Of a stretch of 64,000 nucleotides of DNA, positions 1 to 64,000 are shown piece by piece. The DNA lies in the NCBI RefSeq assembly GCF_000161795.2, contig NZ_CP006882.1, positions 868,001 through 932,000 of the forward strand. The letters are read 5' to 3'. This DNA is from Synechococcus sp. WH 8109. Its GTDB lineage: Bacteria > Cyanobacteriota > Cyanobacteriia > PCC-6307 > Cyanobiaceae. The notes below the pieces were generated by a model. That model saw only the letters and a list, made by a program, of their open reading frames with translations. It searched no databases and was not told where the DNA came from. The number at the start of each line of letters is the position of its first letter. Within the stretch, counting starts at the first letter, position 1. Position numbers and translations under genes: made by a program.

Positions 1-61
1 TCCGTTCAGGCTCAATTGGGCTCGAGGCAAAGGCTTTCTATCGAATTCAGCCTTGAACGGA
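1..61. repeat. Long inverted repeat at left edge
   Basis: Bases 1-12 (TCCGTTCAGGCT) are the reverse complement of bases 49-61 apart from one inserted T, which would give a 12 bp stem closing a loop of about 36 bases. It lies about 100 bases upstream of the RRM gene. There is no T-run after it, so it is not an obvious terminator. It could be the end of an upstream transcript or part of a leader. The window edge hides the context. Confidence 0.4.
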
Positions 62-161
62 ATTGTTTGGTAGTCCTTGATCCCATCGTTGAGCCATCAG
101 TCCTCAAGGCTGGCATTTGGAGGCTGTGTGCGAATGTAAGCAGTCTTGATCAATTCTTTTT

Positions 162-407
162 TTGACGATCTTTATCGGAAATCTCTCCTGGGACGCTGAG
201 CGGGAGGATCTCATTCATCTGTTCGGTCAGTACGGCGAAGTGAGCAAATGCTCCTTGCCCCTCGACCGGGAGACGGGCCGCAAGCGTGGTTTCGCTTTTG
301 TGGACCTCAGCAGCGAAGCCGATGAGCAGTCGGCAATCGACGACCTGCAGAACGTTGAGTGGATGGGTCGCGCCATCTCCGTTCGCAAAGCCGAACCCCG
401 CCGCTGA
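162..407 (+). CDS. RRM-type RNA-binding protein
   Basis: A single RNA recognition motif fills this 81-residue protein. RNP2 (IFIGNL) is at residues 3-8 and RNP1 (KRGFAFVDL) at 41-49. The glycine-rich tail of many cold-inducible cyanobacterial Rbp proteins is absent. Cyanobacterial Rbp proteins bind single-stranded RNA in the cytoplasm and affect mRNA stability and localisation; the target here is unknown. The start is a TTG at 162 that places the RNP2 strand at the N-terminus, as usual for the family, although no good Shine-Dalgarno sequence precedes it. The gene stands alone, with a minus-strand gene converging from the right. Confidence 0.9.
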   Translation: MTIFIGNLSWDAEREDLIHLFGQYGEVSKCSLPLDRETGRKRGFAFVDLSSEADEQSAIDDLQNVEWMGRAISVRKAEPRR

Positions 408-431
408 GCTTCACAACAGCTTCGCTTCACC

Positions 432-698
432 TCACTGTCCAAACCCACGGTCGGTTGTGGATGGTGAGGTTTTGTTGTGCGTTGCGTTGGGCTGTGGCTG
501 TTCTGAGGCCTGCTGTGATGAGGCCCGGTTGAACCGACTATCCAGCCAACGCGAAACGATGTAGATCCCAATGAACATGGGGATGTAGATCTGATACGCA
601 CTCTGTTGTTCAATCTCGAGCTGATTGACGACGGTGACAGCAGCGGTGCTGAGCACGAGGTAGATCCCGACGCGCCGAAACAGGGGTGATTTGAACAA
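432..698 (-). CDS. Small membrane protein, unknown
   Basis: 88 residues with two hydrophobic segments, roughly 10-26 and 35-51, followed by a polar tail rich in Gln, Ser and Pro. The profile suggests a two-helix inner- or thylakoid-membrane hairpin protein. The start used is TTG at 698 because no ATG lies near the first hydrophobic segment. I do not recognise the family. It converges with the RRM gene, with 24 bases between the stops. Overlapping open frames on the plus strand lack any recognisable domain. Confidence 0.6.
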   Translation of the reverse strand: MFKSPLFRRVGIYLVLSTAAVTVVNQLEIEQQSAYQIYIPMFIGIYIVSRWLDSRFNRASSQQASEQPQPNATHNKTSPSTTDRGFGQ

Positions 699-809
699 CG
701 TTGTGAGAGCTCAAGAGTTTGATCATGTTCACCTGCCGTTGAACTCCATCAACTGGGGGATGTGCCAGACGCGCTTTGCCTGCTGAGGGGGGGGCGCTGC
801 AACGCTCCG

Positions 810-1030
810 ATGCCACCCGCCTATGACCTGATCATTGAGCGTGGGGGCTCAATCGTGGTGGATACCATCGATGCCTGTGACGAAGATGCTGCCTGGCGCG
901 CTGGCCTGATATGCACATCGAGGCACTGTTGGTCGTGGTCTGCAAGGACGAACACGACCCCGAATCGACGCGGGCTTAGTGTTCTATTAAGAGCTGGAGC
1001 GATGTTGTGATCGGTTTGATCGCCTCAGGT
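810..1030 (+). pseudogene. Decayed hypothetical gene, multiple frameshifts
   Basis: The frame opening at ATG 810 (MPPAYDLIIERGG...) reads as protein up to about base 900 (DEDAAWRAG). The sense of the sequence then moves to another frame starting near 905 (DMHIEALLVVVCKDEHD), which stops at TAG 977-979. A third frame continues with ELERCCDRFD to about 1025. Each piece has coding character and they fit end to end, so the best reading is one small protein gene with two frameshifts. The family is not recognised and the original stop is uncertain. A sequencing error cannot be excluded, but two independent shifts within 100 bases favour real decay. Confidence 0.5.
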
Positions 1031-1175
1031 TTGTTCCTGGTGTTTCCCTCAATTCCCGGAGCGGATCTGTCCCTGTTCCACCAGCTCAACAGGGAACTCG
1101 GTGCCATCTGTCAGGAGCCACCCGCTCAGGCCATCAGGGTCTGTCGCCTTCATGCCCGCCTGGTGAACGGCTGAG

Positions 1176-1711
1176 TCAGCGCTCGTCCGGCACCACACCA
1201 CAGGCAACCCGTGCACCACCTCCACCGAGGGGGGCTCGTCCCTGTAGGTGTCGCCGCCTGCATGAACAATCAGTGCTTTCCCCTTCAGGTCAGCTGTGCT
1301 GAGCCGTGGCGCCACCACGCTGGTATTGGTCTTGCCGTCGCCATCCACCACCAGCCTGCTGAGATCGCCTCGGTGACCGTTTCCGAAGGGGCCGAGGTGT
1401 TGACCCGTTTCGTCAGGGTCCCAGTGACCTCCGGCAGCCAAGCCGGCAACAGCTTTGCCCTCATCGGTTTCGCCCACTTCACAGCTTCCCGTGCTGTGGA
1501 GATGGAAGCCATGTTCCCCAGGGCTCAGCCCCGCCAGATCGGGATAAATCACCAGGCCCTGGTCGGTGTCTTGCACTGTGACGCTGCCGATCGATTCGCC
1601 AATGCCCATGGCATCAATGCGTTGCAGGGTTACCTCCAGAGCTCCGCACCAGCTTGGAGTGAGCGTGAGCAGGCTGATGAGCAGAACGAGCTGGGCGAGC
1701 AGGAGACGCAT
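1176..1711 (-). pseudogene. sodC: Cu/Zn superoxide dismutase, frameshifted C-terminus
   Basis: Periplasmic Cu/Zn superoxide dismutase, which converts superoxide to peroxide and oxygen. Counting from ATG 1711: signal peptide at about residues 1-23, copper ligands in HLH (70-72), bridging and zinc ligands in GGHWD (96) and the following GQH and NGHRGD, then VHAGGD (150-154). Just after GDTYRDEPP the frame breaks inside a run of six C. The expected ending LGGGGARVACGVVPDER, with the active-site Arg and the disulfide Cys, is present in the next frame and stops at 1178-1176. In the actual frame translation runs on to 1049 with unrelated residues. One missing C would explain the break, by mutation or sequencing error. 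As written, the product lacks the catalytic Arg and the structural disulfide. Confidence 0.85.
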
Positions 1712-1796
1712 CACAGAACAGCGTGTTCTTGAATTGTCGCCCCCGGTTGGTGCCGTCTGCGGTGAAGATGGTGCGTCGTTCAGCTGATGCTTGGTG

Positions 1797-2033
1797 ATGC
1801 GTTGGGAGTACACCCAGTTGCGATTCGTGCCCCGGGGGAAGTCGTGGACCGGGGAAATCGAGGAGCTCTGGCTGGATGATCGCCAGCTGATCTCCAGAAG
1901 TCATCCGCAGCGTGACGTCACCCTGGTGGGCTTGATGAATGAATTGGGAGAGCAGGGTTGGGAATTGGTGACCTACGCCCAACCCTTCACTGGCTACCAC
2001 GGTGGTTGCTACACCTTTAAACGTCAGAAGTGA
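1797..2033 (+). CDS. DUF4177-like conserved protein
   Basis: A 78-residue soluble protein. It has the layout of short DUF4177-type proteins: an N-terminal strand (MRWEYTQLRF), a central helix ending NELGEQGWELVTY, and a closing strand YTFKR. The GWELV motif is the family hallmark. Function is unknown. ATG 1797 is preferred over the upstream TTG/GTG in the same frame because the family starts directly with the WEY strand. It is transcribed divergently from sodC. Confidence 0.75.
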   Translation: MRWEYTQLRFVPRGKSWTGEIEELWLDDRQLISRSHPQRDVTLVGLMNELGEQGWELVTYAQPFTGYHGGCYTFKRQK

Positions 2034-2042
2034 GCAGGTGAT

Positions 2043-2165
2043 TTAGAGCGGGCTGGCATTGATGTGCTGGGCCATGCCCATAAAACCGATCACGAGAAGA
2101 GCAACAGCGACGGTTGAGGCAATGGATGCCAAGCCCATTTGAGTTTGATTGCTCAGGCTTTTCAT
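2043..2165 (-). CDS. Tiny single-helix membrane protein
   Basis: Reading the minus strand from ATG 2165 gives a 40-residue protein, MKSLSNQTQMGLASIAS..., with one hydrophobic helix at about residues 11-31 and a short polar end. Its ATG overlaps the TGA of the preceding minus-strand gene (2162-2374) in the form ATGA, which implies translational coupling and supports it as real. Single-helix proteins of this size are common as accessory subunits of photosynthetic complexes, but no specific family is recognised. Confidence 0.65.
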   Translation of the reverse strand: MKSLSNQTQMGLASIASTVAVALLVIGFMGMAQHINASPL

Positions 2166-2374
2166 GCATCAACCTCGTTTTTTAGATGTACGAGAATGCA
2201 TTGCTCGTAACAACTGCCATCATCAAGATTGCAGAGGGTCAGGCATTCAAAATAGGCATTCACTTGTGATTCAGTGACGCAAGCTTGGGAAGCATTTGGT
2301 GACTCCAGGTTTGTATTCAGCATGTCTTTATCAATTCGCAGAGCGACACTATACCGATTTTCTTTCTTGAGCAA
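2162..2374 (-). CDS. Small cysteine-containing hypothetical protein
   Basis: 70 residues, soluble. Four cysteines cluster in the C-terminal half (ECLTLC then SCYEQC), a CxxxC-x6-CxxxC arrangement like the helical hairpin of small disulfide or metal-binding proteins. The start is a TTG at 2374; an internal ATG could also serve. The segment is noticeably AT-richer than its neighbours, which may indicate recent acquisition. The stop overlaps the start of the tiny membrane protein downstream, so the two probably form one operon. Confidence 0.55.
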   Translation of the reverse strand: MLKKENRYSVALRIDKDMLNTNLESPNASQACVTESQVNAYFECLTLCNLDDGSCYEQCILVHLKNEVDA

Positions 2375-2482
2375 TGAAATTATTGCGGCGGGTAAATACC
2401 TAGATAAAATTACCTATATCAGGCTGATTGTGATGGTCGGTCTTTGCTTTTGGGTTGATCCCTTGCTTCTTATGGTGAGCCG

Positions 2483-2836
2483 ATGAGCAAGGGCAACCCC
2501 GCTGAACGGCTCGAGGACGAGCTCGATCGTGCCAAGGCTTGTGGCCGTTGGCTCAGTGACGATGAGCTGGCTGCGCTTGGTCGTGAGGCTGATGCCGAAG
2601 CCCTTCTGGTTGAGGCTAAGAAACAGCGTGATCGCAAGCTGATGATCCTCGCCGGGGTCTGCCTGTTGATCCCGCCGTTGTGGCCTGTGGCCCTCGGGCT
2701 GACCCTGTTTCTTCTCTATCCAGACACTATGGCCAGGATCGGGCTGGCCGCCGCAATCACCTTCTTGGTGGGCGGATTGCTGTTGGCCGGCGTGCTCTGT
2801 TTGGCGATGGTCTGGCTTATTAAGTTGCTGTTCTGA
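2483..2836 (+). CDS. Conserved membrane protein, unknown
   Basis: 117 residues. The N-terminal half is charged and helical (MSKGNPAERLEDELDRAKA..., EAKKQRDRK) and is followed by hydrophobic segments at about residues 52-80 and 85-115, giving three or four membrane passes. ATG 2483 follows directly on coding-like sequence. No family is recognised. The hydrophilic head probably faces the cytoplasm. It converges with the yccF remnant downstream. Confidence 0.65.
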   Translation: MSKGNPAERLEDELDRAKACGRWLSDDELAALGREADAEALLVEAKKQRDRKLMILAGVCLLIPPLWPVALGLTLFLLYPDTMARIGLAAAITFLVGGLLLAGVLCLAMVWLIKLLF

Positions 2837-2851
2837 TCAGCTCTGCTGAGA

Positions 2852-3251
2852 TCAGTTTCGTGATTTCACCACCGTCATACCGACGGGGGTCAGGGCAATC
2901 AAAGCCAGCTTGATGTGCTGAATGCCAAAGGGAATGCCGAAGATCGTCACAAAACAAGCCAGTGCACTGCTGAGGTGACCCGGGGCCAGCCACCAGCCGG
3001 CCACAAACCAGATCACATTGCCGAGCGCACCCGGGGGGCTGTTCCCAGATCACCTCGTCCCCTGAGCTGACGACGGCTCACGGCCTAGGAGCCGAAGGGC
3101 CAGAGCTAGAAACAGCCGACCCCCCAGCACGACCTTGCCCATGGCATCCAACGATAGTGATGGCGCAGATGAATGCGGACAGCCACCAGGCCAGAGCCAT
3201 GGGAAGTTAGCCGAGAACAACCCAGAGCAGGTTGAGGATTATCGAGATCAT
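2852..3251 (-). pseudogene. yccF: YccF family membrane protein, degraded
   Basis: Reading the minus strand from ATG 3251 gives MISIILNLLWVVLG, then a TAA, then LPMALAWWLSAFICAITIVG. After a frameshift comes PWARSCW, with further in-frame stops, and LWPFGS. A second shift restores NVIWFVAGWWLAPGH and IFGIPFGIQHIKLALIAL, ending KSRN at 2852. These pieces match in order the two repeated halves of the YccF/DUF307 inner-membrane family. At least three stops and two shifts make this a dead gene rather than a sequencing artefact. It lies between two intact genes. Confidence 0.85.
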
Positions 3252-3316
3252 GTCTCCATTGTCACGGCAAGCCCAAGGCCCTTTCGTTAAATTCTGTTAA
3301 ATGTGTTTGACCAGGC

Positions 3317-4177
3317 ATGGTGGGCAATTTCGGGATTGTGGGTTGTGGATATGTCGGATCCGCTGTCGCCACCCATCTCAGGCGCCAGGGCCATGAGGTT
3401 GTCGGCACCACTACAAGCCCCGGACGATTGGCTGCACTCTGCGATCTGGTCGACCATCCCCGCCTCTACAGCGCTGGCGATCCGATGGCGGATTCCAGCT
3501 TCTTAAATCGGCTCGATGGGGTTCTTATTGCGATGGCGCCCACCACCGCCACCTTTGAAGAAGATCAGTATGAGAAGGTTTATGGTCAGGCGGTTCCGGC
3601 CCTTATTGAGGCGCTGCATCAGCGCCAGGGACGGCGACCGCTGCATGTGACCTACCTGAGCAGTGCAGGGGTGTATGGCGATCAGGCCGGCGCGATCTGC
3701 AGTGAGCTGACCCCTCCGGATTGTTCGAACAACGCCAACGCTCTTCTGGCCAGCGCCGAGACGTCTGTTCTTTCCTTGAACGACGCTTCAACCCAGTCCT
3801 GTGTGCTGCGGCTCGGTGGTATCTACGGTCCTGGCAAGGACATCCCTTCGTATATCCGCAGTGCTGCTGGGCAGCCGGTTCGCAAAAACGGCAATCACAT
3901 CAATGCTTGGGTTCATCTTCACGACATCATTCGCGGTGTTGACTTTGCCTTCGGCCGGCGGCTCCAAGGCATCTACAACCTTGTGGATGATCTCCAGTTC
4001 ACCCGGCGTCAGCTTTCCAATGCCTTGTGTGATGACTTCGGATTGCCCCCTGTGATCTGGGACAACCACGATCGCCCCGGTGCACGCATCTTCAATGCCC
4101 GTGTCAGCAACGCCCGGCTGCGTGAAATCGGATTTCAGCTCAGCGTCAGCTCCATGCTGGACCCTGTTGCGGCCTGA
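3317..4177 (+). CDS. NAD(P)-binding epimerase/dehydratase family protein
   Basis: 286 residues with an N-terminal Rossmann fold. The dinucleotide-binding motif GIVGCGYVGSA is at about residues 6-16. The middle of the protein has SSAGVYG and LRLGGIYGPG, typical of atypical extended short-chain dehydrogenases related to YeeZ and nucleoside-sugar epimerases. The usual YxxxK catalytic pair is not evident, so activity may differ or be binding only. The substrate cannot be told from sequence. It stands alone, with an AT-rich presumptive promoter region upstream (3255-3316). Confidence 0.8.
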   Translation: MVGNFGIVGCGYVGSAVATHLRRQGHEVVGTTTSPGRLAALCDLVDHPRLYSAGDPMADSSFLNRLDGVLIAMAPTTATFEEDQYEKVYGQAVPALIEALHQRQGRRPLHVTYLSSAGVYGDQAGAICSELTPPDCSNNANALLASAETSVLSLNDASTQSCVLRLGGIYGPGKDIPSYIRSAAGQPVRKNGNHINAWVHLHDIIRGVDFAFGRRLQGIYNLVDDLQFTRRQLSNALCDDFGLPPVIWDNHDRPGARIFNARVSNARLREIGFQLSVSSMLDPVAA

Positions 4178-4347
4178 GGGCCCAGCCCCGATTAGCGAAG
4201 CTGTTCAAAGTTCGCGGCGGATTTGATTTTTCGATACAGCTTGTGCATCGATTTCTCATTTTTTGTTGTTGATGTAAAGCAGGTTTGCGGAATCCACGTT
4301 CAACTTGCTGGGTTGATTAGACCCTGCGCATTCAACGCGGTGGCGCT

Positions 4348-4494
4348 GTGAAAGACGAATCGTTCTGCATCGAATTTGCGTCCTCCTTGGCATTGATGTT
4401 GCTGGAGCTCAACGCAGAACTTCTTGAGTTTGCAGACGAAGCATCCAACGTCAAAGCAGAGCTTTCTGTTGTAGAACTTGAGCGTGCCTGCTGA
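4348..4494 (+). CDS. Small acidic helical protein
   Basis: A 48-residue frame begins at GTG 4348 and ends at TGA 4492-4494, overlapping the ATG of the next gene by one base (TGATG). It is rich in Leu, Glu and Ala (LMLLELNAELLEFADEAS), so it is probably one long amphipathic helix or a helical hairpin. The overlap with the next gene suggests a coupled pair. The frame is open a little further upstream (from 4321) without a better start. Family unknown. Confidence 0.5.
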   Translation: MKDESFCIEFASSLALMLLELNAELLEFADEASNVKAELSVVELERAC

Positions 4495-4787
4495 TGGTGG
4501 ATCGCATTCGTGCCGTCTTTGCTGATGCCCAAACGGAGGGTATGTATCAGCTGTGTGACGTCATCAATGCAGCGCGTGATCTTGCACCGAATTCAGATTT
4601 TCAGGCCTGTTACGACCTTGTGATCGCATCCGGCGGCCCTGAAGTTGAAACCTGGATCAACTTCACGGTGACCACAGCCACCCGCTTCGATCTTGATGAT
4701 CAACCCGAGCCAGAACAGTTTCTTTCCGTTCTCGAGGAGTGTTGTGATGCCCGTCGAGAGCAGCAGCGGGCTCAGCCTTCGGAATAA
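4494..4787 (+). CDS. Conserved hypothetical protein
   Basis: 97 residues, soluble, acidic and mostly helical, with three scattered cysteines and a Glu/Gln/Arg-rich tail. No catalytic motif or membrane segment is seen. It follows the 48-residue frame with a one-base overlap and converges with the next gene, overlapping it by 16 bases. I do not recognise the family; the base composition matches the surrounding genome. Confidence 0.6.
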   Translation: MVDRIRAVFADAQTEGMYQLCDVINAARDLAPNSDFQACYDLVIASGGPEVETWINFTVTTATRFDLDDQPEPEQFLSVLEECCDARREQQRAQPSE

Positions 4788-5008
4788 CGAAGTGCCTTGA
4801 GGCCCATCACCAGATGGGTGCGAAAACTTCCCAGCGCCATCACCTGCTTGGGCGATCGCGTGTCGCTTACAGCATCGCCCTGGTCTTCAATCCAACGCAG
4901 CAATTCCTGGGTTTGGTCGGCCCATGCACTCAGTGCTGCGCGGAGTAATTCGTCATCGCTGAGTCGCCCTTCAGGAACGGCGGATGTGTCCATCGCCGCT
5001 TTCAGCAA
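4772..5008 (-). CDS. Hypothetical helical protein, start uncertain
   Basis: From TTG 5008 the product is 78 residues, soluble and helical (RLSDDELLRAALSAWADQTQELL). The same frame stays open and protein-like upstream, reading ERLKILLSIDPDPFVPDALSH, back to a TGA near 5097, but contains no ATG, GTG or TTG in a sensible place. Either a rare start (ACG or ATT) is used, the start codon has been lost, or the short form from 5008 is made. Family unknown. Confidence 0.5.
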   Translation of the reverse strand: MLKAAMDTSAVPEGRLSDDELLRAALSAWADQTQELLRWIEDQGDAVSDTRSPKQVMALGSFRTHLVMGLKALRYSEG

Positions 5009-5141
5009 GGCGTTGAGTTGCTGATGACTCAGCGCGTCAGGAACAAAGGGATCAGGATCGATGCTTAAGAGAATCTTTAGGCGTTCTTCGACCGTAGTTC
5101 AGGGGTATCGGTTGCGACCACCCGTGTTTTGGCTCATTGCG

Positions 5142-5528
5142 TCAGCGTGATCGAGCTTGATCCGGGTCAACGCTCAGCCCGCGGGTGGCGAGGGCCAGGC
5201 GCCGGGCTGCCAACAGGGCTGGATAAGCCAGTGCTGAACGTTGGTTGTCACTGAACAGCTTGGCCAGCAGTCCGAGCAGGGGATCGCTGGGGTTCATGCG
5301 CCGGCTGAGTTCTGCAATGGCTTCGCTGCCATGCCACTTTTGCTTCCCTTCGATTAGCACGGCGCCATTGCGCAGAGGCAGTCCGAGGGCATTGAGCTCG
5401 CGACGGATCTTGTGATCGGCGCGCCCGTCAACAATGCGCAGGTTGGGAGCACCCGCCTGGAGCTCACTGCGGAGGGCGAACTCTCGACAGAATGGGCATC
5501 CGCCGTCGTAGATGAGGGTCAACAGCAT
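5142..5528 (-). CDS. DCC-family thiol-disulfide protein (DUF393)
   Basis: 128 residues from ATG 5528. The N-terminus LLTLIYDGGCPFC carries the DxxxC-x2-C signature (residues about 8-15) of the DCC/DUF393 family, which has a thioredoxin-like fold. Members are predicted thiol-disulfide oxidoreductases; substrates are mostly unknown. The rest is helical with a conserved ALAYPALLAARR stretch. The longer upstream frame to 5603 is rejected because the family begins at the first strand. It is divergent from the secreted-protein gene that starts at the same base, 5528. Confidence 0.85.
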   Translation of the reverse strand: MLLTLIYDGGCPFCREFALRSELQAGAPNLRIVDGRADHKIRRELNALGLPLRNGAVLIEGKQKWHGSEAIAELSRRMNPSDPLLGLLAKLFSDNQRSALAYPALLAARRLALATRGLSVDPDQARSR

Positions 5529-5893
5529 TGCTGAATTCTGTCGCGAAGGGCCTGGGCCTGGCGTTGTTGATGCTCTGCTTTTTTGCGGGTCCCCAGCCGT
5601 CATGGGCCGATTGGATCTGCGATGGGGATCGACTCAGTGTTGAGATCACGCGGGGAGCCGTCGATCTCACCGGGCTGGCGGAAGGCATTCCCAACACTTT
5701 GGAGGGAAGCCTGCCGGGTGACGGAGTTCTGCTGCGCTGGCGCGATGTGGAGTTGCAACTACCGCGCACCAACAATGCAGGTGCCCCCAGTTACACCGAC
5801 GGCCGTTGGTGGTGGCGGGTCGTTGATGAATCAGCGCCTGAATTTTGGGAACGCCGCGGCACGGTGATTCGCCACCAATGTGAGCTGATCTGA
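5528..5893 (+). CDS. Secreted hypothetical protein
   Basis: 121 residues. An N-terminal signal peptide (hydrophobic core GLALLMLCFFAG, cleavage likely after SWA near residue 28) leads to a beta-rich mature domain with two cysteines, CDGDRLSVEI near the start and HQCELI at the end, which could form a disulfide. The start is a TTG at 5528, one base overlapping the start codon of the divergent DCC gene. Probably periplasmic or exported. Family not recognised. Confidence 0.65.
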   Translation: MLNSVAKGLGLALLMLCFFAGPQPSWADWICDGDRLSVEITRGAVDLTGLAEGIPNTLEGSLPGDGVLLRWRDVELQLPRTNNAGAPSYTDGRWWWRVVDESAPEFWERRGTVIRHQCELI

Positions 5894-5905
5894 GCCTTCG
5901 TCCTG

Positions 5906-6235
5906 CTACCGCCGTTTTCGCTTGCGGCGGTTGGCCTTGCGCGTTCCTCCATAGCGATAACCAGCTTGTTCGCGAAAGTTCGGCCAGCAGGTTTCGCATA
6001 CCAGGATCCAGTCCGCGAGTCGGGCGGTGCTCACCCGGAAATGCACGTCCCCCGGCTGTCTGCAGTGATCACAACAGAATCTTTTGTTTTTCCACAATTG
6101 TTCAACCGACCCCTCTGGCGGATCGGTGCCTTGAAGCTTCTCCTGAGGATTGGTTGCTTCGTTCACAGCAGGGAGCGCTTCGTTGCCACTTGAGGCGTTT
6201 TCGAAATCACCGATGCATTTGTTGCTTGAAATCAA
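5906..6235 (-). CDS. Small zinc-ribbon-like protein
   Basis: Up to 109 residues from TTG 6235. The C-terminal half has CCDHCRQPGDVHFRV and later LVCETCW, two CxxC knuckles about 27 residues apart, typical of a zinc ribbon. The extreme C-terminus is very basic (RKANRRKRKRR), which suggests nucleic acid or ribosome contact. The N-terminal 50 residues are low in order and the exact start is uncertain. Function unknown. Confidence 0.65.
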   Translation of the reverse strand: MISSNKCIGDFENASSGNEALPAVNEATNPQEKLQGTDPPEGSVEQLWKNKRFCCDHCRQPGDVHFRVSTARLADWILVCETCWPNFREQAGYRYGGTRKANRRKRKRR

Positions 6236-6410
6236 CGGCCAGCACAGCGTTCTTCACATTGAACGGCATGATGTGCCGGGGACTGCTGAGCGCCTGAGGC
6301 TTGTTTTCCACGCCGATGGCCAAAACCACTGTGCTCGCCAGGATCAGTTGTTTTGGCCCTGTGGAAAAGCTGTGTATAACTCTACGAATCGCTTGGAACT
6401 TGGGCGTTGA
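6213..6410 (+). CDS. Small hypothetical protein
   Basis: 65 residues from ATG 6213, beta-rich at the N-terminus (MHLLLEINGQHSVLHI), soluble, with two cysteines. The 5' end overlaps the start of the divergent zinc-ribbon gene by 23 bases and the 3' end overlaps the converging gene at 6382 by 29 bases. Those overlaps lower confidence, but the frame has strand-like alternation and no competing feature covers its middle. Confidence 0.4.
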   Translation: MHLLLEINGQHSVLHIERHDVPGTAERLRLVFHADGQNHCARQDQLFWPCGKAVYNSTNRLELGR

Positions 6411-6633
6411 TGGAGGCTTTTAGGGCGGCCATCTCGTGGGCGGTGAGGTGAGCTTCGACGGCCTCAGGGGTGTTGTTCCGATAGTGGATCCATGCCTCGT
6501 AGCAATGTTCTTGTGTTGCTGATGGGTTCTGACCTTCACTAACTCCTGTGCTGAGCAGAAGCTCTTCAATCCTGGCCAGCCGAGCTTCGATCCGGCTCAA
6601 GCGGCTGCCGATGGCGTCGTCTTGTTGCGTCAC
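6382..6633 (-). CDS. Coiled-coil hypothetical protein
   Basis: 83 residues from GTG 6633. Residues about 8-28 (IGSRLSRIEARLARIEELL) form a heptad-like coiled coil, suggesting oligomerisation. The C-terminal half is a separate helical region (EAVEAHLTAHEMAALKASI). No catalytic motif is seen and the family is not recognised. Confidence 0.6.
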   Translation of the reverse strand: MTQQDDAIGSRLSRIEARLARIEELLLSTGVSEGQNPSATQEHCYEAWIHYRNNTPEAVEAHLTAHEMAALKASINAQVPSDS

Positions 6634-6680
6634 CTACTGATGGGCGGTGGGTCCCGTGATTGTTGCGGAGAGCGTCTGGG

Positions 6681-6718
6681 TTGACGCTGTAGTACATGCG
6701 CACTAAAACAGATGTACT
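6681..6718 (+). promoter_or_regulatory. Promoter with partial LexA-like palindrome
   Basis: TTGACG (6681-6686) is followed after 17 bases by TAAAAC (6704-6709), a plausible sigma70-type -35/-10 pair. The segment AAAACAGATGTACT (6705-6718) keeps the right half of the AGTAC-N4-GTACT palindrome exactly and three of five bases of the left half. A further AGTACAT at 6691-6697 forms an inverted repeat with ATGTACT at 6712-6718. The half-site ends 12 bases before ATG 6731. The layout matches the sites at 9421-9459 and 41461-41499. Confidence 0.5.
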
Positions 6719-6730
6719 GCTCCGAAACTC

Positions 6731-6922
6731 ATGGCTGCGAGTTCTCCTTACGCCACCTTCCGTGCTGACGAGTGGATGCGTCATTCCTTGATCCGACCCC
6801 GCAAGGCTTTTCCGGCGGCAGCCTCAGCCGTGGCGAAACCTCGTGCCAGGACCACCCCTTCTGTTCGAGCCTGTGATGCCGTGCAGGGGGAGCTTTTTCT
6901 GTTTCCTGTCGTGATCTGCTGA
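6731..6922 (+). CDS. Small basic protein with LexA-like promoter
   Basis: 63 residues from ATG 6731. The N-terminal part is basic and polar (DEWMRHSLIRPRKAF, VAKPRARTT) and the C-terminus is a short hydrophobic run (ELFLFPVVIC). No domain is recognised. Support comes mainly from a good promoter immediately upstream that overlaps a partial AGTAC-N4-GTACT palindrome. If that site binds LexA, the gene would be induced by DNA damage. It could be a small regulator or membrane-active peptide; this is inference. Confidence 0.45.
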   Translation: MAASSPYATFRADEWMRHSLIRPRKAFPAAASAVAKPRARTTPSVRACDAVQGELFLFPVVIC

Positions 6923-7008
6923 GCCTTGGTCTCTGCGACAAACATTTGCAGGAGTCGCTGTTTGCCCCCTGTTCTGCCAGGGTGACAAGTGGTTTTTATA
7001 GCTAGACC

Positions 7009-7134
7009 ATGCTGTTGTTCGCCTCCCAGACAGCTCCAGGCGGTCCGACTGTCATTCTTCCGGCCCTGCTTATCACCGGGCTTCTCGTCGCAGCATCCCA
7101 GGCGTTCGTTCCCAAGGGCGGCGACAAGAACTGA
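7009..7134 (+). CDS. Tiny single-helix membrane protein
   Basis: ATG 7009 opens a 41-residue frame, MLLFASQTAPGGPTVILPALLITGL..., ending FVPKGGDKN at TGA 7132-7134. It has one membrane helix (about residues 14-31) and a short charged tail, a layout like small photosystem or cytochrome subunits. An overlapping 120-residue minus-strand frame is low in complexity and unlikely to be real. Family not recognised. Confidence 0.6.
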   Translation: MLLFASQTAPGGPTVILPALLITGLLVAASQAFVPKGGDKN

Positions 7135-7317
7135 GCCCTGCCGATCGCTTCTTCGAAGGGCTGAGAGAACATCAGCCCCGAAAGCATTGGCATCAAAAGC
7201 CGGGGTTTCGGTGTTATCCCGGCTGCGGGGTCATTTCGTTCGTTTTTTGGCGTGGCCCAAAACAACCATGAAAAAGGCGGGGGTGTCCCTGCTCCAATCA
7301 TGGATGGGACTTTGGCT

Positions 7318-7560
7318 TCAGTACACGTCGTAGCTGACGCCGCGGTAACGCAATTCCCGCCCACCGCTTGGGTGCTGTTGTTGGTCGATCGGTTCGTAGG
7401 CGACGCCGCGATAGCGCAGCACCTTGGTTTTGCTCCCCACCGGGGTGTGGACCCGGTCGGTGTGGTCTTGGTGGCGGTAGGCCCGTGCCATCTGTGTTCT
7501 GGCCGTTTCGATGGCCTGATTGCGCACAGTCCGTGCCTTGATCAGCTGAAGGGTGTTCAT
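7318..7560 (-). CDS. DUF4278 domain protein
   Basis: 80 residues from ATG 7560. It contains two copies of the DUF4278 motif YRGV-[AS]-Y: LRYRGVAYEP near residue 46 and LRYRGVSYDVY at the very end. This short domain is widespread in cyanobacteria and has no known function. The N-terminus is helical and basic (MNTLQLIKARTVRNQAIE). The longer frame to 7632 is rejected because ATG 7560 gives the standard family length. Confidence 0.75.
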   Translation of the reverse strand: MNTLQLIKARTVRNQAIETARTQMARAYRHQDHTDRVHTPVGSKTKVLRYRGVAYEPIDQQQHPSGGRELRYRGVSYDVY

Positions 7561-7729
7561 CTCTCTCTTGCGCGGTGCCCACGCCCCCGTTGCCTGGCGT
7601 GGATCTGACTGCGGCCTGTTGATGAGGCTCAACGTTGCCTCACCCTAGCCCCAATCTGTATCAACGGCTACTGTTTTCCTGCTTCTTTTGGGAAGGCGTT
7701 GCCAGCATGGTTCTGGATGAAGACAGCGC

Positions 7730-8320
7730 TTGTCTGGGGCAGTTCCTCTGGTGTGCATCTGCGGGCCGTCTGCGGCTGGCAAAACAACCCTGGCCGCCCG
7801 TCTGGCCGAGCAGCTGAGTGCCAGGGGCCGTCATCCCCTGCTGATCTCCTGCGACGACTACTACCGCTGTGGTTGGTCTCCCAGCTCGCGCTATGGCTTT
7901 GACACGGTCGATGCTATTGACGCGGATCAGCTGAGGTTGCAACTCAGCGCTGTTCGCTACCGCCAGTTGAACGCGCTGCGCATTTACGACATGCGCAGCC
8001 GCAAGGTCAGCTCCAGGTTGTTGCAGCACCCCTATGACCTGGTTCTGGTGGAAGGCTCCTACGGGCCACAGCATCTGTTGGGCGCTGTGCCCATCTCGCT
8101 GGTCGTATACGTCGAAACCCTACTTCTTCAGAGGTTGATCAAACGTCTCTGGCGTGATGTTCGCGAAAGGCAGAGGCCGGCTTCGTACGTGATTCGCCAG
8201 ATGCTGCGCCAAATGCTCCCGGGTGAGCGTCGCTTCATTCAACCTTTGAAGTGCCGCGCAGATCTTGTTGTTCGGGGCTACAACTTTGATCTGGAGCCGA
8301 TTCTCAGCAGAATTGGATAG
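7730..8320 (+). CDS. Uridine kinase-like P-loop kinase
   Basis: 196 residues. Walker A GPSAAGKT is at 12-19, followed by the uridine kinase/phosphoribulokinase pattern SCDDYYR (about 40-46), a conserved DLVLVEGSYG (about 107-116), and late basic residues (LIKRLWRDVRERQR) that fit the lid. Uridine kinases phosphorylate uridine and cytidine in pyrimidine salvage, but several small P-loop kinases share these motifs, so the substrate is not certain. The start is a TTG at 7730. It has no operon partners; a long noncoding stretch follows. Confidence 0.8.
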   Translation: MSGAVPLVCICGPSAAGKTTLAARLAEQLSARGRHPLLISCDDYYRCGWSPSSRYGFDTVDAIDADQLRLQLSAVRYRQLNALRIYDMRSRKVSSRLLQHPYDLVLVEGSYGPQHLLGAVPISLVVYVETLLLQRLIKRLWRDVRERQRPASYVIRQMLRQMLPGERRFIQPLKCRADLVVRGYNFDLEPILSRIG

Positions 8321-8716
8321 CCGCTTAAACGCTGATCAGCCTCAGGGGCTCGTTTCTGCGTAGACCTTTGCGTAGCGAGATTGTTTGGTTGATAGTTTTT
8401 ATGGTTTGCCTTGGCTGATTCGATCAACGGGTCTGCGTTGTAGGAAGAGAGACAACAGGCGCGAGATTTTCGCCATCCATCGACCCGGTGCAGCTTGTTA
8501 CATCTAAAGAACCGCTGTTCTTTTCTTGGCTGAAGCAGGGTTAGGGCCTGAAGGTTCAGACAACGCCCAGCGGAAATCCATCAAGGATCGGGGCTTTCCT
8601 GCCGGGGACTGAGCCAGCAGGGGGCTCTCATTCATCCGATGAGTCCGAGAGGACCCCTTTTTCTTCTTGCAATCGAAGGGGCCGCTGTTCATTCACCCCA
8701 CCTATTGGCGACAGGA
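8321..8716. other. 396 bp intergenic region, possible ncRNA
   Basis: No convincing gene. A 62-codon minus-strand frame (8504-8692) has unusual composition and no domain. The stretch 8600-8685 contains CCCCTT and AAGGGG arms that can pair around a T-rich loop, and a GATGAGTCCGAGAGGAC segment that resembles part of a hammerhead ribozyme but lacks the GAAA half of the core. The length and hairpin potential leave room for a small RNA. This is a weak suggestion. Confidence 0.3.
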
Positions 8717-8980
8717 TCAGACCTTGTTTCCTTCGTCGTCCCAGTACTCGATTCTGTTCACTTCAAGGTCGTCTTGCTTGAGTTTGGCGGCGATCTCCCT
8801 GGCCCTCGCCCTCAGGTACAACTCATCGGTCACCAGGCTTTGGTAGATGATTTCCTCCAGGGTTTCTGCTGGAGCTTCTGAGACGATCTGCTTCACGTCG
8901 TCCTTGCTCAGCTTCACGTCAGTTCGAATGCTGACGGTCTGCTCGAAGTTGAACTCGATTTCGTTGATGACCGATTCCAT
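8717..8980 (-). CDS. Acidic hypothetical protein
   Basis: 87 residues from ATG 8980; the frame is open to GTG 8998. It is acidic and mixed alpha/beta: EFNFEQTVSIRTDVKL forms strands, then DDVKQIVSEAPAETLEEII and LRARAREIAAKLKQ form helices. No catalytic motif or membrane segment is present and the family is not recognised. A strong minus-strand terminator-like hairpin lies 16-46 bases upstream of the start. Confidence 0.6.
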   Translation of the reverse strand: MESVINEIEFNFEQTVSIRTDVKLSKDDVKQIVSEAPAETLEEIIYQSLVTDELYLRARAREIAAKLKQDDLEVNRIEYWDDEGNKV

Positions 8981-8995
8981 GGGCTCACTGGCAGG

Positions 8996-9026
8996 CAAAA
9001 AGAAACCCCCGCCAAAGGCAGGGGTT
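8996..9026 (-). terminator. Rho-independent terminator on minus strand
   Basis: AACCCC-c-GCC (9004-9013) pairs with GGC-a-GGGGTT (9017-9026) around an AAA loop. On the minus strand the stem is followed by TTTCTTTTT, a classic terminator tail. It sits after the DUF1651 remnant (9160-9408 minus) and just before the start codon of the 8717-8980 gene, so it could end the first transcript or act as an attenuator for the second. Confidence 0.65.
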
Positions 9027-9159
9027 CCAAAACGGCTCGCAGGAGTGTGTCCTTGTTTCCACCCTGTGAGGCATTTTCCTCACATCTCAACTATGCCAAT
9101 TCAATGCATGCGATGGAATTGCTGATGGACAGCCTCGCAGTTGGCACCAGCGAGCTTTC

Positions 9160-9408
9160 TCAAAGTTCAATCGCGTCGCCCCAGGCCGGAGACGCGAGGC
9201 GCTTCCAGCCCTGGGTCTTCAAGGACGCCCAGAGTTGCTTTGCTTCGGCCTTTCGCAGATGTCGGCGTTCCTTCTGCAGGGGAGGGTCGCCAGGCAGGCG
9301 ACGGCCTCTGTCGATAAAGACCTTCGGCTCATGGATCCATCCTTTCTGATCGCGATGGAATCGCCAGATCCAGCGGTCGTCGCTGTCAATCAGCCAGCCC
9401 TATCCCAT
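9160..9408 (-). pseudogene. DUF1651 family protein with stop at codon 3
   Basis: From ATG 9408 the minus strand reads M-G-stop (TAG 9402-9400), then an uninterrupted GWLIDSDDRWIWRFH, a long basic middle (DRGRRLPGDPPLQKERR) and AKQLWASLKTQGWKRL, ending at TGA 9162-9160. The GWL start, the WIH segment and the final LWxxLxxQGW match DUF1651, a family abundant in marine picocyanobacteria with no known role. No usable start follows the TAG, so the gene is inactive as written unless the TAG is a sequencing error. A LexA-like promoter sits directly upstream. Confidence 0.7.
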
Positions 9409-9420
9409 GGCAATGCTGCA

Positions 9421-9459
9421 AGTACATCAGTACTAGCAATTATGGGCTTGGCCGGTCAA
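9421..9459 (-). promoter_or_regulatory. LexA-like SOS box overlapping promoter
   Basis: AGTACATCAGTACT (9421-9434) is a perfect AGTAC-N4-GTACT palindrome and fits the published cyanobacterial LexA consensus RGTACNNNDGTWCB on both strands. Read on the minus strand, TTGACC (9459-9454) is followed by 18 bases and TAGTAC, so a -35/-10 pair overlaps the palindrome. The site ends 12 bases before the ATG (9408) of the DUF1651 gene. Confidence 0.65.
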
Positions 9460-9811
9460 GTGGCCTTCTGGCTCAGGTCAAAGCCAACAAAAAGAGCAGG
9501 CCCCTCAGTCCACCCCCTCCGTGACGCATGAAAAGCGCCACTGCTTTCGTGATGCACTGTCCAAGACGTGTTGAAGCTTTGGCGGGTATTGATGCGCACA
9601 CTTTTAGGCATTACTGCTTAGTAAGAACTGTTCTCTTCTGCGTGATTATTCGGGCGGCGCGAGCATCACTGCCAACGCTTCGGGGAGTTGAGCGAACGCA
9701 GGTTCCCTCGGCTGCGCCTCCTCCAAGCATTCATGGGAAGAGGTTGCGGATCCAGCTGCCTTGGCGCAGATGGTCTGATCTAGCTACCAACCCCTCAGGA
9801 TCTTCCTCGTC
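9460..9811. other. Noncoding stretch before ferredoxin gene
   Basis: About 350 bases without a supported gene. A 144-codon plus-strand frame from 9528 overlaps the ferredoxin gene out of frame and has no domain. The stretch 9590-9650 is relatively AT-rich and may hold the ferredoxin promoter, but no clear -10/-35 pair stands out. Confidence 0.4.
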
Positions 9812-10096
9812 ATGGCCTCTTTCAACATCAGCATCGAGGGTGGTGCCAGCTTTTCGTGTCCTGATGACACGTACATCCTCGATGCAGCCGAGGAGGCCGG
9901 AGTTGATCTGCCCTATTCCTGCCGGGCAGGGGCCTGTTCCACCTGCGCCGGCCGTTTGGTGAGTGGCTCGGTGGATCAGACCGATCAGAGCTTTCTCGAT
10001 GATGATCAGATCGGCCAGGGGTTTGCCCTCCTTTGTGTGAGCTACCCCACCGCTGATTGCGTGATCAAGGCCAACGCTGAAGAGTTGCTGTCTTGA
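9812..10096 (+). CDS. Plant-type [2Fe-2S] ferredoxin
   Basis: 94 residues with the cluster ligands Cys37, Cys42, Cys45 (CRAGACSTC) and Cys75 (LLCVSYP), the C-x4-C-x2-C...C pattern of plant-type ferredoxins. Such proteins accept electrons from photosystem I and pass them to FNR and other enzymes in the cytoplasm. The acidic surface typical of photosynthetic ferredoxins is present (DQSFLDDDQ). It is a few residues shorter than the canonical 97-residue PetF, so it could be either the main form or a paralogue; no symbol is assigned. It converges with nth with no gap. Confidence 0.92.
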
Positions 10097-10750
10097 TCAG
10101 GGCTTGCGGGTGATTACAGGACGGCGCCGTTTCGGATAAAGCTCACGGCACATAGGGCAGACGGTTCCGTCGCAGCCCCGCGCTGTGCAGAACTCACGGC
10201 CCCAGAAGATGATCTGCAGGTGCAGTCGGTTCCAGTACTTCTTGGGGAAGAGGCGCTTGAGATCCTGTTCCGTGCGCCCCACACTGCTGCCGTCGCTCAA
10301 TCCCCAGCGCTGGGCCAGCCGGTGGATGTGGGTGTCTACGGGGAAGGCGGGCACGCCGAAGGCCTGGGCCATAACCACGCTGGCTGTTTTGTGCCCCACG
10401 CCGGGTAAGGCTTCGAGCTCCTCAAAGCTCTGGGGAACGTCGCCGTCGTAGGCCGTCACCAGAATCTGGGCGAGGCGGCGCACGTTTTTGGCCTTGGTTT
10501 TCGCCAGCCCGAGCTGCCGGATGAAAGCGAGGATCTGCTCCTCTTCGAGTTCCGCCATGGCGGCAGGCGTCGCCCCGGCGGCAAACAGCGCGGGAGTTAC
10601 CTCATTCACTTTCTTGTCGGTGCATTGAGCACTCAACAGAACAGCGATCAGCAGGGTGAAAGGATCGCTGTGATCCAGGGGGATGGGTGTTTCCGGGTAC
10701 TGCTCGTGGAGGCGCTGCAGGATCACCTCCACCCGCTCAGACCTGCGCAC
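10097..10750 (-). CDS. nth: Endonuclease III (DNA glycosylase/AP lyase)
   Basis: 217 residues. Base-excision repair enzyme that removes oxidised pyrimidines and cleaves the abasic site. The helix-hairpin-helix LPGVGHKTA contains the catalytic Lys121, and VDTH the catalytic Asp139. Four C-terminal cysteines (189, 194, 199, 202) would hold the [4Fe-4S] cluster, but their spacing is C-x4-C-x4-C-x2-C and not the C-x6-C-x2-C-x5-C of E. coli Nth. The start is a GTG at 10750. It is transcribed toward the ferredoxin gene; the two stops abut. Confidence 0.93.
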   Translation of the reverse strand: MRRSERVEVILQRLHEQYPETPIPLDHSDPFTLLIAVLLSAQCTDKKVNEVTPALFAAGATPAAMAELEEEQILAFIRQLGLAKTKAKNVRRLAQILVTAYDGDVPQSFEELEALPGVGHKTASVVMAQAFGVPAFPVDTHIHRLAQRWGLSDGSSVGRTEQDLKRLFPKKYWNRLHLQIIFWGREFCTARGCDGTVCPMCRELYPKRRRPVITRKP

Positions 10751-10848
10751 GGGTTCTCAGTGGCTGGGGTGATCCTGGCGCTTCGGTGAATGCATCGCTT
10801 CGTTGCAGCGTTTCACTGCCGTTGCCGCGATTGTTTTAGGACTTATTG

Positions 10849-11817
10849 ATGGGATTCTCGATCAGACCGGCTCAGCTCGCATTGCCCCTGTTGAACTGGA
10901 ACCGTTCGGCGGCAGTGCTGCTAACTGTGTTGGCTGTGCTGCTGGCCTCCTGCCGCAGCCGAGAGCAGGACGTCACTGCGGATTCGCGCCCCAAGGTGCT
11001 CACCACCTTCACGGTTTTGGCCGATCTGGCTCGCAATGTGGCGGGTGATCGGTTGCAGGTGGCTTCGATCGTCAAGCCCGGTGCCGAGATCCACGGTTAC
11101 CAACCCACCCCCAGTGACATCGAGCGCGCTAGCAAGGCGGATCTGATTGTTGAGAACGGGTTGGGGCTGGAGTTGTGGGCCCAGCGTTTCACGGCTGCAG
11201 CGGGGGATGTGCCCACCATCACCCTTTCGAAGGGGATGGAGCCTCTGCTGATCACGGAGGACGCCTATTCCGGCAAGCCCAATCCCCATGCCTGGATGTC
11301 CCTCCAGCGCACGATGGGCTACGTGGACCATCTGGAGCGGGCCTTCAGCCAACTCGATCCGGCCGGGGCTGAGGACTTTGCCGCTAACGCATCTGCCTAC
11401 AAAGCCAAGCTCCAGGCCCTCGATGAGGAGCTGCGCATGGCGATTGCTGCGCTGCCGGCCCAGCAACGGCTGCTGGTGAGTTGCGAGGGAGCCTTCACCT
11501 ATCTGGCAGAAGATTACGGACTCGAGGAGGCCTACCTCTGGCCGGTGAACGCCGAAAGCGAGATCACACCCAAACGCATGGCACGGTTGATAGACACTGT
11601 GCGAGAGCGGCAGGTGCCAGCCATTTTTTGTGAAAGCACCGTGAGCGATAAAGCCCAACGGGAGGTGGCAGCGGCGGCAGGGGCGCGATTTGGTGGAACC
11701 TTTTACGTGGATTCCCTCTCGCCTCCGGATGGACCTGCACCCACCCTGTTGGAACTGCAGCGGCACAATGTAGATCTGATCCGCAAGGGCCTGGACCTGT
11801 CCGAGAGCAACCGCTGA
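10849..11817 (+). CDS. mntC: Mn/Zn ABC transporter substrate-binding lipoprotein
   Basis: 322 residues from ATG 10849. A lipoprotein signal peptide ends in LLASC (Cys at about residue 35), which anchors the protein. The body is a cluster-9 metal-binding protein: KPGAEIHGYQPTPSD carries the first metal His, NPHAWMS the second, and the late VPAIFCESTVS the acidic ligand region. The family delivers Mn2+ or Zn2+ to an ABC permease; Mn is most likely in a cyanobacterium, because photosystem II needs it, but this is inference. Its stop overlaps the ATPase start by one base. Confidence 0.88.
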   Translation: MGFSIRPAQLALPLLNWNRSAAVLLTVLAVLLASCRSREQDVTADSRPKVLTTFTVLADLARNVAGDRLQVASIVKPGAEIHGYQPTPSDIERASKADLIVENGLGLELWAQRFTAAAGDVPTITLSKGMEPLLITEDAYSGKPNPHAWMSLQRTMGYVDHLERAFSQLDPAGAEDFAANASAYKAKLQALDEELRMAIAALPAQQRLLVSCEGAFTYLAEDYGLEEAYLWPVNAESEITPKRMARLIDTVRERQVPAIFCESTVSDKAQREVAAAAGARFGGTFYVDSLSPPDGPAPTLLELQRHNVDLIRKGLDLSESNR

Positions 11818-12572
11818 TGCGCATTCAGGCCGACCAGCTCTGTGTGGACTACAACGGCACCGTTGCCCTGTACGACGCCAGCCTGCACCTGCCAGCCGGT
11901 TGCATCTGCGGTCTGGTGGGCATGAACGGTGCTGGCAAATCGACATTCTTCAAGGCCCTTACTGGGTTTGTGCGCCCCTCACGCGGCAGGATCCGGATCA
12001 ACGGCAGCAGCGTTGCAGAAGCCCAGCGTCATCAAGCGGTGGCCTATGTGCCCCAGAGCGAAGGGGTGGATGCCCAGTTCCCCGTGTCGGTGTGGGATGT
12101 GGTGATGATGGGCCGATACGGCGCGATGAATCCTTTGCGGATTCCCCGCAGCTCGGATCGTGTCGCTGTGCGAGATGCCTTGACCCGGGTTGATCTGCTG
12201 GAGCTGGCCGATCGTCCCCTTGGCACCCTCTCCGGTGGTCAGCGTAAGCGCACTTTCCTGGCTCGAGCCATCGCCCAGCGCGCTGATTTGTTGCTCCTGG
12301 ATGAGCCCTTCAATGGGGTTGATGTGCGCACTGAGCAGCTGATGGCCCAGCTGTTTCTTCAGTTCCGCGACGAGGGCCGCACGATCCTGATCTCCACCCA
12401 CGACCTGGGCCACGTTCGTGATTTCTGCGATCTGGTGGTTCTGATCAACAAGACCGTTCTCGCCTACGGGGAAACCTCGGAAGTGTTCACCCCCGAGAAC
12501 CTCGCCATGACCTTCGGTGGCGTGCCGCCTGATCTGCTGACGGGCAACAGCTCTCCGGAGGAGACGTTCTAA
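11817..12572 (+). CDS. mntA: Mn/Zn ABC transporter ATP-binding protein
   Basis: 251 residues. Walker A GMNGAGKST is at about 38-46, the signature LSGGQRKR at about 139-146, Walker B LLLLDEPF follows, and the H-loop is in STHDLGH. It energises metal import together with the MntC-like protein upstream (one-base TGATG overlap) and the MntB-like permease at 13970. The permease gene does not follow directly: an inverted acyltransferase gene lies between them. Confidence 0.9.
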   Translation: MRIQADQLCVDYNGTVALYDASLHLPAGCICGLVGMNGAGKSTFFKALTGFVRPSRGRIRINGSSVAEAQRHQAVAYVPQSEGVDAQFPVSVWDVVMMGRYGAMNPLRIPRSSDRVAVRDALTRVDLLELADRPLGTLSGGQRKRTFLARAIAQRADLLLLDEPFNGVDVRTEQLMAQLFLQFRDEGRTILISTHDLGHVRDFCDLVVLINKTVLAYGETSEVFTPENLAMTFGGVPPDLLTGNSSPEETF

Positions 12573-13937
12573 TCAGAGCTCTCCCGCGTCAGTCGTTGTT
12601 TCCCGTGAGGCGTCGGGCATCAGGGCAATAAGGGCCTCCTCCAGGTCTTGCATGAACACCCGCATCGCCTCGCGACGGTTGCTGCGGTACTGATTCAGTC
12701 GAGGCCGCACGGGCAAGGCTCGTCCGAGCTGCACCTCCACCCGTTGTGGGCCAAGGCTGGGCTGCCCCTTCCATGGCTTGTCTTCGATCCAGCCGATCGC
12801 TTCTTCCACCAGCAGCAACATCTCGGCAAAGCGGTCAAAGTCGGGTCGATCACTGATGTAGTGACCGCTCACGCTGGTGAAGTGCTCCACCAGTCGCATG
12901 CGGGTGAGTTGGAGGTCGGCTTCCCGTGCCTCCGAGTCCGCCAGGCTCCGCTCCAGCGGCGGGAGCTGATTAACACCCTCCCTGTAAATCCGATCCCAGG
13001 CGGCCTGCTCGATCCGGCGGCAGCGCTCCTGAAGATTGCCGCCGGCACGCAGGCCGAAATGGGCCTCGGCTTTGGCCAAGCCATGCAAGCGGTAGGCATC
13101 AATTCGCTCGCTAAAGGTCTGAACTGGATCGGGCTTCAGCCGTTCGAGCTGCTCAAGGGCTTTGAGCAGATTCATGCCGATCTGGATCAGCCGGTCGCGG
13201 CTGGTGGTCTCGGAATTCTCCGGGCCAGCGTCGGGGGAGGCAATGCCGAGATGGCGTTCGAGGGAAGCCAACCGCGCCTTGAGGGCGATCCAATCAGGGT
13301 GCCTCCAGCTGTAGTGAATGCCAATGGGCAACACCTCCAGCGGCCGCTCGTCGTTGGCTCTCTCCAGATCCTCAGCGGCCCAGAACGCCATCTGGGCCAC
13401 CCCCGGCTCCAAAGGAGCCATCTCGCCGGAGAGGTTGTTGGTGGCTCCTTCCGGTGCCACCACCAGTGGGTAGCGCCCTTGGGCCAGAGCCCCGCGGGCC
13501 TGGGCCAGCGCTGGGCGATCTAAGCGGCCGCGGTGGATGGCGATGCCGCCACTGCGTTGCAACAGCCAGCCGATCACCGGGCCAGCCCAGATCGGAATAC
13601 CGCGGTCGTAGAGAAACCTCAGCTGGATGGGACGCAGTAGCTGCAGCTTGAGCCGCCGTGCTGCCCGGGGAATGCCGTTCCAGAACAGATCCGCCAGCAC
13701 CACCGGATCACGTGTGCTGGGGTGACGAAAGGCGATCAGCAGATTGCAGGCCCCCGACTGCTGCGCTGCAAAGGCCTTGGCCAGGGCTTCTGCCGCATCA
13801 CGATGGCTTAGCTCAAGGCCCTGACTGCGGAAGAGCAGTGGAAGCAGGCGGCTGACCACGGCCTGAACCATCCGGCTGGGACGGGTGGGCAGCCGGCGCA
13901 ACGCGGGGCGGGCGTTCTGGGTGGAGGCGCGGGGCAT
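12573..13937 (-). CDS. PlsC-like acyltransferase family protein
   Basis: 454 residues. The N-terminal third resembles glycerolipid acyltransferases: AFRHPSTRDP sits where the HxxxxD motif is expected (here His-Pro-Ser-Thr-Arg-Asp), followed by GGIAIHRGR and VVAPEGATN, equivalent to the substrate-binding blocks. The remaining 250 residues are helical and not recognised. It probably acylates a lipid precursor at the membrane. It is inserted between mntA and mntB on the opposite strand and abuts the mntA stop. It may be transcribed divergently from mntB through the 32-base gap. Confidence 0.75.
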   Translation of the reverse strand: MPRASTQNARPALRRLPTRPSRMVQAVVSRLLPLLFRSQGLELSHRDAAEALAKAFAAQQSGACNLLIAFRHPSTRDPVVLADLFWNGIPRAARRLKLQLLRPIQLRFLYDRGIPIWAGPVIGWLLQRSGGIAIHRGRLDRPALAQARGALAQGRYPLVVAPEGATNNLSGEMAPLEPGVAQMAFWAAEDLERANDERPLEVLPIGIHYSWRHPDWIALKARLASLERHLGIASPDAGPENSETTSRDRLIQIGMNLLKALEQLERLKPDPVQTFSERIDAYRLHGLAKAEAHFGLRAGGNLQERCRRIEQAAWDRIYREGVNQLPPLERSLADSEAREADLQLTRMRLVEHFTSVSGHYISDRPDFDRFAEMLLLVEEAIGWIEDKPWKGQPSLGPQRVEVQLGRALPVRPRLNQYRSNRREAMRVFMQDLEEALIALMPDASRETTTDAGEL

Positions 13938-13969
13938 CGAACCGACTGCAGCGCGCCCATACTGATTCG

Positions 13970-14794
13970 ATGGAGCTTTTACTAGAACCCCTCAGTCACG
14001 CCTTCATGTTGAAGGCGTTGATGATCAGTGCCCTGGTTGGGGGTGTTTGCGGGCTGTTGTCCTGCTTCATGACCCTGAAGGGATGGGCGTTGATGGGTGA
14101 TGCCGTCTCTCATGCGGTCCTCCCTGGCGTGGTGGTCGCCTATGCCCTTGGCCTGCCCTTCTCTCTGGGGGCGTTCGTCTTCGGTGTCGGCTCCGTTGCC
14201 GCCATCGGCTTTGTGAAGCAGAAGTCGAGAGTGAAGGAAGACACCGTCATCGGGCTTGTCTTCACCGGTTTCTTCGCTCTGGGGCTCGTGCTCGTCTCCA
14301 AGACGCGCAGCAACATCGATCTCACCCACATCCTGTTTGGCAATGTGCTGGGGATCTCAGCGGGGGACGTACAGCAGACCCTGATGATTTCGGTGCTGGT
14401 GCTGGTGCTGCTGCTGCTGTTCCGGCGAGACCTGATGCTCTTCTGCTTCGATCCCACCCACGCTCGATCGATCGGTATCAACACTGGACTTCTGCACTAC
14501 ATGCTGTTGGGACTCCTCTCCCTGGCCGCCGTTGCAGGTCTGCAGACCGTGGGAATCATTCTGGTGGTGTCGATGCTAGTAACCCCCGGTGCCACGGCCT
14601 ATCTGCTCACCGATCGGTTTGACCGGATGACGCTGCTGGCCGTCACCAGCAGCGTGCTCTCCAGTGTGCTGGGGGTGTTCATTAGTTACTGGACCGACAG
14701 CTCCACCGCCGGTTGCATCGTGCTGGCGCAAACCGCGCAATTCGTGCTCGCCTTCCTTCTTGCGCCTGGGCAGGGGGTGCTGCGGCGTCTCTGA
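13970..14794 (+). CDS. mntB: Mn/Zn ABC transporter permease
   Basis: 274 residues with about eight membrane helices. It matches the ABC-3 family of metal permeases: N-terminal ALVGGVCGLLSCFMTLKGWALMGDAVSHAVLPGVV, a conserved membrane-entry segment, then MLVTPGATAYLL late in the protein. It forms the channel for the MntC/MntA system. Only 32 bases separate its ATG from the divergent acyltransferase start, so it needs its own promoter rather than read-through from mntCA. Confidence 0.9.
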   Translation: MELLLEPLSHAFMLKALMISALVGGVCGLLSCFMTLKGWALMGDAVSHAVLPGVVVAYALGLPFSLGAFVFGVGSVAAIGFVKQKSRVKEDTVIGLVFTGFFALGLVLVSKTRSNIDLTHILFGNVLGISAGDVQQTLMISVLVLVLLLLFRRDLMLFCFDPTHARSIGINTGLLHYMLLGLLSLAAVAGLQTVGIILVVSMLVTPGATAYLLTDRFDRMTLLAVTSSVLSSVLGVFISYWTDSSTAGCIVLAQTAQFVLAFLLAPGQGVLRRL

Positions 14795-14802
14795 TCGATG
14801 GA

Positions 14803-14958
14803 TCAGAGCTCGTCTTCGTCCCAGTCGTAGGTGTCGTTGAAGCGCTGAACGCTGGCTTCTCGAAAGTGAAAGTCCTTGGCGGAACGACCCTGATCGGATG
14901 CCATTTGGGTGGAACCGTCCTGGTCCCAAGGCTCGCGGTAATCAAGATCATCCCCCAT
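14803..14958 (-). CDS. Small acidic hypothetical protein
   Basis: 51 residues from ATG 14958 (MGDDLDYREPWDQDG...), ending in the acidic run YDWDEDEL. It is soluble and very acidic. A longer frame to 15009 is open but would overlap the upstream gene. It lies 13 bases downstream of the 14972-15172 gene on the same strand, so the two are probably cotranscribed. Family not recognised. Confidence 0.55.
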   Translation of the reverse strand: MGDDLDYREPWDQDGSTQMASDQGRSAKDFHFREASVQRFNDTYDWDEDEL

Positions 14959-14971
14959 GTTCTGGCACGGC

Positions 14972-15172
14972 TCAGGAGGCTTCACTGTCATCCCACTTGG
15001 CTTTGCCATCCAGCAGTTCGATCAGCTCCTGGAGCTTGCCCATGGTGACGCGCACATCGGCACCGTCGGGCAGAACACCATCGGCCACCACGTTGTAATG
15101 GTCACGGCACTGGTTGCGCAGCTCCTGCAGGCGCTTTTTGGTGATGGTCTTTTTCTGTTCTGCCGTTGCCAT
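14972..15172 (-). CDS. Small helical hypothetical protein
   Basis: 66 residues, basic at the N-terminus (MATAEQKKTITKKRLQELRNQ) and acidic at the C-terminus. One loop reads GVLPDGADVRVTMGKLQELIELL. It is probably a two-helix soluble protein conserved among marine Synechococcus, but no function is known. It is first in a likely two-gene unit with 14803-14958. Confidence 0.65.
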   Translation of the reverse strand: MATAEQKKTITKKRLQELRNQCRDHYNVVADGVLPDGADVRVTMGKLQELIELLDGKAKWDDSEAS

Positions 15173-15227
15173 GGCGATTGCGTGGTCTGGCCATCATCCC
15201 TAGCAGAGCAGGGTGCTGCTTCCGTAT

Positions 15228-16016
15228 CTATCCCGGAAGAACCTGGCGAAAGCCATGGGCTTCCACCACGTTGAGCGGGGTGTTGAACAGTTCACTCAGC
15301 TCGGCGGGCCGCAGCATTTTCTGTGGGCTTCCATCCCCAACAAGACGTCCCTGCGCCAGAAACAGCACCCGTTCCATCTCCGGAACGATCGTGTCGACCC
15401 GATGGGTGACCTGCACCACGGTGGTTCCCGTTTGGATCAATCGCCGCAGGATCGCCAGCAACTGATGGCAGGCCCGGAGGTCGAGGGCGCGGCTTGGCTC
15501 ATCCAGCACCAGCACCGCGGGTTGGTGAACCAGGGCGCGAGCGATCAACAGGCGGCGCCGCTGTCCGTCCGACAGCTCTCCGCAGCAGCGTTCACGGATG
15601 CTGTGGAGGTGCAGTTGATCGAGCAGATCTCGCGCCTGCTCCCATTGCCGCGCACTGGGCTTCTGATCCCGGCCCAACCGGGTGGCCCCAAAAAAATTGC
15701 TCACCACCGCCTCTTCAACAGCTGTTTTGGGATGAAGCCGCTGTTCCATGTCGCTCGACACCACCCCCAGGTGGCTGCGAAGCGCCCAGAGGTTCACTGT
15801 CTCGCTGCCAAACAACTGCAAATGAGCGTCGGGGCGAACGATGGGATGAAGGCTGCGGTCGATCAGTTTCACCAGGCTGCTTTTGCCTGCGCCATTGGGC
15901 CCCAACACCGTTGTGGACTGCCGCAGTTTCAATTGCAGGTTGAGCTTGTGCAGCACCGGGCGATCGCCCAGCCATGCCTCCACATTGCGGAGATCGAGCC
16001 AGGTTTCAGTGGTCAT
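15228..16016 (-). CDS. ABC transporter ATP-binding protein
   Basis: 262 residues. Walker A GPNGAGKS is at about 39-46, the signature is ELSDGQRRR (LSDGQ), Walker B VLVLDEPS, and the H-loop is in QVTHR. The sequence resembles YlmA/ModF-type ATPases, which often lack an adjacent permease; none is seen here. It could be a transporter subunit or a non-transport ABC protein. Its start overlaps the NUDIX gene end by 11 bases, so they share a transcript. Confidence 0.85.
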   Translation of the reverse strand: MTTETWLDLRNVEAWLGDRPVLHKLNLQLKLRQSTTVLGPNGAGKSSLVKLIDRSLHPIVRPDAHLQLFGSETVNLWALRSHLGVVSSDMEQRLHPKTAVEEAVVSNFFGATRLGRDQKPSARQWEQARDLLDQLHLHSIRERCCGELSDGQRRRLLIARALVHQPAVLVLDEPSRALDLRACHQLLAILRRLIQTGTTVVQVTHRVDTIVPEMERVLFLAQGRLVGDGSPQKMLRPAELSELFNTPLNVVEAHGFRQVLPG

Positions 16017-16437
16017 GGCCCTCCTTCAGCAACCGATCGATCACGATCGACAGGCGCGGAGCGACAGGCCGGAGCTCCTGCTGTCGCTCACTCCAGATTG
16101 CGGCACGCACCAGATCACTGAGGGACACTAACTTCATCTCTTGGCCCTCCTTCAACTGCAGTTGGCTCACGGGCACGCTGAGCGTTCCGCGGAACACGTG
16201 GGCCATCCGGTTGCCGCTGTCGTCGCTGAACCAATGTTCGAGCGGAACGCTGGGTGACCAAGCGATCTCCTCCTGCAATTCGCGGTGCACGGCTTCGCTG
16301 GCTGTTTCACCTGGATTGAGATGGCCGCCAAACAACCCCCAGTAGCCCGGATAAATGATCGAGTCGATGTCGTCTCGCAGCTGGAGCAGCCATCGGCCTT
16401 CCCGCTCGAGCATGGCCAGGGCAACGGCGGGCTTCAT
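16006..16437 (-). CDS. NUDIX hydrolase
   Basis: 143 residues from ATG 16437. The Nudix box is seen as GGHLNPGETASEAVHRELQEEI, a GxxxxxGE-x7-REAxEE-like element with a slightly modified tail (residues about 37-58). It hydrolyses a nucleoside diphosphate linked to another group; the substrate is unknown. It sits in a minus-strand operon: the gene upstream ends in an ATGA overlap with this start, and the ABC ATPase follows with an 11-base overlap. Confidence 0.85.
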   Translation of the reverse strand: MKPAVALAMLEREGRWLLQLRDDIDSIIYPGYWGLFGGHLNPGETASEAVHRELQEEIAWSPSVPLEHWFSDDSGNRMAHVFRGTLSVPVSQLQLKEGQEMKLVSLSDLVRAAIWSERQQELRPVAPRLSIVIDRLLKEGHDH

Positions 16438-16952
16438 GACGCCTCCGGTTTCTTGCGTGACCACTGGGCTAGTCCACCGCCCCTACCCCGCGCTGTGAGT
16501 GTTCCCTGCTGCTCGTTCAGTTCAATCAGGGCAAAGAAGGGCAAGCGTTGGGCTTCCGGTGACGGCAGGCTTTGCTGCAGCAGCACCTGATGGGACCAGC
16601 TCAGCTCTAACGACGTGAAGCTGAACATGAGCAGTGGTCTGGAACCCTTCAGCTGGGCATGGCCGCTGAACCGCAACCGGAAACCGGCCAGACAGACCTG
16701 ATTCACGATGCTCAGGCCCTGGTCGCGGTGGCTCAAGATCAGGCTGGCCTGCAGCCAACGCAGCAGCGTTGCGGTGCCGGGTGCCGGTGGATCACCGCTG
16801 CGCGTCCAGGTCTGCTGCAACATCCAGCAGCCCGGCAGCTGCTCGATCTGAATGCCGCTGCCCTCACGGCGGCTCCGGCCTTCCCTCGCCAGAAGAGCTG
16901 CGGCAGGAGAACCAGGCACGGCTGAGATCATGGGGCTCTGCAACATCCCCAT
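16434..16952 (-). CDS. Conserved cyanobacterial hypothetical protein
   Basis: 172 residues from ATG 16952. The first 35 residues are Ala/Gly/Arg-rich. The middle has the strand-rich LILSHRDQGLSIVNQVCLAGFRL, and the end repeats strands around FFALIELNEQQGTLTA. It has no membrane segment or catalytic motif. It is the first gene of the 16952-15228 operon and its stop overlaps the NUDIX start (ATGA). Function unknown. Confidence 0.65.
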   Translation of the reverse strand: MGMLQSPMISAVPGSPAAALLAREGRSRREGSGIQIEQLPGCWMLQQTWTRSGDPPAPGTATLLRWLQASLILSHRDQGLSIVNQVCLAGFRLRFSGHAQLKGSRPLLMFSFTSLELSWSHQVLLQQSLPSPEAQRLPFFALIELNEQQGTLTARGRGGGLAQWSRKKPEAS

Positions 16953-16969
16953 CTTTTCGGAGTCGGCCC

Positions 16970-17161
16970 ATGCAGCGCGACAAGCGCCGGACACCTCCCA
17001 TAACGGACCTGCTTGTACGGGGACTGCGCATCGGGGCCAGCACCATCGCCCTGGTGGAACTGCTACGCAGCGATTGGATCGGAGGTGGGCTCGCCAGCCT
17101 GGCCTGGCTTGTCTTTGTTCAGGTGGAGCGTCGTCGGGCGCCGTTCAAGCCCCCGTCCTGA
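16970..17161 (+). CDS. Small membrane-associated hypothetical protein
   Basis: 63 residues from ATG 16970 (MQRDKRRTPPITDLL...). Basic residues flank one hydrophobic segment at about 33-52 (DWIGGGLASLAWLVFVQVE). It is divergent from the 16434-16952 operon, with 17 bases between the start codons. Its 3' end overlaps the converging 17145 gene by 17 bases. Family not recognised. Confidence 0.55.
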   Translation: MQRDKRRTPPITDLLVRGLRIGASTIALVELLRSDWIGGGLASLAWLVFVQVERRRAPFKPPS

Positions 17162-17393
17162 GGATCGAATCGATGCAGTTCGGGTGCTGTCGGATGTAAG
17201 CGTTGAACTCCATGGCCAGCAGACGGGCCTCAAAGGCATCGGTGGCGTAGAAGCACGATTCCAGCTTTTCTCCGTTGGATGATTTGTGGCGGACGGTGTA
17301 GGCAGCCCGTCCCTGAGCAATGCTGGCCATGGACTGATGAAGCAATCGTTTCAAGCTGGCACTCCTGCCGTGTGGAATTCCATAACCATTCAT
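17145..17393 (-). CDS. Conserved hypothetical protein
   Basis: 82 residues, soluble and mixed alpha/beta. The middle reads AAYTVRHKSSNGEKLESCFYATDAFEARLLAMEFN, two strands followed by a helix, like small single-domain proteins of the marine picocyanobacterial accessory pool. No motif is recognised. It overlaps the converging gene at 16970-17161 by 17 bases. Confidence 0.6.
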   Translation of the reverse strand: MNGYGIPHGRSASLKRLLHQSMASIAQGRAAYTVRHKSSNGEKLESCFYATDAFEARLLAMEFNAYIRQHPNCIDSILRTGA

Positions 17394-17476
17394 TCATGTT
17401 TGCGTTTCAACGCTTCGTAAAGCTGTTTGAAGCGACGGGTAGTCCGTCTGACCTCTCTTCCCGCATCCCGCTGCCC

Positions 17477-17890
17477 ATGGCCTCCCCTGCTCTGCCCTTC
17501 AACGTTGCTCTCGCTTCACTCCTGTCCCTGATCGCAGGGCCTGTTCAGGCGGAATGGCAGCCGATGCAGGAGCCTGCGGTTTGGCAATCCCGTCGCGGCG
17601 ATCTGTTGCCCGGCGACGGCTGGATCTTCATGGAAGCCCTCGACACCCCCGCGCTCAAGGCGGCTGAATACATCCGGGCCCCCCAGAGTGTGGACGGTTC
17701 CGTTGAGGTGGAGGCAGGCCTGCTGATCCAGCGCGCTGGCCAGGACCGGTGGACCCAACAGGTTCTGCCGATGCGTGCCAACTGCGCCAAAGGTCAGCTG
17801 GAGCAACGCCAGACCGATGGTGCCTGGACCGTCTACCCCGGTCGCGATGGAACCGTGGTTAAGGTCCGCTGGATCTGCAGATTGAGATGA
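17477..17890 (+). CDS. Secreted hypothetical protein
   Basis: 137 residues from ATG 17477, chosen because it gives a clean signal peptide (MASPALPFNVALASLLSLIA, cleavage after VQA near 25). The mature part is rich in Trp and strands, with two cysteines (NCAKG and WICRLR at the end) that may pair in the periplasm. Its TGA overlaps the ATG of the downstream hli gene (ATGA), so they are probably translated together. Family unknown. Confidence 0.65.
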   Translation: MASPALPFNVALASLLSLIAGPVQAEWQPMQEPAVWQSRRGDLLPGDGWIFMEALDTPALKAAEYIRAPQSVDGSVEVEAGLLIQRAGQDRWTQQVLPMRANCAKGQLEQRQTDGAWTVYPGRDGTVVKVRWICRLR

Positions 17891-18108
17891 GTCGGCCTGC
17901 TTTTAGTTACGAGGAACCGGAACGCTTCGGCGAGTCGCTCACAACAGCACGCCCCTGGAACCGATCTGCCCTGACCGATGTGGAGCGGCTCAATGGCCGG
18001 GTGGCCATGCTCGGTTTCTTGGCTGCCGTGGTGCTTGAAAAGGCCACGGGATTGGGAATCGTGGGTCAGCTTGGTGCAGCTCTGCGCTGGTATCTGCAGT
18101 TGGGTTGA
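17887..18108 (+). CDS. High-light-inducible protein (Hli/Scp)
   Basis: 73 residues with the Hli signature ERLNGRVAMLGFLAAVVLE at about 33-51, containing the ExxNxR...G chlorophyll-binding pattern in the single membrane helix. These thylakoid proteins bind chlorophyll and carotenoid, dissipate excess energy and protect newly made or damaged photosystem II. The ATGA overlap with the secreted protein upstream and the methyltransferase 3 bases downstream suggest one transcript, probably induced by light stress as in other Hli genes. Confidence 0.9.
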   Translation: MSRPAFSYEEPERFGESLTTARPWNRSALTDVERLNGRVAMLGFLAAVVLEKATGLGIVGQLGAALRWYLQLG

Positions 18109-18111
18109 TTG

Positions 18112-18768
18112 ATGACGGTTGTTCCTGTTCTGAAGGACTCCCAACGCTTCAAGTTGGATGCCACAGACGACTCGATCTTCTACAGCGAGCCGCGTTTCGT
18201 TCACCACCTGGATGCGGGTTTTCGTGCTCGGCTGACTGCCCTGTACCACGAGCGCATCCCTCCCTGTGCCCAGGTGCTGGATCTGATGAGTAGTTGGGTG
18301 AGCCACCTGCCGGACGACGTCACTTACGACAATGTCATCGGCCATGGCCTCAACGCTGAGGAACTGAGTGCCAACCCCCGATTGGATCGGCACTGGGTTC
18401 AGAATCTCAACCGCGACCAAACCCTCCCAGTTGAGGATGCATCGATCGATGCCACTCTGATCGTGGCCGGTTGGCAGTACCTGCAACAGCCCGAGCCGAT
18501 CGCCTCTGAGCTGTGGCGGATCACCCGTCCCCGGGGCCAGGTGATCGTGGCGTTTTCCAATCGAATGTTCTTCACCAAGGCTCCCCAGGTCTGGACCGAC
18601 GGAGATGACGGTGATCACCTGCGTTATGTCGCTGAGGTGTTGATGGCTCAGGGCTGGCCCCAACCGGAGATCCTTGCCGAAGACACCCGCGCCGAGGGTG
18701 TGATGGGCTTGTTCGGCGGCAAAGGAGATCCTTTCTTTGCCGTTGTGGCCGAGAAACCTTTCCAGTGA
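18112..18768 (+). CDS. SAM-dependent methyltransferase-like protein
   Basis: 218 residues from ATG 18112. Class I methyltransferase features: AQVLDLMSSWVSHLP as motif I (D replaces the usual glycine-rich loop in part), SIDATLIVAGWQYL as motif IV and ELWRITRPRGQVIV as motif VI. The glycine-poor motif I is unusual for the family and may mean altered SAM binding. Substrate unknown. It follows the Hli gene directly (3 bases), so it is likely cotranscribed. Confidence 0.75.
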   Translation: MTVVPVLKDSQRFKLDATDDSIFYSEPRFVHHLDAGFRARLTALYHERIPPCAQVLDLMSSWVSHLPDDVTYDNVIGHGLNAEELSANPRLDRHWVQNLNRDQTLPVEDASIDATLIVAGWQYLQQPEPIASELWRITRPRGQVIVAFSNRMFFTKAPQVWTDGDDGDHLRYVAEVLMAQGWPQPEILAEDTRAEGVMGLFGGKGDPFFAVVAEKPFQ

Positions 18769-18846
18769 TTCCTCGACTTTCCTTTGACTTGAAGGGATGG
18801 ACGTTGTTCTGAATTGCGGCAGCGTGAGACAAGAACCAGAATCTCC

Positions 18847-19029
18847 ATGAGCTTTACCCTTCCGGGTCTTCTCCTATGGCGCTTCAGGATCGTGTTGATC
18901 GGTCAGCAGGTTGTTCTTGAGGCTTCTTCTGAGGATCAACAGCTGAGCACGGTTCTTGAACCTGGTGGAAGTCGCATTCGGCGTGGCTACGACCTCATCA
19001 AGGCTCCGCAATGTGCGTTGATCAGGTGA
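18847..19029 (+). CDS. Small hypothetical protein
   Basis: 60 residues from ATG 18847, with a hydrophobic N-terminal stretch (FTLPGLLLWRFRIVLIGQQVV) and a polar rest. It overlaps the start of the lipase-like gene by 19 bases, as in compact operons. No family is recognised and the frame could be chance, but it fills an otherwise empty gap with sensible composition. Confidence 0.4.
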   Translation: MSFTLPGLLLWRFRIVLIGQQVVLEASSEDQQLSTVLEPGGSRIRRGYDLIKAPQCALIR

Positions 19030-19733
19030 GCAGCACGTCTCGTCTCACCCAGCCCGTCGTCATCTTCGGTGGCTTTCTGATCACGCAAGAGGCCTATCGC
19101 CCCCTCGCTGATTGGATTGATCAGGCCACCGGCGCTGCGGTGCGCATCGTGCCTGCGTCCAAATTGGATTGGTTGGCCACCAGCTGGGGTTTCGGTTGGC
19201 GTCGCCTGCTTGATCGCGTTGATGCTGCTGTGCGTGAGCTTCAAAGCCAGTCGCCCACCGGGGGCATCACGTTGATTGGTCACAGTTCCGGCGGGGTGAT
19301 GTTGCGCCCTTATCTGGCCGATCAGACATTTCTGGGTCGCCGTTTCAACGGTGCAGCCCTATGCAATCGCCTGATCACTCTCGGCAGTCCCCATCAGGCC
19401 CTGCGTGCCACACCACTGCGGGCTCGTGTGGATCGTGAGTTTCCGGGTTGCCCTGAAGCCGATCGGGTTGACTACGTCGCGGTTGCGGGTCGGCTTGATC
19501 CGCTGGGAGCGAATGCATCCAACTTTTCGCGCCGCAGCGCTGCCCGCAGCTATCGCCAGATCATGGGCGACCGGGATCTGCAGGGGGATGGTCTGGTGCC
19601 GCTTCCATCAGCCCTGCTGCGGGATGCCCGTTGGATTGAGCTTGCTGATACGGCCCACGGCGGATTGTTTGGCCAAAGCTGGTACGGCTCCACCGATCGC
19701 ATCGAGAGCTGGTGGTCGCAGCTCGGTGACTGA
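19011..19733 (+). CDS. Alpha/beta-hydrolase, lipase-like
   Basis: 240 residues. The nucleophile elbow GHSSGG (Ser about 90) follows a strand ITLI and is preceded by PVVIFGGF, the oxyanion-hole strand. A late DTAHGG provides the His, and GRLDPLGAN or GDRDLQGDGLVP may provide the acid. Cyanobacterial and plant relatives are triacylglycerol- or galactolipid-lipase-like, so membrane lipid turnover is a reasonable guess. No signal peptide is seen, so it is cytoplasmic or membrane-associated. Confidence 0.8.
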   Translation: MCVDQVSSTSRLTQPVVIFGGFLITQEAYRPLADWIDQATGAAVRIVPASKLDWLATSWGFGWRRLLDRVDAAVRELQSQSPTGGITLIGHSSGGVMLRPYLADQTFLGRRFNGAALCNRLITLGSPHQALRATPLRARVDREFPGCPEADRVDYVAVAGRLDPLGANASNFSRRSAARSYRQIMGDRDLQGDGLVPLPSALLRDARWIELADTAHGGLFGQSWYGSTDRIESWWSQLGD

Positions 19734-19751
19734 ACCAGGCGATCAGGCATT

Positions 19752-20096
19752 GTGGCCTGCTTCGGCGATCAACTTGTGCAGGATTCGAAAGGGTTTGGGG
19801 GTCAGGCCAGGTCGGCCAAACGTAAATCCAGCAAGAAGCGCAAGCCGGGAACGTCAAACCATCGCCGTGATCAATGTCCGATGGGGCGCGACCCCAGCCT
19901 CGAAGCGATTCAGGCAAGGCAGTCCCTTGGCCTGCCGCTCACCGGTCGGTTAACCGTTGCCCAGGTGAAGCTGGCTCACAAGCTTCTCGCTGTTCAACAT
20001 CATCCCGACAAAGGGGGCGACCCTGAGGTCATGACACGGTTCAACACAGCCCGAGATGTGCTGCTTGAGCCTGAGATGGAGATGCTTGCTGCCTGA
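19752..20096 (+). CDS. J-domain (DnaJ-like) protein
   Basis: 114 residues from GTG 19752. The C-terminal half is a J-domain: helix II KLAHKLLAVQHHPDKGGDPE with the essential HPD at about residues 82-84, then helix III FNTARDVLL. J-domains stimulate the ATPase of DnaK. The N-terminal 45 residues are basic (SAKRKSSKKRKPG) and may bind nucleic acid or an acidic partner. ATG 19881 would give a bare J-domain. Confidence 0.8.
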   Translation: MACFGDQLVQDSKGFGGQARSAKRKSSKKRKPGTSNHRRDQCPMGRDPSLEAIQARQSLGLPLTGRLTVAQVKLAHKLLAVQHHPDKGGDPEVMTRFNTARDVLLEPEMEMLAA

Positions 20097-20111
20097 CGCC
20101 CTTGAAGTGCG

Positions 20112-20234
20112 TCAGCTGCCGCTGCTGCGGCCCAGCACCAGCCAAGTGATCAGCATCAACCCACTCAGGCTGACCACGGTGTAGATCCAATCGGCGTATG
20201 GCGTCCAGAACAGTCCCGCAACCGGGGCTGTCAT
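20112..20234 (-). CDS. Tiny single-helix membrane protein
   Basis: 40 residues from ATG 20234 (MTAPVAGLFWTPYADWIYTV...) with one membrane helix, about 17-33. The start overlaps the stop of the next upstream minus-strand gene (ATGA, 20231-20234), a coupling pattern also seen for the tiny membrane protein at 2043-2165. Family unknown. Confidence 0.6.
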   Translation of the reverse strand: MTAPVAGLFWTPYADWIYTVVSLSGLMLITWLVLGRSSGS

Positions 20235-20425
20235 CGGTCCCAGACCAGCAGGAGCACCACAAACAAGGCCCCGAACACGAGGAAGGGTGTGAGCAGCGTC
20301 AGCAGAGACTGTGTTTCGATCGTTCCGGTTGCAGCAAGCGGATCATCCGGCGGTCTGTTTTGATCTGTCAAATCTCCGTTATTCACTGAGATTGAGGCCA
20401 GAGCTCGCGGCCAATCAACCTTCAT
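20231..20425 (-). CDS. Small tail-anchored membrane protein
   Basis: 64 residues: a polar N-terminal 38 residues followed by one membrane helix (LLTLLTPFLVFGALFVVLLL) and a two-residue cap. It is coupled to the downstream tiny protein by a 4-base overlap and divergent from the 20443 gene with 17 bases between starts. The pair may form a small membrane complex. No family is recognised. Confidence 0.6.
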   Translation of the reverse strand: MKVDWPRALASISVNNGDLTDQNRPPDDPLAATGTIETQSLLTLLTPFLVFGALFVVLLLVWDR

Positions 20426-20442
20426 CGGGATCGAGCAGTGGG

Positions 20443-20694
20443 ATGAACAACCGTCAGCGTCAAATTCTTGTTGCTTTTTTGGCCTCGATGGGGCTTGGGT
20501 TGCTTGGCGGGTTGGCGTTCAACGTCACGTCCCAACTGATCCAGCCCGGCAAGATTGATTTGGGTCCGGCATCGCCGGGAGGGCCTGGCCGAGCCCCTGC
20601 GTTGCCTGAGCTGAACACAGGCTCATCCGACCCAAGCTGTGTTGTTCCCCCTGGAGGTGGCCCGCCTGTCACGATGAATTTCCAGCCCTGTTGA
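20443..20694 (+). CDS. Signal-anchored proline-rich protein
   Basis: 83 residues from ATG 20443. A basic N-terminus (MNNRQRQ) precedes a single hydrophobic segment (about 8-27), and the rest is Gly/Pro-rich (GPASPGGPGRAP, VPPGGGPP) with two cysteines. The layout suggests a membrane-anchored protein with a flexible periplasmic or lumenal tail. The longer frame from 20311 is rejected because its extension lies within the divergent gene. Confidence 0.6.
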   Translation: MNNRQRQILVAFLASMGLGLLGGLAFNVTSQLIQPGKIDLGPASPGGPGRAPALPELNTGSSDPSCVVPPGGGPPVTMNFQPC

Positions 20695-20844
20695 TTGCAT
20701 CGCGAGGAAGGTTTGTTGGCCAAAGTTTCAAAAGAAAAGATAAAATAGTGCTGCTGTGATACCCAGAATTGTTTCGGTTGTTCGTTCCGATACCGAAATT
20801 GAAGGCCGGCTGAGGTGATTGTTCAACTCTCTTTCAGCCCATGC

Positions 20845-20994
20845 ATGAACAGCGACCAGCGTCTCAGCTATCTGCACTTGATGAACAAAGCTGCTGAGTC
20901 GGAAGACAGACAGAGTTATTTCTATTATCTCAAGCTGGCTGAACAAACGCTGCAACGCCAGGATCCCGATGTGCTCTGGAAGCCTGCAGGTTGA
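20845..20994 (+). CDS. Small helical protein
   Basis: 49 residues from ATG 20845 (MNSDQRLSYLHLMNKAAES...), strongly helical with many Gln, Tyr and Leu; the tail is QRQDPDVLWKPAG. It looks like a small soluble helical hairpin. The preceding 100 bases are AT-rich and could carry its promoter. Family unknown. Confidence 0.55.
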   Translation: MNSDQRLSYLHLMNKAAESEDRQSYFYYLKLAEQTLQRQDPDVLWKPAG

Positions 20995-20995
20995 T

Positions 20996-21250
20996 TCAGC
21001 GAATCATGTTGGCCTTGAAAAAACCGAATCCAAGGCCAAAGGATGAGGATTGATCGCGATGCAGCGTGACTGAAACATCGAAATCGAGAAGATCTGACTG
21101 TTCGATGTCTTCACGCTTCAAGTTGTGAGAGTTCTCCGCTTCGAAGCCATCGATGATTTCATCGCGATGGCTTTCTAGGTAATCCACCACCTGTTGCAGC
21201 AAGTGGTCGCGCCAGGCCTCGCTGGCGTGTTTGCTGATTCGATCAGACAT
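20996..21250 (-). CDS. Conserved hypothetical protein
   Basis: 84 residues from ATG 21250 (MSDRISKHASEAWRDHLLQQ...). An N-terminal helical part ends ESHRDEIIDGFEAENSHNLKREDIEQSD. A strand-rich C-terminus follows (DFDVSVTLHRDQSSSFGLGFGFFK), which could be one edge of a barrel. A longer frame to 21529 is an artefact of the frameshifted gene upstream. Function unknown. Confidence 0.6.
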   Translation of the reverse strand: MSDRISKHASEAWRDHLLQQVVDYLESHRDEIIDGFEAENSHNLKREDIEQSDLLDFDVSVTLHRDQSSSFGLGFGFFKANMIR

Positions 21251-21267
21251 GGTGGATGACGCAGTGT

Positions 21268-21578
21268 CTAGAGATGGAACCCGTTCCCAACGTTGAAGTG
21301 GGTGCCGTGGTGATGCGGGTGAACAGGAACCATCCAGGGCGTTGGGGTGACGATGATGCGCCGGGGCATCGGTGAAACCATGAGGCCGTACAGCGGGGAA
21401 TAGCTGAGGTAGTGCGTGCGGTAGTTGGGGCGGTAGCTGTTTTCGATGGGTCTTCTGTAGCCATGCTTGTAGCCCCTGTTGCAAGCCTTCTTTTTTTGCT
21501 GGAGTGGTGGTGACGGTCGTGATGAGCACTATGGGCTTCCACCGCAGGACTCAGGCCGACACCGGTGATGACCACCAC
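21268..21578 (-). pseudogene. Secreted His/Arg-rich protein, frameshifted
   Basis: From GTG 21578 the frame reads a hydrophobic signal-like start (VVITGVGLSPAVEAHS), then HHDRHHHSSKK. At a run of seven A (complement 21491-21497) the meaning moves to another frame: ACNRGYKHGYRRPIE, a Tyr/Asn/His-rich body, and HPHHHGTHFNVGNGFHL ending at TAG 21270-21268. One extra A would join them. The hydrophobic frame is open further upstream to about 21626 without an ATG. The intact product would be a small exported, possibly metal-binding protein. The break is either a real mutation or a homopolymer sequencing error. Confidence 0.6.
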
Positions 21579-21715
21579 GAACGCGGCGATGCCAAGACGT
21601 TGAACAAGCGATATGGGTCGTGGATGGAATCATGAAAACGTATTCCGGCTCTGCCTGGTAACCGTGTCAGCTAATCGGCCAGATGTGACTGGATGCTTCT
21701 TGAGGTCTTCAATCC

Positions 21716-21808
21716 CTATTCGGCGTCTGTGCGTTGTTCGAGCACGAAACGCAGGGCCCAAAGTCCGGCGTAGGAGCCCGTCAGCACGAGGAGGATCAGG
21801 ATCAGCAC
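21716..21808 (-). CDS. Tiny single-helix membrane protein
   Basis: 30 residues from GTG 21808: a hydrophobic helix (LILILLVLTGSYAGLWALRFV) and a short acidic tail. The sequence GAGGA lies 7 bases upstream of the GTG as a good ribosome-binding site. The size resembles small photosystem or cytochrome subunits, but no known subunit matches. An overlapping 96-codon frame is Arg/Pro/Thr-rich and unlikely. Confidence 0.45.
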   Translation of the reverse strand: MLILILLVLTGSYAGLWALRFVLEQRTDAE

Positions 21809-21861
21809 GAAACATCCTCAACGTGGTGGTTCGTTGTAGCTGAGCCGTGTTTGTTCTGTGG

Positions 21862-22407
21862 TCAGATCCTCCAGTAGCCGTACCAATCGGGATGGGCTGG
21901 GTCGTCGTCAACTTGGCCATCCGCGATCAGTTTCAAGTGCCACTGGCCATTGCCGTGAATCGGCAGCAGATCATCGAGCGCGCTGTCCATTTCGACAGAG
22001 TGAAGATCGTCCTTGTGGACTTGCTCCTTTCCTTTCAGCCAACGCTGCCGTGCCCGCGCCTTGGCAGAGGCTGAAGAACGGTCCACGATCACCCCGAAGG
22101 CATGCTGTTCCGCCATCGAAGTGGGGTCATAGGCGCCAAGGTTGACGAACCACAGCTGCGGACCGTCAGCACTTGATGGATCCTGCGCTTGCTCAACAAC
22201 TTCAACTCGATAGCCATCGACATGGCCCACGCAGCGATAGCTGTCGATATGCAAGCCACGGCGGAGGCCGATCCATTCCTGTCGCAGCGCCGGCAGCGAT
22301 GCGTCGATGGTCTCGCCCACGACCCAGCGCACATCGTGCTGCTCCACATGGCAACCCTTGCAACGGCCCCCCAGCACCACCAGGAACAGCTTCTTGGCGC
22401 TGCTCAT
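21862..22407 (-). CDS. DUF1543 family protein
   Basis: 181 residues. The start KKLFLVVLGGRCKGCHVEQHDVRWVVGETI and the later GLHIDSYRCVGHVDGYRVEV match DUF1543, a soluble alpha/beta family found in many bacteria with unknown function. The second half (LWFVNLGAYDP, AEQHAFGVIVD) looks like a repeat of the same fold. Its start overlaps the stop of the upstream gene by 4 bases (ATGA), so the two are coupled. Confidence 0.8.
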   Translation of the reverse strand: MSSAKKLFLVVLGGRCKGCHVEQHDVRWVVGETIDASLPALRQEWIGLRRGLHIDSYRCVGHVDGYRVEVVEQAQDPSSADGPQLWFVNLGAYDPTSMAEQHAFGVIVDRSSASAKARARQRWLKGKEQVHKDDLHSVEMDSALDDLLPIHGNGQWHLKLIADGQVDDDPAHPDWYGYWRI

Positions 22408-22802
22408 CGTTGGGCCGGTGATGACGCGTCGGCATGGGCGACTACCGCACGGCAGTGGGCGATGAACTCCTCGCCGTTCCTCTCCCCTTTGGCTTCCTTG
22501 GTCTGCAGGCTGAGAATCTCAAAGGTCGTGGCGCTGCTGCTGCTCACCGGGGAGACGGTCGGACTGCGGTCTCCATCATGAATGCGATTGTCCAACGGCA
22601 GTCCGTCGTAGGGATCCGTGCCGTCACAACGCTGAAAGGCTGCATGGATGGCATCGATGGCCTCCCTCACCTGATAAGTGGCCCCTCGCTTCCTGGCGCG
22701 CTTGGTATTCGTGACCGCCGTGCGGTTCAGCAGCCGCTTGTAGCTGTCGGGGTTGATGTCAAGCCAGCTGGGGGGCGTGACCGACAACGGATTGCGTTCC
22801 AT
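22404..22802 (-). CDS. Conserved cyanobacterial hypothetical protein
   Basis: 132 residues from ATG 22802 (MERNPLSVTPPSWLDI...). Distinct blocks are KRLLNRTAVTNTKRARKRGATY, FQRCDGTDPYDGLPL and FEILSLQTKEAKG with HCRAVVAHAD near the end. The DPYxGLPL and cysteine arrangement recalls small endonuclease-like proteins, but no catalytic His pair is clear. Between LPL and the following block the sequence looks shortened relative to what I recall of related proteins, which may be an in-frame deletion. Coupled with the DUF1543 gene. Confidence 0.6.
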   Translation of the reverse strand: MERNPLSVTPPSWLDINPDSYKRLLNRTAVTNTKRARKRGATYQVREAIDAIHAAFQRCDGTDPYDGLPLDNRIHDGDRSPTVSPVSSSSATTFEILSLQTKEAKGERNGEEFIAHCRAVVAHADASSPAQR

Positions 22803-22827
22803 GCACCCCTTCGGTGGCTCCAGGTGT

Positions 22828-23028
22828 TCAGACTTTTTCGAGCCAGGCCACAAACAACCGGCGGATTTCCTCTTCGTTGGTCACCCGTTCGCTAAGAGAG
22901 GCCGTGAATGCGCCGGGGTGCTGGCGCTGCACGATCTGCTCAGCCTCGTAGGCATCCGCCGCTTCAACAGGCTTGAAGCCAGCGTCAACGGCCGCTGGAG
23001 CGCAATAGAAGACGGGGTAACGGCTCAT
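22828..23028 (-). CDS. Small hypothetical protein
   Basis: 66 residues from ATG 23028 (MSRYPVFYCAPAAVDAGF...), soluble and mixed alpha/beta. It carries EAADAYEAEQIVQRQHPGAF and a C-terminal helix EEIRRLFVAWLEKV. It lies 25 bases upstream of the 22404-22802 gene on the same strand, giving a likely three-gene unit with DUF1543. Function unknown. Confidence 0.6.
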   Translation of the reverse strand: MSRYPVFYCAPAAVDAGFKPVEAADAYEAEQIVQRQHPGAFTASLSERVTNEEEIRRLFVAWLEKV

Positions 23029-23186
23029 CGGGTTGCTGCAACCTCCAACCGATAGCAACGATTCTGCGATCGAGGGAATGGATGAGGGGAGCTCGCACCT
23101 TCTTCTGTTGGGTTCAGGGATCTTTCTTAAGTCCTGAGCTTCAATAGGTGCTGATCCATAACTTTGGTGGTTCTTGCTGAGGCACC

Positions 23187-23345
23187 GTGGCTTTTGATTC
23201 TGGAGATAAAACAGATCGGTTTATTGCCGCAGCCAAGACACGGGCGGAAGCTGCATTGAATGAGTCGGCACCAAAACTGACGGCCTTGGAAAAGGGAATG
23301 TTGGAATCGCTGCGACGGGGTGGAAGGCCCGTGCGTCATGGCTGA
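23187..23345 (+). CDS. Small helical hypothetical protein
   Basis: 52 residues from GTG 23187 (reading VAFDSGDKTDRFIAAAKTRAEAALNE..., ending RRGGRPVRHG). It is amphipathic and basic at the end. It converges with the next gene with only two bases between stops. Codon composition fits the genome, but no family is recognised. Confidence 0.45.
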   Translation: MAFDSGDKTDRFIAAAKTRAEAALNESAPKLTALEKGMLESLRRGGRPVRHG

Positions 23346-23347
23346 TC

Positions 23348-23548
23348 TCAGCGCATGAGCAGCCAAACGGACAAAGCACCGCAACCAAACCCTTTGATGA
23401 ACTGGGCCCAGGTGAGGCCGTAGGTATCGAGCGAAAGCCATCTCATCATCAGATTCAGAACCTCTTTGTGTTTCCGAATCAATGGTGAGCTGTTGGCCGT
23501 GTTCAGTTGTGGAATCTGTTTGAGTTTGATCTCCCCGAGCTTGGCCAA
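23348..23548 (-). CDS. Small tail-anchored membrane protein
   Basis: 66 residues from TTG 23548. The first 45 residues are polar and basic (MAKLGEIKLKQIPQL...) and the last 20 are hydrophobic (WAQFIKGFGCGALSVWLLMR), suggesting a C-terminal membrane anchor. No family is recognised. The roughly 180 bases between this gene and the sugar kinase hold no further gene. Confidence 0.5.
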   Translation of the reverse strand: MAKLGEIKLKQIPQLNTANSSPLIRKHKEVLNLMMRWLSLDTYGLTWAQFIKGFGCGALSVWLLMR

Positions 23549-23728
23549 CGTTGTTAAACCTTCCGCTGTTGAACCTTAAGGGCACTTCTCTGGACAGCGA
23601 TCTCAACACTCTTTGCGGATGGCTTCGTCCTTCAACCGCTCAACCCACTCCAGAACGGATTCATCTCTCGTCCTGGTGTTGAGTCGTTCCTGCAGAGAGG
23701 ATGGGGGTCCAGCTGTTTTGAACGGCCT

Positions 23729-24556
23729 TTGTCTTCCGCCTCAGCCCTGCCGCCCCTGCGCTTGGCCGTTGTGGGTCATGTCGAATGGGTGGAATTTCTG
23801 GCGGTGGATCAGTTGCCCCGTCCCGGGGCCATTGGTCACGCCTTGCGGACTCTGCAGGAACCTGCTGGTGGTGGAGCCGTCGCTGCGGTGCAGATGGCAC
23901 GGTTGCAGCAGCAACCCGTTCAGTTCTTTACGGCTCTAGGTCGCGATTCGGTCGGTGAAGCCAGCGTCAAGCGACTCGAGGATCTTGGCCTTGAGGTTCA
24001 TGTCGCCTGGAGGGAGGTGCCAACCCGTCGGGGTGTGAGCTTGGTTGATGGTGAGGGGGATCGTGCGATCACGGTGATTGGCGAGCGGCTGACCCCATCG
24101 CTGGATGATGACCTTCCCTGGGAGGCCCTCGGCGAATGCGACGGCTTATTCGTCACGGCAGCTGATGCTCCTCTTTTGAAAGCCTGCCGTTCTGCTGCAG
24201 TCCTGGCTGCGACCCCGCGCGTTCGTTTGCCCGTGCTTCAGCAGGCCGGGGTGCCCCTTGATGCCCTGATTGGCAGTGGACTTGATCCGGGTGAACGGGT
24301 GGAGTCGTGGCAATTGAACCCAGCTCCCGACGCAATGATTCGCACGGAAGGTGCCGCAGGCGGTGTCAGTCGTCCAGGCGGCCGCTATGACCCTTCACCC
24401 CTTCCGGGGCCCTTGGTCGAGAGTTATGGCTGCGGTGACAGCTTTGCGGCAGGAGTGGTCGCGGCTCTTGCGGCGCGCTGGCCCCTGGCGAAGGCCATCG
24501 CTTTGGGTGCCCAGTGTGGTGCCGCCTGTGCGACGCGATTTGGACCCTATGGGTAA
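23729..24556 (+). CDS. PfkB-family carbohydrate kinase
   Basis: 275 residues from TTG 23729. Ribokinase-fold features: GGGAVAAVQMARLQQ (glycine motif I, about 46-61), FFTALGRDSVG, and the C-terminal signature SYGCGDSFAAGVVAAL with the catalytic Asp in GCGD. It phosphorylates a sugar or nucleoside; the substrate is not evident. Somewhat shorter than typical ribokinases (about 300). No operon partners. Confidence 0.85.
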   Translation: MSSASALPPLRLAVVGHVEWVEFLAVDQLPRPGAIGHALRTLQEPAGGGAVAAVQMARLQQQPVQFFTALGRDSVGEASVKRLEDLGLEVHVAWREVPTRRGVSLVDGEGDRAITVIGERLTPSLDDDLPWEALGECDGLFVTAADAPLLKACRSAAVLAATPRVRLPVLQQAGVPLDALIGSGLDPGERVESWQLNPAPDAMIRTEGAAGGVSRPGGRYDPSPLPGPLVESYGCGDSFAAGVVAALAARWPLAKAIALGAQCGAACATRFGPYG

Positions 24557-24616
24557 GTGCCCGCGATGCGCGATGGCTCTCGATATCGATAAAAATGCAC
24601 TGAAACACCTGTTGTC

Positions 24617-24913
24617 ATGGCGCCCACCAAAAGAGAGATCCTTGCCGAATCGGCAGGCTGGGTTGCTGTCACTTTGAACGTGGTTCCGGGCTTGGGTGCC
24701 GGGTACCTGTACCAGCGCCGCTGGAAGGCTTACTGGATTACATCTGCTTTGGCGACGACCTGGTTCGTTGTGGGTGGAGTGCTGGGACAAGGAGCTGAGG
24801 CTGCCGAAGAAATCCAAAATCAATTGATTGGCTTACTTGGGCTTGTCGCTCTCGCGGCTGGAACAGCAGTTGAAGCCGGGCTCGCAGCGAAGAAATCTCG
24901 TCAACAGAACTGA
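24617..24913 (+). CDS. Small membrane protein, unknown
   Basis: 98 residues with two or three hydrophobic segments (about 12-30, 39-58 and 68-88) and a basic tail (KKSRQQN). The motif GLGAGYLYQRRWKAYWI resembles the short TM2-type and DUF-type proteins that carry a positively charged cytoplasmic turn. Located between the PfkB kinase and the helicase gene; function unknown. Confidence 0.6.
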   Translation: MAPTKREILAESAGWVAVTLNVVPGLGAGYLYQRRWKAYWITSALATTWFVVGGVLGQGAEAAEEIQNQLIGLLGLVALAAGTAVEAGLAAKKSRQQN

Positions 24914-25032
24914 GACGGGTTGAAGCCAAAACACTCAGCTTCGGATCATTCCGACTTCAGGTTCCCCTGTCTCCTCGCCCGGGTTTGTATGGCCCCAGCG
25001 ACTCCCGCTCTTGGTGGGGCTTGGAGTGATCG

Positions 25033-27522
25033 CTAACCCTCTCGTCTGAGCGCTTCGTCCTTCATCCTCTGAACCCGCTCCAAAACGGATTCATTGCTCA
25101 TCCTGTTGTTCAGCCGTTCCACTAACAGAGGAAAGGCCAATGGGCTGGGCCGAGGGGTTTCAACATGCAGCCATTCCTGGCTTGCAGCGCGTTTCAAGGC
25201 CGCCTCCAGTCGTGAGATCTCCAACTGGTCATCGAGTACCTCCTGCTGCGCCTGCAGCAGCAAGCGGTTGCTCGGCTCATGGCGGCTGAACACATCGAAC
25301 AGGAGCGATGCACTGATCTGAAGCTGACCGGTGCTTTTGCTCGATCCAGGGAATCCTCGGTTCATCAGTCCTGCGATCTGGGCGATGGCGCGGAACCGTC
25401 GCCGTTGCAGCTCGGAAAGATTCAGTGCGTTTTTGAGATCCCGCTCCAGCTTTTGGCGATCGAGCAGCAGATCGATGTGGTCCTCCAGCAACTCCGCCAT
25501 GGGGTAGCTCTTCGGTGCCAACAGCTCAAAGCCGTAGTCGTTCACCGACACCGTGATCGTGCCCCTCTCCAGACGGGTGAGCCGCGACGCCCAGAGGAAG
25601 CCGATTCCCTCGTGCACGAACCGTCCTTCAAAGGGGTATGCAAACAGGTGTGTGCCTTCCCGGGTGCGACAGGTCTCAATCAGCAGCTGCCCCACCGTCG
25701 GCAACACCGAGATGTCCTGTTGCCGATCAAACAGGGGCTTCAGAGCCTGCAGTTCAACGTTGTCGAGATCACCACGGCTGGCGCGGTCCACCTCAAGACG
25801 CAGGTGGTGGGTCAGCAGATCAGAGAGGGCCATTTGCCCCCCAGCCCAGGCAGGCACAGTGCGCGTTTTCTTGGTGCTCACCTTCACGTAAGCGGTCATG
25901 TCGCGCAGCCGCACGAATTCCAGCTGGCGGCCGGAGAAGAAGAACACATCCTTCGGCTTCAGCTGGCTGATGAAGGTCTCCTCCACATGGCCGAGCACAG
26001 CACCGCGAACAAAGCGCACAGTGATTGCTGGTGCGGCCGTGATCGTTCCAACGTTGAGACGGTGCAGCCGGGCGATGGACTTTTCGCGAACCCGGTAGCG
26101 CTGGCTTGTCTCCTCCCACTCGAGCTTGCGGTAACGAGGATAGGCCCCGAGGCACTCTCCTCCCTGCTCCAGAAACAGCATGCACCAGCCCCAATCCTCC
26201 TGGCTCAGCTCGGCGTAGGCCGCACAGCTGCGCACGGCCTGGAAGGTCTGCTCCGGATGGAAGCCAGGGCCGCAGGCCAACCCCGTGAGGTGCTGAAGCA
26301 GCACATCCAGAGGGGCTTTTGGCGGCTTGCGTTGTTCCACCAGCCCCTCCGCCAGTCCCCGACGCACAGCACTGAGTTCGAGCAGTTCGAGCGCATTGGT
26401 GGGCATGAACAGCACCTGGGATGTGCCGCCGGGCAAGTGCGCTGACCGCCCCGCCCGCTGCAGCAGCCGTGCCAGATTCTTTGGGCTGCCGATCTGCACC
26501 ACCTGTTCCACGGGTTGGAAGTCCACACCGAGGTCTAGGGAGCTGGTGCAGACCACCCAACGAATACCGCCGGCCTTCACGGAGGCCTCGATCGCTTCCC
26601 GCTCACTGCGATCGATGGCGCTGTGGTGCAGGGCCAACCCTTCCTCCATTTCCGGGCAGGCGAAGCGCAGACACTGGTGCCATCGCTCCGACTGATTGCG
26701 GGTGTTGGTGAACAGCAAGGTGCTGATCCCGGGATTGAGGCGGGCCACCAGCTCCTCGTACATCCGCAACCCGAGGTGTCCGGCCCAGGGGAAGCCATCG
26801 ATCGTCTCCGGAAGGATGCTTTGAATCTCCGTGCTGCGAGAAGGGGCGCCACCGATCAGCCGCGGCTCCCCTGCTGTTCCCAGGGCATGGCGCGCTGCCT
26901 GCTCCAGGTTGCCGATGGTGGCACTGATGGCCCAGGTCTGGAGCTGGGGGCGCAGCTGGCGCAACCAGCTCAGGCACAGCTCCGTCTGGCTGCCCCGTTT
27001 GCTGCCCATCAACTCGTGCCATTCATCGAGGATCACCGTCTCGAGTTGGCCAAACAGTTCTTCGGCCTTCGCGTTGCTAAGCAGCAGGGCGAGGGACTCC
27101 GGAGTCGTCACCAGAATCTGTGGTGGTGCCTTGAGCTGTTTCGTGCGTTCGCTGCTGCTGCTGTCTCCATTGCGGATGCCCACCCGAATCGGCCAACCCA
27201 TCGCCTCGATCGGTTCGCGGATCGCCAGCGATAAGTCACGACTGAGGGCCCGCAAGGGCGTGATGTAGAGCAGACGTATTCCCTTCAACGGCTGCTCCTC
27301 CGCCAACATCCGCGCGATCGGCCCCATCACGGCGGCGAAGGTTTTGCCGGACCCTGTGGGCACTTGGATCAACCCATTCCGCCCCGCTAAATAGGCGGTC
27401 CAGGTTTCCTGCTGAAAAGGAAGCGGCGTCCAGTTCCTTTGCGCGAACCAGGCATGAATCGGGTTCAAGCGAGGGTCGTTGGTTGTTGGGTTGGCCTTTG
27501 CCTTCGCTTTTGAAGCTGCCAT
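25033..27522 (-). CDS. Ligase-associated Lhr-like DEXH helicase
   Basis: 829 residues. Superfamily 2 helicase: Q-motif region LPFQQETW, Walker A PTGSGKT (55-61), DEWH (166-169) as motif II, SATIGN as motif III, and motif VI AGRSAH. The long C-terminal part matches the Lhr core class. It abuts an ATP-dependent DNA ligase (TGATG overlap) and lies near an MBL exonuclease, which is the layout of the ligase-associated DNA damage response module. It probably unwinds DNA during repair; the module was linked to cisplatin damage survival by family annotation. Confidence 0.9.
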   Translation of the reverse strand: MAASKAKAKANPTTNDPRLNPIHAWFAQRNWTPLPFQQETWTAYLAGRNGLIQVPTGSGKTFAAVMGPIARMLAEEQPLKGIRLLYITPLRALSRDLSLAIREPIEAMGWPIRVGIRNGDSSSSERTKQLKAPPQILVTTPESLALLLSNAKAEELFGQLETVILDEWHELMGSKRGSQTELCLSWLRQLRPQLQTWAISATIGNLEQAARHALGTAGEPRLIGGAPSRSTEIQSILPETIDGFPWAGHLGLRMYEELVARLNPGISTLLFTNTRNQSERWHQCLRFACPEMEEGLALHHSAIDRSEREAIEASVKAGGIRWVVCTSSLDLGVDFQPVEQVVQIGSPKNLARLLQRAGRSAHLPGGTSQVLFMPTNALELLELSAVRRGLAEGLVEQRKPPKAPLDVLLQHLTGLACGPGFHPEQTFQAVRSCAAYAELSQEDWGWCMLFLEQGGECLGAYPRYRKLEWEETSQRYRVREKSIARLHRLNVGTITAAPAITVRFVRGAVLGHVEETFISQLKPKDVFFFSGRQLEFVRLRDMTAYVKVSTKKTRTVPAWAGGQMALSDLLTHHLRLEVDRASRGDLDNVELQALKPLFDRQQDISVLPTVGQLLIETCRTREGTHLFAYPFEGRFVHEGIGFLWASRLTRLERGTITVSVNDYGFELLAPKSYPMAELLEDHIDLLLDRQKLERDLKNALNLSELQRRRFRAIAQIAGLMNRGFPGSSKSTGQLQISASLLFDVFSRHEPSNRLLLQAQQEVLDDQLEISRLEAALKRAASQEWLHVETPRPSPLAFPLLVERLNNRMSNESVLERVQRMKDEALRREG

Positions 27523-29177
27523 CAGCGGTTTTCGATCAATGCCATCGCGGTCTGGAGTGAATCCGCTTCATTGGCGGGTTTGTCGCGTCGCCAGCGCAGG
27601 ATGCGCGGGAAACGCACGGCGATGCCGGATTTATGGCGTTTTGAGGGGTGGATGCCTTCAAAGCCGATTTCAAACACCAGCTCGGATTTCAGGGACCGTG
27701 CCGGTCCGAAGCGCTGCAGGGTGTTGCGCCGGATCCAGCGGTCAAGCTCGAGGATTTCGACATCGTTGAGGCCGGAATAGGCCTTGGCGAAGGTCACCAA
27801 CTGCGGCTCTTCAGCGTTGGTCCAGAGGCCGAAGGTGTAATCGGTGAACAGATTGGCGCGACGCCCACTGCCGGCCTGGGCGTATAGGAGCACCGCATCG
27901 AGGGTCATCGGCTCCAGCTTGTGTTTCCACCAGTTGCCGCGTTTGCGGCCGCTCAGGTAGGGCGATTCCGCCTGTTTGAGCATCAGTCCTTCGGCGTTGT
28001 GTTGACGGGCCTGGTTGCGCTGTGTCTCCAATTCCTCCCAGGAGTCGATCGACCAGGACGGGCTCTGCTTCAACCGCCACGAATCGGGATGCTTGATGCT
28101 GCCCAGCAGCGCAGCCAGCTGCTGCTGGCGCTGCCGTAATACCTGCTGGCGGATGTCGACGCCCTGATGTTCCAGCAGGTCGTAGGCGATGAACCGCATC
28201 GGGCAATCCCGTTTCAACGTTGCTCCAACGGTTTTGCGGCCGAGTCGTCGTTGCAGCTGATCAAAGCCAAGCGGCGCGGCCGCATCCTGTTGCCAGCAGA
28301 TCAGCTCGCCGTCGAGAACGCTGCCTGATGGCAAAGCCTGAGCCACATCCACAAGTTCAGGGAAGCTCTCGTTGACCAGTTCTTCTCCACGGCTCCAGAG
28401 GTAGACGCCGGAACCGCGGTGAATCAGCTGACCGCGGATCCCATCCCATTTCCACTCCAGTTGCCAATCTTTTGCGGATGTCTCCTGCAGTCGTTCGGGT
28501 TCCAGGGGGCTGGCGAGATAAAAGGGGTACGGCGTGCCACTGGAGCGGTGCTCATCCGGAGTCGCAGGGGCGGTGAGTTGATCAAATCGCTCAGCGGAGG
28601 GCTCAAAGCCCCCCATCAGCCGTTGCACCACCAAACTTTCCTCGAGATCAAACGCTTCGGCGATGGCGCGGCTGATCAGTCCCGTCGACACGCCCACACG
28701 GAATCCCCCCGTGAGCAACTTGTTGACGATGAAGTGTTGATCGCGCGGGGTTCGGTGCCAGAGCCAGATCACCGCGTTGGCCTGATCTTCATCGCTTCTG
28801 GTGCTGATGGCCGGCAGCAGGGTGTCCATCCACCAGCGCAGGGGCATGTCTCCCTCCCCGCTGGGCAGACCGGGATCGGTGGCTTCAAACCGCTCTTGTA
28901 CGGCGGGCCAGAGCAGGCTGATGGTTTCGGCTGAATCGCCAACCTGGCCGTAGCAGTCGTCGATCAGCCAATCCGGCAGACCACCCCGGTCCCGCAGGAT
29001 GTCGCGCAGTCGGCGACCGGTGATCAAGCGGCGGCTTCGTTTGCCCAACAGCAGAGTCAACGCCCAGGCCGCCTCCCCTGCTTCGACCCCCTGAAAGTGA
29101 TCCACCAGCGCCTGCACCTTGGCCTTGGTGCCCGTGACCTGATCCAACTGATTGAACAGGTCCTGAAAGGCCCGCAT
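27522..29177 (-). CDS. ATP-dependent DNA ligase (repair module)
   Basis: 551 residues from ATG 29177. The N-terminal 220 residues are the helical DNA-binding domain. The adenylation domain begins with EWKWDGIRGQ, in which Lys243 of KWDG is the nucleotidyl-accepting residue, followed by LDGELI and a late basic block (KHKLEPMTLDAVL). The C-terminus is an OB fold. This is an LigB/LigD-type ATP ligase distinct from the NAD-dependent LigA of bacterial replication, so it serves repair. One-base overlap with the helicase gene implies co-expression. Confidence 0.9.
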   Translation of the reverse strand: MRAFQDLFNQLDQVTGTKAKVQALVDHFQGVEAGEAAWALTLLLGKRSRRLITGRRLRDILRDRGGLPDWLIDDCYGQVGDSAETISLLWPAVQERFEATDPGLPSGEGDMPLRWWMDTLLPAISTRSDEDQANAVIWLWHRTPRDQHFIVNKLLTGGFRVGVSTGLISRAIAEAFDLEESLVVQRLMGGFEPSAERFDQLTAPATPDEHRSSGTPYPFYLASPLEPERLQETSAKDWQLEWKWDGIRGQLIHRGSGVYLWSRGEELVNESFPELVDVAQALPSGSVLDGELICWQQDAAAPLGFDQLQRRLGRKTVGATLKRDCPMRFIAYDLLEHQGVDIRQQVLRQRQQQLAALLGSIKHPDSWRLKQSPSWSIDSWEELETQRNQARQHNAEGLMLKQAESPYLSGRKRGNWWKHKLEPMTLDAVLLYAQAGSGRRANLFTDYTFGLWTNAEEPQLVTFAKAYSGLNDVEILELDRWIRRNTLQRFGPARSLKSELVFEIGFEGIHPSKRHKSGIAVRFPRILRWRRDKPANEADSLQTAMALIENR

Positions 29178-29295
29178 GCGCGCTTGAACGGGATGGATGA
29201 ATTGCACGCCATCCTGACAAGACATTTTGTGAGTAGTGCTGGAAATCCGGCGCAGACCTGTGTTGATCTGAGCGACAGCTTTCTGAATTAGCCGG

Positions 29296-29556
29296 ATGGC
29301 ACTTCTCTGGGACAACCTGGCGCAACAACTAGACACTGTCCGCGCCACTGAGTCAGCAACTGCCGTAGTGACTCCTGTGTCTGTTCCGGAAACAGCGGAG
29401 GATCCTTCCGACCGTCAACGTCGACTCCAGAAGGCACTTGAAGCCGTCAAGGACAGCGGCAACGCCATGATGATCGAGTCACTCAATGCCGCGATTGAAG
29501 GCCGTCAGGCGAATCTCAATCTCCCCGAGCTGCCTGACGGCATCGCCAAGTTCTAG
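29296..29556 (+). CDS. Small hypothetical protein
   Basis: 86 residues, helical, with a Val/Pro/Glu-rich middle (TPVSVPETAEDPSDRQ) and a conserved-looking second half (RRLQKALEAVKDSGNAMMIESLNAAIEGR). It lies between two genes of the repair module on the opposite strand: divergent from the ligase (119-base gap) and overlapping the exonuclease 3' end by 4 bases. Whether it belongs to the module is unknown; it also fits the general picocyanobacterial hypothetical pool. Confidence 0.6.
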   Translation: MALLWDNLAQQLDTVRATESATAVVTPVSVPETAEDPSDRQRRLQKALEAVKDSGNAMMIESLNAAIEGRQANLNLPELPDGIAKF

Positions 29557-30539
29557 TCCGACTCCCCTTCGAACAAGGTCTCCAGCGGCTCCGCATCCAC
29601 ACCCTCCACCTCCCGCAGGTAACGGGCCAAAACGTCACTCTGCCCATGGGTGACGTACACCTTGCGGGCGCCGCTGTCGCGAACGGTCTGGATCAGTCCA
29701 GGCCAGTCGGCGTGATCACTAAGCACGAATCCCCGCTCGTAGCCCCGCCGTCTACGGGCTCCGCGCACGGCCATCCAGCCGGAGGCAAAGGCGGTTTGGG
29801 GTGACTTGAAGCGGCGCATCCAGCTGGAGCGATGGGCCGACGGCGGCGCCAGGATCAACCGCCCTTCGAGCGGATCTTTGCGGGGCAGTTCGCTGACGGG
29901 ACGACTGGGGGTCATCGGAACCCCTGCGTCGCGGTAATGACGGGTAACCGTTTCAACGGCGCCATGAAGCAGCACCTCCTCCTCCACGCCGATGGCCTTC
30001 AGTTCAGCCAGCAAGCGTTGGGCTTTGCCGAAGGCGTAGCAGAACAGCAGGGATGGCCTGCTGCGATCACGGCTCCACCAGGCATGGATCTCCTTGGCCA
30101 CCTGCTCACCGCTTTGCCAGCGATAGATCGGCATCCCGAAGGTGGCTTCGGTGATCAACACATCGCAGCGCACCGGTTCAAAGGGTTCGCAACTGGGATC
30201 GTCATCCCGTTTGTAATCCCCACTGACCACCCATACCTCACCCTCCGATTCCAGGCGGATCTGCGCTGAACCGAGCACGTGCCCGGCGCTGTGAAACGAC
30301 ACCTTGCACTGCCCCAGCCAGTGTTCTTCGCCGTAGGCAACCGGGTGAAGCGTGATGTCCTGGCCAAGCCTCTGGCGCAGAACTCCTTCACTGGAGGCCA
30401 CAGCCCAGTACTCCCCGCATCCGGTTCGGGCGTGGTCAGCATGGGCGTGGGTGATCAGGGCACGGGGAACCGGACGCCACGGATCGACCCAGGCCTTTGC
30501 GGCACGGCAATACAACCCCTCCGGTGTGCGTTCGATCAA
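29553..30539 (-). CDS. Ligase-associated MBL-fold DNA exonuclease
   Basis: 328 residues. The metallo-beta-lactamase metal motif HAHADH is at residues 31-36, followed by HSAGHVLGSAQ and VVSGDYKRDDD in the order of the beta-CASP nuclease family (CPSF73/SNM1-like). The late SDHADWPGL supplies the C-terminal metal His. Relatives associated with ATP ligases act on DNA ends. It is separated from the ligase gene by the inverted 29296-29556 gene, so the module is not a single operon here. Confidence 0.88.
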   Translation of the reverse strand: MIERTPEGLYCRAAKAWVDPWRPVPRALITHAHADHARTGCGEYWAVASSEGVLRQRLGQDITLHPVAYGEEHWLGQCKVSFHSAGHVLGSAQIRLESEGEVWVVSGDYKRDDDPSCEPFEPVRCDVLITEATFGMPIYRWQSGEQVAKEIHAWWSRDRSRPSLLFCYAFGKAQRLLAELKAIGVEEEVLLHGAVETVTRHYRDAGVPMTPSRPVSELPRKDPLEGRLILAPPSAHRSSWMRRFKSPQTAFASGWMAVRGARRRRGYERGFVLSDHADWPGLIQTVRDSGARKVYVTHGQSDVLARYLREVEGVDAEPLETLFEGESD

Positions 30540-30606
30540 GCTCCGCCACCGATCGCTGCAGACAGTCTGAAAGACCCATACCTGGAGCGCGCTCGTCCCG
30601 CTTGCC

Positions 30607-30840
30607 TTGAAGCTGCTCGCTGCCGCTCTCTTTGTTTCAGCCCTGGCTGTGCCCAGTTCCGCTTTTGCTCAGAAAAAGATTCCCAAGGCCAAAGGCCACA
30701 ACCAATGCCCCCTGGGTTACGTGAACACTCTGGGCACCACCTGTGTGTCTCCGATCTATTACGAGATGAAGCCCACCCATGGTGAAGCCTGCCCCTCCGG
30801 CTGGATGAATGTTGGCGCTGGCTATTGCCGTAAGAAGTGA
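30607..30840 (+). CDS. Secreted cysteine-containing protein
   Basis: 77 residues from TTG 30607. A signal peptide (KLLAAALFVSALAVPSSAFA, cleavage after AFA near 21) precedes a mature domain of about 56 residues with four cysteines (NQCPLGY, TTCVSP, EACPSG, GYCRKK), enough for two disulfides. The repeated C-P-x-G pattern suggests a duplicated unit. Probably periplasmic. The divergent exonuclease gene starts 68 bases upstream. Confidence 0.7.
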   Translation: MKLLAAALFVSALAVPSSAFAQKKIPKAKGHNQCPLGYVNTLGTTCVSPIYYEMKPTHGEACPSGWMNVGAGYCRKK

Positions 30841-31263
30841 TCAATTCAGTGGCTCAGGCCTCAGGCCACTCCAGCGCTCCAGGGTGTTGATCGATTGAAC
30901 ACCCTGGAGCCGCGTTGATCCGGGCCGTGTCCAGGTGGGGATGGACCGAATGTTTTCATCCCTGCACTGCCTGAGCTGGTCTGGGTACTTATTGGGCAGA
31001 CCGCATTCCACGTAGTTCAGGTTGCCTCCGGCCTGTTTGCCGAAGAGCTTCATCTGTTCTTTGCAGGCTGGGCACCAATGGGCTCCAAAAAAACTGGCGC
31101 CCACTGTGTTGAGTTGCTCGGCCAACTTGATGGTTTGTGCTGTGGACTCCGTTGCGGGTTCAGGAATCGGTTGGTTCCAAGGTTGTGCGGTCACTCTCAC
31201 GCTTGAAGCTGATGCCATAACGGCCAAAACGGTCAGGACGGCGATGCCTCTTACACGGCTCAC
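30841..31263 (-). CDS. Secreted thioredoxin-like protein (CPAC)
   Basis: 140 residues with an N-terminal signal or anchor (MSRVRGIAVLTVLAVMASAS) and a thioredoxin-like domain. Its active site HWCPAC lies at about residues 63-68, followed by YVECG and IRSIPTW, the cis-Pro strand. The layout matches the thioredoxin-like domain that in cyanobacteria is fused to VKOR; here it stands alone. It would act on disulfides in the periplasm or lumen. The stop abuts that of the converging 30607 gene, so each may be expressed separately. Confidence 0.8.
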   Translation of the reverse strand: MSRVRGIAVLTVLAVMASASSVRVTAQPWNQPIPEPATESTAQTIKLAEQLNTVGASFFGAHWCPACKEQMKLFGKQAGGNLNYVECGLPNKYPDQLRQCRDENIRSIPTWTRPGSTRLQGVQSINTLERWSGLRPEPLN

Positions 31264-31301
31264 AGGATGCTTCTCGAAACGGTCTCTTCGGTTCTGAAAA
31301 T

Positions 31302-31595
31302 CTATTCCGGTCCAATCGTCTGAACGTTGCAGGCTGCATCAACCTCTTGGGCAAGTTGCTTGAGATCGCCCTCGATGAAACCGAATCCAGTACGTCCTCC
31401 GCCTGATCGCCCCTTTAATCGTTTTCCTGTGGCGAAGCTGTAAGTCGCCATGAGCTGATCCACATTTTTGGTTCCTTGGTCCCATTGCTCACACAGGAAA
31501 GCCTTCCTCTCTTGATCGCTCATGGTTGAGCAGGCTGCGAGGACGAAGATCATGCCCACTACAAGGCTTCTGATGCTTGCCCGATCAGGTGTCAC
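31302..31595 (-). CDS. Small lipoprotein
   Basis: 97 residues with a lipoprotein signal ending LAAC (Cys at about 21): [16 protein letters not shown]. The mature part is polar and includes [11 protein letters not shown] and a glycine-rich [12 protein letters not shown]. Its ATG overlaps the nadA stop (ATGA at 31592-31595), so it follows nadA in the same transcript. Function unknown. Confidence 0.7.
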
Positions 31596-32524
31596 CGGCT
31601 CATCTTGAGCATGCGCTGCATGGGTTTTATGGCTTTCAAACGCATCGATTCATCCATCTCGATCGCAGGCGTGAGGGTCTCCAGGCATGCCTTCAGTTTT
31701 TCCAGTGTGTTGAGCCGCATGTAGGGGCAGGCATTGCAGCTACATCCATCGATTCCTGGCACGTCGAGCAGGGTTTTCTCAGGAACCCGTTGCTGCATCT
31801 GATGAAGAATCCCTGGTTCCGTCAGAACGATGAAGCTGTTACAGGAGCTTTGTTCGGCGTAATTCAACAGCTTGCTGGTGGATCCAATGAAATCCGCCAG
31901 GTCCAGCAGATTCTGCTGGCATTCGGGGTGGGCGATCACTTCAGCCTTGGGATGTTCGTGCTTGAGGGCCAGCAGGGCTTCTTCGCTGAAGGTCTCGTGA
32001 ACGATGCAGCGTCCCGGCCAGAGGGTCAGCTCGCGACCGCTCTGTTGCTGAACCCAGCGCCCCAGGTTCTGATCGGGGGCGAACAGAACGGGCTGATCGG
32101 CAGGCAGTTGGTTCACCAGATCAACGGCATTGCTACTGGTGCAGATCAGATCGCTTTGCGCCTTCACTGCGGCTGTGCAGTTGATGTAGCTCACCACGAA
32201 GTGGTCGGGGTGTTCTGCACGAAAGCGGGCAAACTCATCGGCGGGGCAGTCGTCCGCCAGGGAGCATCCGGCCTCTAGATCTGGCAGCACCACCGTCTTT
32301 TCCGGGCTGAGAATCTTGGCGGTCTCCGCCATGAAGTGCACGCCGCAGAACACGATCACGTCTGCATCGGTGCTGGCGGCCTTGCGCGACAGCTCTAGGG
32401 AGTCACCAACGAAATCGGCGATGTCCTGAATCTCCGGTTCTTGGTAGTAGTGCGCCAGGATTACGGCATTGCGGTCCTGGCGAAGCCGGTTGATCGCCGC
32501 AACAAGGGCGGTGTCAGCGCTCAT
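31592..32524 (-). CDS. nadA: Quinolinate synthase
   Basis: 310 residues from ATG 32524. NadA condenses iminoaspartate with dihydroxyacetone phosphate to quinolinate for NAD synthesis, using a [4Fe-4S] cluster. Conserved blocks are [55 protein letters not shown] and the CSCNACPYM region. The longer frame to 32563 is rejected as out of family length. The 44-base gap to the divergent metallophosphoesterase must hold both promoters. Confidence 0.93.
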
Positions 32525-32568
32525 CAGGACCGATTCGGGGCAGGATGGCCATAGCCTAGGCATTCGCT

Positions 32569-33426
32569 CTGAAGCACCTGCGACTTGCCATTGCCGGTGA
32601 TCTGCACGGCGCCTGGGGCGACGCGGATGAGCAGCTGCTGCAGCAGCTCAAGCCCGACGCTGTTCTCTTCGTTGGTGATCTTGCTGATGGGGATCTGCGT
32701 CTGACGCGCCGGATCACGCGGCTTCCCTTCCCCGTGGCCGTGATCCTGGGGAACCACGACCGCGGGCGAGATCGCAGTGGCGGCATCCTCGAGCAACAAC
32801 TCGCTGTGCTCGGCGATTTCCATTGCGCCTGGCGCTCAATCCAATGGCCGGAGCTCCCGTTGACGGTTGTGGGTGCGCGTCCCTGCAGTGCTGGTGGAGG
32901 TTTTCATCTGTCGAAAGCGGTAGAGGCGGTGTACGGCCCGGCGTCGCTTGAGGCTTCAGCCGAGCGGATTGTGCAGGCCGCTGCTGATGTACCCGCTGAT
33001 CAGCCCTTGATCGTCATGGCCCACTGCGGTCCCTCAGGGTTGGGATCCGAGGCCGCCAGTCCCTGCGGACGCGACTGGAAGACACCGGCGGTGGACTGGG
33101 GGGATCAGGATCTGGCACTTGCCCTGGACCGCATGGCTAAAGACCGACCTGCCGATCTGGTGATCTTTGGCCACATGCACCATGCCCTCAAGCGCGGCTC
33201 TGGCTTCCGCCAGACCCTGTTGCGTCATCGTCATGGAACCGCGCTGATCAATGCCGCCTGTGTGCCGCGTTCAGGGGTTGATGGGCAAGGTCGAACGCTG
33301 CTGCATCTCTCCTGGGCTGAATTCCAGGGGGCCAGCCTCATTCAGCTCGCCCATCGCTGGTACACCCCCGATGCTGAGTTGATTCATCAGGAGCAGTTGC
33401 CGATCGATGCTCCGTTGCCGTGCTGA
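32569..33426 (+). CDS. Metallophosphoesterase (cyanobacterial type)
   Basis: 285 residues if begun at CTG 32569. Metal motifs appear in order: GDLHG, GDLAD, GNHDRG, a late AHCGPSG and GHMHH. The first two lie upstream of the nearest GTG (32734), so a shorter protein would be inactive. From the stop at 32557 to the GDLHG motif only CTG codons (32569, 32578) could initiate, so a non-ATG start is needed. Family members are calcineurin-like phosphatases of cyanobacteria and plants with unknown substrate. The stop overlaps the next gene by 7 bases. Confidence 0.8.
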
Positions 33427-34505
33427 TCTATTTCTGCAGCAGCAGCCACGGCTTCGGCCATGCGGCTCGCGATGCTGCGGTGCTTCAGCAACTGCGCCGC
33501 CTGCGTCCTGAATGGATCTTGGTGATGAGTTCGGGTCTGCCCTCCCCCGTACTCAAACTGCTGTTGGGGGATGCAGCGATTGAGCAGCGGTCCTGTCAAT
33601 GGGATGTGGGCATGGTGCAGGCCGACGCGCTCGGTGTGGATTGCGCCGCCACCCTCAGGGCCCTGGATCAGCTGGAGCAAGGGCTGCCGGCCCTGATCGA
33701 GGCTGAGGCCCTATGGCTTGCGTCGCAGAGGCAACCGGTGTTGATCATCGGGGATATTCCCCCGGCCGCAGCCACCCTGGCCCAGCGCCTCGATGCACCT
33801 CTGGTGTGGATGAGCAATTTCGGGTGGGATGACATCTATCGCCCCTTGGGGTCTGCCTTCCAACGCTGGGCCGATGCTGCCGCTGAGGCCTACCGCTGCG
33901 GTGATCTGTTGCTGCGCTGTCCGTTTGACCTCGCCATGAATTGGGGGTTGCCTGAACAGAGGCTCGGTTTGGTTTGCGCCAGCCTGCGGCCCATCCCGGT
34001 GGATCTTGATGCTTGCCTTGATGCCCAGGATGCTCCCCTGGTGTTGGTGGGTTTTGGAGGTCTGGGCTTGTCCCTTTCGCGGGATCTGTTTCAGCTCTGG
34101 CCCAACCACCATTTCCTGCTTCCGGCTTCAGCAGATGCCTCGCATGCACCTGAGTTGGCGGCGCTCCCCAACCTCACGTTTCTGCCGGATGGGCTGCGTC
34201 CCGTCGATGTGCTCGGCCGTTGCTCCCGTTTTCTGGGCAAGCCCGGTTTCAGCAGCTTCTGCGAGGCGATGGCACAAGGGGTTGGGATGCACGTCGTGGA
34301 GCGCAGCGGATTTGCTGAGGCTTCGGCGTTGATGGATGGTCTGCGTCGCCACGCCCAGCACCGCTGCCTCAGCCGTCAGGAGCTGGACACAGGGGAATGG
34401 CAGCTGGACCAGCCGTTGCTGGCGCCAAGCGAAGCCCCTCTTTCTGCATCAGGGGCTCAAGAAGCCGCTCTGGCACTGGTGGGTTGGGTTGTAAGTCAAT
34501 TTTAA
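33420..34505 (+). CDS. Glycosyltransferase-like protein
   Basis: 361 residues from GTG 33420, overlapping the phosphoesterase stop. The N-terminus YFCSSSHGFGHAARDAAVLQQL matches the GT-B glycosyltransferase/arabinokinase N-terminal pattern (SGHGFGHxxR). The second Rossmann half has LVLVGFGGLGL and LGKPGFSSFCEAMAQG, the nucleotide-sugar-binding turn. It probably transfers a sugar or acts in sugar salvage; the acceptor is unknown. Cotranscribed with the phosphoesterase. Confidence 0.75.
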   Translation: MLIYFCSSSHGFGHAARDAAVLQQLRRLRPEWILVMSSGLPSPVLKLLLGDAAIEQRSCQWDVGMVQADALGVDCAATLRALDQLEQGLPALIEAEALWLASQRQPVLIIGDIPPAAATLAQRLDAPLVWMSNFGWDDIYRPLGSAFQRWADAAAEAYRCGDLLLRCPFDLAMNWGLPEQRLGLVCASLRPIPVDLDACLDAQDAPLVLVGFGGLGLSLSRDLFQLWPNHHFLLPASADASHAPELAALPNLTFLPDGLRPVDVLGRCSRFLGKPGFSSFCEAMAQGVGMHVVERSGFAEASALMDGLRRHAQHRCLSRQELDTGEWQLDQPLLAPSEAPLSASGAQEAALALVGWVVSQF

Positions 34506-34712
34506 ATTTCGGTATTTTTTCATCACCTTTTTAAGCTGATTTTCCTGTCTGTTAGCGGTCCGGTCGATTGTTTGACTGGCATATCTACCTATTGCTTTGA
34601 GCTTTTGATTCGAGAAAGTCACACAGGTGGAAATTTTTTCTGCTCGAGCATTTCATCCGCTTCTGATCTGCTCATAGTCCTCTTTCGAGGGCACGCTCCT
34701 TGAACGCTCTTT

Positions 34713-35432
34713 ATGGCTACCTCTGCATTCATCGGTCGTCAGACGCTTAATGCGGCCATGATCGTCGGAGTGCTGCCTGCCCTCAGTTCCGTTCTTCCTG
34801 CCCAGGCGAGCCTGTTGCCTCCCGCCTCTCGGGCGCAGCTGATCCATACCTCCGAGTTCCAGCCCAGCCGGGCCATTCCCTACGTGATCACGCCCGAACG
34901 TCGGGCGTTGCTCAACACGATCCGTTTTGCCGAAGGTACTTGGAAAGGTGGTCTGGATGTGGGCTATCGGGTGATGTTCGGCGGTGGCTTGATGCCTTCC
35001 CTCGACCGACATCCCAACCGGGTGATCTACAGCTCCCGCTACGCCAGTGCAGCAGCTGGGGCCTACCAGTTCATGCCCTTCACCTGGAACCTGGTTCGGC
35101 GCAGCATCGGCGTGCGCGGTTTCGGCCCTGAGGCTCAGGACCAGGGCGCGTTATTTCTGATCCAGCGGCGCAAAGCCCTGGGTCTGACCGACACCGGTGT
35201 TCTCACCCCGCTGCTCGCCGCCATGCTGGCTCCCGAATGGGCGTCCTTCCCTACCCTCGCCGGTCGCAGCTACTACGGTCAGCCCGTCAAGAAATACGCA
35301 CGTCTGCGTTCCTTCTATGACGTCAATCTCGCGGAGTTGCGGCGTCTGCGTGATGTAAAGCGCCAGGCTCTCATCGCTCCTCCCCCGGCCCTCTGCACCG
35401 GGTCGCGCATTGAATGCGCCACACGGCTCTGA
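34713..35432 (+). CDS. Secreted lysozyme-like glycoside hydrolase
   Basis: 239 residues with an N-terminal hydrophobic signal (about 12-32). The core matches phage-type muramidases of the GH104 kind: LLNTIRFAEGTWKGG with catalytic Glu74, FGGG, SAAAGAYQFMPFTWN and LIQRRKALGL. It would cleave peptidoglycan in the periplasm. Phage endolysins are the best-known relatives, so a phage origin is possible, but homologues occur in cyanobacterial chromosomes. The preceding 207-base gap (34506-34712) is AT-rich and contains no gene. Confidence 0.8.
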   Translation: MATSAFIGRQTLNAAMIVGVLPALSSVLPAQASLLPPASRAQLIHTSEFQPSRAIPYVITPERRALLNTIRFAEGTWKGGLDVGYRVMFGGGLMPSLDRHPNRVIYSSRYASAAAGAYQFMPFTWNLVRRSIGVRGFGPEAQDQGALFLIQRRKALGLTDTGVLTPLLAAMLAPEWASFPTLAGRSYYGQPVKKYARLRSFYDVNLAELRRLRDVKRQALIAPPPALCTGSRIECATRL

Positions 35433-35457
35433 CGACAGTCACGTTTCTCGACGTTCC

Positions 35458-36267
35458 TTAGCCTTCGGCGTCGTTCTGAAGTTTCCTGCCGACGGTGGCT
35501 TGCGCGATCAGATACGCGGCGATGCCTCCCGCCAGGAAACCAACCCCATTGCGCAGCAGCGGCATCACCTCTGAGGTGCGCGTCACCACGGGGGCTACTC
35601 CGAAGACGCCAAATAGCATTACCCACAGTGGTGAGAGCAGCAGCAACCAGGCCCAGGCGATGGTTTCGCCCTCCTTCCGGGGGTAGGCCGCAAAGCCAGC
35701 AATCAACCCGCCAAAGATCGAGGTGGTCAGAGTCCAAAGCCACTGTTCCTGGGGAAGGCCAGGCACTACCTGACAACCACCACGGTCCAGACAGATTTCC
35801 ACTGCATTGAGAGCATCCAGCACAGCTCCGTCTTCGCCGTGATCCTTCACGTAGTACTGGTTGCCGTAGCGGGTCTGTAGCTCCACCCAGTAGGTGCGCG
35901 GCATCATCGCGAAGTAGGCATCGCCAACATTGAAGTTCAGCAGGTTCCCGCCGCGCGGGTCGGCCACCAGCAGCAGGCTGCTTTCATCCAGGCCCCAGAA
36001 CTCGCGAATGGCCAGACCCGGCGTGCGCTCGTACTGGGTCAAAACCCGCATCTTCCAGCCAGTGCGTTCCTCCACATCCGCCAGGGATGCTTCCAGCTGG
36101 GCCCGCTGGGTGTCACTGAACACCTTGGCGAGGTCGATCACCGGGGTGGGGTGATCCGGCAGCAGCTCCGGGTTGTCGTAGGCCTCAGCCGGGGTCACCA
36201 GAACACCCAGGCTGACCAGAGCCACCACGATGAGGCTCCACAGATGTCGGATGTGATGTGTTCCCAT
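35458..36267 (-). CDS. TPM-domain membrane protein (Psb32-like)
   Basis: 269 residues. Signal peptide (cleavage after AEA near 29), then a TPM domain of about 150 residues (VIDLAKVFSDTQRAQLEASL, WKMRVLTQYERTPG, LLVADPRGGNLLNFNVG) and two C-terminal membrane helices. Cyanobacterial Psb32 has this architecture and aids photosystem II protection and repair. Lumenal domain with thylakoid anchor is likely. It shares a CATG with the divergent gene at 36266: the two start codons overlap by two bases. Confidence 0.85.
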   Translation of the reverse strand: MGTHHIRHLWSLIVVALVSLGVLVTPAEAYDNPELLPDHPTPVIDLAKVFSDTQRAQLEASLADVEERTGWKMRVLTQYERTPGLAIREFWGLDESSLLLVADPRGGNLLNFNVGDAYFAMMPRTYWVELQTRYGNQYYVKDHGEDGAVLDALNAVEICLDRGGCQVVPGLPQEQWLWTLTTSIFGGLIAGFAAYPRKEGETIAWAWLLLLSPLWVMLFGVFGVAPVVTRTSEVMPLLRNGVGFLAGGIAAYLIAQATVGRKLQNDAEG

Positions 36268-37498
36268 GGAACTGCTGCAGCGACCGGCATTCTCTCCAAT
36301 GGAACCGATGGCTGCGTCCTGTCCCGACTGGTTGGCAACGCATCTGCACCAGGCGGGGGGTGCCGTTCCGTTTTCCCGGTTTATGGATCTGGCTCTGAAT
36401 GAGCAGGATCACGGGTATTACGGCGCAGGCCGTGCACGCATCGGAGCCCAGGGTGATTTCGTCACTTCCCCCTCGCTGGGTAGTGATTTCGCAGCCCTTC
36501 TGGCTCCTCAAATCCTGGCCTGGCTGACTTCGATTCCCCGAATTGAGCCTGATCAACGCCTGTCGATCGTGGAAATCGGCCCTGGCGAAGGCCATCTGGC
36601 CCGGGATCTCGTTGCTGCGTTGCGTGGTGCTGATTCAGAGCTGTTGGCTCGGATCGAATTGGTGTTGGTGGAGGCCAATCCCGGCATGCGGCGGCGGCAA
36701 CAGGCTCTGCTGCAAGAGACGGATGATCTGCCACTGCGCTGGTGTTCCCTGGAAGCGTTGCGCCGCGCTCCGGTTCATGGGGTGGTGATCGCCCATGAGT
36801 TGCTGGATGCCCTACCGGTAGAGCGCTTGATCTGGCGGGAAGGATCCCTCCAGCAGCAGTGGGTGAAGCTCAATCCAAGCGGTGGCCTTCAAACGACGCA
36901 TCGGCCTCTCCCCGATGGTTTGCACCAGGAGATCAGGCGTGTGTGCAGCCAAGGCAGCATTCAGTTGCCGCCCCCCGATGTCGAAGAGGGGTGGACTACG
37001 GAGTGGAACAGTGCATTGCCCGACTGGTTCGCTGCTGCTGCGGCCGCCGTGGATGCGGGTGTACTGCTAGTGATTGATTACGCCCTGGAGGCCCAGCGTT
37101 ATTTCACAGCCCGGCGCTCCGACGGCACGTTGATGGCTGTTTGCGCTCAGCAGGCGGGGCTGTCGCCCTTCGATCACCCCGGCGAGCAGGACCTCACGGC
37201 ACACCTCTGTATCGAGGTCGTGGATGAGGCGGCTCAGCGTAACGGCTGGATGGTGGGTGATCAGGCGAAGCAGGGCGAAGCCCTGCTGGCCTTGGGGCTT
37301 GCGGAGCGTCTGTATGGGCTGCAGCAGCTACCGGGCCAACAGTTGGCGGAAGCCTTGCAACGGCGTGAAGCCCTGCTTCGACTGGTGGACCCAGCGGGGC
37401 TCGGTGGGTTTCGCTGGCTCACCTACCGGCGCGGATTGCCGGAAGACGGCTTCAGCCTTTCAGGCGCTCAAGGCAGCTCAGGATCTCGTCGCGACTGA
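36266..37498 (+). CDS. MidA/NDUFAF7-type methyltransferase (DUF185)
   Basis: 410 residues from ATG 36266; ATG 36299 is an alternative. The SAM motif is [14 protein letters not shown] (about 94-107), preceded by [26 protein letters not shown] and followed by [15 protein letters not shown], all diagnostic of the MidA family. The mitochondrial member methylates an arginine of a complex I subunit; in cyanobacteria a role in NDH-1 assembly is a guess. The gene's 3' end overlaps aroB by 47 bases on the opposite strand. Confidence 0.88.
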
Positions 37499-38567
37499 CG
37501 TCATCGCGAATCTCAACGGTTCCGATGCCGGTGGGCATCACGAAGCGCAGGCGACCGTCGCGCACCTTCTTGTCCCCCTGCAAGCTGTTTAAAACGGCAT
37601 CGGCGGAGAGATCCGGCCAGGCGGTGGGGAGTCCGGCGCTGTGGATCAGACGACGTTGGCGCTGAGCATCGTCGCGACTCCAGCTGCCCCGCAGCACGCC
37701 GAGTTCACCCACGGCCACCATGCCAATGGCGACCGCCTCACCATGCAGCCAGGTGCCATAGCCGCAGAGGGTCTCCACCACGTGGCCGAAGGTATGGCCG
37801 TAGTTGAGGATCGCTCGTAAGCCACCTTCCTTTTCGTCGGCGGCTACCACCCGGGCCTTGGCCGCGGCCGATCGCTGCAGGATCGAGCTCAGGCGTTCGG
37901 CTCCAAGCCCAGCGGGCGTGCTCGGGTCTGCGCAGGCCTCAAGTTCTTCGAACAGCGACGTGTCGCCGAGAATTCCATACTTGATCACCTCGGCCATGCC
38001 CGCCCGGAACTCGCGTTCCGGCAGCGTGTTCAAGGTGGAGGGATCGATCAGGACCAGCCGCGGCTGGTGAAAGGCGCCGATCAGGTTTTTACCGCGGGGA
38101 TGGTTGACCCCGGTCTTGCCACCGATCGATGCATCAACCATGGCCAGCAGGGTTGTGGGCACCTGCACCACCTGGATGCCCCGCAGCCAGGTGGCTGCCG
38201 CAAAGCCGGTCATGTCCCCCACAACGCCGCCGCCGAGGGCCACCATCAAGGAGCTGCGTTCGAGTTTGGCGTTGTAAGCCGCATCGTGGATTTCCGCCAC
38301 CGTGGCTGGGGTCTTCTGGGTTTCGCCGGCGTCAATCACCAATAGCTCCACGCTGAAACCTGCCTCTCTGAGACTGTTCAGGCAGGCGTCGCCGTAGGGA
38401 CTGGCGACATCCAGATTGCTGACCACCAGCACACGCCTTCCAGCCTGCACTCCAGCATCCAGCATCTGCTGACCAAGCCTGGCCAGGCCGCCGTCTCCAA
38501 TCACCACGTCGTAGGGATTGCGCTCCAGCGCAACGCGGATGTGGTGCAACGGGGTGATTGTGGTCAT
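37452..38567 (-). CDS. aroB: 3-dehydroquinate synthase
   Basis: 371 residues from ATG 38567. Second step of the shikimate pathway: DAHP to 3-dehydroquinate, using NAD and a divalent metal. Key blocks are [60 protein letters not shown] and HGEAVAIGM. The metal ligands (Glu and the two His) are in place. It converges with the MidA gene (47-base overlap) and its start overlaps the divergent permease start in a shared CATG. Confidence 0.95.
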
Positions 38568-39501
38568 GAAACCGTTGGAACCCACCTACTCTCGCAATAG
38601 TTTCGCTGGTCCTGTGCGCGGAAGATCAGTGCGCAACTCCCTTTCGGCATGGGCGTTCCTGTTGCCGGCTGTGGTGCTGATCAGTTTGTCGGTGCTGTTG
38701 CCGGCCCTGATGGCTCTGGTGATGAGTTTCACCGCCACGGGGCTGGATGTCAGTGAACCCCTGCGTTTTGTCGGTTTGGCCAATTTGGAGCGCCTGCTTT
38801 CGGATCCGATGGCGCGGCAGGTGCTGGTCACCACCTTCCTCTATCTGGTTGGTGTGGTGCCTTCCATCGTTCTGGGGGCGCTGGCGTTGGCGGTGCTGGT
38901 GAACCAGGGGCTGCCCGGTCGGTGTCTTCTGCGGGGCGCTTTCTACACCCCGGTGCTGGTGTCGATTGTCGTCGCAGCCATCGCCTTTCGCTGGCTCTAT
39001 GCCGAGAACGGACTGATCAATGGATGGTTGAGCGCCTTGCTTGGTGATTCCTTCAGCCCGATTGGTTTTCTCACCACGCCGCAGCTGGCCCTGCCCGCCG
39101 TGATGTTGGTGACCCTCTGGAAGGGACTTGGTTATTACATGGTGATTTTTCTGGCGGGTCTGCAGGGCATTCCCCAGGAGCTCTATGAGGCGGCGGAGCT
39201 GGATGGCAGCGAGGGCTGGAGAAAGCATCTCGATATCACCCTGCCCTTGATGAGTCCCTACGTAACCCTGGTCGCCGTGGTGTCGTCGATCGCGGCCACG
39301 AAGGTGTTCGAGGAGGTGTTCCTGATGACCCAGGGAGGTCCTGCGGATGCCACTCGAACCATCGTTTATTACGTGTATGACCAGGCCTTCGCCGAATTGG
39401 AGATCAGCTACGCCTGCACCCTCGGCCTGGCGCTGTTCCTGTTGGTGTTCCTGTTCACCATGATCCGGTTGGCCTTCGCTGGCGATAGGCCCCTGATCTG
39501 A
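38566..39501 (+). CDS. Sugar ABC transporter permease (MalF-like)
   Basis: 311 residues from ATG 38566 with about six membrane helices. The binding-protein-dependent permease loop reads [22 protein letters not shown], the EAA...G...LP signature that docks the ATPase. It belongs to the sugar/polyol uptake class (MalF/UgpA). No partner genes lie next to it; the nearest similar operon in this window is at 60.4-64 kb. The substrate is unknown. Confidence 0.85.
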
Positions 39502-39553
39502 CGCTGTCATCGACCTTGCAAAGTGGCAAGCTGCGGACATCAGCTCGGACACG

Positions 39554-40714
39554 ATGATCGGCGTTGTGGGAGGTGGTCAGCTGGCACGGATGCTTGTGCA
39601 GGCCGCCGCGCAACGAGATGTTCCCATCGCTGTTCAAACCTCCGATGCAGCTGATCCCGCGGCTGGTTTGGCCTCGCGTCTCGTGGCAGCGGATCCCCGG
39701 GATGTAGCAGGAACCCGGGAGCTGGTGGTGGGCTGTGACGGCATCACCTTCGAGAACGAGTGGGTCAATATCGATGCCCTTCTGCCACTGGAGCAGCAGG
39801 GGGTTCGTTTCCAGCCATCGCTGGCTGCGCTTTCGCCCCTGGTCGACAAGTTGTCGCAGCGCCAGCTGCTCGATGACCTGGCGATCCCGAGCCCGCCCTG
39901 GTGTCCGCTGAGTTTGATTTCATCGGCCCAACCCGCGCTTCCTCAGGGCTGGACATTCCCCGTCATGGGCAAGGCATCCCGCGGTGGTTACGACGGCAAG
40001 GGCACGGTGGTGTTGCACGACATTGATTCGCTAGCGCAGTTGTTGCGGGCGGTCCCCGCCGATGAATGGCTGTTGGAATCCTGGGTGGACTACGAGCTGG
40101 AGTTGGCTCTCGTGGTCAGCCGCGATCAGCGCGGCCGGATTCGCCATTTTCCGCTGGTGCAAACCCACCAACACCGACAAGTCTGTGACTGGGTTCTGGC
40201 CCCTGCTCCCGTGGATCCTTCGGTGGCTGCGCTGGCCTACAACGTGGCGGCTTCTCTGCTGACGAAGCTCGGCTATGTAGGGGTGTTGGCTCTGGAGTTT
40301 TTCTACGGGCCAGCTGGCCTGCAGGTGAATGAAATTGCTCCACGCACCCACAATTCCGGGCATTTCTCGATCGAGGCCTGCACCAGCAGTCAGTTCGATC
40401 AGCAGCTCTGCATCGCTGCTGGCCTTCCCGTGCCTGATCCCGAGCTCAAAAGCCGTGGTGCCTTGATGGTCAACCTGCTCGGCTTGGATCCCGAACGCCA
40501 TCCTCCTTTGGATCAGCGGCTTGAGGCCCTGGAAGCCATGCCGGGGCTTCACCTGCACTGGTATGGCAAGTCACCGGAAACACCTGGACGCAAGTTGGGG
40601 CACGTGACGCTGCTGCTCGAGGGTGACACGCTCCTCAAGCGGCGCGATGAGGCTGAGTCAGCACTTGCCGCCATTCGCCGGATATGGCCCCTCGAGAGCG
40701 AGAGTCAGGACTAA
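39554..40714 (+). CDS. purK: 5-(carboxyamino)imidazole ribonucleotide synthase
   Basis: 386 residues. PurK carboxylates AIR to N5-CAIR in purine synthesis, using ATP and bicarbonate. N-terminal IGVVGGGQLARML, the ATP-grasp blocks FPVMGKASRGGYDGKGT and the catalytic-site region NEIAPRTHNSGHFSIEAC match the family. A 52-base gap follows the permease gene, so shared transcription is possible. Downstream begins a long noncoding region. Confidence 0.93.
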   Translation: MIGVVGGGQLARMLVQAAAQRDVPIAVQTSDAADPAAGLASRLVAADPRDVAGTRELVVGCDGITFENEWVNIDALLPLEQQGVRFQPSLAALSPLVDKLSQRQLLDDLAIPSPPWCPLSLISSAQPALPQGWTFPVMGKASRGGYDGKGTVVLHDIDSLAQLLRAVPADEWLLESWVDYELELALVVSRDQRGRIRHFPLVQTHQHRQVCDWVLAPAPVDPSVAALAYNVAASLLTKLGYVGVLALEFFYGPAGLQVNEIAPRTHNSGHFSIEACTSSQFDQQLCIAAGLPVPDPELKSRGALMVNLLGLDPERHPPLDQRLEALEAMPGLHLHWYGKSPETPGRKLGHVTLLLEGDTLLKRRDEAESALAAIRRIWPLESESQD

Positions 40715-41460
40715 GGTTGACCATGAACTGCTGTGTTGGTGACGGCCTTTCTCTAGTGCTCTGATCTGACTCTCTTTCGACTTGGGGAGACTGTCGTGAC
40801 GGTGACGTAGACCGGCCATGCAGCCGGAAACGAAACCCCACTTTGTTGCCCCTTCTGGTTCTTCCAGGTCGACCACTGGGGCTCGCACGGCATGGCGGTT
40901 CACCCTTTTCATACCAACGAGTCTCGGGCTTGGTTGACCTGAGAAACCCCCACAAGTTTGATCAGTGGGGCTTATTGAGTCGCACAAGCGAACTGGCTCC
41001 TCGTCCTATCAGAGAGAAGAGGGGGTATGGGGGCATTTCAGTTCAATGCCCATACGCTTAGGGACCTCAGAAATTTCTCCTGGTTTTTTGAAAGGTGTGG
41101 GGAAGAGGCCTAATGGACCTCGACTCCCCATTTGTGCGGGAGGAGGCCAAGTGGTCCTCGACTCCCAGCGGCAGGCAGATCCCTCATGCCTGCAGGGTCA
41201 AGATGCGCCTGCCATTTGAACGGTCTGCCGAAGCCTCCAGTTTTCTTCCGGCCTCCAGGTTGTCGAAACATTGGTGTGGCTCATTTGGCCGCTGCAAGCG
41301 CTTCATTGATGCGGCAACAAGTCATTGGCCGGGGTGATTGTGTCTTCGGAGGGTTCCTGCAGCCTCCATCCAATGGTTTCTCCAATGACCATTGGCGCTG
41401 ATCACTGCACTGACTCCCTGAGGCGATGCGGGGAGTCAGGTCAGCGCTGTTTACAGGAAG
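40715..41460. other. Structured 750 bp noncoding region
   Basis: No domain-bearing reading frame; all frames here are Arg/Ser/Pro-rich and lack sensible starts. The DNA itself is structured. GTATGGG...CATT (41025-41037) pairs with AATGCCCATAC (41044-41054). CTGACTCCC (41410-41418) pairs with GGGAGTCAG (41431-41439). There is a 24-base imperfect direct repeat at 41105 and 41143. Motifs like GACTCCC and CCCCAC recur. It may encode a structured RNA or be the relic of a mobile element. Confidence 0.4.
41105..41166 (+). repeat. Imperfect 24-base direct repeat
   Basis: GAGGCC-t-AATGGACCTCGACTCCC-like units begin at 41105 and 41143. The two copies differ at a few positions and repeat with a 38-base period. 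A third partial copy (TGACTCCCTG) lies at 41411. This may be the remains of a tandem array or of a mobile-element end. Confidence 0.45.
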
Positions 41461-41499
41461 TTGACCTCGCCGCACCAACAGGAGCAGTACAGGCGTACT
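41461..41499 (+). promoter_or_regulatory. LexA-like SOS box overlapping promoter
   Basis: TTGACC (41461-41466) is followed by 19 bases and the palindrome AGTACAGGCGTACT (41486-41499). The palindrome fits the cyanobacterial LexA consensus RGTACNNNDGTWCB when read on the minus strand. The spacing and layout are the same as at 9421-9459. A strong ribosome-binding site AGGAGG (41501-41506) follows, and the ATG is 11 bases after the palindrome. Confidence 0.65.
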
Positions 41500-41510
41500 T
41501 AGGAGGATGG

Positions 41511-41756
41511 ATGTCGATTGATCATGCAAGCGCCGTTGCAGCGCCCAAGTCGGATCCCGTTTTCCTGCACGTCAAAACAGGAATGACCGTGATCTTTGAT
41601 GACGGCAGCGGCTGGCGGATGGCTGATGTGATTTGGGTCGATGGCGGTGCCAGAAACCCGAAGGTTCCAACGTTTTTCCAAGTGGCTGATGTCGATACAG
41701 GCGTCATCAACTGGATCAACGCTGACCTCGTGACTCACAACTGTCCGAGGGTCTGA
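41511..41756 (+). CDS. DUF3104-like small protein
   Basis: 81 residues from ATG 41511, placed by AGGAGG at 41501-41506. The sequence FLHVKTGMTVIFDDGSGWRMADVIWVDGG, then VPTFFQVADVDTG and VINWINADLV, matches the small strand-rich DUF3104 family of marine picocyanobacteria. The fold looks like a small beta barrel. Function unknown. The LexA-like promoter upstream suggests induction by DNA damage. The longer frame from 41325 is noncoding. Confidence 0.75.
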   Translation: MSIDHASAVAAPKSDPVFLHVKTGMTVIFDDGSGWRMADVIWVDGGARNPKVPTFFQVADVDTGVINWINADLVTHNCPRV

Positions 41757-41792
41757 ACCACTGCCGTGCGTACCTGAAGGGTGTGGCCCTGA

Positions 41793-42695
41793 GGACCACC
41801 GCGGCCAGAGCTACTGCAGGTGCTTCAAAAAGAGTCCGTCGAGAAGTTAGGTGTGCTCGCTCAGACCACCATGGACCTGCGTCAACTGAGCGAAGACGTC
41901 CAGGGCGCAGCGCAGCAACTCACCTCAGCGCTCAGGTCTCCAAACGTCAAAGGTCGGTGGGGTGAGGTGAACCTCAAAAGGATCCTGGAGTTTGTTGGGC
42001 TGATCAACTACTGCGACTTTGATGAACAGGTCCACGTTGGGACTGAAGAAGGTGCCTAGAGACCGGACTGCGTGATCACCATTCCTGGTTCGCGTCGATT
42101 GATCGTTGACTCAAAGGCACCGATTGAGAGCTATTTGGACGCTCTACAAGCGAGCGATGAGGCACAGCGAGAAGCAGCCCTGAAGGAGCACCTGCGGAAG
42201 GTGCGTAGCCATGTCGACCTGCTGAGCAAGAAGGATTACGCGAGCAAGCTCAGTTCCCTGGGTCAAGTCGTGGATGGTGTGGTGCTGTTTATCCCTGTTG
42301 AAGGCGCCCTATCAATGGCACTGGAGCGCGATCCAGACCTCTTGGAGTACGCATTCAGCAAGAACACCATCCTGACCTTCCCGACAAGCTTGCTGGCCAT
42401 CCTCAAGGGGTTGGCGATGTCAATTCAGCAAGCCGAGATAGCGACCAACATCGAGGAGATTCAGAACAACGCTGTCGAGCTGCACAAGTTTTTCCTGACC
42501 TTCGTCGACAAGTTCAATGCTGTCGGCAGCAACCTGGCGCGACTCAACAAGAGCTACAACGAAGCTGTTGGATCAGCACAGAGCAGATTGATTCCTCAGG
42601 GCAGACGATTCTCTGAACTAGCTGGGCAAGGCTGGGAAGCAAAGCTGAACTATGGCATCCATAGTGTTGTTAGGGAAATTCAAACTGGGGAATAA
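41793..42695 (+). pseudogene. rmuC: RmuC family protein, truncated with amber stop
   Basis: RmuC is a coiled-coil, nuclease-fold protein that limits DNA inversions. The frame here starts inside the family (LQVLQKESVEKLG), runs through SPNVKGRWGEVNLKRILEF, and meets TAG at 42057-42059 where a sense codon is expected. It then continues in the same frame with RPDCVITIPGSRRLIVDSKAPIESYL, VVLFIPVEGALSMAL and IPQGRRFSEL to 42695. The N-terminal membrane and coiled-coil part (well over 100 residues) is missing. Truncation plus the stop indicate a dead gene, though the remaining parts are well kept. Confidence 0.8.
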
Positions 42696-42871
42696 ATCAA
42701 TCACACAAAGTGGTCAGACCAAGATCAGCTGGAAACATACAAAACTATGCAGCTGCATTAAGTGAATATCAAAAATTTGGTTTACTAAATTACTTTAAAT
42801 GCCTATTCAAGGAAAATTCCTCAAATAATCTACGTCAAGGATGCACTCAAATTGGGGATAAATTCAAATGT

Positions 42872-42964
42872 TTAGCCTGCTAATCCTCTCATGAGCCATG
42901 ATTCAACCATGAAAAAGAGAATGAAGAATGTAACAATTCCTGTGACCAAGATTTTGCCGCTCAT
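42872..42964 (-). CDS. Tiny single-helix membrane protein
   Basis: 30 residues from ATG 42964: MSGKILVTGIVTFFILFFMV... then ESWLMRGLAG, one membrane helix flanked by polar ends. It lies in an AT-rich patch where chance frames are short, so a clean hydrophobic frame is notable. There is no strong ribosome-binding site. Family unknown. Confidence 0.4.
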   Translation of the reverse strand: MSGKILVTGIVTFFILFFMVESWLMRGLAG

Positions 42965-43272
42965 TGTGCATTGATGACATCTTCTGCATCTTAGATCTCT
43001 TTGCTTGCGTTCGTAAGCAGAGAAATGTTGAGTGACTTAGCTTCACTGTAATGATGAATGTGCTGCTCATATGCGGATGTAATGAATAGCGATGGCGCTT
43101 TTGGGAGCGAACGTCGTGCACCCAGTCGCCATTCGGTCGTATATGTCTTCACCAGTTACTTATCCTTGTCTTGATTCGTGTGGGCCACTCTTCGATTGAA
43201 GCTATCGGGGGGCTTTGCGAGAATTTGTTGGACGATATATCTCCGGTTCATTGAGCCCTGCTCACTAGAGCT
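42965..43272. other. AT-rich gap with one possible small frame
   Basis: About 300 bases, clearly AT-richer than the neighbourhood. The only candidate is a 30-codon plus-strand frame at 43082-43174 (MNSDGAFGSERRAPSRHSVV...), of weak support. The 72-codon minus frame 42903-43121 has no domain. The low GC and lack of genes, next to the rmuC remnant, suggest an eroded or recently inserted segment. Confidence 0.35.
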
Positions 43273-43446
43273 TTATCTCTCAGAGTGGTTGAACTCCTGC
43301 AGCGCGTACTGGGCGAGGCATTTGTTTTTATCGGTGTCGGTTAGCGAGATGGTGGTCACGCTCTGATGCCAGTTTCGACGGTTGATCAATTCGTTGAATT
43401 CGGCCAAAGCGTCTTCGAGGTCGTCAAAACTGCCCATGCTCTCCAT
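43273..43446 (-). CDS. Small hypothetical protein
   Basis: 57 residues from ATG 43446 (MESMGSFDDLEDALAEFNELINRR...), acidic and helical, with the tail DKNKCLAQYALQEFNHSER. The frame is open to ATG 43485, which adds 13 residues. No family is recognised. It lies next to the AT-rich patch. Confidence 0.5.
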   Translation of the reverse strand: MESMGSFDDLEDALAEFNELINRRNWHQSVTTISLTDTDKNKCLAQYALQEFNHSER

Positions 43447-43588
43447 TGTTTGTTGCCCTTCTTTGACGGCAATTTCGAGGGGCATGGATCGATCGCTTCA
43501 GCCATCAATGCTACCCCTGTGCTGTTGTGTAGTCGATGATGCTTACGGCTGTGTGAACAAAGCTTGTCAGCTCTTTGCCTGTCCTTAG

Positions 43589-43612
43589 CGTTTGTTTGTT
43601 TGTTTGCTTGTT
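43589..43612 (+). repeat. GTTT microsatellite-like run
   Basis: GTTTGTTTGTTTGCTTGTTTG is a tetranucleotide repeat with one substitution, 17 bases upstream of ATG 43629. Such tracts can vary in length by slippage. Here it would lie in the leader or promoter of the downstream small gene. Confidence 0.6.
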
Positions 43613-43628
43613 TGGTTGCATTGCTGCG

Positions 43629-43781
43629 ATGCGTGATCCACGTCTGGACGAACTGATCCAAATCGAAACCTGGGATTGGTGGAAAGCTCAGGTCTTTTAT
43701 TTGCGCGAAAAGAAAGTTTATGCTGATGCGGAAGCGCTGTTCATGGAATTTAAGATTCCTGTATCTGACGCCAATGATTAA
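43629..43781 (+). CDS. Small hypothetical protein
   Basis: 50 residues from ATG 43629 (MRDPRLDELIQIETWDWWKA...), with a Trp/Tyr-rich middle (WDWWKAQVFYLREKKVYADAE) and a short acidic tail. It is soluble. The longer frame from 43575 is rejected because its extension is the translated GTTT repeat. Family unknown. Confidence 0.5.
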   Translation: MRDPRLDELIQIETWDWWKAQVFYLREKKVYADAEALFMEFKIPVSDAND

Positions 43782-43855
43782 TGTCACTTGTTGATGTCAC
43801 TGTGCATGGATTCAGGGAATCCAGTTCATTCTCCAATTGAGTTTGTTGGCTGTCG

Positions 43856-44266
43856 GTGTTGTTGAGAATCACTTTTCCGCATCGCTTCACTGTTCATCCT
43901 TCAGTGCTGGTTTCTTTCTTCTCATCTGTTTTCGGCCTGGTGGCAAGCGCGCTGCTTGTGGATTGTTTCGGCAGCCCCGCGGCTGACGCTGACCCCTTTC
44001 TCCCGGTTGACGCTTTAGTCGCATACCGGGCCATCCTTCCCCAATGTTTCCGCCGATCCGATTGGGCTGAACTCTGTCCCCGAGATCCCAGCGTGGCGTT
44101 GGTCATCCTGAGGTCTGTCGTGCTGCCGGATTTGAGTCAGGCCAACCCCTTCAGGGGCGGTGATGCAGGACTGCCTGTTCCAGGTCTGGCCGACTCATCG
44201 ACGTCACCACAAAGACTTCCTGGGCTGATGTCCCCTTGCGGGCCACCAGCTTGTATCCCCCTGTGA
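43856..44266 (+). CDS. Possible secreted protein, uncertain
   Basis: A frame from GTG 43856 (or GTG 43907) has a hydrophobic segment (LVSFFSSVFGLVASALL) that could be a signal peptide. It is followed by DADPFLPVDALVAYRAILPQCFRRSDW, with three cysteines. The last 38 codons overlap the DUF2103 gene on the other strand and look like run-on. It may be a real gene with a shifted end or a chance frame. Confidence 0.3.
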   Translation: MLLRITFPHRFTVHPSVLVSFFSSVFGLVASALLVDCFGSPAADADPFLPVDALVAYRAILPQCFRRSDWAELCPRDPSVALVILRSVVLPDLSQANPFRGGDAGLPVPGLADSSTSPQRLPGLMSPCGPPACIPL

Positions 44267-44465
44267 TCGGGGTGGACACCCGGAGCTGCAGTTCAGGACT
44301 GCGGCCACGCACCCGGCTGATCACGGCAGGAGTGATCGTCTGGATCTCCGTTTCATGGGACAGGGCCTTCAGCCATGGGATTAAGCCGTCCACATAGGTG
44401 CTGTGGGTGATGACGACCCGGCCCAAAGCTGAACGAAAACCCGAGAACTGGTGAAAGTTAGCCAC
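44151..44465 (-). CDS. DUF2103 family protein
   Basis: 104 residues. The blocks GRVVITHSTYVDGLIPWLKAL, TPAVISRVRGRSPELQLRVSTPITGGYKLVARKG and AQEVFVVTSM match DUF2103, a small family of cyanobacterial proteins annotated as predicted metal-binding. The domain is an alpha/beta barrel-like fold; function is unknown. ATG 44465 gives the full domain. Divergent from the 44498 gene. Confidence 0.85.
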   Translation of the reverse strand: MANFHQFSGFRSALGRVVITHSTYVDGLIPWLKALSHETEIQTITPAVISRVRGRSPELQLRVSTPITGGYKLVARKGTSAQEVFVVTSMSRPDLEQAVLHHRP

Positions 44466-44497
44466 TTTGGCTATGCCAGAGAGAGCGCTCCGGGGCT

Positions 44498-44728
44498 GTG
44501 ATGCTGAAATCAGTTGACGCTCTCCGCCACGTGATCAGCGGACCGCTTCAGGATGCATGCGGCCCTCAAGCCCGCATGCTCACCGCTGAGGTGCACGGAA
44601 CGGAGGTTCGGGGCCTGGCCTTGTGCCCTGGCCGTGTGGTGCGTTTCGTGATGGACGAGCAGCTGCAGCGTCTGCAGGTGGCTGATCTGCTGCGCCTCAC
44701 CAAAGCCAGCCGCAAGCCGGCGACCTGA
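44498..44728 (+). CDS. Small conserved hypothetical protein
   Basis: 76 residues (75 from ATG 44501), mixed alpha/beta, with LTAEVHGTEVRGLALCPGRVVRFVMDEQLQRLQVADLL in the middle. The strand-rich centre and basic end suggest a small soluble domain. Its stop is 1 base from the clpS end (convergent). Family not recognised. Confidence 0.6.
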   Translation: MMLKSVDALRHVISGPLQDACGPQARMLTAEVHGTEVRGLALCPGRVVRFVMDEQLQRLQVADLLRLTKASRKPAT

Positions 44729-44729
44729 C

Positions 44730-45026
44730 TCAGCAGCGTTCCAGAGGGGCCATCGTTAAGCCTTCGGACTGAAGCTGCTGGTGGTAAAGCTCGGCCTGCT
44801 CCAGGGGGCCGCACCAAACTTCAGCCGCACCATGCCCATCAATCCTGTTGGCGAGGTTCCAGGCGTTGTCCTCACTCATGCCCGGAATGATCTTGCGCAG
44901 GCAATCCACCACGTGCTGGAAGGTGTTCACATCGTCGTCCAGAACGATCACGCGAGCCTGGGGGTAACGCTGGGTTGTTCCCTGACGCTCCAGCACTGCT
45001 GATGAACCGGGGCTGGAGCTGGTCAT
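44730..45026 (-). CDS. clpS: ClpS protease adaptor
   Basis: 98 residues from ATG 45026. ClpS binds proteins with N-degron ends and delivers them to ClpAP/ClpCP. The ClpS block RVIVLDDDVNTFQHVVDCLRKIIPGMSE, with the DDxxxTFxxVV and later helical elements, is intact. The substrate-pocket Asp/Asn and Met positions look normal. Cyanobacteria have two ClpS forms; I cannot tell which this is. Located near petN and thf1, and 1.4 kb from clpP. Confidence 0.88.
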   Translation of the reverse strand: MTSSSPGSSAVLERQGTTQRYPQARVIVLDDDVNTFQHVVDCLRKIIPGMSEDNAWNLANRIDGHGAAEVWCGPLEQAELYHQQLQSEGLTMAPLERC

Positions 45027-45098
45027 GACAGATGCCTTCGGGCGGACGTAAAGGTGCTGAACCCTAGGTAGGATCCCGACAGTGAAGTGGTCAAGCGC

Positions 45099-45200
45099 AT
45101 GTTGTTCACTCTGGGTTGGGCGTCCTTGGCCGCCATTTTCAGTTTCTCCATCGCCATGGTCGTCTGGGGACGCAATGGTGACGGCACCCTGAACTTCTGA
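45099..45200 (+). CDS. petN: Cytochrome b6f subunit PetN
   Basis: 33 residues from ATG 45099: one membrane helix ([19 protein letters not shown]) ending in the diagnostic VVWGRNGDG and a short tail. PetN is the smallest structural subunit of the cytochrome b6f complex in the thylakoid and is required for its stability. Usual length is about 29-33 residues, so the frame is complete. Confidence 0.92.
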
Positions 45201-45208
45201 TCGAATCT

Positions 45209-45358
45209 GTGCTTCAAGACGCACCCCTCCTCAGCCAGACCCTGGCGGTCACGGCAGCTGTGCTTCTTGTCTTCGTAAGCGTTGCCGTGATCTATCTCTC
45301 AACTATCGAATGGAGAGACCGTCGACGCCGTCAAGGTTCAACCAAGTCGTCCTCCTGA
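45209..45358 (+). CDS. Small single-helix membrane protein
   Basis: 49 residues from GTG 45209 (reading VLQDAPLLSQTLAVTAAVLL...), one membrane helix at about 10-30 and a basic tail (EWRDRRRRQGSTKSSS). It starts 8 bases after the petN stop, so it is probably cotranscribed with petN. No family is recognised, but the position suggests a thylakoid membrane role. Confidence 0.55.
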   Translation: MLQDAPLLSQTLAVTAAVLLVFVSVAVIYLSTIEWRDRRRRQGSTKSSS

Positions 45359-45416
45359 TTGCGTCCATCCGACGCCAATTTGCACACCACCCCTGCACAG
45401 CCCTTCTTCCGTGGTT

Positions 45417-45695
45417 TTACTTTTTTGCCCGCCCTTCTGCTGAGCACCTCCAGCCTGCAGACGTCTTCACTGAATCCCCGTGGAACAGCAGAGCTTTTTG
45501 AGATGAGTCGGAGGGCACGGTTGGTTCATAGTTTTGAGGCGGACCCTGTTGCACCGGTACCAAAGCTCTGGCAGCAGCGTCTTCGCCTTCGAGCACGATC
45601 GGATCAACTGGCTCGGTTGGGGTGGCTCGGACCGGGCTGGCCGCGGGTGCTTGGCAAGGCACCTCAAAAGGAGCTTGAGATGACAGCACTGCCAA
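45417..45695 (-). CDS. Possible exported protein, uncertain start
   Basis: From TTG 45695 the frame reads LAVLSSQAPFEVPCQAPAAS, with a short hydrophobic start that could be part of a signal, then a Pro/Val/Glu-rich body and FHGDSVKTSAGWRCSAEGRAKK. Protein character extends upstream to about 45723 (CPTEDEAIRAVVALAVL) without an ATG, which may mean a frameshift at the start. Overlapping plus-strand frames look less coding. Not recognised. Confidence 0.4.
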   Translation of the reverse strand: MAVLSSQAPFEVPCQAPAASPVRATPTEPVDPIVLEGEDAAARALVPVQQGPPQNYEPTVPSDSSQKALLFHGDSVKTSAGWRCSAEGRAKK

Positions 45696-45723
45696 AGCAA
45701 CAACAGCCCGGATGGCTTCGTCT

Positions 45724-46371
45724 TCAGTTGGACATGCGTTGAGCCTGCTCTTCCAAACGACGTTCCTTCTTGCGCTTCTCGGCAGCGATGGTCTCTTCCA
45801 CCAACTCAACGGCCTGATCCATTCGTTCACTGTTGGAGCCAAACAGCGTCAGATCCTTCTCGACGCGATCGGTGGGTAAACCGAGGCCTTCAGCAAGTTC
45901 CTTGCTCTGTTTGACAATGGTTTCGGTGTCCGAACCGGTGGCATCCGCTGTAGCCGCCTTGAGCAGGCTCATCAGTCCAACGGCCATCAAACGCGAGTAG
46001 TGGCTGCCCTCTTTGAGGCTGTGGGATGACAGCCAGCTTTTGAGGGTCTCGTGATCCTTTCCCTTGGCCTGGTCAACCAGCGAAGCGTTGGTCTTGCGCA
46101 GCTTCGCTGCGTCGAAGCCATTGCTGCTGCACAGGGCACTGAACAGTGCGTCGGTCTGCGCTTCTGGCCGATACCCCTTGGTGAAGGTGTCGAACACCGT
46201 GCAGAGCCCAACGCTGAACAGTCCGTTGGCTTCAAATCGACTTTGATGGCTCAGCAGATGCAGTTCCACCAGCAGCTCATCAGCAAGGCGGCGGTACAGC
46301 GGCGCAATGACGTGGGGAAAGGCCTGATGAAACGCTCGTTTGCTGTCGGCGATGGTCTGACTTGCGGCCAA
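45724..46371 (-). CDS. thf1: Photosystem II biogenesis protein Psb29/Thf1
   Basis: 215 residues from TTG 46371. It begins TIADSKRAFHQAFPHVIAPLYRRLADELLVELHLL, the diagnostic N-terminus, with FSVGLCTVFDTFTKGYRPEAQ following, and ends in a long basic coiled coil (AAEKRKKERRLEEQAQRMS). Thf1 regulates FtsH protease abundance and photosystem II repair in cyanobacteria. Its location 870 bases from ftsH, with clpP in between, groups thylakoid proteolysis functions. Confidence 0.92.
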   Translation of the reverse strand: MAASQTIADSKRAFHQAFPHVIAPLYRRLADELLVELHLLSHQSRFEANGLFSVGLCTVFDTFTKGYRPEAQTDALFSALCSSNGFDAAKLRKTNASLVDQAKGKDHETLKSWLSSHSLKEGSHYSRLMAVGLMSLLKAATADATGSDTETIVKQSKELAEGLGLPTDRVEKDLTLFGSNSERMDQAVELVEETIAAEKRKKERRLEEQAQRMSN

Positions 46372-46389
46372 CGTGCAGTCCAGGAATGA

Positions 46390-47046
46390 ATGGCTGGAAC
46401 CCTAGCGCCGCAGACATCGCCGTTAGGATTGCGCGACCCTGCTGATGCTCAGATGATCCCCATTGTGATTGAGGAGTCTGGCCGGGGAGAAAGGGCCTTT
46501 GACATTTATTCCCGGCTTCTGCGCGAGCGAATCATCTTCCTTGGTGAGGCTGTCACCAGTGACTCCGCCAACCGGATCGTGGCGCAGATGTTGTTTCTCG
46601 AAGCTGAGGACCCTGAGAAAGATATCTACCTCTACATCAACTCGCCCGGTGGTTCGGTTTACGACGGCCTCGGCATCTTCGACACGATGCAGCACATCAA
46701 ACCGGATGTGCACACAGTTTGTGTTGGCTTGGCCGCAAGCATGGGAGCTTTCCTGCTATGTGCTGGCACCAAGGGCAAGCGCAGCAGCCTGCAGCACTCC
46801 CGGATCATGATTCACCAGCCCTTGGGTGGTGCCCAGGGCCAAGCCAGTGACATCCGCATTCAGGCGGATGAAATCCTCTTCCTGAAGGAACGCCTCAACA
46901 AGGAGCTCTCCGATCGCACTGGGCAACCCCTTGATCGGATCCAGCAGGACACCGACCGTGACTTCTTCATGTCACCCACAGAAGCGGTGAACTACGGCTT
47001 GATTGACTCGGTGATCGACAAGCGTCCAGTTCAGGCCGTTGCTTGA
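46390..47046 (+). CDS. clpP: ATP-dependent Clp protease proteolytic subunit
   Basis: 218 residues. Catalytic triad: Ser117 in GLAASMGAF, His142 in RIMIHQP and Asp191 in DTDRDFF. It forms the barrel chamber of the Clp protease with ClpC/X and adaptor ClpS. Length fits the family. It is divergent from thf1, with 18 bases between starts, and its TGA overlaps the start of the DUF2256 gene. Confidence 0.94.
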
Positions 47047-47198
47047 AGAAGTCAAGTTTTAAAAACAACCGTCCCAGCAAGATCTGTCCAGTCTGCGATC
47101 GTCCCTTTGAGTGGCGCAAAGCCTGGAGAAATTGCTGGGACGAAGTTGTTTATTGCTCGGAACGTTGCCGACGACGCAAGAATAAATCCAATCCATAA
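47043..47198 (+). CDS. DUF2256 zinc-ribbon-like protein
   Basis: 51 residues from TTG 47043, overlapping the clpP stop (TTGA). The sequence [24 protein letters not shown] and [10 protein letters not shown] is the DUF2256 pattern, with CxxC...C...CxxxC metal ligands and a basic tail. It is probably a small zinc protein of unknown role, translated in coupling with clpP. A terminator follows directly. Confidence 0.88.
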
Positions 47199-47200
47199 AA

Positions 47201-47230
47201 AAAGCCCCCGTCTGAATAAACGGGGGCTTT
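47201..47230. terminator. Bidirectional Rho-independent terminator
   Basis: AAAGCCCCCGT (47201-47211) pairs perfectly with ACGGGGGCTTT (47220-47230) over 11 base pairs. A-rich flank on one side and T-rich on the other let it end both the clpP-DUF2256 transcript and the converging ftsH transcript. Confidence 0.9.
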
Positions 47231-47248
47231 GTGCTGCTGGACCAAAAA

Positions 47249-49168
47249 TCAGTCCAGGGTGACGACAGTGCGGTCTTTCTCAGGAACAGTGGTGAATTCA
47301 CCCACAACGGCCTTGAACTCATCACCATCCATGGTTTCCTTCTCGATCAGCATTTCCACCAGGCGATCCATGGCTTCCCGGTTGGCGGCCACGATCTCAA
47401 CGGTTTCGTCATAACAGCGCTTCACCATGTTGCGCACTTGAACATCGATCTGTTGGGAGATCGATTCCGACACATCACTGCGGGACATCAAGTCGCGACC
47501 CAGGAACACTTCCTGACTGCCGCCTTCGAGGGCCACAGGGCCGAGATCACTCATGCCGAGTCGAGTGACCATGTTGCGGGCCATCGAAGCCACCTGCTGG
47601 ATGTCGCCACCGGCTCCGGTGGTGACTTCCTGATGACCAAACACCACGTCCTCTGCGGCGCGACCACCCAGGGCTCCCATGATGCGTGCCTTGAGCTGGG
47701 CACGGGTCACGAGTGTTTGCTCTTCATCCGGGGAGAACCAGGTCAGGCCCTGGGCCTGACCACGAGGAACCAAAGTGACCTTCTGAACAGGGTCGTGGTC
47801 TTTGACCAGGGTTCCGATCAGGGCATGGCCCACCTCGTGGTAAGCGATCAGACGCTTGCTGCGACCGTCGGTGAGGGGACGACCCTCCATGCCGGCGATG
47901 ATCCGATCGACAGCGTCGTCGATCTCGCTCAAACCGATGGCTTCCTTGCGGCGGCGGGCGGTGAGAATGGCCGCCTCGTTCATGAGGTTGGCCAGGTCAG
48001 CACCAGTGAAGCCAGGGGTGCGGCGGGCGATGCTTTCGAGGGACAGCTCCTCTTCGAGCTTCTTGTTGCGGCAGTGCACATCAAGGATGGCGAGGCGACC
48101 CTTGATGTCTGGGGCGTCCACGGTGACCTGACGGTCAAAACGGCCGGGACGCATCAGAGCTGAGTCCAGAACGTCGGGGCGGTTGGTGGCCGCGATGATG
48201 ATGATGCCGCTGTTGCCTTCAAAACCATCCATCTCAGTCAGGAGCTGGTTCAAGGTCTGTTCGCGCTCGTCGTTACCTCCACCAATGCCGGCACCGCGCT
48301 GACGGCCAACGGCGTCAATTTCGTCGATGAAGATCAAACAAGGGCTGTTCTCCTTGGCCTTCTTGAACAGATCGCGGACGCGGCTGGCACCCACGCCAAC
48401 GAACATCTCAACGAACTCCGAACCGGAGAGGGAGAAGAAGGGAACGCCAGCTTCTCCGGCAATGGCCTTGGCCAGAAGTGTTTTGCCAGTGCCGGGAGGG
48501 CCGACCAGCAGAAGGCCGCGGGGAATCTGAGCACCCACGGAGGTGAAACGCTCGGGCTGCTTCAGGAAGGTGACCACTTCCTGCAGTTCCTGCTTGGCCT
48601 CGGTGACGCCAGCCACGTCATCGAACATGACGCCGGTCTCCGCTTCCATCATGAAGCGGGCCTTGCTTTTGCCAAACTGCATTGCCTGGCCAGGGCCGCC
48701 AGGCATGTTGCTGTTGCGGCGGGCCAGGAAGATCAGGGCACCGATCAGCAGCAGCGGGAACGCCAGATTGCCCAGAACTCCCAGCGCCGGTGGTGCTGTG
48801 CGTGGGGGATGAATGTCAAAGCTGATGCCTTCGGTCTTCAGCGTATTGATCAGCTCAGGGGCCAGACCAGGAAGATCAACGCGCAGGCGCTGGACCCGGT
48901 TGTCGAGGTCGGGATCGACGGCTTCGATCACGGCGTTGCGGCCACCGTCGTAGATATCAACGGCTGTGACGCGACCGGCTTCGACGTAATCGAGGAAGCG
49001 GCCGTAGCTCATCCGTGCAACCGCAGCATTGCGAGGAGCGACGGTGGTGCCATTGCTGTCCTGGCTGAGGCCATTGATACCTCCGTTGCTCACCACCTGC
49101 CAGCCGATCAGCAACACGACGCCGATTGGCAACAGCCAGAGGGCAAGAAGGCGCCAGCGCTGATTCAT
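47249..49168 (-). CDS. ftsH: FtsH membrane protease
   Basis: 639 residues. Two membrane helices (about 8-24 and 131-149) flank a lumenal or periplasmic domain. The AAA ATPase has Walker A GPPGTGKT (223-230), Walker B IFIDEID (279-285) and the SRH arginine region. The zinc protease site is HEVGH (444-448). FtsH removes damaged D1 in photosystem II repair and other membrane proteins. Two to four paralogues are usual in cyanobacteria; the number cannot be judged here. Psb29/Thf1 nearby is a known FtsH regulator. Confidence 0.95.
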
Positions 49169-49226
49169 GAGCTGAAAAAATTCGTTAACTAGTGTAAAGG
49201 AGTTAGCCAGATTTCTGAGGCCTTGA

Positions 49227-50456
49227 TCAAAGGCTTCTCAGGGCAACAATCGGGTCGAGCTTTGCGGCTCGTCGGGCTGGAACGACACCGAAGAACAGCC
49301 CTATGGATCCTGAGAGTCCAACGGTGACCACCACCATCGTTGCGCCGATGGTCGCTGGCAGGGGCGTGACCGCTGCCACGAGGCTTACGGTTCCAAGACC
49401 CGCCAGCGTGCCGATGGCGCCGCCCAGGCTGGCAAGCACTAGGGATTCCACCAGAAATTGCTGCAGAACATCACTGCTGCGGGCCCCAAGGGCTTTGCGC
49501 AGACCGATCTCCTCGGTGCGTTCGCTGACGGACACCAACATGATGTTCATGATCCCGATGCCTCCCACCAGCAGGGAGATCCCACCGATGGCCCCGAGCA
49601 TCAGGGTGAGTCCTCCGGTGATGGTGCTCACGATGGTGAGAGCGTCCTTCTGCGACCGCACCACGAAATCGTCATCTCGGAGAATCCGGTGCCGTTGTCT
49701 CAGCAGGTTGTTGATCTGAAAGCTGGCTGCGCTGATGCTCTGTTCATCTATGGCTTCAACACTGATGGAGTTCAGGCTGATGCCGTAAATGGGATCCCGA
49801 CCGGTGATCCGGTTCACCATCGTGGTGATTGGGATGTAAGTGTTTTCATCCTGGTTGCTGCCGAACACGGCACCCTTGGGGGCCATCACACCCACTACCT
49901 CAAAGCTTTGATTGCCGATGCGCAACTGCTGGCCAATCGCTGAGCCAGTGGGAAACAACTTGGTGCGGAGATCAGAGCCGAGCACGGCGATGGCTTTCGC
50001 CCCGGCGACGTCCTCGGCGTTGATGAAACGGCCCTTGGCCACTTCGAAGCTGCGCACCGGAAGGAACTCCGATGTCGCTCCGAAGACCGCACCCGTTGAA
50101 CTGCGGGCGCCCGCCTGCACCACCTGATTGGTGTTGATCAGGGGCGCGACGCGTTTGACGCTGGGAACCTGGGTGGCGATGGCTTTGGCATCTTCCAGGA
50201 CGAGCGTTTTCGGTCGTGTGACCCCCTGGCGTCTGGCGTTTGTGTTGCCCGGAACCACAAACAGCACATTGGCGCCGAGGTTGTTCAACTGGCCTTCAGC
50301 CAGCAATTGCGCTCCCCGTCCAACCCCCACCAGGGTGATCACCGAGGCGTTGCCGATAACGATGCCCACCATCGTGAGCAGGCTGCGCAGCCTGTTGCTG
50401 CGCAGGGTGGACAGGGCCATCCTCACCGTTTCCGTTGCTGGCATGCGCCGGGTCAT
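49227..50456 (-). CDS. MacB/FtsX-type ABC permease
   Basis: 409 residues. One N-terminal helix ([19 protein letters not shown]) is followed by a periplasmic core domain with [12 protein letters not shown] and three C-terminal helices ([25 protein letters not shown], ...[16 protein letters not shown]). This MacB-like layout is used by DevC-type exporters of glycolipids and antimicrobial peptides. No ATPase gene is adjacent. Just downstream of pyk on the same strand (13-base gap). Confidence 0.85.
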
Positions 50457-50469
50457 GGTGTGGCGTAGC

Positions 50470-51921
50470 TCAGATCAGTGTGGCCTCAGCTTCGTTGCCG
50501 ACGATGCTTACCTTCACCAGATCTGTGGATCCGGAAACGCCGGTATGGGTGCCTGCGGACTGAACCACGAGATCACCCTCCTTCAGCAGATCGAGCTCTT
50601 TGGCTTTGACCATGGCCGCCTGGAAGGTCTGCGTGGTGCGTTCGCCCTGGGGAATCACCAGCGGTGTCACGCCCCACACCAGCTGAAGACGACAGGCGAC
50701 CGTGCGATCAGGTGTGATGGCAAGGATCGGTGCCGCAGGCCGGAACTTGCTGACGTTGCGAGCTGTGGCCCCACTTCGGGTGAGGGGAAGAATCGCGGAG
50801 GCATTGAGCTGGCTGGCAATGGTGCTGACCGCACCGCTCAACGCGTTGGGAATGGTGCTGGGCAGGTGGCTATCGATCGAGCGTTGGGGATAGTCCTTCT
50901 CGATCCGTCGGGCAATGGTGGCCATGGTCTGAACGGCTTCCACGGGAAAATCCCCCACCGCGGTCTCGTTGGAAAGCATCACGGCGTCGGTGCCATCCAA
51001 GATGGCGTTGGCCACGTCGCTGACTTCAGCTCGGGTTGGCCGGGGGCTGGAGGCCATGGAATCCAGCATCTGTGTGGCCGTGATGATCGGGATGCCCAGG
51101 CTGTTGGCCTTGCGGATCAATTCCTTCTGCAGCAACGGCACTTCTTCTGCCGGCATCTCCACGCCTAGGTCACCGCGGGCCACCATTACGCCGTCACAGA
51201 GCGGCAGGATCGAATCGATCTGATCGATGGCCTCAAACTTTTCGATCTTCGCCACCACAGGGGTCTCATGGCCATGTTCGCGGATCAGTCCGCGAATTTC
51301 CTCCATGTCGGAGGGATTGCGCACGAAGCTGAGGGCCACCCAGTCCACCCCCTGGCTGAGGCCGAAGGCTAAGTCGGTCTTGTCCTTGTCCGTGAGGGCG
51401 CGAACGGACAACTGAACGTCTGGGAAGTTGACGCCCTTGTTGTTGGAGAGAACACCGCCCACGGTGACGGTGCAATGCAAGGTCTGCTGCGCTTTGTCGA
51501 CGGTATCGACCTTCATCTCAACGCGGCCGTCGTCGAGCAGGATCCGGCTTCCTGCGGTGACTTCGTCCGCCAGCTTGTTGTACGTCACCGTTGCGATCGT
51601 CTTGTCGCAGCTCACCGGCCTTGAGGTGAGTGTGAAGGGATCGCCGTTGGCCAGGGTGATTGGACCCTCAGCAAAACGCCCGAGCCGGATCTTCGGGCCC
51701 TGGAGGTCTTGAAGGATGCCGATGGTCTGCCCCAATTCCTCAGACACCTGACGAATTGTGGCGATGCGTGCGGCGTGTTCGCTGTGGTCCCCGTGGGAAA
51801 AGTTCAGCCTGAAAGTGGTGGCACCAGCCTTGACCAGCTCCTTGATCCGCTCCGGACTCTCCGTGGCAGGGCCGATGGTGGCCACGATCTTGGTCCGTCG
51901 GTTCAGGTCGAACTGGCCCAT
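50470..51921 (-). CDS. pyk: Pyruvate kinase
   Basis: 483 residues from ATG 51921. Last glycolytic step, PEP plus ADP to pyruvate plus ATP. Typical blocks: RTKIVATIGPATES, FRLNFSHGDHSEH, VARGDLGVEMPAEEVPLLQKELI with the metal Asp, and TATQMLDSM. The C-terminal domain is of normal length, without a PEP-utiliser fusion. Upstream ATGs in the longer frame to 51969 are rejected on family length. Divergent from the MazG-like gene. Confidence 0.95.
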   Translation of the reverse strand: MGQFDLNRRTKIVATIGPATESPERIKELVKAGATTFRLNFSHGDHSEHAARIATIRQVSEELGQTIGILQDLQGPKIRLGRFAEGPITLANGDPFTLTSRPVSCDKTIATVTYNKLADEVTAGSRILLDDGRVEMKVDTVDKAQQTLHCTVTVGGVLSNNKGVNFPDVQLSVRALTDKDKTDLAFGLSQGVDWVALSFVRNPSDMEEIRGLIREHGHETPVVAKIEKFEAIDQIDSILPLCDGVMVARGDLGVEMPAEEVPLLQKELIRKANSLGIPIITATQMLDSMASSPRPTRAEVSDVANAILDGTDAVMLSNETAVGDFPVEAVQTMATIARRIEKDYPQRSIDSHLPSTIPNALSGAVSTIASQLNASAILPLTRSGATARNVSKFRPAAPILAITPDRTVACRLQLVWGVTPLVIPQGERTTQTFQAAMVKAKELDLLKEGDLVVQSAGTHTGVSGSTDLVKVSIVGNEAEATLI

Positions 51922-51977
51922 ATCGCGGCTGAAAATCCTTGCGGAAACTACCATCCGGGCGTTTCCCAACCGGCCCC

Positions 51978-52307
51978 ATGGAGATGAATTCCTATCAGGA
52001 CGCCGCCCGAAAGACGGCTGCCTACCCGGATGTGGGCCGTAATCCCATCTATCCGACCCTCGGTTTGACCGGTGAAGCCGGCGAGGTGGCCGACAAGGTG
52101 AAAAAGGTGATTCGCGACCGCGGCGGTGTGTTCGATGCCGACACCCGCGAAGCGATCAAGTTGGAGCTGGGAGATGTGCTCTGGTACGTGGCTCAGCTGG
52201 CCAGCGAACTGGGTTATGACCTGAACGAGGTGGCTGACGCCAACCTGCAGAAACTGTCGAGCCGGGCTGCCCGTGGGCGCATCGGAGGCAGTGGTGACCA
52301 ACGTTGA
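51978..52307 (+). CDS. MazG-like nucleotide pyrophosphohydrolase
   Basis: 109 residues from ATG 51978. The all-alpha NTP-PPase core is LTGEAGEVADKVKKVIRDRGG with the EExxE-like acidic pattern, then LELGDVLWYVAQLASELGYDL. It hydrolyses nucleoside triphosphates to monophosphates and pyrophosphate, a house-cleaning role. Phage and bacterial MazG share this core; it lies in a bacterial context here. Divergent from pyk, 56-base gap. Confidence 0.85.
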   Translation: MEMNSYQDAARKTAAYPDVGRNPIYPTLGLTGEAGEVADKVKKVIRDRGGVFDADTREAIKLELGDVLWYVAQLASELGYDLNEVADANLQKLSSRAARGRIGGSGDQR

Positions 52308-52314
52308 TTTCCTG

Positions 52315-52788
52315 ATGCTCCGTCGACTTGTTTCCATGCTGTGCAGCCTGCCCCTACTGCTGGGGCTAGCGCTCCCCTGCGATGCCGCTGAACTGCAACT
52401 CAGTGAGGTCCGCCTTGATCCCTGCGGAGAGCTGGATGCTGGCAATCAACCTGAATTGAGCCGCCCTGTTGGTGCCAGCTGTTATGTGTTGACTGGAGAC
52501 GTTGAGAACCGCAGCAAGAACAGCGTCATCGACACCGATGTGTATGCACGGATCCTGGATGCCAGTGGTGAACCGGTTCTTCCAAACAGAACCCGGGTGG
52601 GGTCGATCGGGGATGTGAACCCCGGTCTCTCCCCGTTCGCTCTGCGGATCTCAGTGCCCGCCGGAACCCCAGGGCCGTTTGTGATCAAAAATCCCCGTGC
52701 CCGTGGATTCAATGCTCCAGTCCGAAGCCGCGTTGATGCTGACGACGATGACCTGCTGCCGTTGGAACGGGGTATTAACCAGCAGTGA
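52315..52788 (+). CDS. Secreted conserved hypothetical protein
   Basis: 157 residues from ATG 52315, with a signal peptide (MLRRLVSMLCSLPLLLGLAL, cleavage after CDAA near 24). The mature part has ELQLSEVRLDPCGEL, GDVENRSKNSVIDTDVYARI and strands of an immunoglobulin-like fold, with two cysteines. It probably acts in the periplasm. Follows the MazG-like gene (7-base gap), stop abutting YggT. Confidence 0.7.
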   Translation: MLRRLVSMLCSLPLLLGLALPCDAAELQLSEVRLDPCGELDAGNQPELSRPVGASCYVLTGDVENRSKNSVIDTDVYARILDASGEPVLPNRTRVGSIGDVNPGLSPFALRISVPAGTPGPFVIKNPRARGFNAPVRSRVDADDDDLLPLERGINQQ

Positions 52789-53091
52789 TCACCAGGTTGA
52801 TCCGCCGAAGTAGTCATTGACAGTGCCGATGGATCCCTGCAGTGCCCATTTCATTGCTGATAGGGCGAAAAACGCCAGCAGAGCTGAGAGGTCAATGCCT
52901 CCCAAAGGAGGGATTAGCCCTCTAAAGGCGTTCAAATAGGGATCCGTGATGGCTCCAACGCTGCTCAGTACCGGATTGCTCCAGTCGAGGTTGGGAAACC
53001 AGCTCAGAAGGACCCGAACGATGAGAACGAACGAATAAATATCAACCGTCGCGTAAAGCACCTGCAGCAGGGTGACTGGGAGAGATTCCAT
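52789..53091 (-). CDS. YggT family membrane protein
   Basis: 100 residues with helices at about 10-30 and 65-85 and the YggT blocks VRVLLSWFPNLDWSNPVL, AITDPYLNAFRGLIPPLGGIDLSALLAFFAL. YggT proteins are implicated in membrane or FtsZ/nucleoid organisation and, in cyanobacteria and plastids, in nucleoid positioning. The gene abuts the stop of the converging secreted protein. scpB lies 25 bases upstream on the same strand. Confidence 0.88.
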   Translation of the reverse strand: MESLPVTLLQVLYATVDIYSFVLIVRVLLSWFPNLDWSNPVLSSVGAITDPYLNAFRGLIPPLGGIDLSALLAFFALSAMKWALQGSIGTVNDYFGGSTW

Positions 53092-53115
53092 GACGGGGGC
53101 TGTTCTGCTCCGACT

Positions 53116-53616
53116 TTATGCAGCTTCCGTCAAATCGGTTGCCCCAAGATCAGGAAGCACGGAGAAGGTGCGGTGAAATTTCTCGGTGAGGGTTAGCCAG
53201 TAGGACCGCCCCTCGCTCTGACGACGCCGTTCGATGAATTCCTGCGCCAGAAGCTCCTTGATGTGGTCGTAGGCCCCCGAGCCCCGCAGATCCACAAGAT
53301 CCGATTGAAGAATGCGTTTCTTCAGGGCAATGGTGGCGAGGGTTCGCAGAGTTGCCGTGGAGAGATTTACCGGCAGCAGGTCTTTGACCAGATCGCCCAT
53401 GCCCGGCCGGAGCTGCAGTCCGTAGCGACCGCTCTGTTCAACGATCTCCAGGGCACTGTCCCGCTGGGCGTAGGAGGCCGTCAGGGCGACGAGGGCTTCT
53501 TCAACGGTTCGGCGGTCGGAGTCGGCCAGTTCGGCCAGTTCGCCGATGCTGACGGGCCGACCCTTGAGATAAAGAATCGCCTCGAGCCGGGTGGGCAGGG
53601 ATGGAGACGTCATCAC
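53116..53616 (-). CDS. scpB: Segregation and condensation protein B
   Basis: 166 residues. ScpB has two winged-helix domains: LPTRLEAILYLKGRPVSIGELAEL and LRTLATIALKKRILQSDLVDLRGSGAYDHIKELLAQEFIE, and the typical ending RYWLTLTEKFHRTF. With ScpA and SMC it forms the condensin complex for chromosome segregation. Length is normal; the C-terminal tail is shorter than in many bacteria. Upstream of YggT in a likely two-gene unit. Confidence 0.92.
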   Translation of the reverse strand: MMTSPSLPTRLEAILYLKGRPVSIGELAELADSDRRTVEEALVALTASYAQRDSALEIVEQSGRYGLQLRPGMGDLVKDLLPVNLSTATLRTLATIALKKRILQSDLVDLRGSGAYDHIKELLAQEFIERRRQSEGRSYWLTLTEKFHRTFSVLPDLGATDLTEAA

Positions 53617-53652
53617 AACCCCTCGAGAGCACTCAAGCTACCGCCCTGAAAC

Positions 53653-55182
53653 TCAGAGGAACAGGCCATAGGCCGGGTTGTTTGTTTCATCCCAGTGGCG
53701 ATAGCCCAGGGCATTGAGGAATTCGGTCCAGCCCTGCATCTCCTGTTCCGGCACCAGTACGCCAACAACGATGCGCCCCACGTCAGCACCGTGGTTTCTG
53801 TAGTGGAAGATGCTGATGCTCCAGCCGGGATGGAGAGCATCCACGAAACTCATCAAGGCACCCGGGCGTTCGGGAAATTCGAAGCGATACAGCAGCTCTT
53901 TGCATTCCCCGGCACAGGCCGTGCGGGCTGAAGCCGGCAGACGGCCCCCCACCATGTGGCGCAGGTGGACCTTGGCAAATTCGTTTTCGCTGAGATCGAG
54001 GCAGGGGAAGCCCCCACGCTCCAGTTGGCCCAGCAGTAAGGCACGGTCGTTTTCATCGCTCACCTGCACACCGATGAAGATCTGCGCCGAGGCTCCATCA
54101 GTCATGCGGTAACTGAATTCCGTGAGGCTGCGCTCCCGTAGCAGTTCGCAAAGCCGCCTCAGGCTGCCGGGTGATTCGGGAATCTCCACGGCCAGCATTG
54201 CCTCGCGCTCTTCCCCGAGCTCAGCCCGTTCGGCGATGAAACGCAGCCGGTCGAAATTCATGTTGGCCCCGCAGGCCACCGCCACCAGATTGCGCCCCGC
54301 CAGCTGGCGCTCGGCCACGTCCTGTTTGAGCCCAGCAACCGCCAGGGCACCGGCGGGCTCCAGGATTGAACGGGTGTCTTCAAAGACGTCCTTGATCGCG
54401 GCACAGATGGCATCGGTGTCGACCCGCACCATGCGATCGACGAACTGCTGGGCCAGCGCAAAGGTGTGTTCCCCCACCTTTCTCACGGCGACGCCATCGG
54501 CAAACAGCCCCACCTGTTCCAGTTCCACCCGCTGCCCTTGCTGGAGGGAGCGGCTCAGGGCATCGGCATCCACCGGCTCCACGCCGATCACCTCCGTTTC
54601 CGGCCACAGACGTTTGACGTAAGCAGCGATGCCCGCGATCAGGCCACCACCGCCCACGGCCACATAGATCGCGTTGGGTGGCTGCTCGGCCTGGCGCATG
54701 ATCTCCATTCCGATCGTTCCTTGGCCTGCGATCACTTCCGGATCGTCGAAGGGGTGAATGAAGGTGAGCCCCTCGGCCTTGCAGCGTCGCTGTGCTTCCG
54801 CGGAGCACTCGTCGTAGGTCTCGCCATGGAGGACCACGTCACCACCCAGGGCCCGCACGGCGCGCACTTTCACCTCGGGTGTGGTGCTTGGCATCACTAT
54901 CACGGCCCGACAGCCAAGCTTCTGGGCACTCAGGGCGACGCCCTGGGCATGGTTACCGGCACTGGAGGCAATCACACCGCGCTTGAGCTCGTCTCTGCTG
55001 AGCTGCGCCATGCGGTTGTAGGCGCCGCGCAGCTTGAACGAGAACACCGGCTGGAGATCCTCACGCTTCAGCGAGACCGTGTTGTTCAGCCGGCGGCTCA
55101 GATTGGGGGCGGGATCCAAAGGGGTTTCCCGTGCCACGTCGTAAACGCGGGCACGCAGGATCCGCTGCAGGTAGTCGGTCAT
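53653..55182 (-). CDS. ilvA: Threonine ammonia-lyase, biosynthetic
   Basis: 509 residues. PLP-dependent deamination of threonine to 2-oxobutanoate for isoleucine synthesis. The PLP lysine is in [13 protein letters not shown], the phosphate loop in [14 protein letters not shown], and [13 protein letters not shown] is the substrate loop. Two C-terminal ACT-like domains (from about 320) confer isoleucine feedback. Length and order match the long biosynthetic form. Divergent from dxs (80-base gap). Confidence 0.95.
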
Positions 55183-55262
55183 CTCACCATTCTTCCAAGG
55201 ATTCGATCCAGACAGGATCCGGGTTGGTTCCCGTAGATTGCATGTATTGGAGTTGGCAGTGC

Positions 55263-57194
55263 ATGCATCTCGGAGATCTGAAGCATCCGAATGAACTGCA
55301 CGGACTCAGCCCGGCTCAACTTGAGGACGTAGCTCGGCAGATTCGTGAGCGGCATCTGCAGGTGGTGTCCACCAGCGGTGGTCACCTTGGGCCTGGCCTG
55401 GGGGTTGTGGAGCTGACTCTGGCGCTCTATCAGACGTTGGATCTCGACCATGACCGTGTGATTTGGGATGTGGGCCATCAGGCCTACCCCCACAAATTGA
55501 TCACCGGCCGGTTCAACGATTTCGATTCCCTGCGTCAGCAGCACGGGGTGGCGGGTTACCTCAAGCGCACAGAGAGCAACTTCGACCATTTCGGAGCGGG
55601 CCACGCCAGCACCTCCATCTCAGCGGCGCTGGGTATGGCCATGGCGCGGGACAACCGGGGAGAGTCGTTCAAATGTGTTGCCGTCATTGGTGATGGAGCC
55701 CTGACAGGCGGCATGGCTCTTGAGGCCATCAACCACGCAGGACACCTCCCCAACACCCCGCTCCTGGTGGTGCTGAACGACAACGACATGTCGATCTCTC
55801 CGCCGGTGGGTGCGCTCTCGAACGTGCTGAACCGTGCGCGGCTCAGCCCACCGATGCAGTTCCTCTCAGGGAGTGTTGAGGAAAGTGTTCGGCATCTGCC
55901 TTTCATGGGTGGTGAGATTCCTGCGGAACTCAACCGACTAAAGGGCAGCATGCGTCGCCTCGCGGTTCCCAAGGTGGGTGCCGTGTTCGAGGAACTGGGC
56001 TTCACCTACATGGGGCCTATCGACGGTCACGACATCGGTGAAATGGTGCGCACCTTCCAGGCGGCCCACCGTGAGGGTGGCCCTGTGCTGGTGCATGTAG
56101 TCACCAAAAAGGGCAAGGGCTATCCCTATGCAGAGGCCGATCAGGTTGGCTATCACGCCCAATCGGCTTTTGATCTCGGCACCGGCAAAGCGATTCCGTC
56201 GTCCAAACCCAAGCCCCCCAGCTACAGCAAGGTGTTTGGGCAGACCCTGGTCAAGCTCTGTGAGCAGAACAGTCGGGTGATCGGCATCACCGCGGCTATG
56301 GCCACCGGTACCGGTCTCGATCTGCTTCAGAAGGCCGTTCCGGATCAGTACGTGGACGTTGGCATCGCTGAGCAACATGCCGTCACCCTGGCGGCAGGCA
56401 TGGCCTGCGAGGGGTTGCGCCCTGTCGTTGCCATCTACAGCACCTTCCTTCAGCGCGCCTTCGACCAGTTGATCCACGACGTAGGCATCCAGAAGCTGCC
56501 GGTCACCTTCGTGCTCGATCGAGCCGGCATCGTTGGAGCCGACGGGCCGACCCACCAGGGTCAGTACGACATCAGCTACATGCGGGCCATTCCCAACTTC
56601 ACTGTGATGGCACCGAAGGATGAGGCTGAGCTCCAGCGCATGCTGGTGACCTGCCTGCAGCACGACGGCCCTACGGCGCTGCGGATTCCGCGGGGCTCCG
56701 GGGAAGGCGTGCCGTTGATGGAAGAGGGTTGGGAATCGCTGCCGATCGGCCGCGGTGAATTGCTGCGGGAAGGCGACGATCTGATGATCCTGGCCTACGG
56801 CTCGATGGTGGCTCCAGCCCTCGCCACAGCAACGCTTCTGGAGGAAGCCGGTCTCTCCACCACCGTGATCAATGCTCGCTTTCTGAGGCCCCTGGATCAG
56901 GCGCTGATCCATCCGCTGGCACGTCGCATCCCCCGCGTGGTCACCATGGAAGAGGGGGCCCTACCCGGCGGTTTTGGCGCAGCGGTCCTGGAGTCGTTGA
57001 TCGACCAGGACATCAACGTGTCGATGCTGCGCATCGGCATCCCCGACCAGCTGGTTGATCACGCCACGCCGCAGCAGAGCAAGGAAGCTCTCGGCCTGAC
57101 TCCTGCGCATATGGCTGAACGCATCCTTGAGCGCTTCAGCAACACCTCTGGTGATATGCCAGCCACCGCTTCGATCAAGGCCCTGCAGGCCTGA
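55263..57194 (+). CDS. dxs: 1-deoxy-D-xylulose-5-phosphate synthase
   Basis: 643 residues from ATG 55263. First committed step of the MEP pathway, pyruvate plus glyceraldehyde-3-phosphate to DXP, feeding carotenoid, chlorophyll-tail and quinone synthesis. Thiamine motif [18 protein letters not shown]...[21 protein letters not shown], and the C-terminal transketolase fold are all present. ATG 55131 in the longer frame is rejected. The flavoprotein gene follows after 13 bases. Confidence 0.95.
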
Positions 57195-57207
57195 CGTAGA
57201 GGCATCG

Positions 57208-58395
57208 GTGTCGGTTCTGATCGTTGGTGCTGGGCCGTCCGGTGCTCGTCTGGCGATTCAATTGGCGCGGGCGGGTGCTGAGGTCACCCTGGTGGATCGC
57301 CTGCCGGATCCCCATCGCCATGCCTATTCCAGTGGTGCCCTGCCTCTGGAGGCTGTTCGTCGCTTAGGTCTTCCGGATGACGCCATTGCCGCCACCTGGC
57401 AGGGCTGGCAGCTGCACGATCCCTCGGGTCTGGTTCATCAGTGGTGGTCGTCCGGCGATTTGGGGGTCGTGCTCGACTTCGGCCGGCTTCGGTCCTGGCT
57501 CTGGGAGGAAGCGCGCCGACATGGAGTGGAGTTGATCCAGGGCTGCCGGGCTGCGCTGAGCACGCTCACGGCCGATCAAGCCAGCGTGCGGCTGCAAACA
57601 TGCGATGGGCGGTCGTCATTGCGCTCAGCGCGCTGGCTGATTGATGCCACCGGTGCACGCCGAGATCTGCTGCGGCAGGCCGGCCTCAGCCCCAATCCCG
57701 AGGATCCTCTGCTGCAGGGCATCGGCGTTGAGTTGTTGCTGCAGGCCGATGACCGTCAGGCGGCTGCCTGGCGGGATCGGATCAGTTTCTTCCTGGGCAC
57801 CGCCTGGATCCCCCATGGATACGGCTGGATCTTTCCCATGCAGGGGCAACGGCTGAAGGTGGGGGTCTGTCACCTCCCACCGGCGGATCGTCCGACTCCC
57901 GGCAGCCTGGCTGGACCCCTTCAGGGCTTGATTCAACGCTGTGGCTTGAGCGCCTGCCCGGTGCTGGATCGCCATGGCGGGCCTGTGTCCAGCAGCATCG
58001 CCCGCTCCGAACCCTTGGTGGCTGGTGCGCTCCTGGCGGTGGGGGATGCGGCCAGTTCCGCCAATCTGCTTGGGGGAGAAGGGATCCGCCATGCGATGGA
58101 CAGCGCCGATCAACTAGCCGATCTGTTACTCGCTGAAGGGATGTCTGGGCACTCCAAGGCCATGGCTCTTCGCTACCAAGAGCAGCTCAAGGCCCAGCAG
58201 AGTTGGCGCTGGTTGGTGTCGGGCCGGTTGGCACGGCGCACCTGGTGGGGCATCGACAATCCAAGGGCGGATCGACGTCTGGAACGACTGATCCATGGGC
58301 TTTCTGCGAACGCTGAAGCTCGTGATCTCTCAGAGATGTTGTTCAACTACAACTTCGAGCGTTACGGCCTGCGCCTGCTGCCGTATCTGCTCTGA
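57208..58395 (+). CDS. FAD-dependent oxidoreductase (GGR-like)
   Basis: 395 residues from GTG 57208 (preceded by AGAGG). Rossmann FAD motif VLIVGAGPSGARLAIQLARAGAEVTLVDR; the second FAD block GALLAVGDAASSANLLGGEGI is in place. The pattern is that of geranylgeranyl reductase-like and related aromatic-ring hydroxylase flavoproteins. Being 13 bases after dxs suggests a role in isoprenoid metabolism, but substrate is not determined. Confidence 0.8.
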   Translation: MSVLIVGAGPSGARLAIQLARAGAEVTLVDRLPDPHRHAYSSGALPLEAVRRLGLPDDAIAATWQGWQLHDPSGLVHQWWSSGDLGVVLDFGRLRSWLWEEARRHGVELIQGCRAALSTLTADQASVRLQTCDGRSSLRSARWLIDATGARRDLLRQAGLSPNPEDPLLQGIGVELLLQADDRQAAAWRDRISFFLGTAWIPHGYGWIFPMQGQRLKVGVCHLPPADRPTPGSLAGPLQGLIQRCGLSACPVLDRHGGPVSSSIARSEPLVAGALLAVGDAASSANLLGGEGIRHAMDSADQLADLLLAEGMSGHSKAMALRYQEQLKAQQSWRWLVSGRLARRTWWGIDNPRADRRLERLIHGLSANAEARDLSEMLFNYNFERYGLRLLPYLL

Positions 58396-58409
58396 GCCAG
58401 GGTTGATTC

Positions 58410-58432
58410 AGGGAGGAGACTGGCTCCTCCCT
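58410..58432. terminator. Perfect hairpin between convergent genes
   Basis: AGGGAGGAG (58410-58418) pairs with CTCCTCCCT (58424-58432) around ACTGG. It lies between the stops of the flavoprotein and psaK genes. The T-tail is weak on both strands, so it may work with other factors. Confidence 0.7.
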
Positions 58433-58445
58433 CAAGACATGTGCT

Positions 58446-58703
58446 TCAGAGCACGCCGCGGGCGGCCAGGCCTTGGATGGCGCCGATGCCGATGATGTGG
58501 CCGAGGCTGGTGGTGCCGAGCAGGGCTGCATGACCCATGCCGCCGAAGAAGGAAGCGTTGGGGAGTGCAGCGCCAACGTTCGGGTGCTTGATCGTGGCCT
58601 TGCCGACCATGATGGCAACCACATTGCAGAGGATCATCACCAAGGCGACCTTGGGAGACCAGGACACGGAGGCGGGAGCGATCGCGAAAAAGTGGGTCAG
58701 CAT
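58446..58703 (-). CDS. psaK: Photosystem I reaction center subunit PsaK
   Basis: 85 residues from ATG 58703. Two membrane helices: SPKVALVMILCNVVAIMVGKATI and FGGMGHAALLGTTSLGHIIGIGAIQGLAARG. The charged loop GKATIKHPNVGAALP binds antenna chlorophyll. PsaK sits at the edge of photosystem I and helps state transitions and light-harvesting coupling. The longer frame to 58727 has a non-family N-terminus. Confidence 0.92.
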   Translation of the reverse strand: MLTHFFAIAPASVSWSPKVALVMILCNVVAIMVGKATIKHPNVGAALPNASFFGGMGHAALLGTTSLGHIIGIGAIQGLAARGVL

Positions 58704-58771
58704 TCGAGCCAATGAGCGACACCTCATCTTCCGGTGATCGCGACGCCTTGCCTGCCTCTCTTAAGAGTTGT

Positions 58772-59059
58772 TCACCCTTTTTTGGGGGTTGGTAACAACA
58801 GTCCGATCACCAAAACCGTGTTGCTGAGGGTGAGAAAGGCTTCTGCCCCACCGTGCAACCAGTCAATCTCCACCAGTTCCGCTGAGCAGCAGCGCAGAGC
58901 GGCAATGGCGGCTCCAATCGTGACGGCCACAAACAGCAGTGTGAGCTGAAAGCCCCGTTCCGCCATCAGTGGAAGCGCTTCACTTTTGCGGAGCCAGTAG
59001 AGAAACAGCAGATAGGGGATCAGCGAGGCCGCGAACAGCGGTGCGGGATCAAAGTTCAT
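58772..59059 (-). CDS. DUF3593 membrane protein
   Basis: 95 residues with three membrane helices (PLFAASLIPYLLFLYWL, TLLFVAVTIGAAIAAL and FLTLSNTVLVIGLLL). Cyanobacterial and plastid DUF3593 proteins have this layout. It follows the DUF2499 gene with a 4-base overlap (59056-59059), a conserved pairing. Function unknown; thylakoid membrane location is likely. Confidence 0.82.
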   Translation of the reverse strand: MNFDPAPLFAASLIPYLLFLYWLRKSEALPLMAERGFQLTLLFVAVTIGAAIAALRCCSAELVEIDWLHGGAEAFLTLSNTVLVIGLLLPTPKKG

Positions 59060-59349
59060 GGAGCACTTGCTCCGTCCACCACCCGGAGTCGTTGGAGCTG
59101 CCAGGCCGCCAAGGCAAGGGTGCAGTTGCCGATCACGGTGAACAGGGCCTGCAGGGTGATCAGCCCCCGCAGCGCTTCGCTGTTGTCAAACAGATGCCAG
59201 GTGCAGGCGGCCATTGCACTGACGAGGGCGGGAAGCATGGCCCAGGCCATGCCCTGCAGGCCACGCCGATGCATCAACACGATCGCCACGCACCACTCCA
59301 CCACGGAGGCGACGTGGATCCACCAGGTTCCGAGCGACAACGCGTGCAT
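59056..59349 (-). CDS. DUF2499 (Ycf49-like) membrane protein
   Basis: 97 residues from ATG 59349. The opening ALSLGTWWIHVASVVEWCVAIVLM and the helix MLPALVSAMAACTWHLFDNSEAL match Ycf49/DUF2499. Three helices are predicted. The gene is coupled to DUF3593 by ATGA and divergent from the pyruvyl transferase gene (27-base gap). Function unknown in both cyanobacteria and plastids. Confidence 0.85.
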   Translation of the reverse strand: MHALSLGTWWIHVASVVEWCVAIVLMHRRGLQGMAWAMLPALVSAMAACTWHLFDNSEALRGLITLQALFTVIGNCTLALAAWQLQRLRVVDGASAP

Positions 59350-59376
59350 GCCCTGAATCCTAAGAATCCGTTGATA

Positions 59377-60471
59377 ATGCCAGGAGTGAACAGGCTGCTG
59401 TCCGTGGTCCGCCCCACTGCGCCTGTATTGCTGCTTTGCGGCTACTACGGAGAGCACAACCTCGGCGACGATGCCCTGCTTCAGGTGCTGGTGTCGTCAT
59501 TTCCCCAGCCGCAGCAGCTGTTGATCACTGCCCGAGATCCGGTCCCCGTTCTGGCTTTGGCTCCGGTGGCGCAGACGGTGAACCGCCGTTCCTTGCGGCT
59601 TTGCCTTCGTGCGGCCCTGAGAGCTGATGTTCTGGTGCTTGGTGGCGGGAGCCTGCTGCAGGACAGCACCAGCTTCAGCAGTCTCGTCTATTACTTGCTG
59701 CTGATGACGGTTGCCCGTTTAGGTGGCGCCGAGGTGGTTCTCTGGGGGCAGGGCCTTGGACCCTTGCAGCGTCGGATCAGTCGCCTGTTGGTTCGTACGG
59801 TGTTGCCCCTCTGCAAGGCAGCGAGTTGGAGGGATCAGTGCTCCTTTGATTGGGCCCAGCGTTGGGCGCCCAAGCTGCCGATGGTGCTGGCCGCCGATCC
59901 GGTCTGGCAGATGCCGGCGCGCCCTTGGCTTGGTGGCGACGCCATCGTGCTCAGCTGGCGTCCTACACCTTTGTTGGATCACGCGGGCTGGCGTTGCTTG
60001 ACGGAGGCTTTGGATCGGCTCAGTGCCGAATTGGATGCGCCGGTGATCTGGCTGGCCTTCCATCACCATCAGGACGCACCCCTGTTGCAGCATCTGGGTG
60101 ATCAAGGTCTGCTGCCGCCGCGATTGAAAGCGCGCAGCTCAACCCTGGTTCCCCAGTCCCTGGAGGTTGTGTCTGATCTAGTGCAGCGGGCGCGCCTGGT
60201 GCTGCCGATGCGGTTGCATGCCCTGATCCTGGCCCGACTGGCCAACAGCCCCATGACTGCCCTCAGCTACGACCCGAAGGTGGAGGCTGCAGCGGCCATG
60301 GCCACGGTGCCCTGTATCCCCTTGCGGTCGCTTCCTTCTGTGGATGATCTGCTGACTCTTTGGCGGGCCGAAGTGGACCGTCCAGCCGATCCTGATCAGA
60401 CCGAAGCCCTGCGACGTCAGGCCTCAGCGCACAGCGAGCTTCTCAATCGGATGGCAGCCGACGGCCGCTGA
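59377..60471 (+). CDS. csaB: Polysaccharide pyruvyl transferase (CsaB-like)
   Basis: 364 residues from ATG 59377. N-terminal VLLLCGYYGEHNLGDDALLQVLV, VLVLGGGSLLQDSTS and VVLWGQGLGPLQ, then LVLPMRLHALILA near the end, match the CsaB family that attaches pyruvate to cell-wall polysaccharides for S-layer anchoring. In marine Synechococcus it may decorate envelope glycans. The 3' end overlaps the ABC ATPase by 29 bases, convergent. Confidence 0.85.
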   Translation: MPGVNRLLSVVRPTAPVLLLCGYYGEHNLGDDALLQVLVSSFPQPQQLLITARDPVPVLALAPVAQTVNRRSLRLCLRAALRADVLVLGGGSLLQDSTSFSSLVYYLLLMTVARLGGAEVVLWGQGLGPLQRRISRLLVRTVLPLCKAASWRDQCSFDWAQRWAPKLPMVLAADPVWQMPARPWLGGDAIVLSWRPTPLLDHAGWRCLTEALDRLSAELDAPVIWLAFHHHQDAPLLQHLGDQGLLPPRLKARSSTLVPQSLEVVSDLVQRARLVLPMRLHALILARLANSPMTALSYDPKVEAAAAMATVPCIPLRSLPSVDDLLTLWRAEVDRPADPDQTEALRRQASAHSELLNRMAADGR

Positions 60472-61420
60472 CGGCATCGAAACGGTGCTCACAAGCGCTG
60501 GGCCAACTGATGCGTGGCTCAGCTTCGATCGCTGCTTCTCCGGGGCAGACCAGCCGCAGGTCGCTGCGATCGCAGCGCACCAGCAGCATCTGGTTGGCTC
60601 CGAACCATTCACGGCTGAGGATCGTGCAGGGTGAGCCTGCGGGATCGAGCCTTAGATCGTCCGGTCGGATGCCGGTGATTACTCCGTCTTTTGCTGGCAG
60701 CAGATTCATCTGCGGGCGGCCGATGAACTGGGCGACGTATGTGCTGGCCGGTTGCAGGTACAGCTCGCGGGGTGTTCCGATCTGTTCAATCCTTCCCTCG
60801 CGCATCACGGCGATGCGATCCGCCAGCGCCATCGCCTCCTGCTGGTCATGGGTGACGTAGACCACAGGCTGTTCACCGCCGATCATCAGACGGCGCAGTT
60901 GAGGTCGCAGGTCCTCACGCAACTGGGCATCGAGATTGCTCATCGGCTCATCCAGCAGGTACACGAGGGGATCCCGCAACAGGGCTCGGGCCAGGGCCAC
61001 GCGCTGGCGCTGGCCGCCAGAAAGTTGTGAGGGCCGTTGCCGGGCTTGCCCGCTGAGCTGCAACACCTCTAGGACTCCGCGGATCCGTTCATCGCGGGCG
61101 GCGGCGCTGCCGCACCGCATGCGCAGCCCCAGTTCGAGGTTATCCCACACATTTAAATGCGGGAACAGTGCATAGCTTTGAAACACCATCCCTACCCGGC
61201 GTCGTTCAGAGGGCACGTCGACCATCTCCGCACCATTGATGAGAATCGAACCTTTATCGGGGTGATCGAGCCCGGCGATCAGACGCAAGGCCGTGCTTTT
61301 CCCACAGCCGCTGGCCCCAAGCAGAGCGACGCATTCGCCGTTGGCAACATCGAGGTCGAGCTGGTGGAGAACCTGTCGCTCGCCGAAGCGCTTGTTGATG
61401 GCCCGAAGTTGCAGTGTCAT
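60443..61420 (-). CDS. Sugar/solute ABC transporter ATP-binding protein
   Basis: 325 residues from ATG 61420. Walker A GASGCGKST, signature LSGGQRQRVALARAL, Walker B VYLLDEPMSNLD and a C-terminal TOBE-type domain with IRPDDLRLDP. It is of the MalK/UgpC class. It is the last gene of a permease-permease-ATPase operon (61417-64000) and its start overlaps the permease stop (ATGA). The layout resembles glucosylglycerol (Ggt) or trehalose uptake in cyanobacteria; substrate not certain. Confidence 0.88.
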   Translation of the reverse strand: MTLQLRAINKRFGERQVLHQLDLDVANGECVALLGASGCGKSTALRLIAGLDHPDKGSILINGAEMVDVPSERRRVGMVFQSYALFPHLNVWDNLELGLRMRCGSAAARDERIRGVLEVLQLSGQARQRPSQLSGGQRQRVALARALLRDPLVYLLDEPMSNLDAQLREDLRPQLRRLMIGGEQPVVYVTHDQQEAMALADRIAVMREGRIEQIGTPRELYLQPASTYVAQFIGRPQMNLLPAKDGVITGIRPDDLRLDPAGSPCTILSREWFGANQMLLVRCDRSDLRLVCPGEAAIEAEPRISWPSACEHRFDAVSGRRLPSD

Positions 61421-62247
61421 CCCTTGATTGCTCCGTTGGTGAGTCCACTGACGATCTGGCGCTGAAACACCAGCACCAGCACCAGAAGAGGAATGGCACC
61501 GAGCACGGTGGCTGCCGCGTAGGTGCCGTAGGGGACGGAATAGGTGGATGATCCCGCAATTCGGGCCATCGCCACCGGCAAAGTGAGCAGATCGCTGCGG
61601 CTCAGCCAGGTGAGCGCCACGGGAAATTCGTTCCAGGCGAACAGGAACACCAGGATTGCTGTGCTGGCGGAGGCCGGTGCAATTAAGGGGAGCAGCACCC
61701 AGCGCAGCCGCTGACACAACGACAGCCCCTCCAGCTTTGCTGCGTCTTCGAGATCTTTGGGCAGGGCTTCAAATGCCGCCGTGAGCAGCAGCAGGGCCAG
61801 AGGCATCGACAGAGCGCTGTAGGGAATAGCGATGGCGATCAGGTTGTTGCCCAGGGCAAAGGTGCGGGCCAGTTCGAGCAGCGCCAGAAACAGCAGCACA
61901 TAAGGGAACAGAGCGGCGCCCACCACGGCAGTGCGGAGGATTCCTTTCAACCGCTGAGGCAGTTTCGCCAGCCCGTAGGACGCGGGGATGGCCAGCATCA
62001 AGGTGAGCAGTGTCGTGAGTGAAGCCACCAAGCTGCTGTTGAACAGGTACCGCCAGAAGGGCGGATTGGTGCTGAGCAGATCCCGGTAGTTGTTGAGCGT
62101 CCAACGGCTCCAGAAGCTCAGTTGGTGATTGACCAGGGCATCTGCGGTGGTGAAGGAACTCAGCAGCTGCCACAGCATCGGACCGAGGGACCAGACCAGC
62201 AGCAGTGCTATCCAGAGCGAACGTCGTGTCATCAATCCATGCGTCAT
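61417..62247 (-). CDS. Sugar/solute ABC transporter permease
   Basis: 276 residues with six membrane helices. The EAA loop reads DAAKLEGLSLCQRLRWVLLPL, typical of MalG-type inner-membrane subunits. It pairs with the MalF-type subunit upstream (4-base overlap, 62244-62247) to form the channel. The nearest functional match by layout is GgtD-like glucosylglycerol permease. Confidence 0.88.
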   Translation of the reverse strand: MTHGLMTRRSLWIALLLVWSLGPMLWQLLSSFTTADALVNHQLSFWSRWTLNNYRDLLSTNPPFWRYLFNSSLVASLTTLLTLMLAIPASYGLAKLPQRLKGILRTAVVGAALFPYVLLFLALLELARTFALGNNLIAIAIPYSALSMPLALLLLTAAFEALPKDLEDAAKLEGLSLCQRLRWVLLPLIAPASASTAILVFLFAWNEFPVALTWLSRSDLLTLPVAMARIAGSSTYSVPYGTYAAATVLGAIPLLVLVLVFQRQIVSGLTNGAIKG

Positions 62248-63110
62248 CGGTCCAGGGGCCTCAACAAACCGAAGCTCTTCAGCAGCAACGTGCCCGCAAG
62301 GATCAGCGCGGTGAGCAGTAGGAATCCCGCGAGCATCACCGTGGCGCTGTAGCCGAAATCGAGGAAGCGCATGCCGTTGAGGTAGGCATAGAGGGCAATG
62401 CTTTCGGTGCTGCCGGCAGGACCACCACCGGTGAGCACCTGCACCAGATCGAACACCCCGAAAGCCTGGGCCAGGCGGAATAGGAGGCTCAGCAGGATGT
62501 AGGGGAGTAACAGCGGCAGGGTGACTCTGCGAAGCGCCTGAAGGGGCGTTCCCCCTTCCAGGCGAAAGGCGCTGTAGAGGTCGTCGGGAATGCTCTGGAG
62601 TCCCGCCAGAAGAATCAGCGTGATGAAGGGCGTTGTCTTCCAGACATCGGCAAACACGGTCACCAGCCAGGTGATCGATGGGGTGGACAACAGATCCAGG
62701 GAGTTGAGGCCAAGGCTTCGTGCCAGCACCTCGATCGGGCCGTAGGGGGTGTTGAAGATCCAGCGCCAGCCCAGGGCCATCATCGTTGTCGGCAGGGCCC
62801 AGGGCAGCAGGGTCAGGGCGCGAACGGCTCCTCTGCCGCGCCAGCGTTGATGCAGCAGCAGCGCAATGGCGAGGGCCAAAAGCAACTCCAAACCCACCGA
62901 GATCAGGGCAAAGCGCGCGGTTTGTCCGGCATCTACCCAGAAGCGCTGATCAGCCGCCAGTCGCCACCAGTTGGCTCCGCCGTTGGCCACCGGTTCAAGG
63001 CCGGTGAGAACGGAATATGCGTGGAAGCTCAGCCAGGCGTAGCGAAGCATCGGCCAGCCGAACACCACCGCGATCAAGAGCAGCGCAGGAGCAGCCAGGA
63101 GCATCGTCAT
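62244..63110 (-). CDS. Sugar/solute ABC transporter permease
   Basis: 288 residues with six membrane helices. The EAA loop reads YSAFRLEGGTPLQALRRVTLPLLLP, of the MalF/UgpA class. Overlaps by 4 bases with both the substrate-binding protein (63107-63110) and the second permease, giving a tightly coupled operon. It could serve for osmolyte uptake, as with GgtC. Confidence 0.88.
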   Translation of the reverse strand: MTMLLAAPALLLIAVVFGWPMLRYAWLSFHAYSVLTGLEPVANGGANWWRLAADQRFWVDAGQTARFALISVGLELLLALAIALLLHQRWRGRGAVRALTLLPWALPTTMMALGWRWIFNTPYGPIEVLARSLGLNSLDLLSTPSITWLVTVFADVWKTTPFITLILLAGLQSIPDDLYSAFRLEGGTPLQALRRVTLPLLLPYILLSLLFRLAQAFGVFDLVQVLTGGGPAGSTESIALYAYLNGMRFLDFGYSATVMLAGFLLLTALILAGTLLLKSFGLLRPLDR

Positions 63111-64000
63111 GGCGTGGCTCCCGCAGCACGCAGCAGGGTTTGGCTTCGCTGCTGACTGGTGGCCATGGCCTCATCGGCGGACCCGGCACCGGTGAACAAG
63201 CCGTTGAGTTCTCGCTGCACCACATCGCTCAGCTGGGCATACAGCGGGGTAGGTGGACGAACCAACGCACTGTTCAAGGCCACCAGCAGATCCGGCAGCA
63301 CAGGAGAGGCCTTCAGCATCTCCGGGTCGTTGAACAGATCCGCCTGGATAGGGGTGTAGCCGTTGTTGAGAAAGCGCTGCCGCTGGGCGTCTTCGCTGGT
63401 GAGGTAGCGAATCGCTTCCACCGCTGCTTCCTTGTGCTGCGATTGGCGCATCAGGCTCAGCCCCCAGCTGCCGAGGGTGGCTCCGGGACGTTCACCCGGT
63501 TGTGCCACCATCAGGCTGATGCCTACGTTGCCTTTTACAGCGCTGTCGTCCTTCTGCAGTTCAGCCCAGGCGTATGGCCAGTTGCGCATCAGAGCCGCAT
63601 CACCGGCCTTGAAGGCCTGGAGCGACTCCGCCTCGGCGTAATTGGTCACGGCGTAAGGGCTGACGCCTTTGTTGATCAGATCGTTCAACCAGGCTGCTGC
63701 CGCCGTTGCCTCAGGCGAATCGAGTTCCATGGCGTTGGTGCTGGTGTCCATCCAGTCACCGCCGAAGCCCTGCAGCACTTCCAGGAAGTCGCAACTTAGG
63801 CCTTCGTACTGACGCCCCTGCCAGACAAACCCGTTGGCAACGGCTTGGTTTTCAACGAGGCGTCCAGCAACCTCCACCAGCGCGTCGGGAGTTGTTGGTG
63901 GCTGATCCATCAGATCCGTGCGCCAGTAGAGCAGTCCCACATCGGCCACCAGCGGCCAGCGGTAGAGATGACCGTTGTAGTCATTGCCGAGCCGTGCGCC
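63107..64000 (-). CDS. ABC transporter substrate-binding protein, partial
   Basis: 298 residues of the C-terminal part. The frame is open through the right edge, continuing upstream of the apparent Met at 63949 as GHLYRWPLVADVGLLYWRTDL. The start is outside the window. Type I extracellular sugar-binding protein: LLYWRTDLMDQPPTTPDALVE, QGRQYEGLSCDFLEVLQGFGG and GEAMATSQQ-like elements. Periplasmic lipoprotein location is likely. It is the first seen gene of the operon ending at 60443. Confidence 0.85.
   Translation of the reverse strand, partial: GARLGNDYNGHLYRWPLVADVGLLYWRTDLMDQPPTTPDALVEVAGRLVENQAVANGFVWQGRQYEGLSCDFLEVLQGFGGDWMDTSTNAMELDSPEATAAAAWLNDLINKGVSPYAVTNYAEAESLQAFKAGDAALMRNWPYAWAELQKDDSAVKGNVGISLMVAQPGERPGATLGSWGLSLMRQSQHKEAAVEAIRYLTSEDAQRQRFLNNGYTPIQADLFNDPEMLKASPVLPDLLVALNSALVRPPTPLYAQLSDVVQRELNGLFTGAGSADEAMATSQQRSQTLLRAAGATP

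Follow-up and report, generated by a model that had tools for sequence, protein, structure and literature searches.

A one-base shortfall in a cytosine run of sodC in Synechococcus sp. WH 8109: a possible recent null allele or a sequence error

We analyze a 64,000-nucleotide stretch of the genome of Synechococcus sp. WH 8109 (hereafter, the window), in which the superoxide dismutase (SOD) gene sodC leaves its reading frame at a run of six C near its 3' end. In either case, null allele or sequence error, the lesion is an ordinary one: a single C is missing from a homopolymer of an otherwise normal gene. The reading that we put forward, at little better than an even chance, is that sodC is an ordinary periplasmic Cu,Zn-SOD gene with a real and very recent null allele in the sequenced strain or culture. 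A serious rival, whose probability falls somewhat short of one half, is that the gene is normal in the strain, with a run of seven C from which an assembly or base-calling error dropped one base in the published sequence. A literature search found no published description of this sodC.

A Pfam profile search matched the minus-strand open reading frame 1711..1049 to Sod_Cu (PF00080) with an E value of 2.2e-23, covering profile positions 3-117 of 133 only; in most relatives of the same genus, the match runs to profile position 131-133. On translation, the family sequence continues to ...HAGGDTYRDEPP, ending ...GDTYRDEPP, after which SVEVVHGLPVVWCRTSAD... runs to a stop near 1049. An earlier note, made from the letters of the window, had the gene leaving its family frame at exactly this point, and the partial match and the translation both bear it out. 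The DNA at the junction reads GAG CCC CCC TCG GTG GAG. The canonical tail lies intact in the next frame, as had been proposed: the frame from 1232 gives PLGGGGARVACGVVPDER and a stop, relatives L003 and L004 have the same tail and stop, and the run sits inside the interval (1218-1235) to which the note had pointed. This match is not due to chance, because the out-of-frame tail follows the family over 18 codons and each of the eight aligned relatives has one more base at the junction. The note was also right that the metal ligands are kept while the catalytic Arg and the C-terminal Cys are lost. Five motifs (HGFHLH, GGHWDP, GQHLGP, GHRGDL and IVHAGGD) are present and align to E. coli SodC, and the C-terminal GGGGxRxACGV, with the active-site Arg and the disulfide Cys, is missing from the assembled frame and intact one frame over (Table 1).

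Table 1. Features of the sodC locus and of the nearby yccF-like gene, in window coordinates
Feature	Position	Strand	Remarks
sodC 5' part, original frame	1229..1711	-	signal peptide, first disulfide Cys (C77), all metal-ligand motifs
Run of six C (six G on the plus strand)	1229..1234	-	one base short of staying in frame; frameshift point
Canonical tail, next frame	1176..1232	-	PLGGGGARVACGVVPDER and TGA, intact; carries active-site Arg and C-terminal Cys
Aberrant extension, assembled frame	1049..1228	-	SVEVVHGLPVVWCRTSAD...QIRSGN, then stop
yccF-like gene, pseudogene-like	2847-3251	-	PF03733 in relative G033; TAA, two one-base deletions (3040, 3147), 3-base deletion (3006)

Close genomes carry the sodC locus at the same position, with DNA identities of 88-94%. 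Comparison with sister strains, which the earlier note had proposed, fell out as expected for a one-base shortfall, with the extra base present in 8/8 aligned relatives. Seven C are found in L003 and L004 (GAGCCCCCCCTNGGTGG) and also in G033, and a search of 58 other related genomes gave no instance of the exact six-C sequence. The two Pro codons differ between relatives (CCC CCC, CCA CCC, CCC CCT and CCT CCC). We ruled out a programmed frameshift site, since the run is not kept as a slippery sequence among relatives: several of them break it with synonymous codons, and all are in frame. Some full-length SodC might still be made despite the lesion if ribosomes slipped by -1 on CCC CCC or if transcription slipped on the C run, which we regard as very improbable. 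The frame of the tail would be regained if the P-site Pro tRNA moved back by one base on C CCC TCG, and upstream change is still mostly synonymous. However, the lack of conservation and the in-frame reading in relatives, which need no slippage, rule out an evolved frameshift element, and polymerase slippage generally calls for a longer run than six C.

Under the null allele that we favor, the run probably had seven C originally, and replication slippage is the simplest way for one to have been lost. Translation departs from the family fold after residue 161, so that in the assembled product of 220 aa 59 residues unrelated to the family stand in place of the final beta strand, with its active-site Arg and disulfide Cys. 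We predict that such a protein would be unstable and inactive. We give the least credence of all to the proposal that, with the aberrant tail, SodC is a functional new variant whose C-terminus is altered. The metal ligands are kept and the extended reading frame is open, but the tail is simply the normal 3' end and the sequence downstream of it read out of frame, and it lacks the strand, the Arg and the Cys that are seen in solved SodC structures; relatives keep the canonical tail.

Over the 160 intact codons of sodC, the branch leading to this genome carries 4 non-synonymous and 7 synonymous changes, compared to 1 and 6 for G033, and the tail shows no damage beyond the missing base. These branch changes are mostly synonymous, and the lesion, if real, is very recent. 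The same observations can be read in two ways. One base fewer than in every aligned relative, with tail and stop otherwise intact, counts in favor of a real lesion. On the other hand, the loss of a single homopolymer base before an immaculate tail and a perfectly preserved stop is a textbook mark of base-calling error, seven C are seen in G033, L003 and L004, all close relatives, and the branch changes (4 vs 7) give no sign of long-standing sodC decay.

Frameshifts elsewhere in this assembly were surveyed over 400 kb, set against the corresponding parts of three complete relatives. Most of the many broken open reading frames in a first survey proved on translation to be shadow ORFs, and the survey was redone on ORFs with third-position bias (~210 kb, 216-226 genes per comparison). 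About three frameshifted genes (TerB-like, sodC and yccF) in these ~210 kb of conserved genes are backed by two or three references; the few further gene-breaking shifts have single-reference support or lie at gene ends. By the same method, the three complete relatives have one to about three frameshifted genes each, some at gene starts. Among the ~90-100 G/C runs of at least six bases in conserved genes, the sodC run alone has a frame-breaking change, and over all shared DNA, 3/117 such runs have a length change specific to this genome (genome coordinates 807090, 868787 and 869229). Conserved genes in this assembly thus show no general tendency to frameshift, and this gives a slight tilt toward a real sodC lesion. 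The earlier note had suspected a one-base homopolymer error: the one-base shortfall in the run is there, and the evidence neither establishes nor overturns the suspicion of error.

The surroundings of sodC also bear on both readings. Single-base deletions specific to this genome occur at window positions 785, 910, 3040 and 3147, with a 3-base deletion at 3006, and the one-base differences at 785, 910, the sodC run, 3040 and 3147 fall inside 2.4 kb. Such clustering near sodC favors an error, since a short stretch of poor sequence could have produced it; we noticed the pattern after the fact. Substitution rates were used to check for low quality over a wider area, and this was rejected, there being no elevation around sodC: genome-specific substitutions amount to 4.9% in yccF, 4.4% in the small ORF region 740-1010, 2.8% in sodC and 2.6% elsewhere in the window, and the rate is not raised in sodC or in most flanking genes. 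In yccF, the TAA stands in frame where relatives read GGA, a two-base substitution, and the flanking genes are intact. Random base-calling errors would not prefer such lesions, whereas a damaged gene near sodC between intact ones is as gene decay would give. The lesions and raised substitutions near sodC are consistent with local decay of genes bordering a variable region.

That variable region (G000:C1, genome coordinates ~814000-862000) lies before the window, is less similar in sequence to three relatives and rich in indels, and borders the cluster of broken genes. The TerB-like gene (~862085-862513, ~5.5 kb before the window) has a one-base insertion specific to this genome; its assignment comes from a weak Pfam match in G033, below the cut-off. 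In the small ORF region (YDLIIERGGSIVVDTIDACDEDAAWRAGL), one-base losses specific to this genome are seen near 785, beside a run of eight G, and at 910, and the region is partly deleted in relatives L002 and L091. A pattern scan of viral contigs gave no matches.

The earlier note had further argued that loss of extracellular superoxide defense would matter to the strain, and this carries little weight. Its proposed check for other SODs turned up an intact Ni-SOD, free of stops, and no Fe/Mn-SOD in this genome. Among 19 high-quality genomes of the genus (this one counted), Ni-SOD is present in all, a Sod_Cu match in 15 and none in 4; a search of the genomes without a match, run with no positive control, found no sodC remnants. 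By this distribution, sodC is accessory in the genus and probably dispensable. Its loss would be tolerated because Ni-SOD remains and sodC appears dispensable. In WH7803, sodC shows only a faint stress response (PMC7393227), but that strain has Fe-SOD and is not reliant on Ni-SOD. It is conceivable, and on balance doubtful, that the lesion is real and fixed in the lineage, forming part of the stepwise loss of a small neighborhood that comprises the TerB-like gene, the small ORF, sodC and yccF, leaving the strain on Ni-SOD alone, as in Prochlorococcus.

If the recent null allele is real, WH 8109 would be a marine Synechococcus with a naturally inactivated sodC and no SOD found besides Ni-SOD, and hence a tool for studying the role of the periplasmic enzyme. 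A caution applies to surveys of gene content: the truncated gene still clears the Pfam cut-off, and a profile match alone would score sodC as present here.

Among characterized proteins, the bacterial periplasmic Cu,Zn-SOD of E. coli (SodC, PDB 1eso) belongs to the same family as WH 8109 SodC over residues 27 to 161, sharing the metal-ligand motifs and the first disulfide Cys. An intact homologue aligns to 1eso through the R-x-ACGV end, whereas the alignment of the window protein ends at residue 161; the PLGGGGxRxACGV tail with its Arg and Cys, present in 1eso and in relatives, is absent from the assembled product. A further close comparison is with the marine Synechococcus genomes G033, L003 (an uncultured Synechococcus MAG) and L004 (Synechococcus sp. 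MU1642), which have the same sodC locus, tail and stop codon at 90-94% DNA identity and differ at the run, where they have seven C in frame and this genome has six.

Follow-up and report, generated by a model that had tools for sequence, protein, structure and literature searches.

The helicase, ligase and exonuclease genes found here in Synechococcus sp. WH 8109, together with a PdeM gene elsewhere on the chromosome, very probably represent the known bacterial LigB / Lhr-Core / MBL exonuclease / MPE (PdeM) DNA repair set, complete in the genome with PdeM relocated. This identity rests on family membership, expected motifs, genomic positions and the co-occurrence of the four genes. The window, that is the whole 64,000-nucleotide stretch that was analysed, covers positions 868001-932000 of a single 2,111,515-base contig, and the genome is listed as 99.99% complete. 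An earlier sequence-only reading had described a repair module without the usual endonuclease; what it said of the three-gene set, the non-adjacent PdeM, the phosphoesterase family and the small gene was borne out, but the endonuclease is not absent. The finding is mostly ordinary, because the seemingly absent fourth gene was located ~262 kb off. The gene set itself is already described, and its co-retention without clustering is the sole mildly new point.

The four repair genes of the window's genome

Profile search showed that the exonuclease (exo), ligase (lig) and helicase (lhr) genes are neighbours on the minus strand and that each product scored above its NCBIfam equivalog cut-off, in agreement with their earlier assignment to the ligase-associated DNA damage response set. 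All four open reading frames proposed for this region, the small gene between ligase and exonuclease included, were recovered at the same positions. The helicase (25033-27522, minus strand, 829 aa) reached 1069.9 bits against TIGR04121, whose cut-off is 850, carried the Pfam domains DEAD, Helicase_C, WH_Lhr and DEAD_assoc as well as the motifs GSGKT, DEWH, SAT and QRAGR, and corresponded to Lhr-Core without C-terminal extension as that family is defined. Its PDB matches at E values up to 1e-20 were 5v9x and 7lhl, both titled ATP-dependent DNA helicase, which we take to be M. smegmatis Lhr. The longest open reading frame of the ligase, 27522-29348 (608 aa), is over-long, with the TIGR04120 match beginning at residue 59. 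The N-terminal stretch of this frame falls outside the match, and translation probably begins at the ATG at 29177, which would give a LigB-type ATP-dependent DNA ligase of 551 aa (27522-29177, minus strand). The ligase scored 574.2 bits against TIGR04120 (cut-off 400) and 721.7 bits against NF006701 (cut-off 543), with its KxDGxR motif at residue 243. The ligase stop and the helicase start share one base (TGATG), suggesting that lig and lhr are probably translated from one message. The metallo-beta-lactamase-fold exonuclease (29553-30539, minus strand, TTG start) scored 475.6 bits against TIGR04122 (cut-off 325) and showed its HxHxDH motif at residue 31. In the whole genome (G000), ligase at E 0.001, helicase at E 1e-100 and exonuclease at E 1e-30 gave one match each, and no second copy of the module was seen at these thresholds.

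No PdeM gene is adjacent to exo, lig and lhr in the window, just as had been noted before. A search of the genome found it at G000:C1:630649-631257, ~262 kb from lhr. The 224-aa product scored 185.5 bits against TIGR04123 (cut-off 150, a hypothetical-equivalog cut-off), and the motifs DxHxGK, GDxxH, GNHD and GHxH are intact. Its PDB matches at E values up to 0.001 were solely 6nvo and 6nvp (E 1.7e-18), titled Nuclease MPE and presumably the MPE of P. putida. Measured against the refuting conditions set by the earlier reading, the outcome is mixed: PdeM exists, but this PdeM does not sit beside a second module copy, and the three window genes are strongly co-conserved. All motifs sought in the helicase, ligase, exonuclease and PdeM, putative catalytic ones included, were present. 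With ligase, helicase, exonuclease and PdeM belonging to TIGR04120, TIGR04121, TIGR04122 and TIGR04123, respectively, the genome holds all four proteins of the NCBI 'ligase-associated DNA damage response' set above the curated cut-offs. The window's phosphoesterase at 32563-33426, next to nadA, matched TIGR04168 with 332.8 bits (cut-off 200); it has the metallophosphoesterase superfamily in common with PdeM but belongs to a different family, as had been proposed for the gene at 32.6 kb. As a stand-in for PdeM it was rejected, given the different family and the true PdeM in the genome.

A LigB / Lhr-Core / MPE / Exo nucleic acid repair gene cluster was reportedly described in Pseudomonas putida by Ejaz and Shuman in 2018 and by Ejaz et al. 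in 2019. The cyanobacterial set resembles it in all four protein families with their expected motifs; the one-base overlap of ligase and helicase in the window is a likeness as well. Unlike that cluster, the window's genome has PdeM/MPE ~262 kb off and a small antiparallel gene parting ligase from exonuclease. Excerpts of PMC10140301 also describe an operon of LigB, Lhr, a phosphodiesterase and an MBL protein and name Prochlorococcus marinus as one of the cyanobacteria with LigB, and an excerpt of PMC3940434 (Table 6) reports that an ATP-dependent DNA ligase, which may not be the same gene, was lost in early Prochlorococcus genome reduction. Among the matches listed from the open-licence literature, no paper described a dispersed but co-retained set in cyanobacteria.

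Arrangement and co-occurrence of the four genes

In the family sample, PdeM was remote in each of the five genomes of the window's genus (own included), on another contig in G004 and 262-468 kb from lhr in the others. The same-genus genomes G366, G371 and G388 of the phylum sample likewise had it more than 250 kb away from exo, lig and lhr. The order nadA - exo - lig - lhr - pdeM was found in three genera (G032, G045 and G054; loci L113, L114 and L115), and pdeM begins 37 bases after lhr in three genomes of genus g17. Among the 42 family genomes with all four genes, lhr and pdeM were within 1 kb in 10 and within 10 kb in 26; the distance exceeded 50 kb in 10, the two genes were on separate contigs in 4, and the remaining 2 had intermediate distances. 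Most simply, these arrangements would reflect the break-up of an ancestral cluster in the window's genus. All four genes are not clustered in the window's genome; clustering is typical and not defining, because MPE lay near blhr in 276/319 genomes according to an excerpt of PMC8301817. The downstream neighbour of pdeM was constant in 5/5 same-genus genomes, being a 501-aa protein without a Pfam or NCBIfam match, and this protein also adjoined pdeM in five of the eight other-genus loci L109-L116 (L109, L110, L113, L115 and L116).

In the family sample of 121 genomes, the ligase was present in 45, the helicase in 43, the exonuclease in 46 and PdeM in 43, and 42 of the 46 genomes holding any of the four genes held all of them. 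These counts take in matches of at least 100 bits, with the partial genes of G069 and G074 included and low-scoring hits to ligase and PdeM elsewhere left out; the helicase was searched at E 1e-100 and the exonuclease at E 1e-30, at which small fragments may escape. Fragments below the cut-off were counted for G074 (ligase, exonuclease and PdeM), G069 (helicase) and, in the phylum sample, G321 (ligase and PdeM). The incomplete sets came from G097, G105 and G107, which are 82-86% complete, and from G106, listed as 99% complete. In G106 the helicase, ligase and exonuclease were present, and PdeM was not found in the whole genome at E 0.001. Aligned to G045 of the same genus, its sequence matches no further than the 5' end of pdeM. 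This looks like a true loss, so helicase, ligase and exonuclease can persist in the absence of PdeM, if perhaps only temporarily. The G106 exonuclease was considered as a pseudogene and this was dropped: the TGA falls among the final three codons of the match, and residues 1-320 align unbroken.

In the phylum sample of 292 genomes, ligase, helicase, exonuclease and PdeM occurred in the identical 29 genomes, as checked by set equality (exonuclease at E 1e-60, PdeM at E 1e-25, ligase at E 1e-80, helicase above its cut-off). A further 32 genomes had helicase relatives below the cut-off, and none of them was in the ligase, exonuclease or PdeM lists at the thresholds used. The two samples overlap, and the counts are uncorrected for phylogeny, with 25/29 phylum carriers coming from the window's own family and 4 from outside it; likewise, the hypergeometric values of ~1e-27 to 1e-32 for the family sample ignore shared descent and are not to be taken as probabilities. 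Unlike the NCBI set, the genes are partly unclustered in the window's genus, and they are wholly dispersed in three phylum carriers of other families with clearly scattered genes. These are G131, with the four genes at 0.15, 0.56, 3.88 and 4.79 Mb of a single 5.5-Mb contig, and G180 and G281, with each gene on its own contig. G321 has them on four contigs of a 120-contig assembly, so its true spacing is not readable. The set is thus mostly kept or lacked together, even with the genes far apart, and this joint retention despite distance suggests that the enzymes probably work in one pathway and that clustering is not needed.

The 86-aa gene and other readings of the region

A small open reading frame of 86 aa (29296-29556, plus strand) separates ligase from exonuclease and runs in the opposite direction to the repair genes; its stop shares the 4-base CTAG with the exonuclease stop. 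The family forms an 11-member alignment (A1). Among nine close sequences, omega was 0.07-0.27 in 34/36 pairs and undefined in the other two, many pairs being saturated at synonymous sites. Such purifying selection indicates a real gene, so the small gene noticed earlier at this place stands as a conserved protein. No Pfam, PHROG or PADLOC match was found for it, the NCBIfam match was at chance level (E 0.007), and no PDB relative was better than E 0.5. A phage origin was considered and rejected, as none of the 11 members matched a PHROG family and a tblastn search with the window protein against 50,697 phage records gave no match at E 0.01.

The gene was at the ligase-exonuclease junction in 7/8 same-genus genomes (own included). 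It held this position, antiparallel to both neighbours, in 5/5 same-genus genomes of the family sample and was also there in G366 and G388, and it was not at the junction of G371, where the junction was the part considered. Five marine Synechococcus contigs (L137-L141) have it at the junction too. Its positional conservation thus holds within the genus but not in two other genera, as the gene lies away from ligase in g24 (4/4) and g9 (2/4); by eye, no repair gene was recognised among the neighbouring open reading frames of five g9/g24 loci. In 16/40 genomes of other genera that have both genes, 11-83 bases part exonuclease from ligase, so the 86-aa gene looks inserted. Other genes were found at these sites: a GAF-domain gene at the exonuclease-ligase junction of G112, a GAF-domain-like gene (likeness judged by eye) at that of G371, while the space between ligase and helicase holds an alpha-amylase-family gene in G061 and one resembling it in G112. 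These results suggested that the 86-aa gene probably arrived as an insertion specific to this lineage, at a junction also receiving other genes, and that it is probably a neighbour and not a component of the repair set.

The 86-aa protein might instead belong to the ligase/exonuclease pathway, as a fifth component or a regulator specific to this lineage, with expression divergent from that of ligase. The junction position in the genus and in the five contigs and the purifying selection would fit this, as would the presence of the ligase in each of the 11 family-sample genomes that clearly carry the gene. However, this association comes from three genera and is indistinguishable from shared descent, and position alone is no proof of module membership because the gene runs opposite to the module and has other locations in two further genera. 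G009 and G064 hold the repair set without the gene, G371 bears another insertion at its junction, the g9 and g24 copies away from ligase showed no recognised repair gene around the five loci viewed, and G002, with a weak partial match to the protein, holds none of the four repair genes. We therefore regard a fifth component as unlikely, and continue to read the gene as a neighbour of the set.

A reduced module of three enzymes, working without the MPE/PdeM endonuclease, is suggested by the window itself, where PdeM is non-adjacent, and by the three genes of G106, which has no PdeM match. This idea is highly improbable: the PdeM at G000:C1:630649-631257, above its family cut-off and with all four motifs, refutes it for the window's genome unless the gene is inactive, and the earlier claim of a module lacking its endonuclease falls with it. 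Carriers elsewhere point the same way, with all four genes in 42/46 in the family and in 29/29 in the phylum, two of G321's as fragments. That the region is a defence island, and not a repair module, is scarcely credible. The helicase does match 47 PADLOC models, best BrxHI/BrxHII at 209 bits, but it reaches 1070 bits to the repair equivalog, and 0/5 other scanned proteins match any PADLOC family. The flanks are nadA and a PfkB-family gene, and nadA remains next to exo across genera. The known repair set, complete with a relocated PdeM, is therefore the reading we retain.

Regulation, mechanism and meaning

A cyanobacterial LexA-box pattern was not found near the repair genes in the window, where 15 matches per 64 kb with at most one mismatch compared with 9.7 expected. 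In 43 loci the core of the box gave 6 matches against 4.25 expected (range 2-9 in 20 first-order resamplings), with none in the loci of the window's own genome. Three of the six were near the start of a set gene, lying upstream of exo (L114) or lig (L154) or at the lhr start (L140). LexA/SOS-type co-regulation of the set is thus not supported, and a role of LexA in single lineages is possible.

According to an excerpt of PMC7437997, Lhr-Core translocates 3'-to-5' on single-stranded DNA. By analogy, the helicase would move in this direction and open the duplex near a lesion, PdeM, as a manganese-dependent single-strand endonuclease, would cut the exposed strand, the MBL exonuclease may trim the resulting ends, and LigB would seal the nick; we infer this order of unwinding, incision, trimming and sealing ourselves. 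To judge from the family name 'cisplatin damage response', the lesion may be a cross-link or a bulky adduct, and an excerpt of PMC10140301 states that the lesion repaired by the pathway is still unknown.

The relocated PdeM corrects a false absence, since the neighbourhood alone would make the module seem incomplete. The unlinked set of G131 and the PdeM-less set of G106 offer natural test cases. As a tentative extension, the four enzymes may in cyanobacteria form an obligate pathway whose genes are retained or lost together even when dispersed across several megabases of genome, with the operon not being the binding factor, and the marine Synechococcus genus may have gained a small protein encoded divergently at this locus. 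The near all-or-none pattern, which includes genomes with unlinked genes, is evidence besides operon structure for joint action of the four enzymes.

Genes inserted among the ligase, helicase and exonuclease genes

The locus of the LigB-type ATP ligase, the Lhr-Core helicase and the MBL exonuclease was compared among genomes of the window's genus and of other genera. In two genomes that share a genus with each other, an alpha-amylase-family gene on the opposite strand separated the ligase from the helicase: one (G061, L106:5383-7230, minus strand) carried Alpha-amylase and CBM_20 domains, and the other (G112, L108:6539-8587, minus strand) was assigned by likeness. At the exonuclease-ligase junction, a GAF-domain gene was found in G112 (L108:3857-4576), and another, its likeness read by eye, in G371 (L160, between 8798 and 10813). 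The 86-aa gene was looked for at this G371 junction and was not found there. Upstream of the exonuclease and divergent from it, a 77-aa ORF (window 30607-30840, plus strand) was kept in most same-genus loci, and its sole match, to CPW_WPC, was sub-threshold.

Palindromic sites and unusual family matches

In three other genomes (L114:10405, L154:3109 and L140:798), palindromic GTAC-type sites matching a cyanobacterial LexA-box core lay close to the start of one of the repair genes; over 43 loci, their total was in line with chance. The G062 ligase (G062:C1:208761-210797) matched the family model TIGR04120 in three pieces inside one 939-aa open frame, suggesting that this protein contains insertions. 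A second helicase-family match in G075 (G075:C1:944928-945680), apart from the main gene, was C-terminal-only, covering positions 557-803 of 804.

Neighbours and absence of the PdeM endonuclease gene

G106 (G106:C14, L146), whose listed completeness is 99%, had ligase, helicase and exonuclease, and PdeM had no match there. In the window's own genome, the relocated pdeM (locus L007) is overlapped at its end by the gene for a 501-aa protein (L007:2082-3587, plus strand) with no Pfam or NCBIfam match, which accompanied pdeM in each of the five genomes of the window's genus, its own included, and in 5 of the 8 loci compared from other genera. Also beside pdeM, L007:57-1298 (minus strand) encodes an ion-channel protein that carries a solute-binding domain (SBP_bac_3, Ion_trans_2, Lig_chan) and resembles a bacterial ionotropic glutamate receptor. 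The alignment of G106 to its same-genus relative G045 ended at the start of pdeM, which suggested that PdeM was lost in G106.
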